A stretch of DNA of 36,467 nt from a virus. Of this stretch, positions 1 to 36,467 are shown in pieces (the first letter of the stretch is position 1; each line of letters begins with the position of its first letter). Position numbers and translations under genes: made by a program. The stretch lies in the IMG/VR virus record IMGVR_UViG_3300017752_000060, positions 1-36,467 of that record. The stretch is one strand, 5' to 3'. The notes below the pieces were generated by a model. That model saw only the letters and a list, made by a program, of their open reading frames with translations. It ran no database searches and was not told where the DNA came from.

Positions 1-791
1 CAATCCCTCACACGCTCAGCCTTACCCCACATATTATCAAGAGTATCAAGAATCATCTTATCGGGCTTAACGTGAAACTCCTTATACGGTCTAGCTCTAA
101 AATCTTTAGCTACATAAACCACAGAAACTTCATCATCAGTATCATACACCGAAGATGCCATTCTCTGATAACTTGCAGCTTGAATAATATGATCCGGTTT
201 TGGCCTATCTAAAGTATCAAACTCTTTTGCGGCTATAGATTTAATCTCAACTACACGCTTCTTCTTAGTATCTGGTCTTATATAAATAAGATCTGGGTTT
301 CCTACGATCATGTAATCGTAATCCCATACAGGTATTTCTCTAAACCTATCAGCAGGATACCCACACTTTTGGCAAACTTCACCAGTAAATTCTCCTTCAA
401 CCTCCAAATCACCACAACGGCATACCCATTTAGCTAAAACATTCTTATGTCCAACGTTTGATATAAAAGAAGTTCTAACATGATGTTCAGCGGCACGACC
501 CAAAGCCCATATAATCCTCATCGCAGACATAACCTGTCTAGTAGCTTCTCCGGTTATCCCTTTAAGAATTTCTCTGCGCTCACACATACCTATCAGAGAA
601 GACAGGTGAATATAGTCAGAGCCTCCGCGCATTACATCAGGAGATGAGTCAGCCTGTAAAACCTTCCCGATAAAATAGTTATCGCCATGCTCATCCTCAG
701 ACCTAACTGGTGTCGGAATAGGCGGGGATTCTATAGAAGGTTTAGGCGTATCTCCATTAAGCCTAGACTCAAGCTTGTTAATTAAAGCCAT
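1..791 (-). CDS. Cas4/RecB-like PD-(D/E)XK exonuclease, 3' end cut by window
   Basis: The frame is open from an ATG at 791 to the left edge, so the C-terminus lies outside. The N-terminal 263 residues carry the Cas4/RecB nuclease pattern: a Cys in GMCERRE (about residue 70), G-R-A-A-E-H (His about 103), GNPD (164-167), EIK (182-184) and QAASYQ (204-209). These correspond to the metal-binding His, Asp and Glu-x-Lys plus the QxxxY motif of the superfamily. Between them, paired cysteines at 124/126 and 140/143 look like a small zinc ribbon. Such nucleases resect DNA ends in phage recombination and replication. The gene overlaps the preceding resolvase-like gene by 14 nt, so the two are probably translationally coupled. 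The missing part would show whether the three C-terminal cysteines of an iron-sulfur Cas4 are present. Confidence 0.8.
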   Translation of the reverse strand, partial: MALINKLESRLNGDTPKPSIESPPIPTPVRSEDEHGDNYFIGKVLQADSSPDVMRGGSDYIHLSSLIGMCERREILKGITGEATRQVMSAMRIIWALGRAAEHHVRTSFISNVGHKNVLAKWVCRCGDLEVEGEFTGEVCQKCGYPADRFREIPVWDYDYMIVGNPDLIYIRPDTKKKRVVEIKSIAAKEFDTLDRPKPDHIIQAASYQRMASSVYDTDDEVSVVYVAKDFRARPYKEFHVKPDKMILDTLDNMWGKAERVRD

Positions 792-1131
792 CAGTAAGTG
801 CGTCTAAGACATAAGTAGGGACTACAGCAAGTTCGTGTAATCTACGTCCTTGATCATCAATAAACTCAACTACGATAGCAGGGACCTCACCATTAGGCAA
901 GGCTGCTCCCTCAATCTTATTTACTATCTCTTGAGTAACCGAGAAAGATTTATTCTTAGTGGTCTTAGCCTCAATACGGACAACCTTTTCTACGCGAACA
1001 TCGCCTTTCTCATTACCAGATCCTGAGCCTCGTGTAACTCTACCGCCTACCCTATCGGCAATCTCACTCTCTTGCTTAGGGGATCTAGCATGAGAATTAG
1101 ATTGAAACCTTTTACGCTTAGGTGTCTTCAT
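778..1131 (-). CDS. Holliday-junction-resolvase-like PD-(D/E)XK nuclease
   Basis: A 117-residue protein with the layout of archaeal/phage Hjc-type resolvases: an N-terminal basic stretch, KQESEIA (Glu about 23), a GSGSGN glycine-rich turn (35-40), GDV (Asp 44), IEAKTT (Glu 54, Lys 56) and KSFSV. This fits a metal-dependent nuclease that cuts branched DNA made during replication and recombination. I place the start at ATG 1131, four bases after the upstream stop; an extension to 1176 would overlap the HNH gene and adds no conserved sequence. It lies between an HNH protein and a Cas4-like exonuclease, in line with a DNA-processing role. The fold is assigned from motifs; the substrate is inferred. 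Confidence 0.75.
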   Translation of the reverse strand: MKTPKRKRFQSNSHARSPKQESEIADRVGGRVTRGSGSGNEKGDVRVEKVVRIEAKTTKNKSFSVTQEIVNKIEGAALPNGEVPAIVVEFIDDQGRRLHELAVVPTYVLDALTDGFN

Positions 1132-1135
1132 ACAA

Positions 1136-1681
1136 TTAAAACGGGCAGTTAGAATCTGTATCAGACCCCCAATCAATATCAGATAAAGTTGACTGATCTA
1201 TCCAATCATCCTCCTCTGGGCTTTCACTAGAAGGGAGACCTATGCCTATTTCATGCAGCATAACCCAACGGCCATCACCTAACTGAATTTTTTTCTCGTA
1301 ACACCCTTTTCTAGAGTTTTCGGAGGCAGTAATAACTCTTACGTTTTCTACCGAATAACCTAACCTAGCGTTAATTCTATCTATATGTAACTGCTCGGCT
1401 CCACGACCCTTTGCATCAAGGTATCCACTAGCTTCAGCTATAGCCATAAATTCATCGTAGGTAAGACTAAACGATATATTTTTCCTAGAAGCGCGGGACT
1501 TAACCTGATGATAAGAGTTACGTCCAGGATTCCTAACTCTCCAAACACGCTGCTTGCATTTAGAGCAAAGCTTACGGTGCTTAAGATGCGGGTTTCTACA
1601 GTGCTTTACAGCGCAAAGCCTACCTTTATCGTGCTCAACCAGAGTAACAATATCTTCAAGAGGAATGTCAATCTCAGCCAT
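1136..1681 (-). CDS. HNH endonuclease-like protein with N-terminal zinc-binding cysteines
   Basis: 181 residues. The N-terminal part has Cys/His pairs (LCAVKHCRNPHLKHRKLC then KC) that could bind zinc. The middle carries HIDRIN followed by GYSVENVRVI and ENSRKG, the usual H-x-D/N-R spacing of small phage HNH proteins. The C-terminus is acidic. HNH proteins cut or nick DNA; in phages they can be homing endonucleases or take part in packaging. Here it lies inside the recombination block, 18 nt after the RecA-like gene and 4 nt before the resolvase-like gene, so it may be a working operon member or a free-standing homing gene. No SD is visible before the start. Confidence 0.65.
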   Translation of the reverse strand: MAEIDIPLEDIVTLVEHDKGRLCAVKHCRNPHLKHRKLCSKCKQRVWRVRNPGRNSYHQVKSRASRKNISFSLTYDEFMAIAEASGYLDAKGRGAEQLHIDRINARLGYSVENVRVITASENSRKGCYEKKIQLGDGRWVMLHEIGIGLPSSESPEEDDWIDQSTLSDIDWGSDTDSNCPF

Positions 1682-1699
1682 CTAATTAAGCTTTAATGA

Positions 1700-2872
1700 C
1701 TACGATACCTCTTTCAGCTTAACTAACCTGCCTATATGAGAAGTAAGATACCCGTCAGGCGGTAACGCATTAAGACCTTTCATTTCTCTCTGATGCGAAA
1801 TAATAGATCTAGCCAGAGTATCACGCTCTTCTTCATGCTCTTGAAGAAACTCTGATATTTCAGAGAGCCTACCAAACTTTGTGCTATTAGTCTCTTTAGT
1901 AAGGCATTTCCAAGAAGAGCCGCCTCCTGTAATAAAGCCCATCTTCTTACCGTAAGTCATAATCTGATGAACATTATCATAAGCCCCTTGCTCTAACCCC
2001 GCCTCATTATCGGGGTTTAGTATAAGCTGCCATGCACCTTCTTTAATAGATGCGCCATGCTTAGTTTTCTCAAGCTTAAATAACTGCTCGTCATACTCAG
2101 GAACATCAATACCCATGCTATCCTTACCCATAACTGTCTTAGCTAATGCAAGCTTAATCTTGGTAGTAGGTATGTGATTAATCTGCCTACCTCCGGGTAA
2201 CGTGTAAGGAGACCCTAATACGAATCCTACCTTCATACGATATTGATTAACCATCCAAGGTGTAACGAAATGACCTTTACGCTTTTCAGCGTTACCTGTG
2301 CCTATCCATTTCTGGCATAGCTTACCCATAAGCCTTGGAAGCTGAGCCATTGTATCGTCCTCTGCTGACTTCTGTAAAATCTGCATAGGAATACACCCGG
2401 GAATTGAATCAATAAGAACGACACCCATAGAGGGTATCTGAAGCCAATCCTCAAAGAAGTCTACGGCCTCCTCTCCTGTCTCAGGCTGAGTAACTAGCAT
2501 CCTAGTAGTATCAACCCCAAGCTTAGCACCCCAATCTGGATCATAAAGACCCTCAGAGTCTATCAAACCTACTATTCGGTCTGGATTCTTTTTCTGGTAT
2601 TGTGCCAAGCCTTTAAGAAGAAGGGTTGATTTTCCCGTAGATTCTTTGCCGTAAGCCATAGTAGGAAACGACTGAGGAAATCCTCCTAATAACGCTAAAT
2701 CAAGTATAAACGATCCTGTAGGTATATGATTACACCTAGGTAATTGATCTCCTCTAAGAACAGCACCCTTGCCAGATCTCTTCTCTGCCCTATGTATAGC
2801 TTCTAACGCATCCTCTGGTAAACCTGATGCCCGTATTGTTGTTGCTCTTCTCTTTCTTACTGTAGTTGCCAT
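1700..2872 (-). CDS. RecA/UvsX-like recombinase
   Basis: 390 residues with a RecA-type ATPase core: Walker A GKESTGKST (75-83), DSEG (105-108, holding the RecA catalytic Glu) and Walker B GVVLIDS (150-156). The segment around VNQYRMKVG to LPGGRQINH resembles the L2/DNA-binding side of RecA and UvsX. It should polymerise on ssDNA and drive strand exchange or recombination-dependent replication, working with the ssDNA-binding protein and SF2 helicase encoded just upstream. The N-terminus MATTVRKRRATT carries the basic tag shared by several proteins here. A 17-bp dyad ends 16 nt before the start, and no SD is seen. Confidence 0.88.
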   Translation of the reverse strand: MATTVRKRRATTIRASGLPEDALEAIHRAEKRSGKGAVLRGDQLPRCNHIPTGSFILDLALLGGFPQSFPTMAYGKESTGKSTLLLKGLAQYQKKNPDRIVGLIDSEGLYDPDWGAKLGVDTTRMLVTQPETGEEAVDFFEDWLQIPSMGVVLIDSIPGCIPMQILQKSAEDDTMAQLPRLMGKLCQKWIGTGNAEKRKGHFVTPWMVNQYRMKVGFVLGSPYTLPGGRQINHIPTTKIKLALAKTVMGKDSMGIDVPEYDEQLFKLEKTKHGASIKEGAWQLILNPDNEAGLEQGAYDNVHQIMTYGKKMGFITGGGSSWKCLTKETNSTKFGRLSEISEFLQEHEEERDTLARSIISHQREMKGLNALPPDGYLTSHIGRLVKLKEVS

Positions 2873-2888
2873 AAATGTAACTGTGTTC

Positions 2889-2905
2889 TTTGCACGGTGT
2901 GCGAA
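2889..2905. promoter_or_regulatory. 17-bp dyad element, copy 1
   Basis: On the minus strand it reads TTCGCACACCGTGCAAA. It abuts exactly the stop codon of the upstream 100-residue gene (which ends at 2906) and lies 16 nt before the recombinase start. It matches the TTYGCMCNNYGTGCAAA family found at eight gene junctions. The binding factor is unknown. Confidence 0.7.
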
Positions 2906-3208
2906 TCAATTTTCCGCTCCTTCCATAGCTTTATCGTATTCTTCGTCTAAGTATTTCTCCACCAGAGCGGAAGCTCTTTCCTTAGCCTCGTCATAATCCT
3001 TGTCGGTTACACCGCACGGAACTACAACATTAACGTGAACTTTCACAAAATCGAACTCGCTTACTTTCTTAGTAAGCCCACCTCCGACTTCTACTGATCC
3101 TAATTCGCCCTCAGTCTCTTTGCCCGTCACTTCAAAGCTAACAGGACTTGTCCCCGTTGTAGCTTCTCCATGCTTGACAGACCTTCTTGATCTCTTTGCT
3201 GTTGTCAT
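2906..3208 (-). CDS. Small protein of unknown function with N-terminal basic tag
   Basis: 100 residues that I do not recognise. The start is MTTAKRSRRSVKHG, another copy of the basic tag shared with the recombinase and ssDNA-binding proteins. The central part is predicted mixed alpha/beta (FDFVKVHVNVVVP) and the C-terminus is a helical Glu/Lys/Ala-rich stretch. Its ATG shares a base with the upstream TAA (TAATG), implying translational coupling to the HTH gene. The following gene is the recombinase, so a recombination-accessory or mediator role is possible but only inferred from position. Confidence 0.75.
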   Translation of the reverse strand: MTTAKRSRRSVKHGEATTGTSPVSFEVTGKETEGELGSVEVGGGLTKKVSEFDFVKVHVNVVVPCGVTDKDYDEAKERASALVEKYLDEEYDKAMEGAEN

Positions 3209-3762
3209 TATTTATTAAGCTCGGTCATCTTCTCATGTAATTCTATGATAACCAAATTATCGGTTGCCCTAAAAGCCGAACGTCCTGCAAGACCATCCCT
3301 AAGAACTCTAGCTAATCCATCAGCCTCCTTAACAGTAAAAACTCTCTGGCCTTCTACAGTAGAACGTGTAGGTCTTGGAAATTTGTTAGACTCAATCCAA
3401 CCAGACAATACTTTAGGAACAATACCTATAACCTCTGCCATCTTGTCTATAGTAAGAACCTTCTTAGATCTAGTAGAGCTACCTATCTTCATCTTCCTAG
3501 TAACCGTAAAGGCCGCAGCGTTACCTGCGTGACCCCCAAATCCTTTAGCTTCAAAGCTACCTGTAGAATCTCTGTAAGATTTACGAGAACGCTTAATACA
3601 CTTGCGCCGATACTCTGCATCTTTCTCGTAACGCTCTCGCCTAACTTTAAGATATTTCTTCTGATATTCCTTATTACGCTTCCTACGAGCCTCATCAGCT
3701 TCTTCTTGTGTAGCGTATTTTCTTGGCCTACCGGGACCCGCCTGTTTGTTACTTGCACTCAT
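3208..3762 (-). CDS. Putative DNA-binding protein with AT-hook-like start and MerR/AlpA-type helix-turn-helix
   Basis: 184 residues. Near the N-terminus is GPGRPRKYA, an AT-hook-like GRPRK core, then a long Lys/Arg/Glu helix (about 20-65). The C-terminal half has LTIDKMAEVIGIVPKVLSGW, then KFPRPTR and RVFTVKEADGLARVL. This is the arrangement of AlpA/MerR-like helix-turn-helix domains, where an HTH is followed by a short wing and a helix with a conserved Trp. It is the only clear standalone transcription-factor-like protein in the window and so a candidate binder of the 17-bp dyads; that link is inference. Its ATG overlaps the helicase stop (ATGA). Confidence 0.65.
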   Translation of the reverse strand: MSASNKQAGPGRPRKYATQEEADEARRKRNKEYQKKYLKVRRERYEKDAEYRRKCIKRSRKSYRDSTGSFEAKGFGGHAGNAAAFTVTRKMKIGSSTRSKKVLTIDKMAEVIGIVPKVLSGWIESNKFPRPTRSTVEGQRVFTVKEADGLARVLRDGLAGRSAFRATDNLVIIELHEKMTELNK

Positions 3763-5150
3763 ATTGAACTATATTTTATCTTCTTTAAAGTAATGTTGCC
3801 ATCATTCTCATACCCCCTAAGTCTAGCCCTAGCATAACCTTGAAACTTATTAATGCCTGTATCTGTAATAGAGAACCATATAGGATCAGGTTTATCTGGG
3901 TGTGGCCTTCGTGCCCTACCTATAGCTTGAATACCGTCAGCTATTGGAAGTGCTTCTACGCCAGCATCTATACGTGGTATATCAACACCTTCCTTCATCA
4001 TAGCATAAGTTGCAACAATAATCGGACACGATTCTTTGACAGTCTTTAAGTAACTCTGTTTATTCTTAGTTTCATTACCTTCCTCGTCTACACGAACCCC
4101 ACAGAACTGACCAATATCTTCCCAAGGTATTCCTTCTGCTGCTAACAATCGTGATAACCGATGAACGTGCTCGTTAAACCTAGTAAGGAACAGCCCGTTT
4201 CTACCCTCATCATAAAATCTAACTCCAAGCTTAACCAGCATAGCGTTCCTATCTTCTAGGCGAGCCAAGTATTGCATACCTTTAACATCGCTTCTGCACT
4301 TATCAATCCATCTAACCCCATAATGAGGATAACTAACATTATAACAGGTAATACCAAGTCCTTCTTGTTTAGAATTTACTCTAACAGGACCAAAATAATT
4401 AAACACTAAATCATCGCACCCGTCTTTCCTCTTAGGGGTAGCCGATACTGCAAGCTTATAGCTAGCGTGAAACAGCGGCATTGTCTTAGAAAACTCAGCG
4501 GCCCCAAGCCTATGACACTCATCCCAGCAGACAAAACCAAAATACCTGTAAAACTCTTCAGAGTATTCCTTAAGAAATAAATTATGTAAAACTACAGTAA
4601 CTAAATACTTCCCCTTCCAATCTTCCTTACCCGCTCCTACAGATCCAATCTCAGACCTATCTAACCCTAAGTGATTAACAGCTTCGTCTTGCCACTGATC
4701 AGCCAAAACATTAGAAGGCACAATAATAAGTGCTGGCCTAGAGAACTCGCCTATAGCGTTAAGAGCGGTAACTGTCTTTCCAGATCCAGTAGGGGCGCAC
4801 GCTAATACAGTGTAATTGTCTTCTAATGCTTTAATAACGTCATTAAAGAATTTTTCCTGACCGGGTTGAGCCTTAGGATGCTTAGGATCAGGTCGTTTAC
4901 GAACGGGAATCTTGTGCTCGCCTAGAGACAAGTTATCGTCAAACTTTAATTCGCTAAACCTATCAAGCCCAAAGTTTATCGGAACTCCTATCTCTCCATC
5001 CTTCTCTTTCCAATTATAGATAGGGTCATTAGCCGCCTCAGTCATATAATCAGGAGGCGGTTGTATAGTAAGTCTACTCAATGCTACGTCTAATCTCCCA
5101 GCCGGAACTTCCTCCGGCCTAAACCATAACATAGAATCTAACCTAGCCAT
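3759..5150 (-). CDS. SF2 DEAD/DEAH-type DNA helicase (UvsW/RecG-like role)
   Basis: 463 residues from ATG 5150. Superfamily 2 motifs appear in order: APTGSGKT (motif I), WDECHRLG (motif II, DECH), SATPKRKDG (motif III) and QAIGRARRPH (motif VI with its arginine finger). The N-terminal 90 residues have no recognisable domain. Phage proteins of this size and pattern, such as T4 UvsW, remodel forks, D-loops and Holliday junctions. It sits downstream of the ssDNA-binding protein and upstream of the recombinase genes. A GTG three codons upstream (5159) is possible, but the ATG fits better after the G-rich leader. A 17-bp dyad lies 21 nt before the start. Confidence 0.87.
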   Translation of the reverse strand: MARLDSMLWFRPEEVPAGRLDVALSRLTIQPPPDYMTEAANDPIYNWKEKDGEIGVPINFGLDRFSELKFDDNLSLGEHKIPVRKRPDPKHPKAQPGQEKFFNDVIKALEDNYTVLACAPTGSGKTVTALNAIGEFSRPALIIVPSNVLADQWQDEAVNHLGLDRSEIGSVGAGKEDWKGKYLVTVVLHNLFLKEYSEEFYRYFGFVCWDECHRLGAAEFSKTMPLFHASYKLAVSATPKRKDGCDDLVFNYFGPVRVNSKQEGLGITCYNVSYPHYGVRWIDKCRSDVKGMQYLARLEDRNAMLVKLGVRFYDEGRNGLFLTRFNEHVHRLSRLLAAEGIPWEDIGQFCGVRVDEEGNETKNKQSYLKTVKESCPIIVATYAMMKEGVDIPRIDAGVEALPIADGIQAIGRARRPHPDKPDPIWFSITDTGINKFQGYARARLRGYENDGNITLKKIKYSSI

Positions 5151-5171
5151 AACAACCACCCCCTAATATAA

Positions 5172-5188
5172 TTTGCACACAGTGCGAA
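5172..5188. promoter_or_regulatory. 17-bp dyad element, copy 2
   Basis: On the minus strand it reads TTCGCACTGTGTGCAAA. It lies 7 nt after the stop of the ssDNA-binding protein gene and 21 nt before the helicase ATG. An AT-rich TTATATTAG follows on the transcribed side and could be a -10-like box. Confidence 0.65.
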
Positions 5189-5195
5189 TCAGACC

Positions 5196-6224
5196 TTACT
5201 CCCAGATAACATCATCGGGAGCATCATCAGAAGCAACCTCCTCCGTATCACCCTCGCTAACCTCGTCAGCTTCTTCTGCATCAGAAACAGGTCTACGCCG
5301 TCTACGAGTAGAGCTTGGCTTCTCCTCTTCTACATCAGAAGTTTTACGCCGACTTCTACGCTTAGACCCCGCAGGTGCTGACATATCAAGATCATCACCA
5401 CTATCTACGATAGATTCAGCGCGTGATCCGGCTGGATCATCAGGATGCCCGAACTCCTTATAAATCTCTTCTGGATCTACGGGAGGGAACACCTCACGAT
5501 AATTAAATGGCTGTAAGTCTTCGTTTTCTTGTTTGTAAACTTTCCCATCTCGATTCTTCATAGCCTCGTGACCGAAATCTTCAATCAAGTCTTCTTCACT
5601 AAGCATATCAAACATAGTCCCGTCATCAAGCAGAGTAGGAACTCCGGTCCTAAACGTCTTTCCACCCGGCTCACGCTTCATAAATAGAAGCATACCGCGC
5701 ATAGTTCCATGCTTCTTCATAGCTATCTCTTCAAGCTTAGCGAAAGCTGGATACTGGCCTCTAGTAAGAGGGAGTAGCTTACGAGACTGTTCAATGACTT
5801 CGCCACTCTTCGTAGTATAAGGCTTAAGCACAAGCACAGTAAGAAACAGCATAAGTGATGGATCTCCATACTTAGCACTAATAGGACAAGGTAAGTCAGA
5901 GTCTTTAAGACTAGGACGTATATTACCCCAAGTAGACTTACCTGTATTAGGATCTGGTAGTTGTAGATTATGCTCGTAACGGACAAATCCACTATCAATA
6001 GATTCATCTAAGATAATAATCTCAGCTTCATCATCGCCTTCTTTAAACTTCTTAGAGTCAGGTGATGTAAGCCAGAAGCGGAAAGGCATAAAGCCTGAGG
6101 AACGCTTAGCATCTTGACGCTTAGCCTCCTCTTCCATCATCTTTGCGACACGCCCTTTTGGAGCAGATTTTGCTTCGCTATCATCAGCAGAAGCCCTTCT
6201 TTTTCTTGTAGTTGATGTTGCCAT
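5196..6224 (-). CDS. Probable single-stranded DNA-binding protein with acidic tail
   Basis: 342 residues. The core (about 45-240) follows the layout of phage ssDNA-binding proteins of the gp32-like type: FRFWL, AEIIILDE, RYEHNL, WGN, PCPI, FLTVLVLKPYTTKSG, KLLPL, then MRGMLLF. The second cysteine of the usual CPxC pair is missing (CPIS), so zinc binding is doubtful. The last 80 residues are low-complexity, alternating Arg clusters (KRRSRRKTSD, TRRRRRPVSDA) with acidic blocks and ending DDAPDDVIWE, like the acidic C-tail of SSB/gp32 proteins that recruits partners. The N-terminus TTRKRRASA is another basic tag. It is the first gene after a probable promoter and follows the primase. Confidence 0.7.
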   Translation of the reverse strand: MATSTTRKRRASADDSEAKSAPKGRVAKMMEEEAKRQDAKRSSGFMPFRFWLTSPDSKKFKEGDDEAEIIILDESIDSGFVRYEHNLQLPDPNTGKSTWGNIRPSLKDSDLPCPISAKYGDPSLMLFLTVLVLKPYTTKSGEVIEQSRKLLPLTRGQYPAFAKLEEIAMKKHGTMRGMLLFMKREPGGKTFRTGVPTLLDDGTMFDMLSEEDLIEDFGHEAMKNRDGKVYKQENEDLQPFNYREVFPPVDPEEIYKEFGHPDDPAGSRAESIVDSGDDLDMSAPAGSKRRSRRKTSDVEEEKPSSTRRRRRPVSDAEEADEVSEGDTEEVASDDAPDDVIWE

Positions 6225-6239
6225 CTTTTTTATTTAGTT

Positions 6240-6299
6240 ACCCCACCTTCGGGGCCGTTAGAAACTTAATACAGCGAATGATTATACGCAAGTAAATTT
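6240..6299 (-). promoter_or_regulatory. Probable promoter and leader of the ssDNA-binding protein operon
   Basis: In the gap between primase and ssDNA-binding gene, the minus strand holds ACTTGCGTATAATCATTCG. This contains a perfect TATAAT (6286-6281) and also partly matches the TTGC-type promoters elsewhere (TTGCGT, then TTAAGT 16 nt on). Either reading gives a start 40-50 nt before the ATG. The leader holds a short CCCC/GGGG hairpin (CCCCGAAGGTGGGG), and AAAAAAG directly precedes the ATG instead of an SD. The exact start site is unknown. Confidence 0.42.
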
Positions 6300-7343
6300 T
6301 TAATACCACTGACATTTACCCTTAGTAACCATCCACTTAATATGGTCATAATGAAGCTCATCTGGATCTGTAAAACCTTTAGGGTATAGGCATCTAGCAG
6401 TAGGAACTTCCTCCCTTAATTTATCTATAGCCCCAAGAGAGCTAGAGTCATTATCTTTACCAAACAACCCTAAGTCACCCGCAGCATCCTTGTCATACAG
6501 CATAAACACGGGCTTACCATAAGACGCTATAATATCTCTCTGAGAATCAGACAAGTAAGAACCCATCGTAGCTACTGGATCACAGAACTCACGAACCCCC
6601 AGATCAACCATAGAGGCAAGGGCAAATAAGCCTTCTACCACTAAAAAGGGTATATCAGTATCTTCTCTCACGAGATGCTCTCCAAGTATAAGTCTGTCTT
6701 TCTTAAGACCCGCATAATCTTTTACTTTAGAATATCGGCTACGCTTATCCATAGATCTAGGCCATTGAATATCAGGTAACACTGTCCTTCCTGTAAAGCC
6801 ATACAAGTCTCGGTCAAAACCATATACAGGAAATAAAACTCTTCTTTGCTCAGGATCAAACCTCAAGTCCAGAAGACGCGCAGCTTGTTCTTGTATATCC
6901 CTCTCTACTAAGTATCTCCTAGATTCAAAATGCTCATAAGCTAAAGGATACATAGACAAGTGAAGTTGAGCCATACCCGGATCTAAAGGCTCAACCTCCT
7001 CAAGCACTCTCTCTTCCTCTCTAATTTTATCCCACTCCTCAAAATTCTCAGGAGTCTCTTCCGTCATAGCGCGAATGATTAGACTATTATAGTCTTCCTC
7101 GCGGTAGTTACCAAGCTTAGTAAGTAGACCTGTTAGATTACCTCTCTGATGGCAAGTAAAACAATTAAACCCAGAATACCCAGAAGGGTTTACTTTAACG
7201 AAAAACGAAGGGTTACGGTCAGTTCCAAACTCATGGAGATAAGGGGCAAAGGGACACTGGCTTACTAGCCACCCTCTGCCATTCTTATGAATAACCTCGA
7301 CATCTATCTCGCTCAGCAACTCTCTAAGAGGCTCTTCTTTCAT
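6300..7343 (-). CDS. DNA primase (CHC2-type zinc finger plus TOPRIM)
   Basis: 347 residues. The N-terminal zinc-binding module has Cys30, His37, Cys61 and Cys64, with the sequence between them typical of CHC2 fingers (NPSFFVK, GFNCFTC). The TOPRIM domain shows VVEG (Glu 237) and YDKDAAGD (Asp 284, 286), the metal-binding residues. It is a stand-alone primase with no fused helicase, matching the separate DnaB-type helicase nearby. It should make RNA primers on the lagging strand. Its ATG overlaps the stop of the small upstream gene (ATGA). Confidence 0.87.
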   Translation of the reverse strand: MKEEPLRELLSEIDVEVIHKNGRGWLVSQCPFAPYLHEFGTDRNPSFFVKVNPSGYSGFNCFTCHQRGNLTGLLTKLGNYREEDYNSLIIRAMTEETPENFEEWDKIREEERVLEEVEPLDPGMAQLHLSMYPLAYEHFESRRYLVERDIQEQAARLLDLRFDPEQRRVLFPVYGFDRDLYGFTGRTVLPDIQWPRSMDKRSRYSKVKDYAGLKKDRLILGEHLVREDTDIPFLVVEGLFALASMVDLGVREFCDPVATMGSYLSDSQRDIIASYGKPVFMLYDKDAAGDLGLFGKDNDSSSLGAIDKLREEVPTARCLYPKGFTDPDELHYDHIKWMVTKGKCQWY

Positions 7344-7537
7344 ACCCGCCCATACATTCTATCTATGTGTATCTGCTCCAACTCCTCAAACTTAAGAGTA
7401 TTGTAGCCTTGAGATCTACATACAAAGGTAAAGCCTTCTAGAGTTACTTTTGTAATCCTAACAGTAAGGTCGCCGCACAAAGGAGAAGGGACCTTCTTCC
7501 TGTTTTTACTCTTAAGGAATTTTTTAACCTCTTCCAT
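7340..7537 (-). CDS. Small conserved-looking protein, function unknown
   Basis: 65 residues from ATG 7537 (a TTG one codon earlier is possible). It has a basic N-terminus (KKFLKSKNRKK) followed by a probable small beta fold with two cysteines, and ends LEQIHIDRMYGRV. It is tightly packed, 3 nt after the upstream stop and with a 4-nt overlap with the primase start. That spacing supports a real gene co-translated with the primase. I do not recognise the family. Confidence 0.6.
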   Translation of the reverse strand: MEEVKKFLKSKNRKKVPSPLCGDLTVRITKVTLEGFTFVCRSQGYNTLKFEELEQIHIDRMYGRV

Positions 7538-7540
7538 CAA

Positions 7541-7993
7541 TCACTTACGAGGACCTACAACTACGTTAGGGTCTCCGACCTTAGCTGTGCTAATCTCAGC
7601 GATAACGTCAGTAGGGCATAATGCCTTAGCCTTAGTAACTCCGATACTAGCGCAAGCAATAAAGATAGAATCATCTACCTTGCTACGGAACTTAGCTGGG
7701 TCAATAACCGTAGTAGACCTTCCGGGTTTAATCTCAGAATCAAGGATAATGTCCTTATCATTAATTCTAGCCTTAACCTCAAAGTCCTCAACTCCAGACT
7801 CTCTCATCTGCTTAAGAAGCTCAGCACGGACCTTTTTAGCTTTATTAGCTGCCTCGTTTGCTCTTTTGTTAGCTACGTATAGCTCAACAGCTAACTCCTT
7901 CATATTACCAGTAACCCCTGTAGGAGATTCATCCTTAGTAGGCTCTTCTGTAGATAAGACTGCGCGTCTGCGCCTAGTTGCTTTTTCTTTCAT
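7541..7993 (-). CDS. Unknown protein with N-terminal basic tag and coiled coil
   Basis: 150 residues when started at ATG 7993. An upstream ATG at 8032 would read through the promoter and is rejected. The N-terminus is MKEKATRRRRAVLS, a clear copy of the shared basic tag. Residues about 30-65 are a charged, Ala/Lys-rich helix that may form a coiled coil (NKRANEAANKAKKVRAELL), followed by a small beta-rich domain. It is the first gene after a strong promoter, with the primase and ssDNA-binding genes downstream, and has no SD. I infer a replication-associated role from position only. Confidence 0.72.
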   Translation of the reverse strand: MKEKATRRRRAVLSTEEPTKDESPTGVTGNMKELAVELYVANKRANEAANKAKKVRAELLKQMRESGVEDFEVKARINDKDIILDSEIKPGRSTTVIDPAKFRSKVDDSIFIACASIGVTKAKALCPTDVIAEISTAKVGDPNVVVGPRK

Positions 7994-7999
7994 AGATTT

Positions 8000-8032
8000 A
8001 GTATAGCACAGAAACAGAATGTTTGCAAGCAA
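8000..8032 (-). promoter_or_regulatory. Sigma70-type promoter, probably giving a leaderless mRNA
   Basis: The minus strand holds TTGCTTGCAAACATTC. TTGCAA (8028-8023) is the -35, followed by a 17-nt spacer and TATACT (8005-8000) preceded by TGC. The expected start, 6-8 nt after the -10, falls at about 7994-7992, on the ATG at 7993. This is the best match to sigma70 consensus among four similar elements. Confidence 0.7.
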
Positions 8033-8045
8033 TTTTTCGGAAAGA

Positions 8046-8062
8046 TTTGCACGAAGTGCAAA
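8046..8062. promoter_or_regulatory. 17-bp dyad element, copy 3 (perfect arms)
   Basis: On the minus strand it reads TTTGCACTTCGTGCAAA, a perfect 7-bp inverted repeat around TTC. It abuts the polymerase stop codon exactly (gene ends at 8063) and lies just upstream of the TTGCAA promoter, a place suited to an operator. Confidence 0.72.
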
Positions 8063-11050
8063 CTAATCTGTAAGAACAATACCTCGTTGCCGTTTCTTAG
8101 CCCACGCCTTACCTAGCGTATTGTTATTCTCAGGTGGTTTTTCTCCAGACTGATACCACGAAGGTTTTATAGCCTCAATGTCAGGACGTTCTTCCATCTC
8201 AGCCAAATTAGAACCAACAGAAACGTCTGCCTTAATAGGCAAAGGGACGTTCAAGCCGAACCAGTTTTTAAGTGGTGGAGTCTCCATGTAAAAGCGAAGA
8301 GCAGAGGCTGCATCCTCTAAGATATCGTTCCTAGCCTCTACAATAACCGCATCGTGAATAAACATAACAGGTCTAATCAAATTCAAATCAACATCCCTAG
8401 CTAACCTAGTCATAGCTATAAGGCCAAGGTCAGAAGCAAACCGCTGCACCGGACTATTAATAGCCTGACGAACAGAACCACCTGCAATATTCTCATCAAT
8501 AGATTCTACATTTGGTAATCTTCTCAGCGCACCGTGTAAGGCTCTAACATAAGTATTTTTCTGCACGAACTCACTCATAGCTCTATGCCATTGTTGCAGC
8601 CTTGGATACTCAGCGAAGTAAGCATTACGTATATCAACAGCCTCCTGTTCTGTCATATCAATGCCATAATCAATACGAGCATATCTTCGGAACCCAGCCC
8701 AGCCCATACCATAGAGAAAGCCGAAATTAACCGCCTTAGCTTGAAATCTTTTAAAATCGCAAAAATCTGACACCGTATATTTATCCCTCTCAGATTTGTT
8801 CATCTCCCTAAGTTTCTGAGAAGCACCTGCCCAATCCGATACGCAATCAATAAGCAGGGTATCTTTCATAGCCTTACCCTTCATAAACTTATCGAAACTA
8901 ACCCCCATAACGGTAGCTGCCGTAGCTGAATGGATATCTCCATCTGCCTTATAGATGTCTATCATCTTACGTTCATTAGCCATCCAAGCAGCAACCCTAA
9001 TCTCAGCCTGACTCAGATCAGACTCAATAAAAGAATAGCCTTCTGTAGGGACGAAGATCTTCCTAAAAGACTTAGCCAAGGCTCCCCGCTTAGGTATATT
9101 TTGAGCGTTTGGGTCGCTAGACGCAGTTCGTCCAGTAACAGTTCGGTGTAGATAAAAGGACGGGTGTATTTTAGGGCATTCTTCTCTGTTCTGTAAGTAT
9201 TGCCAAAATCCAGTAGGAGGCTCATAGATCACCTTGCTCACATTGCCGCTCTCGTCCACTCTAAGACGCTGCTTGCCAAAAGGAATATCCACAGACCCCG
9301 AATCCTTTTTAACGCCGCTGCGCCGCCTCCTAACAGCCTTTGACTTACCTAAGTCAGAACCTAAAGCATTCTCTACCGCCTCTTGGACCTTGGCGGTATA
9401 GCCGCCACTTTTAAGACGCTTAAGAGGCTCTACAACTACAGATTCGTCAGAGCCTACATAAGTTCCGCTCATCTTCTTAAGGGTAGCGTATTCCATGTAA
9501 TCTCTAACATAATCAATATGCTGAAAATTAATTAAATGGTCCTTAGAAGTAGAAGGTAACCTATCATCCCCTTTAAGCTTACGGGTGCTCTTAGTAAACT
9601 CTGTAGGCTTCAAGCTCTTACCGCTATCGTCTTTAATACCTCCAGCCCCAAACAGTATATCCCTAACAAAATTAGGTGAGCCAAAATTCCAATTACTTTC
9701 GTGCCGCCTAAGCACCGGACTAGGTGTATTTTGAAGCAGTCGATGATAAAGCTCTTGCTCCCTAGCCTTTATGTCTTCTCCAAGGGAAGTAAGAGCCTCG
9801 ACATCAATCTTAATTCCTTGACGCTCCATCTTAACGAACGTGCGAAGTGATGGCATTTGAACCTTAGTGTAAGCATCCCAATTTCTCCTATCCTCTTTCG
9901 CTTCTTTAAGTAACACCTTAGTTAATCTATATGTCGCGTCTGTATCTCCTCCAGCATATGATCTCATGTCCTCATGCTCAACAGTGTGCATCTTCGACTT
10001 GTCTACACGAGCATTAAAATCATCGGCATAACCAGCCATCTCAGGAACCCAGCGGCGGGTGCAATCGTCAAGGGTCTTAGTCAGCATATTATCGTCACAC
10101 ACGAAAGCAAGCTGCATAGAATCACAATACCAATTGTCCTGCACATTAATGCCTAAGGTAGCTAATCCATGCACATCAAATTTAAAGTTATGACCTGTAA
10201 TAGCTATGTCAGGGTCTTCGATAAGTTCTTTTAGATCCGCAATAAGCTTACTTCTAAGACGAGTATTAAGCCTAGGCATCTCAGCAGACTCATTACTAAA
10301 AAGCGTAGCATCATTCCAATAATCAATATCCAAAGGAACAACATAAGCACTACCTATTTCTGAAGTAAGACTAACGCAAAGGACACGGTAAGAAGGCTCT
10401 AACGCCCTCAGCCCTACAGTCTCCAGATCAACCGCCATAGCCTTTGGGCGGTTCTCAAGCAAGTCACTTAAATCAAGACACCAATCATATCCATCATCTA
10501 AGCCACCCTTAAGAAAAGTATCAACATTCCAGCTATGATCCTTTAAAGATCTCACCTGTTGAAAATCCGAAACATAGATGTCGTTAACCTCAGGTCGAGC
10601 TAATACGTTCATAGGACTAAGCGTAGGCAAGACAGGTATAGTTCCTGTTGATGAATAGGTCTTAAATGTTCCACGAGATTTAGTAATAGCAGAAGGTCTA
10701 CCAGAAAGCTGCCTAAGCGCGAGATTTCCCTGCGGTATAATAAGCCTAGCATTAGGCAAATACCTACCCAAAGCCTCGACAAACTCCTCACGATACTCAG
10801 CTATAAACTTACCTAAACGGGAGGCAGAGTCTGCGTCCTCTGCTGGGATTGGTGGAGACGGATTAATAAATACAAAATCGTCTTGGCTAAACCCACACTT
10901 ATTAGCTTGAGTAATAAAAAACTTAGCCGCAGGGACGCTCATAACTCTGCTGGCATCCCATAAGGTCTCAGATATAGCATCCGTTATAACGATAATGGTA
11001 GGGTTTTTACCTTCACGTATATTAAGATTCTCTGTATTCGCCTCTTTCAT
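8063..11050 (-). CDS. Family A DNA polymerase with 3'-5' exonuclease and N-terminal UDG-like domain
   Basis: 995 residues, longer than most phage PolA proteins. Residues about 15-155 resemble a family 4/5 uracil-DNA-glycosylase fold (LIIPQGNLALRQL, ITKSRGTF, VLPTLSPMNVL), but the expected GEAPGxxED active-site loop is absent, so it is probably not catalytic. The exonuclease follows: VDLETVGL (Asp 208, Glu 210), GHNFKFD and YAGGDTDATYRL. Polymerase motif A is ESDLSQAEIR, motif B R-x3-K-x2-NFGFLYG and motif C FIHDAVIVEA. The O-helix position equivalent to E. coli 762 is Phe. A mid-protein insert before motif A carries KAVRRRRSG, the shared basic tag. It follows the helicase gene by one base. 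Confidence 0.93.
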   Translation of the reverse strand: MKEANTENLNIREGKNPTIIVITDAISETLWDASRVMSVPAAKFFITQANKCGFSQDDFVFINPSPPIPAEDADSASRLGKFIAEYREEFVEALGRYLPNARLIIPQGNLALRQLSGRPSAITKSRGTFKTYSSTGTIPVLPTLSPMNVLARPEVNDIYVSDFQQVRSLKDHSWNVDTFLKGGLDDGYDWCLDLSDLLENRPKAMAVDLETVGLRALEPSYRVLCVSLTSEIGSAYVVPLDIDYWNDATLFSNESAEMPRLNTRLRSKLIADLKELIEDPDIAITGHNFKFDVHGLATLGINVQDNWYCDSMQLAFVCDDNMLTKTLDDCTRRWVPEMAGYADDFNARVDKSKMHTVEHEDMRSYAGGDTDATYRLTKVLLKEAKEDRRNWDAYTKVQMPSLRTFVKMERQGIKIDVEALTSLGEDIKAREQELYHRLLQNTPSPVLRRHESNWNFGSPNFVRDILFGAGGIKDDSGKSLKPTEFTKSTRKLKGDDRLPSTSKDHLINFQHIDYVRDYMEYATLKKMSGTYVGSDESVVVEPLKRLKSGGYTAKVQEAVENALGSDLGKSKAVRRRRSGVKKDSGSVDIPFGKQRLRVDESGNVSKVIYEPPTGFWQYLQNREECPKIHPSFYLHRTVTGRTASSDPNAQNIPKRGALAKSFRKIFVPTEGYSFIESDLSQAEIRVAAWMANERKMIDIYKADGDIHSATAATVMGVSFDKFMKGKAMKDTLLIDCVSDWAGASQKLREMNKSERDKYTVSDFCDFKRFQAKAVNFGFLYGMGWAGFRRYARIDYGIDMTEQEAVDIRNAYFAEYPRLQQWHRAMSEFVQKNTYVRALHGALRRLPNVESIDENIAGGSVRQAINSPVQRFASDLGLIAMTRLARDVDLNLIRPVMFIHDAVIVEARNDILEDAASALRFYMETPPLKNWFGLNVPLPIKADVSVGSNLAEMEERPDIEAIKPSWYQSGEKPPENNNTLGKAWAKKRQRGIVLTD

Positions 11051-11051
11051 A

Positions 11052-12317
11052 TCACTCCATCCAATCTACTAGGTCTTCTACCTCTCCTTCCTCTTCATCA
11101 AGCAAAGGAACTTCATTAAATCTAACTGGATAAAAGCTAAAATTAGTAGCAAAGCGTGGTGTCTCTCCTTCACGGTTCTTCATAAACTCAAGAATCCTCT
11201 GCTGCTCTGCAAAAGGCTGCTGACCTTTTCTTATACCCCAAACTATTGATGCGTCCTGAGGAATAGAATCAGACCCAGAAATATCTCCAAGATCAAACTC
11301 CTTCGTGCTACTGTTTCTCTGGTTCCTATTAAACTGCACAGATATAACAACGGGAACATTGTAACGTAACGATAACTCCTTAAGCTCGCGCACCACCTCA
11401 GAAATAGATTCCCATCTGCTTATATACCCCTTCTTCGCCCCTGCCGGAGAAAGTAAATAAGCTGCATCTACAAAGACTATATCAGGGGAAAACTCTAAGA
11501 TCATACCTTCAACCCCAGCTACGTTTTTTCTCATATCCCCTGCAAGGCAATGAACAGGATTAGGCATACTCTTAAGACGCTCAACCTCTCGGAGCATTTC
11601 CTCTTCTGCGTAAGTGCCAATCTCTCCGGCCCTTATCATGTTAGGATTAATGCCTGTAGTCCTACCAAGCCACCTCCTAGCAATCTGCATAAGGCTCATC
11701 TCCATAGATGTAAAGGCAACAGAGTGTCCAGCCTCGTTAGCATTCCTAGCCATCTCCATCATCATCCAAGACTTACCTAGCGACGGCCTACCAACTATAA
11801 CCACTAAGTCGCCTCCCATAAGACCGTTAGTAGCAGCATCAGCAGTCTCCCAGCCAGTAGGCACTCCTCTAAGTCCTGGATTACGCTTAGCCTCTCTATA
11901 ATCGCTAACTACAGCATCCATCTCATCGCCTAGAGTAGAATAACGCTGCGACTCTATAGCAGACGCTGCTGCCTGAGTCATCTCTCTAAGGACATTGAGC
12001 ATACCCTGCGTATCTTGATTACGCATAGCCTCTACGAACTTCGGATTACGCTCGTTAACCTCGGTATAACCATACCTAGCCCTAAGCGTATCATAATAAT
12101 ATTCTGGGCTAGCCTGTCTGCGATTACTAGGGAAAGTAAAACCCTCCTGTGTAGCAATATCAATAGATGGAACCTCTCGGTATCTATTTACATAAGACAC
12201 CATCCACTCGTAGGCAGGAGTTTCTTCTTCAGTAAAAAGCTCAGGTGTTGCTCTTCGTAAAAGGGCTACCTGACCAGAATCAATAATTGATCTTAGGAAA
12301 TTAGTTGCTGCTGACAT
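11052..12317 (-). CDS. DnaB-type replicative DNA helicase
   Basis: 421 residues. The RecA-fold helicase domain (about 150-421) has Walker A GRPSLGKS (176-183), FTSMEMS (the H1a region with its catalytic Glu), Walker B DIVFVDAAYLL and a VISVQFNR segment (H3-like). The N-terminal 130 residues are helical, like the DnaB collar. It should form a hexamer unwinding the fork ahead of the polymerase and primase. The gene order initiator, loader-like protein, helicase, polymerase is the expected replisome order. No SD is visible. Confidence 0.87.
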   Translation of the reverse strand: MSAATNFLRSIIDSGQVALLRRATPELFTEEETPAYEWMVSYVNRYREVPSIDIATQEGFTFPSNRRQASPEYYYDTLRARYGYTEVNERNPKFVEAMRNQDTQGMLNVLREMTQAAASAIESQRYSTLGDEMDAVVSDYREAKRNPGLRGVPTGWETADAATNGLMGGDLVVIVGRPSLGKSWMMMEMARNANEAGHSVAFTSMEMSLMQIARRWLGRTTGINPNMIRAGEIGTYAEEEMLREVERLKSMPNPVHCLAGDMRKNVAGVEGMILEFSPDIVFVDAAYLLSPAGAKKGYISRWESISEVVRELKELSLRYNVPVVISVQFNRNQRNSSTKEFDLGDISGSDSIPQDASIVWGIRKGQQPFAEQQRILEFMKNREGETPRFATNFSFYPVRFNEVPLLDEEEGEVEDLVDWME

Positions 12318-12319
12318 AT

Positions 12320-12907
12320 TTATGTAATTGAGATCTGACGCTGCTTAAGGCGGTTAATAAATCTATTAGAGAATGGGTTACTTTGCGGGGTGCTTTCTTC
12401 TGTAATAAAAGGGACATCATTAAGCATAATTAACGACTTTCCAGACGATAGCCACCTTAGAAGAAACCACTCAATCCTAGCCATCTGGTCTGCTGAAAAA
12501 GGGAGCCTATCCTCTGTAATTAAACCATCAATAGCAAGAACTCCCCTGCCGTCTAAACGATCATCTTGCATAGGAGACCCAGCCTCAATAATAGACCATA
12601 GGGTATCGCAATCTAAAGCGAAGACAGGAACCCTCCTAATAACCAAAGCTCTCACAAACATATAAAAAGCATCACATATTATTGACTCAGTTCCTACTAC
12701 CTCTAAAACCCTGCCCCTCTTGCTCAGACCTTTAGCCCCTCCTGTTCGTAGCCACAGACCAAGCCTAGTCCCTACCTTACCCTGCTCCATAATAGAGAGA
12801 TCAGGGTCTTGGTAACTCATAGGAACACCGGCATAACTCATAGCACGTAAGATATCCTCTGATGGAATCTTATGATGCTCTCCTTCTTCAATGTCAATAT
12901 TACTCAT
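12320..12907 (-). CDS. Degenerate DnaC/IstB-like helicase-loader candidate lacking a P-loop
   Basis: 195 residues from ATG 12907, overlapping the initiator stop by 8 nt. It has the look of a DnaC-type AAA+ fold: VLEVVGTESI (67-76) where Walker A should be, VLAIDGL (123-129) where Walker B should be, and LIMLND (159-164) matching sensor 1. The P-loop Gly-Lys-Ser/Thr is gone, so it should not hydrolyse ATP in the normal way. Its position between a lambda-O-like initiator and a DnaB-type helicase is that of lambda P or a DnaC homologue. The family assignment rests mainly on Walker-B-like sequence and context. Confidence 0.55.
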   Translation of the reverse strand: MSNIDIEEGEHHKIPSEDILRAMSYAGVPMSYQDPDLSIMEQGKVGTRLGLWLRTGGAKGLSKRGRVLEVVGTESIICDAFYMFVRALVIRRVPVFALDCDTLWSIIEAGSPMQDDRLDGRGVLAIDGLITEDRLPFSADQMARIEWFLLRWLSSGKSLIMLNDVPFITEESTPQSNPFSNRFINRLKQRQISIT

Positions 12908-14093
12908 CAATCCAATCATCAAACGTGCCGCCTCCTGACTTTAACTTAGACTTAGGTTTTGCACGCTGTGCAATTCTTCCTTCCTTACGCATTTGATCTC
13001 GCAAGACTTTAATCTTCTCTCTTTCAAGCCTAAGCTCTTTAAGCTTATCGGCATAACCAAACTCCTCAGCCACTATCTGCTTCGCCTTCTCTGGGTCCAT
13101 GCCCTTCTCACGAAGCTCTTCAGCACGCCGCTCAAGCTCATTCATCTTAGCAAGCCTATCCCACCGCTCTTCGTTAGCGTAAGCGACCTCAAAGATCCTT
13201 CTTAGCTTTACACTAACTATCATCTCTGCCACCGGAAAACGAGGAGCATCATTCATCCACCCTAACGATGTAGATCTTATAAGAAGCCAATTCTGAAATA
13301 AGAACTCAAGGTAAGACATAAACTCTCCTTCATCTCTATTCTTAGTCCAAGCCTTTGCGTAACGGACCATAATAGATCTAACACATGACGATAAGGGCGC
13401 GGGAGCCTCTTTAGGAAAATGCTCAATAAACAACCCCTTCCAAAGTATAACGAATGCGCCGTTCGTGGGAACAAACCCAGAATCTCCACGAACCCTAACA
13501 CCTTTCTCTGCCGCAGCTTTACGCTTAGACTTAGATCTCTTACGAACTTCTTCAATCCTAGTCTTGTAACGAGAAGAGGCATCAACTTCCACCTCGGACG
13601 CTTTAGCGTCCACGCTATTACTATTTTGTCTCTCTTCCCTTTTGCTGCTCTTCCTTATGACAGGGCCGGTTTCGTCCCCCTCGATAGATACACTTTCGTC
13701 CCCGTCGATAGATACACTTTCGTCCCCCTCTTCTCGTAATCTTTTAGGCATCTTCATACGATTAAGCTCATATACTTTAGAGCGGTCAGTGCATAACCTA
13801 GAATCCCTACATAGGAGGTAACCTTTATCAACAAGCGAATTAAGTATGTCACCTGCTCTCCTAACATTAGACGCAAAAGGCGAAGCGATGCATTGGCCCT
13901 TATCATCCCATATACCCTCCACGCATTGACGGCGACTAATCCTCTCTTCGCGCTTTCCCCAGCCCAGAGTTCGATCAAATACAAATAGTAGTGCAAGCCT
14001 TTCAAGCGATGTGCAGTCTCGGAACCAGACCCTAAGTATAGTGCGATGAACTTCCCATACGAATTTCCAATCACGGTATTCATTCTTAGCCAT
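12900..14093 (-). CDS. Replication initiator, lambda-O-like winged-helix protein
   Basis: 397 residues. Residues about 25-105 match the N-terminal winged helix of phage replication protein O: RLALLFVFDRTLGWGKREE, then ISRRQC and NSLVDKGYLL. A low-complexity region follows with GDESVSI repeated in tandem (from residue 123, period 8), then a basic linker and a helical C-terminal domain with coiled-coil character. By analogy, the N-terminus binds origin repeats and the C-terminus recruits the loader/helicase. The tandem peptide repeat is encoded by 24-bp direct DNA repeats that may themselves be origin iterons, as in lambda. A 17-bp dyad lies 15 nt before the start. Confidence 0.78.
   Translation of the reverse strand: MAKNEYRDWKFVWEVHRTILRVWFRDCTSLERLALLFVFDRTLGWGKREERISRRQCVEGIWDDKGQCIASPFASNVRRAGDILNSLVDKGYLLCRDSRLCTDRSKVYELNRMKMPKRLREEGDESVSIDGDESVSIEGDETGPVIRKSSKREERQNSNSVDAKASEVEVDASSRYKTRIEEVRKRSKSKRKAAAEKGVRVRGDSGFVPTNGAFVILWKGLFIEHFPKEAPAPLSSCVRSIMVRYAKAWTKNRDEGEFMSYLEFLFQNWLLIRSTSLGWMNDAPRFPVAEMIVSVKLRRIFEVAYANEERWDRLAKMNELERRAEELREKGMDPEKAKQIVAEEFGYADKLKELRLEREKIKVLRDQMRKEGRIAQRAKPKSKLKSGGGTFDDWIDE
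12958..12974. repeat. Dyad-like copy inside the initiator gene
   Basis: On the minus strand it reads ATTGCACAGCGTGCAAA and encodes IAQRAK near the initiator C-terminus. It keeps the 17-nt length and the invariant GTGCAAA arm of the intergenic elements. Being coding, it may be chance or an intragenic operator upstream of the loader and helicase genes. Confidence 0.4.
13670..13730. repeat. 24-bp direct repeats inside the initiator gene, candidate origin iterons
   Basis: Two full 24-bp units (13670-13693 and 13694-13717) and a 13-bp third (13718-13730) repeat head to tail, each starting TTTCGTCCCC on the plus strand; the full units end CGATAGATACAC. They differ at one base. Their place within a lambda-O-like gene, right after the winged-helix region, copies the position of the lambda origin. 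Initiator binding is inferred. Confidence 0.5.
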
Positions 14094-14108
14094 TAATATT
14101 TGACAGGC

Positions 14109-14125
14109 TTTGCACAGTGTGCGAA
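14109..14125. promoter_or_regulatory. 17-bp dyad element, copy 4
   Basis: On the minus strand it reads TTCGCACACTGTGCAAA, 15 nt before the initiator ATG. It is followed by GCCTGTCAAATATTAATG with no SD. Control here would govern the whole replication block. Confidence 0.68.
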
Positions 14126-14167
14126 TATCATGCTATTCAGTTGTATTGCTGTGTGACTCGTGTTCTG

Positions 14168-14206
14168 CCTGCCCACCTTGGATTCACAATCTCCTCGGTG
14201 GGCAGG
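14168..14206. other. 10-bp perfect hairpin before the initiator gene
   Basis: CCTGCCCACC (14168-14177) pairs perfectly with GGTGGGCAGG (14197-14206) across a 19-nt loop. It lies in the 141-nt gap between the 127-residue gene and the initiator. No run of U follows on the transcribed strand, so it is not a standard terminator; it could be a regulatory or processing structure. Confidence 0.6.
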
Positions 14207-14234
14207 TCTGTTTGAACACCTCACACTAAAAGTT

Positions 14235-14618
14235 TTATGAGCGATAACCTAAGGTTTGCATCTTTTGTATAACTTCAACCTCAGCGGCAACCGCATCTTC
14301 GTAATTCTCCCAGAGCGGTATGTTATCGGGTTTATTGTCTGCTCCCGTATAAGCTTTAACCGCAGAAAAAGGTGGGTGCTTGCATAGCTCGCCACGAATT
14401 AATCCCTGAGGGTCCCATACAGTATTATAGGTCCAAACTTCGTTAGACCGTTGCCCCTCCCATCGGATATACCACATCTGTAATTCTTCATCAAACTCTA
14501 CAAGAGTAGCACGCTTAGTTTCTCCTCTTCCAAGCGACCTCAAATTTAAGCCCTTGCTCTTATGGTCTAATCCGAATAGAGAGCCGTCAGGCCCTACCGT
14601 AATAAGTTGTTTCGCCAT
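14235..14618 (-). CDS. Unknown 127-residue protein
   Basis: I do not recognise this family. The first half has several short beta-like segments (QLITVGPDGSLFGL, ATLVEFDE, MWYIRWEGQ), and the last 30 residues are an acidic Ala/Glu-rich helix (YEDAVAAEVEVIQKMQ). It is the last gene of the block after the DUF1257/DUF2997 pair, with a long nested hairpin RNA upstream and a strong hairpin downstream. No SD lies before the ATG, only ACACTACACTAAA. Its product may be part of the accessory module or a separate single-gene insertion. Confidence 0.7.
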   Translation of the reverse strand: MAKQLITVGPDGSLFGLDHKSKGLNLRSLGRGETKRATLVEFDEELQMWYIRWEGQRSNEVWTYNTVWDPQGLIRGELCKHPPFSAVKAYTGADNKPDNIPLWENYEDAVAAEVEVIQKMQTLGYRS

Positions 14619-14649
14619 TTTAGTGTAGTGTGTAAGTAGTGTAAAGGTA

Positions 14650-14711
14650 GCAGGGACGGATTATCACGCCGAGAAGCACGGCACTTATGAAATTGTGATA
14701 ACCGCCCCTGC
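14650..14711 (-). other. Nested hairpin RNA structure, possible regulatory RNA
   Basis: The arms 14650-14667 and 14695-14711 are complementary over about 16 pairs, with one mismatch and one bulge (on the minus strand GCAGGGGCGGTTATCAC faces TGATAATCCGTCCCTGC). Inside sits a second small stem, GCCG/CGGC, with a 7-nt loop (14668-14682). It fills the gap between the DUF2997 gene and the next gene, 32 nt before the latter start. I see no known riboswitch or ribozyme core. It could be a leader structure, processing site or small RNA. Confidence 0.6.
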
Positions 14712-14719
14712 ACTGCTTC

Positions 14720-14929
14720 TTAAATATACATATTCTCTGTGTCAGAGAGTTCGTCAGTGTTAGGCTGATGCATCTCAGGCTTCTCGTGAACAACGTTAGC
14801 TGCTCCACCAGACAAGGCTTCTTCGATAGGCTTAGTAGCCGATACGCACGAATCCCCAATAAAACCCTCGGCCTCCACTACAGGATTACCGATACAATCA
14901 ATCTTAACTATAATTCTTTTGCCGCTCAT
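14720..14929 (-). CDS. DUF2997 family small protein
   Basis: 69 residues, fitting DUF2997 closely: KRIIVKIDCIGNPVVEAEG, then GDSC, then ATKPIEEAL. Family members are small proteins with a conserved Cys, often encoded beside DUF1257 and AAA+ proteins in cyanobacteria and in phages. The molecular role is not known to me. It has one of the few good SDs here (AAAGG, 8 nt before ATG) and follows the DUF1257 gene by 26 nt. The two would be made together with the Ycf46-like ATPase upstream. Confidence 0.72.
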   Translation of the reverse strand: MSGKRIIVKIDCIGNPVVEAEGFIGDSCVSATKPIEEALSGGAANVVHEKPEMHQPNTDELSDTENMYI

Positions 14930-14955
14930 AAAACAGACCTTTCTATCAATTAGTA

Positions 14956-15399
14956 TTAAGCTACTGCCAACTCTAGATGAATCTCTCCGGTCCCTTCGTC
15001 TAAGGATTCTCCAAGAACCTGATAGCCGGAATTTACTGCTGCATTCATCGCTGCGTGCTTAGAATACTGCTGGAGGAACTTGCCAATGTTCTCTGCCTTG
15101 TGATCAGTATTAGCTACCCTATACTTAGCTCCTATCTGCGAGCGAATGTCTCCATCCCAAGCATCAAAGACTGCGGAGTAACTACCGTCATCCTGTTTCT
15201 TAAGACCTACGTCATATCGGCTTTGTCGAAGCTTAATGACATAATCGCAAGCACCAGATTGATTGCGGTAATACATACGAGGAACTACATTCTCTAGGAA
15301 CTCCAAGTCTACCCCAGCATTCTCCAACTCCCGAACGGCTTGCCTTATAGCAGCCTCATCCCTTAGTGGGACACTTTTAATCTCAGTTGTGTGACTCAT
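14956..15399 (-). CDS. DUF1257 (Ycf35-like) protein
   Basis: 147 residues opening MSHTTEIKSVPLRDEAAIRQ, the start typical of DUF1257/Ycf35 proteins (MSHF...T...D...L..A). It continues with YDVGLKKQDDGSYSAVFDAW and QQYSKHAAMNAAVNSGY, both matching the family spacing (yDiGf, dgsY, D-W, Y-a-h). Ycf35 proteins are found in plastids, cyanobacteria and some phages; their activity is unknown to me. The gene has its own TTGCAA promoter at 15436-15467 and no SD. Being next to DUF2997 and near the Ycf46-like ATPase supports the call. Confidence 0.75.
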   Translation of the reverse strand: MSHTTEIKSVPLRDEAAIRQAVRELENAGVDLEFLENVVPRMYYRNQSGACDYVIKLRQSRYDVGLKKQDDGSYSAVFDAWDGDIRSQIGAKYRVANTDHKAENIGKFLQQYSKHAAMNAAVNSGYQVLGESLDEGTGEIHLELAVA

Positions 15400-15435
15400 T
15401 TATTTAACTGTGTTAGTGTTCTGTCTAACTTATTA

Positions 15436-15467
15436 AGCTTAGCGCAGAATAGAATATTTGCAAGCAA
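15436..15467 (-). promoter_or_regulatory. TTGCTTGCAAA-type promoter before the DUF1257 gene
   Basis: The minus strand holds TTGCTTGCAAATATTC. TTGCAA (15463-15458) is followed by 16 nt and TAAGCT (15441-15436). The start would leave a leader of about 30 nt. The -10 is weaker than at 8000, but the upstream half is the same as in the other three copies. Confidence 0.6.
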
Positions 15468-15478
15468 TTTTTAAACAT

Positions 15479-16087
15479 TTAAAGTTCTATTGATCGTCTA
15501 CGTTTACTAACGACTACTTTCTTATCCTCTAAAGTCTTCTCCACAATCAGCGGAGGAGGAGACTCTTCTTGAAGTAATATATCGTCTTTAGTAAGCAACT
15601 TTCGTCTCATTGTAGAGGACGCTAAGGCAAAGAATGCTTTAGGGACTTTACATCCAAGCTTAACAGCGTCTTCAACACTAATTATATCAAACGTGCCTTC
15701 TATAGTAGCGTCTCTAAAAGATGCGTCATAATTATTAGTAAGGTCTATGTGTAGGCGACGGCACGCTGCACTCTTCCTAACCCTAAGGAAAACAGACCCA
15801 GATAACTCCATCTTACCTAAGCCGGGGTTTACTGTAATAAATAACTTTAATACTTCACCTTGCCTAACGTAAAACTTCTGCTCAATAAACCTACCGCTAA
15901 TATCAGGCTTACGTCCTTTTATAGCTGCAAAGTAAGAAGGTTTACCCAGCTTCTTTATTCCAGCCTCAGGACTAGCAGAGTCTATAAATACTTCTCTGCC
16001 ACCGTCAGTAGGGCTATGAAATAAATAACACTTACCAGAAGAAGTTCTTAGATTAACGTTACCCGTTCTTGTTTTTATTACTGGCAT
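15479..16087 (-). CDS. Unknown 202-residue protein ending in the basic tag
   Basis: I do not recognise the family. Most of the protein (about 1-145) looks beta-rich (VNLRTSSGKCYLFHS, FIEQKFYVRQGEVLKLFITV, ATIEGTFDIIS). A Gly-Lys-Pro-Ser-Tyr-Phe segment and a long linker follow, and it ends KRRRSIEL, a copy of the basic tag. It sits between the Ycf46-like ATPase, which also ends in the tag, and the DUF1257 gene. I therefore treat it as a likely member of the same module. A 17-bp dyad ends 10 nt before its ATG, in place of an SD. Confidence 0.72.
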   Translation of the reverse strand: MPVIKTRTGNVNLRTSSGKCYLFHSPTDGGREVFIDSASPEAGIKKLGKPSYFAAIKGRKPDISGRFIEQKFYVRQGEVLKLFITVNPGLGKMELSGSVFLRVRKSAACRRLHIDLTNNYDASFRDATIEGTFDIISVEDAVKLGCKVPKAFFALASSTMRRKLLTKDDILLQEESPPPLIVEKTLEDKKVVVSKRRRSIEL

Positions 16088-16097
16088 AATTATTAGT

Positions 16098-16114
16098 ATT
16101 GCACGGTGTGCAAA
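16098..16114. promoter_or_regulatory. 17-bp dyad element, copy 5
   Basis: On the minus strand it reads TTTGCACACCGTGCAAT. It abuts the stop codon of the AAA+ gene exactly (gene ends at 16115) and lies 10 nt before the next ATG. That leaves no room for a promoter in the gap, so an operator or RNA-level role is more likely. Confidence 0.68.
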
Positions 16115-17761
16115 TTATTTAGTAGCTACGCTGCGCCTACGAGGACGCTTAGCCTTCTCAATAGATTTAGGATTCGCTTCTTCTTCTAGGGTAGATGATG
16201 CAGGCTGAGCATTATGCTCTGCCCACGTTAACATACCGTTAAAATCATCAGCAAACGCCACGCTAATAGGCTTCATCTGCCCTAGCATATCTGCAATAAG
16301 TGCGCCCGACATCTTAACCTTGGTATGAAAGCTATGCTTCTTAGCTTCAGATACAGCGGCTTCCAACTCAGCGGACACGAATCCTTTAGAAGCATCTATA
16401 GCGAAGTTAAGGTCCTTAATGTTCTCGGGATCACACTTACGCTTTTTAAGGTGAATTCGAAGAACGGCTTCACGCTCTTCTCTGTTAGGCGGTAGCACTG
16501 CGAACACTTCGTCCATTCTACCTTTACGCAAAAGTGCGGGATCAAGACCTTCATGCCTGTTAGCTGTAAACATCCAGAATATATCTTCCGTAGCCTCTTG
16601 CATCTCAGTCAATAAGATCTGAAGCACACGTTTAGAAACTCCAGAGTCTCCTGACGAATTATGCGCCCCTCCAAGCCCTTTATCCACCTCATCTACCAGA
16701 ACTACGCAAGGAGCCATAGCCTTAATCTGATTGACTGCCGATCTAGTATTACCTTCTGACTGACCTACGAGCGATCCGAAAACCCTAGATATGTCAAACC
16801 TAATAAGAGGCATACCAAAGATATTAGCCACTGCTTTTCCGAAAAGAGTCTTACCCGTCCCAGGAGGACCGATAGCACTAATTCCCTTAGGCGTATCTAC
16901 CCCCGCAGCCTTAGCTTCTTCGGTAAAGGCATCTTTAGCAATCTCAGCCCATTGCTTAATCCGATCAAGACCTCCAACCTCGCTAATGTCAACGGGTGAC
17001 ATAAGTTCAAGTATATCAGACTGTTTAACCACCTCAGTCTTTTGATTTAAGACTGTTCCGTTATACGAATCAAAAGAGATGTTATGCCAATCACCCTCTT
17101 CTGGCTTATTTTCTACAATAGCCTTAGAGTAAGATACTTCGCATTCCATTTGAGTCATACCCCCAGACCCAGCTACAAGCTGATCATACTCCGAGTCTGT
17201 AAACATCTTAGGGACTTCTTCATTAGGCGGCGTAGAAGACTCAATAACATACTGTAAAATATCCCGCCTCTCATCGGAGTTAGGAAGATCAAAGTCTTGT
17301 ATAGGTATATCGTGAGAAAGCTCTTCTGGTAAGTTCTCTGTCTCAGGATTTACTATAATAAGCCTGACCCTAGGTAGCTCAGACATATCTCTTACATAAT
17401 GACGCAAGCACTCAATAATACCAGGATGCTGCTGCTTATTAAGCCAAGGATGCAGCGCGTGCATAACAAAGATACCTTTATCCTTTGCAGCCCCACCCCC
17501 AACGCCTAAGATCCACTTCATAGCTGAGAATGGATCAAGTATCTCTTCCTTACTTGGTGTGCTGTCTGGATCGTCAGAAGGTAATCTCGTAATCCATCCG
17601 TCTCGGATATTCCACAAGTTAAAGGGAAGGTCCTTAGTAAAAGCGTATTCCTGTAAAGCCTCAATAGCTCGGAAAGGTTCGCGTGTTCTAGTGTAAATAA
17701 CGCCTACTCCGCTACCGCAGAGAACACGTATCTTGCTCTGATATAACTCGTTGTTTTTCAT
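16115..17761 (-). CDS. Ycf46-like AAA+ ATPase
   Basis: 548 residues in the two-part layout of Ycf46. An N-terminal domain (about 10-175) contains VIYTRTREPFRAIEAL, FNLWNIRDGW, GIFVMHALHPWL, IIECLRHYVRDMS and DIPIQDFDLP. The AAA+ module has Walker A GPPGTGKT (298-305), Walker B LVDEVD (355-360), sensor 1 FTANR (398-402) and arginine fingers LLRKGR (410-415). Relatives occur in plastids and cyanobacteria, where Ycf46 has been linked to regulation of photosynthesis, and in phages. The C-terminus KRPRRRSVATK is the basic tag. All catalytic residues are intact, so an active, probably hexameric remodelling ATPase is expected. It has its own promoter. Confidence 0.82.
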   Translation of the reverse strand: MKNNELYQSKIRVLCGSGVGVIYTRTREPFRAIEALQEYAFTKDLPFNLWNIRDGWITRLPSDDPDSTPSKEEILDPFSAMKWILGVGGGAAKDKGIFVMHALHPWLNKQQHPGIIECLRHYVRDMSELPRVRLIIVNPETENLPEELSHDIPIQDFDLPNSDERRDILQYVIESSTPPNEEVPKMFTDSEYDQLVAGSGGMTQMECEVSYSKAIVENKPEEGDWHNISFDSYNGTVLNQKTEVVKQSDILELMSPVDISEVGGLDRIKQWAEIAKDAFTEEAKAAGVDTPKGISAIGPPGTGKTLFGKAVANIFGMPLIRFDISRVFGSLVGQSEGNTRSAVNQIKAMAPCVVLVDEVDKGLGGAHNSSGDSGVSKRVLQILLTEMQEATEDIFWMFTANRHEGLDPALLRKGRMDEVFAVLPPNREEREAVLRIHLKKRKCDPENIKDLNFAIDASKGFVSAELEAAVSEAKKHSFHTKVKMSGALIADMLGQMKPISVAFADDFNGMLTWAEHNAQPASSTLEEEANPKSIEKAKRPRRRSVATK

Positions 17762-17793
17762 ACAATGGTTGGGCCTCTACTATGCCCGTTATT

Positions 17794-17824
17794 AGCTTAG
17801 CACAAATACGAATCTTTGCAAGCT
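17794..17824 (-). promoter_or_regulatory. TTGCTTGCAAA-type promoter before the AAA+ gene
   Basis: The minus strand holds AGCTTGCAAAGATTCG. TTGCAA (17821-17816) is followed by 16 nt and TAAGCT (17799-17794), the same -10 as the DUF1257 promoter. A leader of about 27 nt carries GAGG 12-14 nt before the ATG as a poor SD. Confidence 0.6.
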
Positions 17825-17849
17825 AAAAATACAAAGTTTTTACTGTAAC

Positions 17850-18080
17850 TCAATCACATTCAATTCTTCTAGATCTAACTGCTTTAACTTTAGGTGTCTC
17901 CAGAGGTTCTCCCTCCGTGTTCTGAAAAGAGAAGGTTTCAGCTTGCATATCGTAAAGAACTTCTGCATTAGAATCCTCCGAGAAAAGAGACAGTTGTTTC
18001 TTTGCAGCTACTAGCACTTCACACCCCATATTAATAAAAGTGTCTAATAGTCTATCGCTAAGTATAATAGGTCTAGGCAT
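17850..18080 (-). CDS. Small unknown protein ending in the basic tag, probably leaderless
   Basis: 76 residues from ATG 18080. An ATG at 18095 lies inside the promoter and is rejected. The sequence is MPRPIILSDRLLDTF, then CEVLVAAKKQLSLF, then an acidic and polar region, ending KAVRSRRIECD. The end is almost the same as KALRSRRVSAA in the partial protein at 36047. I do not recognise the family. It is the first gene after the terminator that closes the late region and directly precedes the Ycf46-like ATPase, so it may belong to that module. The promoter leaves essentially no 5' leader. Confidence 0.68.
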   Translation of the reverse strand: MPRPIILSDRLLDTFINMGCEVLVAAKKQLSLFSEDSNAEVLYDMQAETFSFQNTEGEPLETPKVKAVRSRRIECD

Positions 18081-18085
18081 ACTAC

Positions 18086-18116
18086 ACGTTAGCACCTATC
18101 CGAATCTTTGCAAGCA
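18086..18116 (-). promoter_or_regulatory. TTGCTTGCAAA-type promoter, probably giving a leaderless mRNA
   Basis: The minus strand holds TTGCTTGCAAAGATTC. TTGCAA (18113-18108) is followed by 16 nt and TAACGT (18091-18086). The expected start, 6-8 nt further, falls at 18080-18078, on the ATG at 18080. Confidence 0.58.
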
Positions 18117-18137
18117 ATAAATAAAAATGTTTTCTCT

Positions 18138-18165
18138 AAAACTTAAGTTTTCACCTCAGTGAAAA
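18138..18165 (-). terminator. Hairpin terminator-like region ending the lysis block
   Basis: TTTTCAC (18148-18154) and GTGAAAA (18159-18165) form a perfect 7-bp stem with a 4-nt loop. An overlapping 14-bp palindrome, AAAACTTAAGTTTT (18138-18151), can form instead and provides U-rich RNA after the first stem. It lies between the last lysis gene and the promoter of the accessory module, where a terminator would be expected. The stem is weak, so termination may be leaky. Confidence 0.5.
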
Positions 18166-18191
18166 TAGGCTATACACGAAAACACTAACTT

Positions 18192-18689
18192 TTACTTATC
18201 GCCTAGCGTAGATACCTGCTGCTCTAGCAGTCTTAAACGATCATCAAACTGATCAGACTTATCAACGTTATCTTTTAGGTCCTGAGAAATAACATTAATA
18301 CCGGACATAACATTCTCATACTGTCCGTCAAACCTAACAGCGAGTTTATCGTCTCCAGAGTTCATAGCCCATATCCCCACTCCTCCAGCGGCTCCAGTAA
18401 CGGTAATACCGATACTAACCATCGCTAACAAAGTAGATAAGGCTAACCCAATACCCCAAGTAACATATTTAGTAGCTATATGATCCTTAGATGCTGCAAC
18501 TTGGCTAGTGCTAGTAATGACTTGATCCATCTTAGTAAAGAGGATATTCATATCAGAGCGCATACCCTCGACAGAGCTAGTAGTTTTAGCCACCTCAGTC
18601 TTAAGCTCACCTACGTCTACTTCGACGCGATCCATTCTGCGTCCAAGTTGTGCCGTAGTCATATTAGTATCGCTTCTTGCAGTAGGCAT
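18192..18689 (-). CDS. XhlA-like coiled-coil membrane protein, probable lysis accessory
   Basis: 165 residues. The N-terminal 75 form a heptad-rich coiled coil (GRRMDRVEVDVGELKTEVAK). Residues about 75-110 hold two short hydrophobic segments, YVTWGIGLALSTLLAMVSIG and ITVTGAAGGVGIW, and the tail is a second charged helix (FDDRLRLLEQQVSTLG). The layout resembles XhlA-type haemolysin/holin partners or spanin-like proteins. It follows the endolysin and holin genes in the lysis block, supporting a membrane lysis role. It could instead be a superinfection or structural protein. No SD is visible. Confidence 0.6.
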   Translation of the reverse strand: MPTARSDTNMTTAQLGRRMDRVEVDVGELKTEVAKTTSSVEGMRSDMNILFTKMDQVITSTSQVAASKDHIATKYVTWGIGLALSTLLAMVSIGITVTGAAGGVGIWAMNSGDDKLAVRFDGQYENVMSGINVISQDLKDNVDKSDQFDDRLRLLEQQVSTLGDK

Positions 18690-18743
18690 ATCAGTCTGAA
18701 GTTGTTCTGTCGCCCTTCAGATTTTTAGTAATAATATGCCATT

Positions 18744-19628
18744 TTATCTACTATCTGCAAGCGAGACTGTAATCTCAGGAGCAGAAGTTACACCTTTTTT
18801 AAAATTAGGTCTACTATACGCATCTCCAAAGAGATTAACATACCCCACAAGGCTAGCTTCACTTTCTCGTCTAATAGAGTGCTTAAAGCGATTTCCCACG
18901 TTACCCTCAAGCGCATTAAACCTAGAACCATCATGGTCTACACGAACTACAGCAGCGGCATGACCTGCTCCAGCCAAACGACCACTGCTTTTTAGGCCAC
19001 CCTTATAGTTATAAATAGCAATATCACCAGGCATAGGCTCATAATCCAGCTTAGGAAATGAGCAATCACGAACGACTGCTTCATTCCAAAAAGTAGAGCA
19101 ATGAACGTGCATAGCCCCCAAAGGTGCGCTATTAAAGGTTTCTTTCCAAGCGTAGCTAAGTGCCGCTAAGCACCAATAAATGCCGTAAGAGAACCCGCAT
19201 GAATTGCATATAAGGGTAACATCACCTCCGTAATTAGATCCATCAGGAATTTCCTTAATACCATCCTTGTGCATCTTATAGAGAGTAGACACGAACCTCA
19301 TTCGCTTATCGCTCTCAACTACAGCAGTCTCTTCGGTAGGTATAAAATTACGCTGAGCACTACCGTTAGGATTATGTAAAGCCCACCACGTATTAGGTCC
19401 CACAGCACCATCAACTGCAAGAAACTCACCGTCTTTACCAATGTGAGTATTCTGAAAATACCTAACGGCCTCTTCAGTAAGACTAAAAAAATTTCCGAGA
19501 GGAGTCCCTTTAAAATACCCTTCTCTCTGAAGTATAGTCTGAACTAATTTAACGTCTGCGCCACGACAGCCACGCCGCATAACCCTACCTAGTTTAGTAG
19601 GCTCTACATATTGTCGGACTTGGCTCAT
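18744..19628 (-). CDS. Endolysin with N-terminal peptidoglycan-binding and C-terminal CHAP domains
   Basis: 294 residues. Residues about 15-88 are a PG_binding_1 domain (RGCRGADVKLVQTILQREGY, VDGAVGPNTWWAL). Residues about 120-270 match CHAP amidase/endopeptidases: YGIYWCLAAL with catalytic Cys 153, MPGDIAIY at about 199-206, AGHAAAVV with His 223, and LEGNVG with Glu 241 and Asn 243. It should cut peptidoglycan stem peptides to release progeny. Having the binding domain first is the reverse of many CHAP lysins. No signal peptide is seen, so it depends on the holin encoded just before. Its leader contains a strong hairpin and a weak AAAGG SD. Confidence 0.86.
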   Translation of the reverse strand: MSQVRQYVEPTKLGRVMRRGCRGADVKLVQTILQREGYFKGTPLGNFFSLTEEAVRYFQNTHIGKDGEFLAVDGAVGPNTWWALHNPNGSAQRNFIPTEETAVVESDKRMRFVSTLYKMHKDGIKEIPDGSNYGGDVTLICNSCGFSYGIYWCLAALSYAWKETFNSAPLGAMHVHCSTFWNEAVVRDCSFPKLDYEPMPGDIAIYNYKGGLKSSGRLAGAGHAAAVVRVDHDGSRFNALEGNVGNRFKHSIRRESEASLVGYVNLFGDAYSRPNFKKGVTSAPEITVSLADSR

Positions 19629-19645
19629 ACTAACGGAACCTTTAA

Positions 19646-19695
19646 CTTAGCAAAACCCCCCCAACTCCTTATAAGAGTATAGGGGTAATGCTAAG
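19646..19695 (-). other. Compound hairpin in the endolysin leader
   Basis: Outer arms CTTAGCA (19646-19652) and TGCTAAG (19689-19695) are perfectly complementary. Inside, ACCCC (19655-19659) pairs with GGGGT (19682-19686), and ACTC (19664-19667) with GAGT (19675-19678). On the minus strand the AAGGAG in the inner part would be held in the structure. It sits 18 nt before the endolysin ATG, where it could delay or time endolysin translation. Confidence 0.55.
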
Positions 19696-19701
19696 AGATT
19701 A

Positions 19702-19718
19702 TTTGCACGAAGGGCAAA
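19702..19718. promoter_or_regulatory. 17-bp dyad element, copy 6
   Basis: On the minus strand it reads TTTGCCCTTCGTGCAAA, identical to copy 7 at 28889. It abuts the holin stop codon exactly (gene ends at 19719) and lies 73 nt before the endolysin start, next to the compound hairpin. Confidence 0.68.
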
Positions 19719-19907
19719 TTAGTTGCTTCCTTGCGAAGATCCTTTTGCTCCGGCATCAGCAATGCCCTGACCAATTAGGTAAGATGCGACGAGTCCTACG
19801 AAGTATTGAACTGCATCAGCAGATAGCCCCAACTCAACTCCGAGCGTAGTTACCGCCCCAGACAAAATAAGAACCCACAGCTTTCTAGATTTAAGTTTCT
19901 GCACCAT
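19719..19907 (-). CDS. Small holin
   Basis: 62 residues with a basic N-terminus (KLKSRKLW) and two hydrophobic segments, LWVLILSGAVTTLGVELGL and AVQYFVGLVASYLIGQGIA. These are followed by DAGAKGSSQGSN. The pattern SRK-W...Y-gqG-aDA is common to short phage holins of two-helix topology. It should form the pore that lets the cytosolic endolysin reach the wall; the endolysin gene follows after 90 nt. The start has no SD (CTACTAATACT precedes the ATG). Confidence 0.72.
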   Translation of the reverse strand: MVQKLKSRKLWVLILSGAVTTLGVELGLSADAVQYFVGLVASYLIGQGIADAGAKGSSQGSN

Positions 19908-19995
19908 AGTATTAGTAGTTAGAATTAATAGGTCTCCAGCCCAGAAAAGGCTTAGTAAGAGACTTAAGTAAAGTCTAAGGTCAGGGTAAAAATAG

Positions 19996-20604
19996 TCAAG
20001 TTTCTTTGTAAGATCTCCAGCAGTCAGGGACCCCTAAAAGATCATAATCCTCTTCAAACCTACTGTGAACAATACGAGCACTTTCAGAATCGTATAAACC
20101 AGACAGATCAGAGGGCTTAGTAGTAGAGGCATTAAGCCTACCTAATTCAACAGGAGGTATGCCAACCTTATCGCATATTACACGCCACTTCTCGCTAATA
20201 TCATCAAGCAAGAAAATATCATCAACGGCTATGTTGCCGTCCCAATCTTTCCAGTAAAAACAATGAGCACTTAGCTCTCTAATCCTAAAGAAAGGCAAGT
20301 CTTTTACGTAACTTTTAACCCAAGCTCTAAAATCAGAATCGTAAGGAATTTTATGGGCATTGCCTTCCTCTAAGCCATCTCTCCAGTAAAAGAACAGGCT
20401 TGCCGTTACTTCTAACGGATTTCTTCTAAAAGAGAAGGTGTAATACTCATCAAACTTAGGAACTACCTTAATTAAATTATGCAGCGGCGCATGATCCATA
20501 CCTGGTATCACTAAAACGCCAGCCTCGATAAAGGCTTCCTTGCGAGATGTCCCTCCTGTCTTGGGAACGTGTATATCAGAGAATCTGTGAGAAGCGGAAA
20601 CCAT
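19996..20604 (-). CDS. Sulfotransferase-like protein, copy 2 (intact PAPS loop)
   Basis: 202 residues. HVPKTGGTS (12-20) matches the 5'-phosphosulfate-binding loop of PAPS-dependent sulfotransferases, including the key Lys 15. FSFRRNPLEVTASLFFYW (from about 58) matches the 3'-phosphate-binding motif (R-N-P...S). The C-terminal KVGIPPVELGRLNAS and a final RFEEDYDLLG are typical of the heparan-sulfate 2-O-sulfotransferase-like family in bacteria and viruses. It should move sulfate from PAPS to a sugar or protein. It is a paralogue of the gene directly upstream (4 nt apart) and follows a glycosyltransferase. The substrate is unknown; tail glycans or host surface polysaccharide are possibilities. 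Confidence 0.75.
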   Translation of the reverse strand: MVSASHRFSDIHVPKTGGTSRKEAFIEAGVLVIPGMDHAPLHNLIKVVPKFDEYYTFSFRRNPLEVTASLFFYWRDGLEEGNAHKIPYDSDFRAWVKSYVKDLPFFRIRELSAHCFYWKDWDGNIAVDDIFLLDDISEKWRVICDKVGIPPVELGRLNASTTKPSDLSGLYDSESARIVHSRFEEDYDLLGVPDCWRSYKET

Positions 20605-20608
20605 GCAC

Positions 20609-21229
20609 TTACCACCCCTTCCAAGAAGGAGGAATGCCTAAGATTTCTACGTCTAAAGCAAACCTCTGCCTAACTATTTCTGCGGTAGACATATTGTAGT
20701 AGTTCATAAACCTTTTATGACCAAGACTCTTAACTTTCTTCTTAAGAGTAAGGGTAATATCACCTCCATGACTACCTACAATATCAAGGAACTCAGACTT
20801 TCTATCCTCAAACAGAATAATGTTATCCACGATAATCTCCCCGTTATCGTTCTGCCAGTATTTAGTGTGATTAGATAAGTGAGGAGCATTAGCTGGGCTA
20901 TCAGGGTCTTCTCCAAGCCTATTAATCCACTTGTTAAACCCCTTTTGCATTTTACTTGGAACTGGTCGATTAGACTTAGCCGCCTTCTTAAGCGAATTCT
21001 CATACCAAGAGACCATATATTCCAGTGGATTACGCCTAACTGAATAAGTGTAACACTCAGCATACTCCTCAGGCCCAATAAGCTCAGATACCTCAGAAGC
21101 AACTAAATGAGGGTTATCCCTTGGCTGTAATCCAAAATCTTCTAAATTACTCAGATATTCTCTCCTAGAATTAGATCCAGTGTGAGGAACAGATATTTCT
21201 ACGATTTTCTTATCTTGGCAAAAGATCAT
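20609..21229 (-). CDS. Sulfotransferase-like protein, copy 1 (Lys to His in PAPS loop)
   Basis: 206 residues, paralogous to the next gene. VPHTGSNS (14-21) is in the place of the 5'-phosphosulfate loop but has His 16 instead of the usual Lys. SVRRNPLEYMVSWY (63-76) keeps the 3'-phosphate motif. The end, RQRFALDVEILGIPPSW, lines up with the end of copy 2 (RFEEDYDLLGVPDCW). Divergence is high, so the duplication is old or the two were acquired separately. The His substitution suggests altered or lost catalysis. Its ATG overlaps the glycosyltransferase stop (ATGA), so the three genes are a unit. Confidence 0.68.
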   Translation of the reverse strand: MIFCQDKKIVEISVPHTGSNSRREYLSNLEDFGLQPRDNPHLVASEVSELIGPEEYAECYTYSVRRNPLEYMVSWYENSLKKAAKSNRPVPSKMQKGFNKWINRLGEDPDSPANAPHLSNHTKYWQNDNGEIIVDNIILFEDRKSEFLDIVGSHGGDITLTLKKKVKSLGHKRFMNYYNMSTAEIVRQRFALDVEILGIPPSWKGW

Positions 21230-22512
21230 AATAGTATTGAGTTTTTAGCTTCAGTGAAAGATAACTCAGCAGCGGAGTAAATCGAGTAATTTTCTTGAGT
21301 AACTATAGGGGTTATCTGGTGTATGTGTAAAGACTTGATATTACTAGGAGGTTCGCTACCTCTCCAAATACCATGATTATGTAGGGTGCTAAATACTTGA
21401 GTTCTGTATTTTTGAGGGATTTTACCCATGCACCACTGCTCATAAAAGCCGCCTACGCCCTCACGATAAAGATCAATCCAAAACTCAACCAGATCAGGAT
21501 TGCTAGTTAGTAGGTATCCCGCATTGTAAAACCCGTCACGCTCTACTATGCACTTTCTCCTACCGTCATAAACATCTGTTATTTTCTTAAAAGGATTATC
21601 CCAATAAAAAGGTGACAGCACCGCATCGCATTCAGTAAACGACTCTGACGGATCAGAGCAAAAAACAATATCAGAATCAAGAAGCAGCACGCCCTTTCCC
21701 TCTAACCGCTCTACTTCTTGCTTAAGAGCCATAAGCTTCCACATAATAATATCCGGCTTCCAATAATCGCTCTGATTAGTTAAGTTCTTAAGCTCAGCCC
21801 TTGCCAAAGATAATGATTCTGTAGTGATAGTCTTAAAGGCATTAACAGAAGGCATATCATACTTATCCTTTAGCTTAATAATCTCAGACTCAACTATTTC
21901 ATCGCAATAAACAGATATTGGCTTGCCTCCAGTAAAGTAAGTCCAAGTAACAAGTAGTGGCTCAAGATCAGGTAACACGCCTGAGTCCATAGCTACCACA
22001 GCACTATCTACACTAAGTGTGTCTGTAGAGCATTCCCTAGTAACTCCTACGCCGTAATGAGATTCTGTAGGGCATCCCTCAATAGTTTCACCGTTAATAA
22101 ATTCTTCTCTCTTGCTTTGCTTAAGAAAACTTAAGTCAAGAGCAGAATACTCAGCATAATCTTTAATACTATGACTAGGCTTATCTTTTACTCTAAGAGC
22201 GGGGTCATAAGTTACTGCTATGCCTCTAGATTCAGCAGCCTCAGATATTAACCTAAATAACGGCCTATCTTCATCAGCCTCAGTCATAGAATCAACAGCA
22301 CCATATAACTTTAGGCAAAAATCAGACGGTATAACTACACAAGACGGTGAGTGTATAGTTACAGAAGCATAACTATCCATTTGAGAAATTACGTGATCCC
22401 CTCCGCATAAGAAAACACCGCTATGCCCGTTCTTATGCGAAACTACCAGTGCTTCACACACCGCCTTCCTAGCACCCTTTCTTAGTATAATTGCTTTAAG
22501 AAAGTCTTTCAT
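21226..22512 (-). CDS. Glycosyltransferase (GT-A fold, DxD motif) with extra N-terminal domain
   Basis: 428 residues. The C-terminal 260 resemble nucleotide-diphospho-sugar transferases: SVYCDEI, DIIMWKLMALKQ, GVLLLDSDIVF with the metal-binding DSD, then ECDAVLSPFYW, DGFYNAGYLL and FYEQWCMGKIP. That is the order seen in GT8/GT77-like proteins. The N-terminal 170 residues have GVFLCGGDHVI and look like a separate partial domain, possibly another transferase remnant. It should add a sugar to an unidentified acceptor. It is the first gene of the cassette and is followed by two sulfotransferase-like proteins, so a sulfated glycan is a reasonable product. Confidence 0.65.
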   Translation of the reverse strand: MKDFLKAIILRKGARKAVCEALVVSHKNGHSGVFLCGGDHVISQMDSYASVTIHSPSCVVIPSDFCLKLYGAVDSMTEADEDRPLFRLISEAAESRGIAVTYDPALRVKDKPSHSIKDYAEYSALDLSFLKQSKREEFINGETIEGCPTESHYGVGVTRECSTDTLSVDSAVVAMDSGVLPDLEPLLVTWTYFTGGKPISVYCDEIVESEIIKLKDKYDMPSVNAFKTITTESLSLARAELKNLTNQSDYWKPDIIMWKLMALKQEVERLEGKGVLLLDSDIVFCSDPSESFTECDAVLSPFYWDNPFKKITDVYDGRRKCIVERDGFYNAGYLLTSNPDLVEFWIDLYREGVGGFYEQWCMGKIPQKYRTQVFSTLHNHGIWRGSEPPSNIKSLHIHQITPIVTQENYSIYSAAELSFTEAKNSILL

Positions 22513-22529
22513 AGACTACATATAAGCAA

Positions 22530-23456
22530 TCAAGAAGGTCCATCACCGGAGCAAGGTTCTCCGCAGTCAGGGTCTGGGTCGCACGGCTGAGCCATAGTAA
22601 TAGACGCAGAGTCACTAAGATCTGGGCTATTAGACTTCCAAGCACTAGCGCGAATGCCATGAGACGCACCCCACTGAAGCTCGCCACTTTGATTAATGTT
22701 AACTGTAGTAGTAGTCCCGTGACTCATAGTCTCATTAGCATATTGAACGCCTTTGTAGTAAACCTTAACAAACCACAAATCGCTAGGATCATCAGGATCA
22801 GACAAGCTAACCGTAACGCTATTTACAGTATATGGGTAAGGATTATCTACAGCCGATTCGTCACACTTACGACCACATTCATCTTCCCCAAGTTCAAGAC
22901 AGCTAGGTATATTGTCACTAGGGACTCCTAAAGTTAACGATGCGTTAGTAACCTTTTTAGGTATTCTAATTTTTCTGCCATTACCGCCGCCACCGCCACC
23001 GCCTCCACCGCCTCCACCAGAACTTGGAACAGAGACAGACGGTGGTTGAATTGGTAAAGCGCACGCATCTCCACAGGTAGGTGCGTTAGGCGAAGAGATG
23101 TCGGGCTGATACTCAGAAGTCTCTTCTCTTTGATAAAACCCAAGAATATACGACTCAGATACACTATCGCAGCTAACGTCCTCTTGATAACAAGCTACAC
23201 TAAGGGAAGTCCAATCCTGCCCGTAAAAATCGTCTTCAGTAAACTCATCAGCAGCTACAATTCTTTTACCCGCAGTGTCTTCGATAAACCATATACCTTC
23301 ACAGTAGTAAATCCATATATTAGCAACTTGAACACCACTAACGGTAACTTCCCATGCTCTCCTACGAATACGCAAGGGACGGACCTCTTGCCTATCAAGA
23401 GCAACACAAATGTCCTCCATAGTAGGCCAGTTAGCTACCTTAGGTATAGTTTGCAT
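22530..23456 (-). CDS. Tail-associated protein with poly-Gly linker, Cys-rich C-half and possible DUF2829/Tad2-like N-domain
   Basis: 308 residues. The N-terminal 85 (RIRRRAWEVTV, IWIYYCEG, EFTEDDFYGQDWTSL) recall the DUF2829 fold, with its R-x-W near the start and an E/D-D...DW near the end; the Thoeris inhibitor Tad2 belongs to that family. A 12-Gly run (encoded at 22984-23019) separates this from a C-half with many Cys pairs (CLELGEDECGRKC, CDPDPDCGEPC) and an Ig-like beta stretch. Its position directly after the fibre genes favours a virion protein. The Tad2 resemblance is weak and may reflect only a shared fold. Confidence 0.6.
   Translation of the reverse strand: MQTIPKVANWPTMEDICVALDRQEVRPLRIRRRAWEVTVSGVQVANIWIYYCEGIWFIEDTAGKRIVAADEFTEDDFYGQDWTSLSVACYQEDVSCDSVSESYILGFYQREETSEYQPDISSPNAPTCGDACALPIQPPSVSVPSSGGGGGGGGGGGGNGRKIRIPKKVTNASLTLGVPSDNIPSCLELGEDECGRKCDESAVDNPYPYTVNSVTVSLSDPDDPSDLWFVKVYYKGVQYANETMSHGTTTTVNINQSGELQWGASHGIRASAWKSNSPDLSDSASITMAQPCDPDPDCGEPCSGDGPS
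22984..23019. repeat. Poly-glycine codon repeat
   Basis: Twelve successive glycine codons (GGT/GGC/GGA) make a low-complexity stretch within the tail protein gene. It encodes a flexible linker between two domains and is prone to slippage, so length may vary between relatives. Confidence 0.75.
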
Positions 23457-23457
23457 A

Positions 23458-24195
23458 CTAAAGCTTACGGCTTAGATCAATGTGAAAAGGATTAGACGTT
23501 CTGCTATTATTATCAGGAGTAGATCCTCCTGTCTCTTGCCAATAGTCAAAAGTAGCATCAGCTATAAGCCTAACGTTTGTATTAATGTCTTCTGCTTGAT
23601 CCTCAAGAAAGATAGCCAAATTAGCATCGCTAAAAGACACCCCACATCTAAACCTAGTAAATCCTGCGCCACCCCCTATTTTCTGTAATGTCCCCGTTTG
23701 AACATCAACACCAAGCTCACCTTCAAACTGCTTAACACGCATCTTAAAATTAGTTACGGGTATATCTTGAATAATACCAGATTTGCTTAAAGAGAAGGAA
23801 ATAACGAAATCATCAAACTGCTTTAGTCTAAAAGTGTTAAATCCGGTCTCCTCATCAACAACAGCACCCGTGCCAGTAATATCTCCAGTATCCAGATTAA
23901 GATCCCACTGAGGTGCTGCAGAAGCATCAAAGTTAGCGAACTTTACTCCCATAGTAATATCAAGGGTTCCTACATCCCCAGAGGCATCAGCCTGTATAGT
24001 AGCTTTGTAGATAGACCCTGCCGAATCAAGAGTAGGGGACCCTGATAGTAAGCCGCTAGAACTCAAGGTCAGTCCTGCGGGTAAGGCTCCATCTGTAATA
24101 GACCAAGTAGCACTGCTTGGATCGGAGAGGAACTGCACAGAATAAGACTGAGCTTCTGAGAAGGATAATATTGATGTCTTTGGGTTAATTGTCAT
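23458..24195 (-). CDS. Tail protein with putative Ig (He_PIG) domain
   Basis: 245 residues. The N-terminal 80 match putative-Ig/He_PIG repeats: YSVQFLSDPSSATWSI, then DGALPAGLTLSSSGLLSGSP. These occur in adhesins and phage tail fibres and often bind or display at the particle surface. The C-terminal part has a beta-rich region without a recognised domain. It is packed between the large fibre-like gene (5 nt) and the Cys-rich protein (1 nt), consistent with co-expression as tail-tip or fibre components. No SD is visible. Confidence 0.65.
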   Translation of the reverse strand: MTINPKTSILSFSEAQSYSVQFLSDPSSATWSITDGALPAGLTLSSSGLLSGSPTLDSAGSIYKATIQADASGDVGTLDITMGVKFANFDASAAPQWDLNLDTGDITGTGAVVDEETGFNTFRLKQFDDFVISFSLSKSGIIQDIPVTNFKMRVKQFEGELGVDVQTGTLQKIGGGAGFTRFRCGVSFSDANLAIFLEDQAEDINTNVRLIADATFDYWQETGGSTPDNNSRTSNPFHIDLSRKL

Positions 24196-24200
24196 ATTAA

Positions 24201-26876
24201 TTAAGAGATAAAAGCTACTCCGTCTTCCGGTGGATCGCTAGTTGTCTCTTCTCCTTGGTCGTGCTTAAGACCCTTAAGGACTACGAAACCCCTAGGATCA
24301 GATTCACCGTCTTCCGTATCAAACCTACCAAGTCTTGCACGAATTGCAAAATTAGCTGTGCGAGGAGGAACACAACCCCCAGATACAGCACCATAAAGCC
24401 TCTTCTTAGCAATAAACTTCTCCACAGAACTCTCTACTGTGCGTTGAATCGTAGCTCCGAATCTATGTATAGTAGATGTAGGCATAAGCACGATACGCTG
24501 TTCAAACAGAGGAACTCCTCGGAAGTTAATATTGTCTAGGTTTGGACCTATAGTAGACGGTGTTGTGTCCTCCACAGCTTCACCTATCTCAACCATAAGC
24601 CACCAGTAAGCTCTAACCTCAGACTCACGTATAGCTGCTTCTAACGAGAAATTAAGATCAAGGGTTTTTTTCGTTCTAAGCTGATTATCATTAACGTGTA
24701 ATTCAAACAGGAGACGCTCAAAGTGCTTAGGATAAAAAGAAGTCTCACCTACAACAGTAATGTTGTGAGTTCCAGACCCATCGTCAGTAAACGTAACAGT
24801 AGTTCCGCTACTATCTTCAAGAGTAAAAGTTCCTGCGTCAAAGTCTGCTGTTGCTATAAAATAATCAACGCTTGTAGATAATCCAGCAGGTAACGTTCCT
24901 GTAGTCTCTAGCTGAACCTCAGCACCTTCCGGCAAATAATTATTACGGGTTGCTGAAGTATCAAAATTAAAGAGGCTAGCAGACGATGAAAAGGTAGTAG
25001 TAAACGCTACATCATCGTGAGCACCATACTTAAGAACTGGATACCATATAAACCCGTCAGAGCCTACGAAATCTCCATCCTTAGCTGTAAGACTCTTATG
25101 GCCCCTGCCGCTAGGTATAAGAACGTCACTCCCTGTATTATTTTGATACACTTTATTTGCGTAAGCAGATCCAGCCGTAGGGACAGGAACAGGCAAATCT
25201 TCTACAGTAACATCATGTAATGCTGGAAGTAATCCACCTGCTCTACCAAACGGAGTCATGTCTAAATCAACAAGACCTTGACCTTCTTCTATAGATTGAG
25301 TCTTAGATACGTTTTTACGGTCAGGATAAACCTCAAACAGACTTGGAAGTGTCCAGCGAGCCGACTCACCGGGATCATCCTCATTTTCCTCGCTTCTTAT
25401 ACTACCCCCGATAAGTTCAAGAGCAGACAAACGTGAGTTTATAGAATCAAGCAAAGTTTGAAGTCCAGTAATTTCTGAGATTGTGTGAGTATGATCATCA
25501 AACTGAGAAGTCTCAGTAAGCCCCATCACAGTTATTAAAACCCCAGGAGACGCTGGAGCACTCGTAAAGGTAACTGTAATAGAATTACTATTACTTCTAA
25601 CGAAAGTATAATCAGTCCCTTCCACTAAGGAATCTCCTGGAGAGGAGTTCTCAGATATAATAACTGCAATTCGATCCTCATCCAAATTATGATCAATAAC
25701 ATACACCGTAGTAGTAGAAGAACTAATTTGAGTAGAGTAATGCTGATTACCTGTAGATACCTGAGAAGGATCAAAAGGATTATAGCTAACGTGTGTAGGA
25801 GGTCTTAGCCAGTTAATAGGAGCGGAAGTAGCTAATTCGTCCCAATCGCTAGCTTCTACAAAAGTAACATCCTCACGAAATACTGTGTGCCAGTAGTAAA
25901 CTCCGGGATCGTCAGGGTCTTCTATTTGTAAGCGAACCTCCAGAACCAGAGTAGTTTCATCTAGAGACTGCATAAGATCAGCCATCTCTCTAGTAGCTGT
26001 ATCAAGAGTAATAACCGTATCTGCGTTAGGACCGTCAAAAATTTCAACTCCGAGAAGGTCTTGGTCTATACCAGACATATCACCTTCAAAATAAATATAG
26101 GCAGTAGACTCGTAAGGATTCTCTACAGTCCAACTTCCACCTTCGTCTGCCAAAACCTTAAGCTTAGTTTGAATATCCTCTACGGTGTCGCTAAGAGATA
26201 TAGGCTTAGTCCTAGCACTTCCCCTACTAAGACGAAACGTCCCCTTAAATGTAGCGGGGATAAACATCTTTTGTATCTCAGGGATTTTAGTATCCCCAGA
26301 TACAGCACCCGCACGAAGTTCAGTAACAGTAGGTATTGGCGGGTTCTGAAGCTCATAGTCAGAGGTATGAGCAACAGGAGTTCTAATAACTCTAATTTCA
26401 TGCTCCACTATACCGCCTCGCTCGTAAGTCCGAACCCTAACGTGAGATACTGGATGTATTCTATTAGACTCTATAGTAAAAGTCTGAATTGTAGTAGGGT
26501 CATTAGGGAAGGTAACTATTAATGACTCATCTCTGCTAATAACCTCAACATCACCAGAAGAGAAAGACGCAAGTGCTTCGATAGCGGTCTTAAGATCAGC
26601 AGCAGAAACGTCGTGGTCAATAGTTGCCGTGTCCTCTCCGTTAATATCTAAAACCCAAGTGCCGGAGGTAGGGCGCGTATCTACAACACCAATACTAGCT
26701 GTTATAGCATTAATAGTAGGCTCAACCTCAATAGGTATTCCTTCTCTAGTCTCCCTAAACCTCGCCTTAATACGGATAGTCTCACCCACAACTACCCCTC
26801 CGACAGCCACAGAGTCTCCATCTAGAGAACTAAAAAAGCCCTTAGTTCCAATATCGAAATATCCAGATAGGTCCAT
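24201..26876 (-). CDS. Large tail fibre or baseplate-like protein
   Basis: 891 residues, rich in Thr/Ser/Asp and beta structure. Features include DHTHTISEITGLQTLLDSIN near residue 470, the short trimeric motif found in many phage fibres. A fibre-type repeat segment (GTLPAGLSTSVDYF, FTDDGSGTHNIT) lies at about 660-710. The N-terminal 300 residues contain duplicated beta modules (GTWVLDINGEDTATIDH, GTFRLSRGSARTKPISL). Together these suggest a receptor-binding or host-contact structural protein. It lies downstream of the tape measure and distal tail genes, in the usual fibre position. The exact virion location is unknown. Confidence 0.68.
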   Translation of the reverse strand: MDLSGYFDIGTKGFFSSLDGDSVAVGGVVVGETIRIKARFRETREGIPIEVEPTINAITASIGVVDTRPTSGTWVLDINGEDTATIDHDVSAADLKTAIEALASFSSGDVEVISRDESLIVTFPNDPTTIQTFTIESNRIHPVSHVRVRTYERGGIVEHEIRVIRTPVAHTSDYELQNPPIPTVTELRAGAVSGDTKIPEIQKMFIPATFKGTFRLSRGSARTKPISLSDTVEDIQTKLKVLADEGGSWTVENPYESTAYIYFEGDMSGIDQDLLGVEIFDGPNADTVITLDTATREMADLMQSLDETTLVLEVRLQIEDPDDPGVYYWHTVFREDVTFVEASDWDELATSAPINWLRPPTHVSYNPFDPSQVSTGNQHYSTQISSSTTTVYVIDHNLDEDRIAVIISENSSPGDSLVEGTDYTFVRSNSNSITVTFTSAPASPGVLITVMGLTETSQFDDHTHTISEITGLQTLLDSINSRLSALELIGGSIRSEENEDDPGESARWTLPSLFEVYPDRKNVSKTQSIEEGQGLVDLDMTPFGRAGGLLPALHDVTVEDLPVPVPTAGSAYANKVYQNNTGSDVLIPSGRGHKSLTAKDGDFVGSDGFIWYPVLKYGAHDDVAFTTTFSSSASLFNFDTSATRNNYLPEGAEVQLETTGTLPAGLSTSVDYFIATADFDAGTFTLEDSSGTTVTFTDDGSGTHNITVVGETSFYPKHFERLLFELHVNDNQLRTKKTLDLNFSLEAAIRESEVRAYWWLMVEIGEAVEDTTPSTIGPNLDNINFRGVPLFEQRIVLMPTSTIHRFGATIQRTVESSVEKFIAKKRLYGAVSGGCVPPRTANFAIRARLGRFDTEDGESDPRGFVVLKGLKHDQGEETTSDPPEDGVAFIS
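24334..24350. repeat. Dyad-like copy inside the fibre gene
   Basis: On the minus strand it reads TTTGCAATTCGTGCAAG, encoding FAIRAR. It has the 17-nt length and TGCAA arms of the intergenic set, with a mismatch in the left arm. It may be chance; listed for completeness. Confidence 0.3.
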
Positions 26877-26932
26877 AATAAATTAAGTTAGGGTAACGTT
26901 TAGTAGGCAATCAGTCAAGTTAAGGACATCAA

Positions 26933-27151
26933 TCATTCTTCAGTGCGGATAATTTCTCCAGGCCTAAAAGTCTCTGCCTCATCCACACTACCGATAAGGT
27001 CAGATTTTTTAGGTATAGCCCCGCCAATTACCGCTATATCAATAGGGAAGGGTATCATATTAAAAGGGAATAAAGGCTCTAAGCCCGTAGGATCTCTAAG
27101 ATCCTCATCCTCTAAAAGCTCAGATTCCCCTTTAGGGGTAAGACCACTCAT
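26933..27151 (-). CDS. Small tail-region protein of unknown function
   Basis: 72 residues: MSGLTPKGESELLEDEDLRD, a hydrophobic middle FPFNMIPFPIDIAVIGG, and an acidic end. The gene overlaps the upstream tail gene by 4 nt (ATGA), which supports translation. The middle is too short and Pro-rich for a confident membrane helix. I do not recognise it; a minor tail or chaperone-like role is suggested only by position. Confidence 0.6.
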   Translation of the reverse strand: MSGLTPKGESELLEDEDLRDPTGLEPLFPFNMIPFPIDIAVIGGAIPKKSDLIGSVDEAETFRPGEIIRTEE

Positions 27152-28206
27152 ACTGTCCAGAACCCCCCTGCTATCTTAGCTGTATTAAGTGCAGAGCGCG
27201 CTTCATCAAAAGCTGCATTAGTAGAATCAACAATACTCTGAGCCACAAATAACCCTGTAGCAAGAAATCCAGCAGGGTTGCTTATAAAAAACGGTGGAAC
27301 ATTATTAATATCAACGTCTATCGTATAATCAAGATTCCAATGACACAAATGCTGAATTACAACTTCCCACTCAGAAGTAACGGTCTCGTCGTGATTCCCG
27401 GGAGGACCCATAAGCCATACGCGAGCCATGTGCAGTTCATCAGTTATAGGCTCATTAGCTGATCCATCAAGAATCTGCATAGCCGTTGCCTCTACTGAAT
27501 CAGAAGGGACGGCACTAGTAATAGACTGAGAAACATAAAGAGGATTCCTGTCTCTAGCAAAAACGTAATCAACCTGCACTTCAATAGCTACACTAGAGGG
27601 TGCTGCACCGGCGACAGGTATAGCCTCTAAGATAGGTCGGAACTGCTTTAGCGTAAAATCAGATGCTTTTAGCAAACGCTTATCTTCTTCGGCTACAGAT
27701 TGACCAGATCCAGATTCAAAAAGAATACCACTCTGTATATCATCTACAGAAGCAAGTGTTTTTGGCCTAGGCACGCCTTGATCGTGAAACCACTCAGGTA
27801 TCGTATATGGGACTTGAGTTAAGCCGTCAGCATTAATGACATTCGCCCAATTATTAACGGGTATCCTAGGTCTCTCTGTTAAATAAGCAGTAACCGAATC
27901 TTCGCTATCGCCGGACAATTCTAACCGTCTAAGTGTCTTTTGGCCGCAGAAAGACTCAGGAACATTAACTTCTACATTACCGCCTCTTACAAATCCAGGG
28001 TTAAGGCTAGCTGCAAACTGATTAGTAGCCTCATCCCATTCAACGGACAACCTCCAAGGATGATCTAGCTGATTAGCCCTAGGATTAGGGCCTGTAGAGA
28101 GTGGCCTATTCTGATAAATACGAGTACACACCTTGTTCCAGTGATCGTGCTTTATTGCGAAAGGCTCACTTTTATCGTAGTTAGGTAATGTAAATGATAT
28201 AGGCAT
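27148..28206 (-). CDS. Distal tail protein, function unknown
   Basis: 352 residues with no clear domain. The sequence alternates beta-type segments (WRLSVEWDEATNQFAASL, EVNVPESFCGQ, VAIEVQVDYVFARDRNP) with polar loops, ending in an Ala-rich helix. It starts 1 nt into the previous stop and ends overlapping the next gene, so it belongs to the tape-measure downstream operon. Siphophage genes here usually encode distal tail or baseplate hub proteins. I cannot say which. Confidence 0.6.
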   Translation of the reverse strand: MPISFTLPNYDKSEPFAIKHDHWNKVCTRIYQNRPLSTGPNPRANQLDHPWRLSVEWDEATNQFAASLNPGFVRGGNVEVNVPESFCGQKTLRRLELSGDSEDSVTAYLTERPRIPVNNWANVINADGLTQVPYTIPEWFHDQGVPRPKTLASVDDIQSGILFESGSGQSVAEEDKRLLKASDFTLKQFRPILEAIPVAGAAPSSVAIEVQVDYVFARDRNPLYVSQSITSAVPSDSVEATAMQILDGSANEPITDELHMARVWLMGPPGNHDETVTSEWEVVIQHLCHWNLDYTIDVDINNVPPFFISNPAGFLATGLFVAQSIVDSTNAAFDEARSALNTAKIAGGFWTV

Positions 28207-28889
28207 TAATTAGGATAAAAGAAGTGTCTTTCTTTGACTTTAACCCCTGCTACTTTAGAGCTAGCTACTGAATGCTGTAAATTATGATATACTATCTGAT
28301 ATACATCTTCTAGCTCGTTATCTAGCCAATCCATCTGAGCCAGAGCATACCACGCATAACCCCTTTCATCAGTCTGCACACCTCCAGATCCTCTACCCGC
28401 TGGAAGCTCTTTAATCTCTTTAATTCTTAACTGAGAAAACCCAGAAGCACCTTCTGCTACAAGATCAGCCAACTCTAAGGACGCAAACTCAGAATCAGTT
28501 CCCTGTATGTTAACGCCTACAGCAATCCAAGAAGAACCTTCTTGTTGTGGTTCTACCTTAACGCCTACGAACTGACCAGTATTAGGATCAGTATTACCTA
28601 CTTGAACATCCTCGCTAACCCAAGGGACTATGTTATTAACAGTTCCCCTACCTACATACATCTCAAACTCTTCTGAAGCATTAATCGCTACCATAAAAGG
28701 GTGAAGCCAAGGTATAGATCTTTTAGCTGGGGTTACAATAGTGCCGTTAGGGAGCCTAGTAATCTTAAAGAACCCTCCCGGAATAATATCCGTAGAACCA
28801 ACGTATCTAACTAATCTTTCCCATTTAGGGAGGACTAAATCGCCTCTCTTAGCCTTTAAGTCAGTAATTTTAATGGGTTCATTTGTCAT
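28206..28889 (-). CDS. Tail protein, function unknown, start within a dyad element
   Basis: 227 residues from ATG 28889 (MTNEPIKITDLKAKRGD). An alternative ATG at 28904 would add MPFVQ, encoded by the 17-bp dyad itself, and is less likely. The protein has beta-rich segments (GSSWIAVGVNIQG) and a C-terminal helix with LDNELEDVYQIVYHNLQH. It is likely another distal tail or baseplate component from its operon position. No recognised motif. The start has no SD apart from the dyad. Confidence 0.6.
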   Translation of the reverse strand: MTNEPIKITDLKAKRGDLVLPKWERLVRYVGSTDIIPGGFFKITRLPNGTIVTPAKRSIPWLHPFMVAINASEEFEMYVGRGTVNNIVPWVSEDVQVGNTDPNTGQFVGVKVEPQQEGSSWIAVGVNIQGTDSEFASLELADLVAEGASGFSQLRIKEIKELPAGRGSGGVQTDERGYAWYALAQMDWLDNELEDVYQIVYHNLQHSVASSKVAGVKVKERHFFYPN

Positions 28890-28905
28890 TTGCACGAAGG
28901 GCAAA
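28889..28905. promoter_or_regulatory. 17-bp dyad element, copy 7, overlapping a start codon
   Basis: On the minus strand it reads TTTGCCCTTCGTGCAAA, the same as copy 6. Its last A is the first base of the ATG at 28889. It begins 2 nt after the upstream stop (28908). A bound protein or folded RNA here would directly affect initiation. Confidence 0.65.
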
Positions 28906-28907
28906 AC

Positions 28908-29708
28908 TTAGCTGTATAATCCACCAGATCCTTGAACACCTCCGCTAGACAGGGAGCCAGATCCGTAACCTCCGGTATTAGCTAAAGATCCTTGTCCTTC
29001 TATAAGAAAACCATAAACGTGCTTAGGCCACCCACCTTTTTCTGACAAAAGAAACTCATATTGATTCTCATAGTCTCCGCTAGCTAACTTTCTAGACTTA
29101 GGAGGCATAAACATCCAATTATGATCCTTAGGCGTTTTATACCCTCCGGGAACTCTATTCAGCATAGTGCCTATTTGCTTCAAATTAGGTGGCTTACTTT
29201 CAACTTTCGTCTCTCTTACTACAGCAGCAAGATAAAGATAAGTCTCAACCCCAAACATAGGGTTTGTAGTTCTTCTATCTGAGCTTTGAATACCTCCACT
29301 AGCGGAAGACTCAAGCTTAGGACTAAAAGTAACGTCTTGAGTCCTAGGATCTAGCTTTCCCTTATAAACTGTAAGTATCTTCTCTAAGTTAGGGTGTTGA
29401 GCCAAAGAACGTTCAGCAAACGAAACATCAAGCTCGCACGATCCTTCCCCGCTTGCTGTATTCTCAGGGCCGCTATAAGTCAAGGTAAGGTCATAACCTT
29501 CGTCAGGGCCGGACCACTTCCACTGACGGCGAATCAAGGGAGCACCTTCGTAGTGAGAAGGGCCGTGAGTTTTTGCATCATCAAGACTACCTACATGAAA
29601 AGTTAAGGTTCCGTTAAGGATGCCATCTTCTATAGACCCCGCCTCTCCATCAGTTTGGTAGGCGGTAGAACCAGATCCAGATAATCCAATATGAATGTTT
29701 TCGCTCAT
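28908..29708 (-). CDS. Tail protein with Gly/Ser-rich C-terminus
   Basis: 266 residues. The main part is beta-rich (YDLTLTYSG, CELDVSFAERSL, YEFLLSEKGGWPKHVYGFLI) with a PGGYKTPKDHN loop. The last 30 residues are Gly/Ser-rich (GSLANTGGYGSGSLSSGG), a flexible tail. It is the first gene after the tape measure, overlapping its stop by 4 nt (ATGA). That position usually encodes a distal tail protein, but no Dit-type motif is clear. No SD. Confidence 0.62.
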   Translation of the reverse strand: MSENIHIGLSGSGSTAYQTDGEAGSIEDGILNGTLTFHVGSLDDAKTHGPSHYEGAPLIRRQWKWSGPDEGYDLTLTYSGPENTASGEGSCELDVSFAERSLAQHPNLEKILTVYKGKLDPRTQDVTFSPKLESSASGGIQSSDRRTTNPMFGVETYLYLAAVVRETKVESKPPNLKQIGTMLNRVPGGYKTPKDHNWMFMPPKSRKLASGDYENQYEFLLSEKGGWPKHVYGFLIEGQGSLANTGGYGSGSLSSGGVQGSGGLYS

Positions 29709-32440
29709 GTAAATCTTCCTTGTGATCCAAGTAACTTATTCATCTCTTCAATAGCTTTACGGGTAAGCTCAGACTCAATAGCAGTCTTCTCTGCGGCTGT
29801 ACGAGTTTTACCCGTTTCAGCAGCTATCTGCGCTTCAGTAGTTCTCCCCATAATAGTATTAATAGCCCCTGCGACAGCCCCCGACTGCATCATTTTAGGG
29901 TCATCTTTTAACTGATCAACCTTAGCTTGCATATCTACAAGCTCTTCAGCTTGCTTAGCAGCATCTGCAATGCCTTTCTTTTCAAGCTCTGCCGTCTTTT
30001 GCTTAATAGCACGCTGACGTTCCAGACGCTTAACTTCGTCTTTATCCCCCGCGACTTTGGCCTTCATAATCGCCTTATCCATATCAAGCTCTTTCTGCTT
30101 ATTTACTTTTTCGTTAGCAGCCTTGATCTCATCCTCACGCCCTTTTCTTTGGAGAGTTTGAATTTTTTCTATAAGACCATGCAGCATTGAAGCTCTCTCA
30201 ACCTCACCTTCGCTTACAAGTAGGCCCTCAACAAATTTCTTCTGAAGTTGATGTTCGTCAAGGTTACCAGTAGGATCTAATTCCTTTTTATCCGCCGCAG
30301 ACAATCCAGCGAATCTAGCCTTCATTTCCGCATTAAGGTCTTCTTGGCTAAGATCCCCAAATTGCTGAGCTTCGTCGGCTTTATCTTTTAATGCTTGTAA
30401 CTCATCTCTCGCCTCATCTAAATCTTCAAGCCCATGAACCATAAGAAGAAGCTCAGCTTCCAAGGTTTCATCATCGCCAGCATCAACTTTAGCTTTTTTC
30501 TCTGCCGCAGCTAAATCAGCCTTCTCCATGTTAGTTAGAAGCGTATCAGAATTTTCAGCAGCCTCAGCAAGTTCGTCATTCCACTCGGATAAAGTATCTC
30601 TAACTCTCTGCGCCGCTTTTGCCTTCTCTACAATCGCGGCCCCTTCCCTGTCTATAAGGTTCTCAAGAATAGTCATAGTTTTAACTTGCTGCCTATAACT
30701 CCTCTCAATATCAGCTTCGACCTCCGAATTACTCGTTTGCTCTAGCAACCTCTCACGCTCTTGCTCAATTTGCGTCCTCCTAAGCTGTATCTGCTCTTTA
30801 AGTGAGTTTAACTCTTCCTCAGACTGCGCGTTTTTAAGACCAGAACTAATTTGTCCAGTAAATTCAAAAGTATCCTGTGTTCCCTGACCTAGCTCCTGCA
30901 ACGTCATCAGCCTTCTTTGAGCACGACCGATAAACCCCTCTATAATCATCAAAGCCGCACCAATAACAGCACCGCCAATTATACCCTGGATAGCCCGACG
31001 CATCGCCAGAGCCTGTGCTTTAACAACCGCTGCTGTTCTCTTAGCATTCGCAATATTTTTCTTAGAATCCAAGCTCATCTGCATAGCAGAGATCTTAGAA
31101 GCTAGCTTAACAGCCATAAAACCCACGACAATACCCTTTAATGCGTGCCTAAGTTCATGTATTATTTTTATGACCCCAATAAAAGGCTTAGAGATAGTTC
31201 CTAGAATACTAGCAACAGACCTAAGACCGACAGCTATATCCCGCCCAAAACTAGCAGCCCCTCCTTCCTGATTAAGCGTATTAAGAAACTCTGTAACACC
31301 ATTAACTACGTCTCTTAGGGCATCGTTAATACCGCTTTTTCCAAGCTGTAGCTGTAACTCTTTAAAGGCTGACACCAGCAGCACTACCGCACCTTTCAAG
31401 TTATCATCCATAGTTTGAGCCATCTGATCGGCTGCACCCTCGGAATCCTTTAAGATACGCTCAAAACCCTCAACATCATCTACCAGCTTACCTAAGACCA
31501 ATGCCGCAGCACCAGACCTTTGAGTAAAAGCAGCCATAAACTTAGAAGCCCCATCAGGTAAGTCAGATACTTTCCTAAGCTCATTAAGGGTATCAACTAA
31601 GCTATTACTGCTTGGATCAAAATCTTCAAACTTCAAACCTAAAGCCTCTAGCTCTCTAACTGTCCTACCATTCTCCTTAGACAAGGTGCTAAGTAGCATA
31701 CGTAATCCAGTTCCAGACATAGCAGATTGAATACCTGCGTTAGAAAGGGTCATCATTGCAGCAGTAGTCTCCTCCAAACTCCTACCTAAGCCTGAAGCGA
31801 TTGGTGCTACAAACTTCATACCCATAGCTAACTGCTCAACATCTGTATTAGCGTTAGCTGCTGCTTTAGCTAAAACATTAACGAAACGATCAGTGTCTTG
31901 AAAGGAAGCACCAAACGCCGTCATAATGTTAGTAACGATGTCAGCCGCAGTGCCAAGCTCAAGCGCACCAGCCTGTGCAAGCCTCAAAGTTGACTCTAAA
32001 GCTTGAGTTGATTCTTTAGCCGACAGACCTGCCATAGACAGAAATTTAAGACCCTCAGCAGCCTCTACAGCACTAAATCTTGTAGTAGAACCTAAGCGAC
32101 GAGCTTCAGCCGTCATCTCTTTAAACTGAGCTATAGTAAATCCAACATTCTGCTCAGAAACCGCCTTAACGTGCGACATAGAAGCCTCAAAATCAGCGTT
32201 TACTTGGACAGTAGATTTAATAGTATCTGTAAGCGTCTGAAAGGCTTTATGAACTGCGGTAATAGCTGCCACACCCACACCGATGTTCTTAAAATTGTGC
32301 ATCATACCGCCCAGAGTTAGGCGGGTTTTATCTGCTGCACCACCAACCCCTCCCAGAGAAGTTTGAAGCTGAGTCATAGCCGCTTGCGCCTGAGCGGTAT
32401 GCGCGTGAAAATGGATAGCGACTGGAGGGACTGAAGCCAT
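29705..32440 (-). CDS. Tail tape measure protein
   Basis: 911 residues. Residues about 95-330 match the TP901/PhageMin_Tail family (FKEMTAEARRLGSTTRFSAV, AAEGLKFLSMAGLSAKES, FMAAFTQRSGAAALVLGK). Hydrophobic segments follow at about 425-445 (IVVGFMAVKLASK) and 485-505 (IIGGAVIGAALMII). The last 370 residues are a Glu/Lys/Ala/Gln-rich coiled coil. By the usual rule of about 1.5 angstrom per residue, 911 residues predict a tail around 130-140 nm. It follows the two-frame chaperone gene, its normal partner. Confidence 0.88.
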   Translation of the reverse strand: MASVPPVAIHFHAHTAQAQAAMTQLQTSLGGVGGAADKTRLTLGGMMHNFKNIGVGVAAITAVHKAFQTLTDTIKSTVQVNADFEASMSHVKAVSEQNVGFTIAQFKEMTAEARRLGSTTRFSAVEAAEGLKFLSMAGLSAKESTQALESTLRLAQAGALELGTAADIVTNIMTAFGASFQDTDRFVNVLAKAAANANTDVEQLAMGMKFVAPIASGLGRSLEETTAAMMTLSNAGIQSAMSGTGLRMLLSTLSKENGRTVRELEALGLKFEDFDPSSNSLVDTLNELRKVSDLPDGASKFMAAFTQRSGAAALVLGKLVDDVEGFERILKDSEGAADQMAQTMDDNLKGAVVLLVSAFKELQLQLGKSGINDALRDVVNGVTEFLNTLNQEGGAASFGRDIAVGLRSVASILGTISKPFIGVIKIIHELRHALKGIVVGFMAVKLASKISAMQMSLDSKKNIANAKRTAAVVKAQALAMRRAIQGIIGGAVIGAALMIIEGFIGRAQRRLMTLQELGQGTQDTFEFTGQISSGLKNAQSEEELNSLKEQIQLRRTQIEQERERLLEQTSNSEVEADIERSYRQQVKTMTILENLIDREGAAIVEKAKAAQRVRDTLSEWNDELAEAAENSDTLLTNMEKADLAAAEKKAKVDAGDDETLEAELLLMVHGLEDLDEARDELQALKDKADEAQQFGDLSQEDLNAEMKARFAGLSAADKKELDPTGNLDEHQLQKKFVEGLLVSEGEVERASMLHGLIEKIQTLQRKGREDEIKAANEKVNKQKELDMDKAIMKAKVAGDKDEVKRLERQRAIKQKTAELEKKGIADAAKQAEELVDMQAKVDQLKDDPKMMQSGAVAGAINTIMGRTTEAQIAAETGKTRTAAEKTAIESELTRKAIEEMNKLLGSQGRFT

Positions 32441-32449
32441 AAGATAAGT

Positions 32450-33057
32450 CTACACTTCAGATATTAAATCTGCAAGAGACTGTTCAGCGGATAAATCTTT
32501 AATCTTAAAGCCTTTTTTAAGAAAATATACGTGCTCATAAGCAAATACCGACTTCAAAGGCATATTATTATGAACATAATCAACAGTATGATTACTTACT
32601 TCGGCCACCACGGAGCAGATCCTTACCCTCCACGGCGGCCCTACGAGTTTCCCTCAGAATCATCCACCTGTTGATCTTCTTTCTCAACTAAAGGCTCAAC
32701 CTGAGTGCTCATAGAATCTTGAAGCAAGCTAACAATCTGATTAAGCACATCCTCAGCCTCTTTAGGTAAAATGGAATCGGCTAAATCTAAAGCAGCAGTA
32801 TCAAGCTTAGCCAAATTAAGAGAGTATTGACGAGCCTCTTCTAGATCACCAGTTTGAAGAACCAAGAACTTCAAGCACTCCATAGTAATCTCAGGCGTTG
32901 CCTCAATCTTAACACCAGCGATAAGAGGGCTTCCGATTCGCTCTAAGAGAGCAACAGTAGCTAACGTAACTGGCCTTACTGTGCGACCTAGAATAGTAGG
33001 CTCATCGCCTAACATTTCTGAGATCATATTTGGGGTATCTGGCAATTCTTTACTCAT
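32450..33057 (-). CDS. Tail assembly chaperone G-T fusion made by -1 ribosomal frameshift
   Basis: The protein is encoded in two frames. Translation starts at 33057 and, at GGGAAAC (32653-32647), slips back one base after Asn 137 to read on to the stop at 32452-32450, adding 65 residues and giving 202 in all. The added part (LVGPPWRVRI, VAEVSNHTVDYV, KSVFAYEHVYFLKKG, ending SLADLISEV) has no start of its own and is open in the -1 frame throughout. This matches the lambda G/GT arrangement, in which the fusion recruits the tape measure to the tail tube protein. The 3' end lies 10 nt before the tape measure start. Confidence 0.8.
32603..32653 (-). promoter_or_regulatory. Programmed -1 frameshift signal: slippery heptamer plus stem-loop
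   Basis: GGGAAAC (32653-32647) fits the X-XXY-YYZ rule in the G frame (G GGA AAC) and differs from the lambda GGGAAAG by one base. After a 6-nt spacer, GGCCGCCGTGGAG (32640-32628) pairs over all 13 positions with CTCCGTGGTGGCC (32615-32603), allowing three G-U pairs, with a 12-nt loop. Spacer length and stem fit a frameshift stimulator. Confidence 0.82.
32641..33057 (-). CDS. Tail assembly chaperone, G-type (zero-frame product)
   Basis: 138 residues ending DDSEGNS and TAG at 32643-32641, one codon after the slippery site. It has helical stretches (LLERIGSPLIAGVKI, TPEITMECLKFLVLQ) and the Glu/Gln-rich acidic tail usual in G-type chaperones. Most ribosomes should finish here, with a minority making the fusion; the ratio of the two sets tail assembly in lambda-like phages. 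It lies between the tail tube region and the tape measure as expected. Sequence similarity to named families is not obvious, so the call rests on layout and frameshift signal. Confidence 0.78.
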   Translation of the reverse strand: MSKELPDTPNMISEMLGDEPTILGRTVRPVTLATVALLERIGSPLIAGVKIEATPEITMECLKFLVLQTGDLEEARQYSLNLAKLDTAALDLADSILPKEAEDVLNQIVSLLQDSMSTQVEPLVEKEDQQVDDSEGNS

Positions 33058-33059
33058 GA

Positions 33060-33578
33060 TTATTTTCTTTTAGGCGCACTACCATCTTTCATAGGGTCAG
33101 TCCTAGTCATCCCTTTAGCTATACATCTAGCTTCTTTTTTAGAGCCTTTTTTAACTAACAAAAGACCTTTACCCCTGCCTTTAAATGCAACCCAAGGCAC
33201 AGAGTCTTTAAGATGCTCCATCAGCTTCTGACGGTTCTTCATAGAGCACATAGCGAAGGTAAAGGGATGTGCAGGATTCTCGTCAATAAATTTCATATCC
33301 TCAGAGAATGCCTTTACAAGATCCCCCGTTTTTAAATCACCCTCACGGTTTTCGTTTTCAAAGTTCCACACGATAACTTTGCGATTATCTGCCATCTCCG
33401 CATAAACATAGGGAGGGTCTTCTCGCAGGGGGATGCCTACAGATAAGAGGCAGCAAGCCAGATCAACGTTTTGAACTTGATACACAAAAGAACCTTGAGC
33501 TAGCTTCGTTAGAGGCTGCTCAGGTTCTTTAGGCTCATCAAAAACGAACGAATTATCTACAATATTTCCTTTACTCAT
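33060..33578 (-). CDS. Unknown protein between tail tube and tail chaperones
   Basis: 172 residues I cannot assign. The first part is VYQVQNVDLACCLLSVGIPL and PPYVYAEMADNRKVIVWNF, then KTGDLVKAFSEDMKF. The end is strongly basic, with KGRGKGLLLVKKGSKKEARC and a final KDGSAPKRK. It is separated from the next gene by only 2 nt, so it is translated together with the chaperones. Siphophages usually have nothing between the tube and chaperone genes, which makes it a phage-specific addition. The Lys/Arg-rich tail could bind nucleic acid. Confidence 0.65.
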   Translation of the reverse strand: MSKGNIVDNSFVFDEPKEPEQPLTKLAQGSFVYQVQNVDLACCLLSVGIPLREDPPYVYAEMADNRKVIVWNFENENREGDLKTGDLVKAFSEDMKFIDENPAHPFTFAMCSMKNRQKLMEHLKDSVPWVAFKGRGKGLLLVKKGSKKEARCIAKGMTRTDPMKDGSAPKRK

Positions 33579-33596
33579 GTTAACGGTTCCATCTCA

Positions 33597-33616
33597 GGGA
33601 GGTTCAAAGCCCTCCC
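33597..33616. other. Small GC-rich hairpin before the 172-residue gene
   Basis: GGGAGG (33597-33602) and CCTCCC (33611-33616) form a 6-bp stem with an 8-nt loop, about 18 nt before the ATG and close to dyad copy 8. No U-run follows, so it is not a standard terminator. It may affect translation of the downstream gene. Confidence 0.4.
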
Positions 33617-33630
33617 CTTTAGATGTCGTT

Positions 33631-33647
33631 TTTGCACAACGGGCAAA
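33631..33647. promoter_or_regulatory. 17-bp dyad element, copy 8
   Basis: On the minus strand it reads TTTGCCCGTTGTGCAAA. It begins 8 nt after the tail tube stop (33656) and ends 52 nt before the next ATG. It has the weakest left arm of the intergenic set but keeps GTGCAAA. Confidence 0.6.
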
Positions 33648-33655
33648 AGCTTCTA

Positions 33656-34024
33656 TTAGCTAGAAGCTATCCCGTCATAAGACGTAGCACGAATGGAGGA
33701 CTTAACGAACTCTTCGTTCTCCTTTTCGACAGTAACCTCATCAACGTAGATGGGTCTTGCTGTAGAGCCACCGCCTGGTGTGAGATAAGTCCCACTAAGG
33801 CTAAGGGTAGTTCCAACAGTTGCCGAAACCGTTCCAAGACCTTCGATAGAGATTTCAGAGGTAGGGTTGTAGTAAGCCACCGATACGATGACTCCACAGC
33901 TATCTCTAGCCTCTTTTTTATCCATCTTATTAGTCATAGAAACGGACTGAGTTGTGAGGCTGGCCTCATCATCAGTAATTCCGAACTCTAGGGCTTGTCC
34001 TACTATTGTTCCGCAAGCTGGCAT
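33656..34024 (-). CDS. Probable major tail tube protein
   Basis: 122 residues, small for a tube protein. It has the feel of tail-tube folds: KMDKKEARDSCGVIVSVAYY, then NPTSEISIEG, then SATVGTTLSLSGTYLTPGG and VDEVTVEKENEEFVKSS. The central stretch resembles the beta sandwich of small tube proteins that stack into the tail. It is followed by a regulatory dyad, which may help set its high expression, and lies two genes before the chaperones. Identification is by fold-like sequence and position, not by a strong motif. Confidence 0.55.
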   Translation of the reverse strand: MPACGTIVGQALEFGITDDEASLTTQSVSMTNKMDKKEARDSCGVIVSVAYYNPTSEISIEGLGTVSATVGTTLSLSGTYLTPGGGSTARPIYVDEVTVEKENEEFVKSSIRATSYDGIASS

Positions 34025-34089
34025 AATTTATAATCAATTTGGGTTGCTAAAGAGTATCCCTCTTATAAGGAAATTAGTCAACGGCAAAA

Positions 34090-34647
34090 TTAACCTAATT
34101 CTTCTGGAAAGGAAGCAGAGCGTTCGCCTCTGCAATAATGCCGTGTATCCAGTGTAACTTCTAAAAAAGCTTCAAACGCTAACTGAGAAGGTGTTTCACT
34201 TTCCAAGGTCCTAAATGATACAGGCTTTTCTAGGGTATTAAGAAGGCGGGAATCAGGCTCATCAAGACCATCAGTAGTAGTCTCGATAGCGTCACATATT
34301 AAAGCAATCCACTCAAGCAAACCTTTTTTACCCCCAGATTCGGGTGTCCTACGGAAAAAGAAGTCTTTTCTAGCGCAGTATAAACGAAACGTTAATGTTA
34401 TAGAGGGTGCTATAGGGCTATTAGCCCTGCTACTTTGGCCGGAAACTTGGCCTGGGGATATATCTTCGATATGCTGCAAGGATCTAGGCTGTAGTGCTGG
34501 CATATCATCATACCCATCAACTTTTAACCTACCCTCCTTATCATAATTCAAACCATCAAGCATTCTTCCATTCTGAGAATGATAAATTAAACGCTCGTTA
34601 ACAACCCAAGCAGGGGTAGTAAGCTGAAATGTATCTGTCTTAGCCAT
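34090..34647 (-). CDS. Probable tail terminator or tail-completion protein
   Basis: 185 residues from ATG 34647 (TGATG overlap with the upstream stop; a GTG one codon earlier is possible). No clear motif. Features include APSITLTFRLYCARKDFFFR, LLEWIALICDAIETTTDG and LAFEAFLEVTLDTRHY, beta strands around helices as in tail terminators. Its place after an HK97-gp10-like gene and before the probable tube is that of the terminator in siphophages. The call is positional. Confidence 0.5.
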   Translation of the reverse strand: MAKTDTFQLTTPAWVVNERLIYHSQNGRMLDGLNYDKEGRLKVDGYDDMPALQPRSLQHIEDISPGQVSGQSSRANSPIAPSITLTFRLYCARKDFFFRRTPESGGKKGLLEWIALICDAIETTTDGLDEPDSRLLNTLEKPVSFRTLESETPSQLAFEAFLEVTLDTRHYCRGERSASFPEELG

Positions 34648-35132
34648 CACCTCATTCTAGACGCAACGCTAGCATACACAAGCGAAGGGAATCGGGCAAC
34701 CGCAAAGTCGCGGCCTTTCTTAGAGATATTAAGGGGTCGGATGCCTCTAACCTTATTAGCTAATACATAATCTCTGCCTCTTACAAAAGATTTGTTTTTA
34801 AGTGCTCTATACGCTCCAGCCCTGCCAGCGCGTATAGTTAGGGGTATAAATAATTTTTGCGCCCTAACTGGTCCATGAGCTTTAGTCCCTCCGTCTAAGA
34901 AGTGAATAGTTTTAGTTCTATTATATAACATATACTTAGACGGGCCTTGCTTTCTAATCTCCCAAGCAGCACGAGTCGCGCCCGTCCATCCTTTAGGGGT
35001 AAGATCTCGAACCTTATCCTTAGTAGCAAGAACAGCTTTCCTAACTCCTGGATCCATACCAGAAGCAGTTAGTGCAGAGGAAATTTTTCCTAACGCACGC
35101 ATTGTAGCCCCAGAGGAAACACTAACCCTCAT
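34647..35132 (-). CDS. HK97-gp10-like head-tail joining protein
   Basis: 161 residues. VRDLTPKGWTGATRAAW, KYMLYNRTKTIHFLDGGTKA and a basic C-terminal half with ISKKGRDFAVARF match the HK97 gp10 family: a T/P-x-x-T-G-x-x-R segment, then Y-N and E/D-GT. Members join the neck to the tail. The gene starts 4 nt inside the connector gene stop and its TGA overlaps the next ATG. The basic surface is high for the family. No SD. Confidence 0.68.
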   Translation of the reverse strand: MRVSVSSGATMRALGKISSALTASGMDPGVRKAVLATKDKVRDLTPKGWTGATRAAWEIRKQGPSKYMLYNRTKTIHFLDGGTKAHGPVRAQKLFIPLTIRAGRAGAYRALKNKSFVRGRDYVLANKVRGIRPLNISKKGRDFAVARFPSLVYASVASRMR

Positions 35133-35743
35133 AAAGCATAGTTAGACCATTGACGATACTTTTTAAGCAGCATCGTAGCTTCTGAGGGAACTGAGGTATC
35201 TAACATACTCGTAACTACACCATCAAGCCCTACTACTTGCTTATTATTTTCACCTGAGAAATTAGCAGCAATAAGGGTGCAAGCTCTTCTAATGGATTGA
35301 GGCAAAGTAGCTGGGGGAGTTTCGTTATCGGTAATAGGATAACCAAACGTGCCTTTTAGCTCCATATTAAGCACAAAAGGATGTTGTTCCCCGAATACAC
35401 CACCCTCTGCACGTATTTGACTTCTCCCAACGTCAAAATAATACTCGTCAAAATCAAACTTATCGTTATCTACAGCACCTATTTCCCTATCAGAGTAAAC
35501 CCAGAGGTCAGTAAGAGTAATAATAGGCCAAGGCAAGGTAACTATATTTTTAGTAACCCAAGACCTAGGAACTTCTAAGGCAGTAGAACTGTAATCGTGA
35601 AACCAGAAATCAGTTTGGCAATACTCTTCTACATAACGAGACGCTGTATTAATAGCGTTCTCGTAAAGAGAATCAGGCGCATCGCTATTTTGCGTTTCGC
35701 CGGATACGTCTGAGATAGAGCAGTATGGTCTTTCCAGAGCCAT
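35129..35743 (-). CDS. Head-tail connector protein, gp6-like
   Basis: 204 residues from ATG 35743. A much longer ORF start (35914) would overlap the Lys/Ala-rich gene and reads as shadow sequence, so it is rejected. The pattern YENAINTASRYVEEYCQTDF, then IVTLPWPIITLTDLWVYSD, then LPQSIRRACTLIAANF, with an all-helical core, matches gp6/HK97-type connector adaptors. They form a ring below the portal and help close the head. It is 4 nt from the upstream stop. Confidence 0.7.
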   Translation of the reverse strand: MALERPYCSISDVSGETQNSDAPDSLYENAINTASRYVEEYCQTDFWFHDYSSTALEVPRSWVTKNIVTLPWPIITLTDLWVYSDREIGAVDNDKFDFDEYYFDVGRSQIRAEGGVFGEQHPFVLNMELKGTFGYPITDNETPPATLPQSIRRACTLIAANFSGENNKQVVGLDGVVTSMLDTSVPSEATMLLKKYRQWSNYAL

Positions 35744-35747
35744 TAGA

Positions 35748-36008
35748 TTACTTCTTAGGCGACTTAGCTTTAATGGTCTTAGCCTTAACGGTCTTAGCTT
35801 TAGTAGAACCACCTTTAGCTTCTTTAGTCTGAGCAGACTTAGATGCACCTCCAGCTTTACGCTGAAGTTTGTTAAGTAGATCAGAACGTTCTTTTTCAGA
35901 CGCGCATTGATCAAACTGAGCGCATACAGTCTGAATCACGTTATCAGAGGCTCCTTGGGAAGCTAGAAGTCTCTCTATAGTAGCTTTAGTAGTAGGTTTA
36001 GTGCTCAT
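35748..36008 (-). CDS. Lys/Ala-rich small protein, possibly head- or DNA-associated
   Basis: 86 residues from ATG 36008, with a good SD (AAAGGA about 7 nt upstream), one of few in the window. The N-terminal 50 (STKPTTKATIERLLASQG, QFDQCASEKERSDLLNKL) are helical. The C-terminus is a run of Lys/Ala/Thr repeats (KAKTVKAKTIKAKSPKK) like histone-H1-type or other DNA-binding tails. It may bind packaged DNA or the capsid interior. Position is at the head-tail boundary. An ATG at 36047 is rejected because it lacks an SD and sits on the preceding stop. Confidence 0.68.
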   Translation of the reverse strand: MSTKPTTKATIERLLASQGASDNVIQTVCAQFDQCASEKERSDLLNKLQRKAGGASKSAQTKEAKGGSTKAKTVKAKTIKAKSPKK

Positions 36009-36046
36009 AATATATCCTTTGTTTAGATGATTGTTTCTAAGTAACA

Positions 36047-36467
36047 TTAAGCCGCAGACACTCTACGCGACCGTAGAGCTTTTGTCTTGGGTTTATTAGA
36101 AGAAGTTTTCTTAGTATCTAATTCCTTTTTAGATGGCTTAGCATTACCAGAAGACTCTTTCTTAGTCTCAGTGCCGTCCCACTTAGGCAGAGCCAAGCGT
36201 TCAACTTTACTAAGCTTAGTCCAGCCCATAAGCCTAGCCCCTTCGACTATACGATCAACTAGCATAGCTCTTGTATCATGAACTGAGGATTTAGATATAA
36301 CTCCCCCGATGTCGTTAATAGCCCCTACCATTTTAACCAAGCGTAACTTAGACACACGGGATTCAAGGATATTAATAATCTTACTATGCTCCCAAGGAAC
36401 AGATCTTAAATCAAACCTAGGTGTACCGAGAGGTTTAATTTTTTCAGCAATAACTCTTTCTTCTTTA
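36047..36467 (-). CDS. Partial protein, 5' end cut by window, with C-terminal basic tag
   Basis: The frame is open to the right edge with no stop or clear start inside (GTG at 36355 is internal), so the N-terminus is missing. The visible 139 residues include FDLRSVPWEHSKIINI, LVKMVGAINDIGGVISKSS and MLVDRIVEGARLMGWTKLS, then a Lys/Ser/Thr-rich low-complexity tail ending KALRSRRVSAA. The end is nearly identical to KAVRSRRIECD in the small gene at 17850. It may be a head or neck protein, since connector genes follow. No family recognised. Confidence 0.7.
   Translation of the reverse strand, partial: KEERVIAEKIKPLGTPRFDLRSVPWEHSKIINILESRVSKLRLVKMVGAINDIGGVISKSSVHDTRAMLVDRIVEGARLMGWTKLSKVERLALPKWDGTETKKESSGNAKPSKKELDTKKTSSNKPKTKALRSRRVSAA

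Follow-up and report, generated by a model that had tools for sequence, protein, structure and literature searches.

Ycf46 and Ycf35 are retained in many algal plastids. In red-algal plastids the two genes have been lost together: both are absent from freshwater Nemaliophycidae (PMC5940233) and both are pseudogenes in Nothogenia (PMC5057469). Ycf35, a DUF1257 protein, has also been described from a DUF2997–ycf35–fed7 cluster, in which fed7 encodes a 4Fe-4S ferredoxin (PMC4284462). AAA+ chaperones accompanied by partner genes are found in the MoxR–vWA ternary conflict systems, some of which carry a radical-SAM gene (PMC7159879). Among phage proteins, the AAA family PHROG 8638 is annotated as of unknown function, and its entry does not describe module partners.

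The phage locus reported here lies in a stretch of 36,467 nucleotides, analysed as a whole and referred to as the window (IMG/VR virus record IMGVR_UViG_3300017752_000060), and it shares features with all of these systems. Its AAA protein resembles Ycf46 (Slr0374 of cyanobacteria; also in red-lineage plastids) over the full length, and in both settings a DUF1257 gene lies alongside; the phage version, however, sits in a five-gene module with two further proteins, P202 and P127, and has a DUF2997 gene, which was not seen beside the Ycf46-type gene in the cyanobacterial stretches read. DUF1257 and DUF2997 are adjacent, as in the fed7 cluster, but in reversed order, with an AAA gene present and the ferredoxin absent. 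Bacterial AAA–DUF1257–DUF2997–radical-SAM loci, which may include Hsp70, GrpE or HEAT proteins, likewise keep the three core families close together, whereas the phage locus lacks radical-SAM, Hsp70, GrpE and HEAT genes and has P202 and P127. The block also pairs an AAA+ protein with partner genes as MoxR–vWA systems do, although the AAA type differs and no vWA gene was found in the block by Pfam searches.

Results

A five-gene module beside the replication genes

The window is 99.99% identical to one part of a 74-kb parent contig, and the neighbours of the module within it include lysis and tail genes. In 22 genomes the module consists of five genes in fixed order, AAA, P202, DUF1257, DUF2997 and P127 (Table 1), so that P202 always separates the AAA and DUF1257 genes and P127 follows DUF2997. 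In phages it usually lies directly 5' of RepO-like and DnaB genes; synteny comparison located relatives of the RepO-like protein in 15 related loci, its own match to Pfam Phage_rep_O (0.012) being below the cut-off.

A preliminary description of this DNA had omitted P127 and had counted two unplaced proteins as members. One of them, P202, is a conserved member. The other, an 81-aa ORF (17850-18095), is excluded from the conserved module because relatives were undetected in all 21 related loci; searches of Pfam, PHROGs, NCBIfam and PADLOC returned a single, weak, sub-threshold Pfam match to it. We therefore revise the extent of the conserved module to 14235-17761, with the 127-aa gene included. 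The comparison shows that these conserved phage genes, most of them annotated as hypothetical, make up one coherent module.

Table 1. Genes and sequence elements of the module and its flanks (window coordinates)
Feature	Position	Strand	Remarks
Promoter-like motif TTGCTTGCAAA, before 81-aa ORF	18107..18117	-	exact match
Promoter-like motif TAGCTTGCAAA, before AAA gene	17815..17825	-	one mismatch
Ycf46-type AAA+ ATPase, 548 aa	16115..17761	-	Pfam AAA, PHROG 8638
Operator-like dyad TTGCACGGTGTGCAA, between AAA and P202 genes	16100..16114	.	genome-wide repeat
P202, 202-aa beta-sandwich (predicted), flexible basic C-terminal tail	15479..16087	-	between AAA and DUF1257
Promoter-like motif TTGCTTGCAAA, before DUF1257 gene	15457..15467	-	exact match
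DUF1257 (Ycf35-like), 147 aa	14956..15399	-	PF06868
DUF2997, 69 aa	14720..14929	-	PF11211
Structured intergenic RNA (predicted), between DUF2997 and P127	14625..14730	-	-35.4 kcal/mol, z -4.27
P127, 127 aa, final gene of the conserved phage module	14235..14618	-	phrog_38408
Structured leader (predicted), between P127 and RepO-like gene	14080..14240	-	-52 kcal/mol, z -4.73
RepO-like protein, opens the neighbouring replication block; listed for context, outside the module	12900..14093	-	weak Pfam Phage_rep_O

The Ycf46-type ATPase

Profile searches gave significant matches to the families named in the preliminary description. The AAA protein matched Pfam AAA at 2.4e-30 and PHROG 8638 over nearly its whole length (2.2e-130, residues 3-532). 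It is 30.4% identical over 529 aa, N-terminal half included (E 1e-76), to a cyanobacterial protein encoded beside DUF1257, which we take to be Ycf46-type from its architecture and from general knowledge rather than from a named Ycf46 record. As first described, the catalytic motifs are intact: Walker A (GPPGTGKT), the Walker B DE pair at 357-358, sensor Asn401 and the arginine fingers Arg412 and Arg415 are invariant or nearly so among 9 aligned and 103 unique sequences. Pore-loop 1 reads SLVG and lacks the usual aromatic residue, so that threading by the AAA protein is not assured. Judged by these motifs the C-terminal AAA domain looks active, and the N-terminal half is possibly a degenerate AAA copy; hhalign of the two halves gave a probability of 88.9% (E 2.4e-6) with a diverse alignment (A5) and of 5-9% with two shallower ones.

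Two identities with known systems were considered and rejected. The best PADLOC matches of the AAA protein are IetA AAA proteins (E 1.4e-24, AAA core only), but the score falls far short of the curated IetA cut-off (75 vs 510 bits) and the PADLOC search found no IetS-like partner; the locus is not an IetAS defence system. Nor is it a MoxR–vWA ternary system, since Pfam searches found no vWA gene in the block and the models that the AAA protein matches best are of the CDC48/FtsH type.

The small proteins of the module

The DUF1257 and DUF2997 proteins pass the Pfam cut-offs of their families (PF06868, 6.9e-07, 29.9 bits against 22.2; PF11211, 5e-06, 26.7 bits against 24.1). DUF1257 begins with a conserved Met-Ser-His (Ser2 in 60/60 and His3 in 57/61 unique homologues), and Gly25 and Cys28 of DUF2997 are invariant, Cys28 in all 66 unique homologues. 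The AlphaFold2 model of DUF1257 (pLDDT 91.7) matched nothing in a PDB fold search at E<=0.001.

P202 gave no match in Pfam, PHROGs, NCBIfam or PADLOC profile searches. Its AlphaFold2 model has a pLDDT of 90.2, dropping to about 46-65 in the C-terminal tail; it resembles a phage SM1 protein (TM 0.84), and a search of the PDB at E<=0.001 returned no similar fold. The fold of P202 is thus confidently predicted and, as modelled, is unlike the solved structures covered by the PDB search. P202 is a phage-specific member of the module. P127 matched phrog_38408 (2e-10), which is annotated as of unknown function. Alignments extending to the most distant members contained no stretch sufficiently conserved for collection scans.

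Recurrence of the trio in phages and bacteria

The preliminary description had linked the AAA, DUF1257 and DUF2997 genes, and a neighbourhood survey bore this out. Among viral loci fetched by the AAA protein alone, 34 of the 41 with a strong Ycf46-type AAA had DUF1257 or DUF2997 nearby and 25 had both; either partner was near just 4 of 63 weaker AAA matches. DUF1257 occurred in 14 of 149 Planctomycetota genomes and DUF2997 in 25, and all 14 of the former also had the latter (P 2.7e-13); newly fetched Planctomycetota loci had the AAA gene alongside in 12 of 13 cases. In Cyanobacteria the trio is split in two, with DUF1257 beside a full-length Ycf46-type AAA in all ten genomes checked. We conclude that AAA, DUF1257 and DUF2997 genuinely recur as a gene unit, in bacteria as in phages, and are associated far above chance.

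The trio recurs in phages, on plasmids, in Planctomycetota and, in split form, in Cyanobacteria, and the families extend to Nitrospirota and Bacillota plasmids; the earlier view that they belong mainly to plastids and cyanobacteria was too narrow. Radical-SAM, Hsp70 and GrpE proteins often accompany the cellular versions but not those of phages; a radical-SAM partner was found in none of the 41 strong viral loci. DUF1257 was present in one of 299 Pseudomonadota genomes, namely the centre genome itself. The hosts of the named phage relatives are Rhizobium, Pseudomonas, Aeromonas, Agrobacterium and Rhodobacter.

Promoter-like motifs, dyads and RNA structure

Three promoters and a dyad had been assigned to the block as its own. 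Promoter-like motifs do precede its genes, one of them with a mismatch, but the extended pattern occurs 17 times in the parent contig, against about 2 expected; it is found in the module and in other non-structural stretches and is missing from the structural-gene segment (L157). Likewise, when up to 2 mismatches are allowed, the dyad occurs 14 times in that contig, with a second copy inside the structured leader (parent-contig 65127). Because both elements are spread across the genome, the block is not the self-contained accessory system once proposed; it is part of a non-structural region syntenic with replication genes. The motif distribution suggests that the module is most likely expressed with the non-structural genes. 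One-mismatch dyads precede P202 in two relatives only (L018 and L104), and the similar dyad before P202 in Rhizobium phages has a 6-base spacer; we therefore claim no conserved operator.

The structured RNA noted earlier was recovered as a strongly folding segment between DUF2997 and P127, and the same gap folds strongly in Rhizobium-phage relatives (z -4.8 and -5.7); an Rfam search of the window found no known RNA family. The region of the terminator-like hairpin proposed to bound the block (18148-18165) folds weakly (z -1.8), and no intrinsic terminator was called there. Generic scans for sigma-70 sites and terminators did not exceed the counts from shuffled sequence, and were for that reason left out as evidence.

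Discussion

The explanation that we favour, at about an even chance, is that the block represents, in phages, an AAA+ system that is widespread but uncharacterised, in which a remodeller with core partners DUF1257 and DUF2997 would be joined by phage-specific P202 and P127. The AAA domain would assemble into a ring and spend ATP on remodelling or unfolding its target, whether a protein or a complex. The small proteins DUF1257 and DUF2997 would be its obligate partners, in the role of adaptors or regulatory subunits; the Met-Ser-His terminus of DUF1257 and the invariant cysteine of DUF2997 are candidate functional sites. The earlier suggestion that the ATPase works with the small proteins is a reasonable one. 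P202 and P127 may be phage-specific adaptors or substrates that aim the machine, the target being presumably a replication-associated or host complex acted on in the phase of infection when the phage replicates. The synteny with replication genes may mean no more than shared timing, and a replication role cannot be general, because in cells radical-SAM, Hsp70 and GrpE proteins are among the partners.

The alternative that survives best, although we consider it unlikely, is a host-takeover or counter-defence ATPase that disables or remodels a host complex, such as RNA polymerase, a nuclease or a defence assembly, and not a phage replication complex. The sharing of the promoter motif with other non-structural genes and the likeness to IetA are compatible with this, and the rarity of DUF1257 in Pseudomonadota implies that the module is for the most part foreign to hosts of this kind. 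Against it, the IetA likeness is confined to the AAA core, far under the cut-off, with no IetS-like partner found by PADLOC, and the conserved synteny suggests replication rather than a variable counter-defence locus.

A chaperone for virion assembly is a good deal less probable. AAA+ chaperone pairs have been discussed for jumbo phages and for an Acidianus virus, in which a MoxR–vWA pair is tied to tail assembly (PMC7824862), and the module adjoins lysis and tail genes. Pfam searches found no vWA partner in the block, however, its ATPase is closest to CDC48/FtsH-type models, its promoter motif is missing from the structural segment and its gene order goes with the replication genes.

We regard as very improbable an auxiliary metabolic module by which the phage would raise photosynthetic carbon metabolism or Fe-S/redox metabolism in its host, a role that Ycf46 and Ycf35 may have in cyanobacteria. 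Inactivation of Ycf46 (Slr0374) in Synechocystis is reported to lower the activity of the EcaB carbonic anhydrase (Jiang 2015, as cited in PMC7496141), and ycf35 clusters with a ferredoxin gene; we nevertheless rank this explanation low because most hosts of the named relatives are non-phototrophic and the strong viral loci lack the radical-SAM partner. That the genes are neighbours merely through the compactness of phage genomes, with no joint function, is less probable still, since the trio is linked on plasmids and in bacteria and ycf35 and ycf46 are lost together in plastids, even though phage genes of one region are often co-inherited and the correlated divergence of the five module proteins (r 0.62-0.79) is also what simple co-inheritance predicts.

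A broader proposal, which we put forward tentatively as possible, is that Ycf46, DUF1257 and DUF2997 constitute a general, previously undescribed three-part remodelling machine of plastids, cyanobacteria, other bacteria and phages, working with radical-SAM and Hsp70 proteins in cells and retargeted to DNA replication by phages through P202 and P127. The linking of Ycf46 and Ycf35 to DUF2997 as one gene unit bears on long-obscure plastid families. The compact phage form occurs in phages that can be cultured and whose probable hosts mostly lack these families; it offers a simple genetic setting for the removal of parts and the trapping of targets, and the phage module is thereby a tractable route to protein families of long-unassigned function.

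The trio belongs to a conserved five-gene phage module

Profile searches of the window proteins bore out the identities given in the preliminary description for the Ycf46-type AAA+ ATPase (AAA), the Ycf35-like DUF1257 protein and the DUF2997 protein, all of which passed curated cut-offs, some by far; the match of AAA to PHROG 8638 spans nearly its full length (E 2e-130). As had been claimed, the ATPase residues are intact: Walker A and Walker B are conserved, as are the sensor asparagine and the two arginines in the arginine-finger region. Among unique homologues, DUF1257 begins with Met-Ser-His almost without exception, and one cysteine of DUF2997 is invariant (66/66 sequences).

Seven annotated AAA-bearing records were inspected first, after which profiles for P202 (a 202-residue beta-sandwich protein), DUF1257, DUF2997 and P127 (127 residues) were run over all fetched loci. 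With these detection profiles, for which family members including the window served as input, all five families were found in 22 genomes, window counted, in the order AAA, P202, DUF1257, DUF2997, P127. In some of these genomes a further gene is inserted, usually ahead of P127, and DnaB and RepO-like homologues follow the module in most loci of sufficient length. No relatives of the 81-residue ORF at 17850–18095, or of the two genes that come next upstream, occur at related phage loci, and the conserved module is therefore 14235–17761. The window itself, 36,467 bases long and taken from an IMG/VR virus record, corresponds, circularly permuted, to a stretch of a 74,020-base contig from the same phage (99.99–100% identity), and its main gene orientation is the minus strand. 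Beside the tail genes, a gene at 19996–20604 (−) has a sulfotransferase-like PHROG match (phrog_3347, 1.3e-08).

Features of the window around the module
Feature	Position	Strand	Folding z
UvsX-like recombinase, helicase, primase, DNA polymerase, DnaB, RepO-like gene	1.7–14.1 kb	mainly −	
Block under study (trio and neighbours)	14.2–18.1 kb	mainly −	
RNA fold between P127 and RepO-like gene	14080–14240	−	−4.7
Dyad TTGCACNGTGTGCAA, copy	about 14111–14127		
P127	14235–14618	−	
RNA fold between DUF2997 and P127	14625–14730	−	−4.3
DUF2997	14720–14929	−	
DUF1257	14956–15399	−	
P202	15479–16087	−	
Dyad TTGCACNGTGTGCAA, copy	16100–16114		
AAA	16115–17761	−	
Endolysin-like gene	18.7–19.6 kb		
Tail and neck genes	up to 36 kb		

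The predicted structures of DUF1257 (pLDDT 91.7) and P202 (pLDDT 90.2; a beta-rich fold whose C-terminal tail is flexible) are confident, and neither resembled a solved structure at E<=0.001 in a PDB fold search. Two phage proteins are structurally similar to the P202 model, among them one of Pseudomonas phage SM1 (TM 0.84). The P202 tail carries an arginine-rich motif with a hydrophobic final residue, kept in many members, which is a candidate recognition tag.

Association of the genes in viruses and bacteria

A neighbourhood survey upheld the association of the trio. Among viral loci fetched by AAA only, DUF1257 or DUF2997 was present at 34/41 loci with a strong Ycf46-type AAA and at 4/63 with a weaker match, counts that are not independent because some viral loci are near-duplicates; the four weaker loci look like divergent Ycf46-type members. 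Across 149 Planctomycetota genomes, DUF1257 occurs in 14 and DUF2997 in 25, with an overlap of 14/14 (P 2.7e-13), and new loci of this phylum fetched through DUF1257 had DUF2997 alongside in 13/13 cases and AAA within the 3.3-kb piece in 12. DUF1257 is found in 30/59 cyanobacterial genomes, where the main copy sits with DUF2997 in 20 of the 29 loci read, while a second copy adjoins a full-length Ycf46-type AAA in all 10 genomes checked.

A DUF2997-ycf35-fed7 cluster is conserved in cyanobacteria (PMC4284462). Ycf46 is Slr0374, encoded in a stress-responsive operon of unknown function; EcaB carbonic anhydrase activity falls when Slr0374 is lost (PMC7496141). Both ycf35 and ycf46 are missing from freshwater Nemaliophycidae plastids (PMC5940233), and in Nothogenia the two genes are pseudogenes (PMC5057469). 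A search of mostly open-access literature, in which DUF1257 is mentioned by three papers and DUF2997 by two, found no paper treating AAA, DUF1257 and DUF2997 as one system.

Bacterial and plasmid loci have extra genes, encoding a short radical-SAM protein (Fer4_12), a HEAT-repeat protein, GrpE and Hsp70. At the 17 bacterial strong-AAA loci, a radical-SAM gene was present in seven and an Hsp70 gene in five; neither occurs at strong viral AAA loci. Cellular AAA accompanies the short radical-SAM gene at L025, L020, L022, L027 and L033, some with HEAT, GrpE and Hsp70 genes, and no description of this recurrent bacterial cluster was found.

P202 and DUF3150 were not seen together at any strong viral AAA locus, and on a Nitrospirota plasmid DUF3150 comes after the trio; the two may fill the same slot. 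DUF3150 without P202 was observed at Ycf46-type AAA loci L109, L121, L127, L186–L188 and L195 and at plasmid locus L017 (7151–7723); at these loci DUF2997 is usual and DUF1257 present in some. On the Treponema succinifaciens plasmid pTRESU01 (L019, 3315–7539), a Ycf46-type AAA and a 4Fe-4S protein are directly followed by a baseplate assembly protein V gene. The AAA of Streptococcus satellite phage Javan368 (L009, 4938–6515) is of the same general type and shares 27% identity with that of the window over residues 22–440.

Control elements are common to non-structural genes

The block had been credited with promoters of its own, a dyad and structured RNA. The TTGCTTGCAAA motif (three copies, one of them carrying a mismatch), the dyad and a structured RNA are all present. 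The extended promoter pattern is found at 17 sites in the 74-kb contig, as compared with a mean of 1.9 and a maximum of 6 in 50 first-order Markov sequences; 16/17 copies lie on one strand, and 0/17 in L157, an 18.6-kb segment with structural genes. In the contig (loci L157–L160) the promoter-like element reads TTRCTTGCAAA...TGTGCTATACT. The dyad, likely a phage repressor or activator site, has 14 copies with <=2 mismatches in the contig. Since these elements are common to the block and other non-structural genes, the block does not form a unit whose promoters are its own.

The pattern, CTTGCA-N16/17-CTATAC, resembles the sigma-70 consensus of alphaproteobacteria, CTTGAC-N17-CTATAT. This resemblance and several of the relatives hint at an alphaproteobacterial host.

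The terminator-like hairpin proposed as a boundary is weak, the 18148–18165 region folding unremarkably (z −1.8). In Rhizobium-phage relatives (L002, L003) the two gaps before the replication block fold strongly, as in the window, a likeness seen in folding and position.

Possible target of the module

AAA would act as a ring-forming ATPase with DUF1257 and DUF2997 as its partners, and P202 and P127 could serve as adaptors or substrates; the target would be a replication-associated or host complex. A role in host takeover is a serious rival to a replication target, consistent with the presence of DUF1257 in only 1/299 Pseudomonadota genomes, the centre genome itself. Synteny and promoter class suggest a target at replication, and it is to this reading that we give the largest share.
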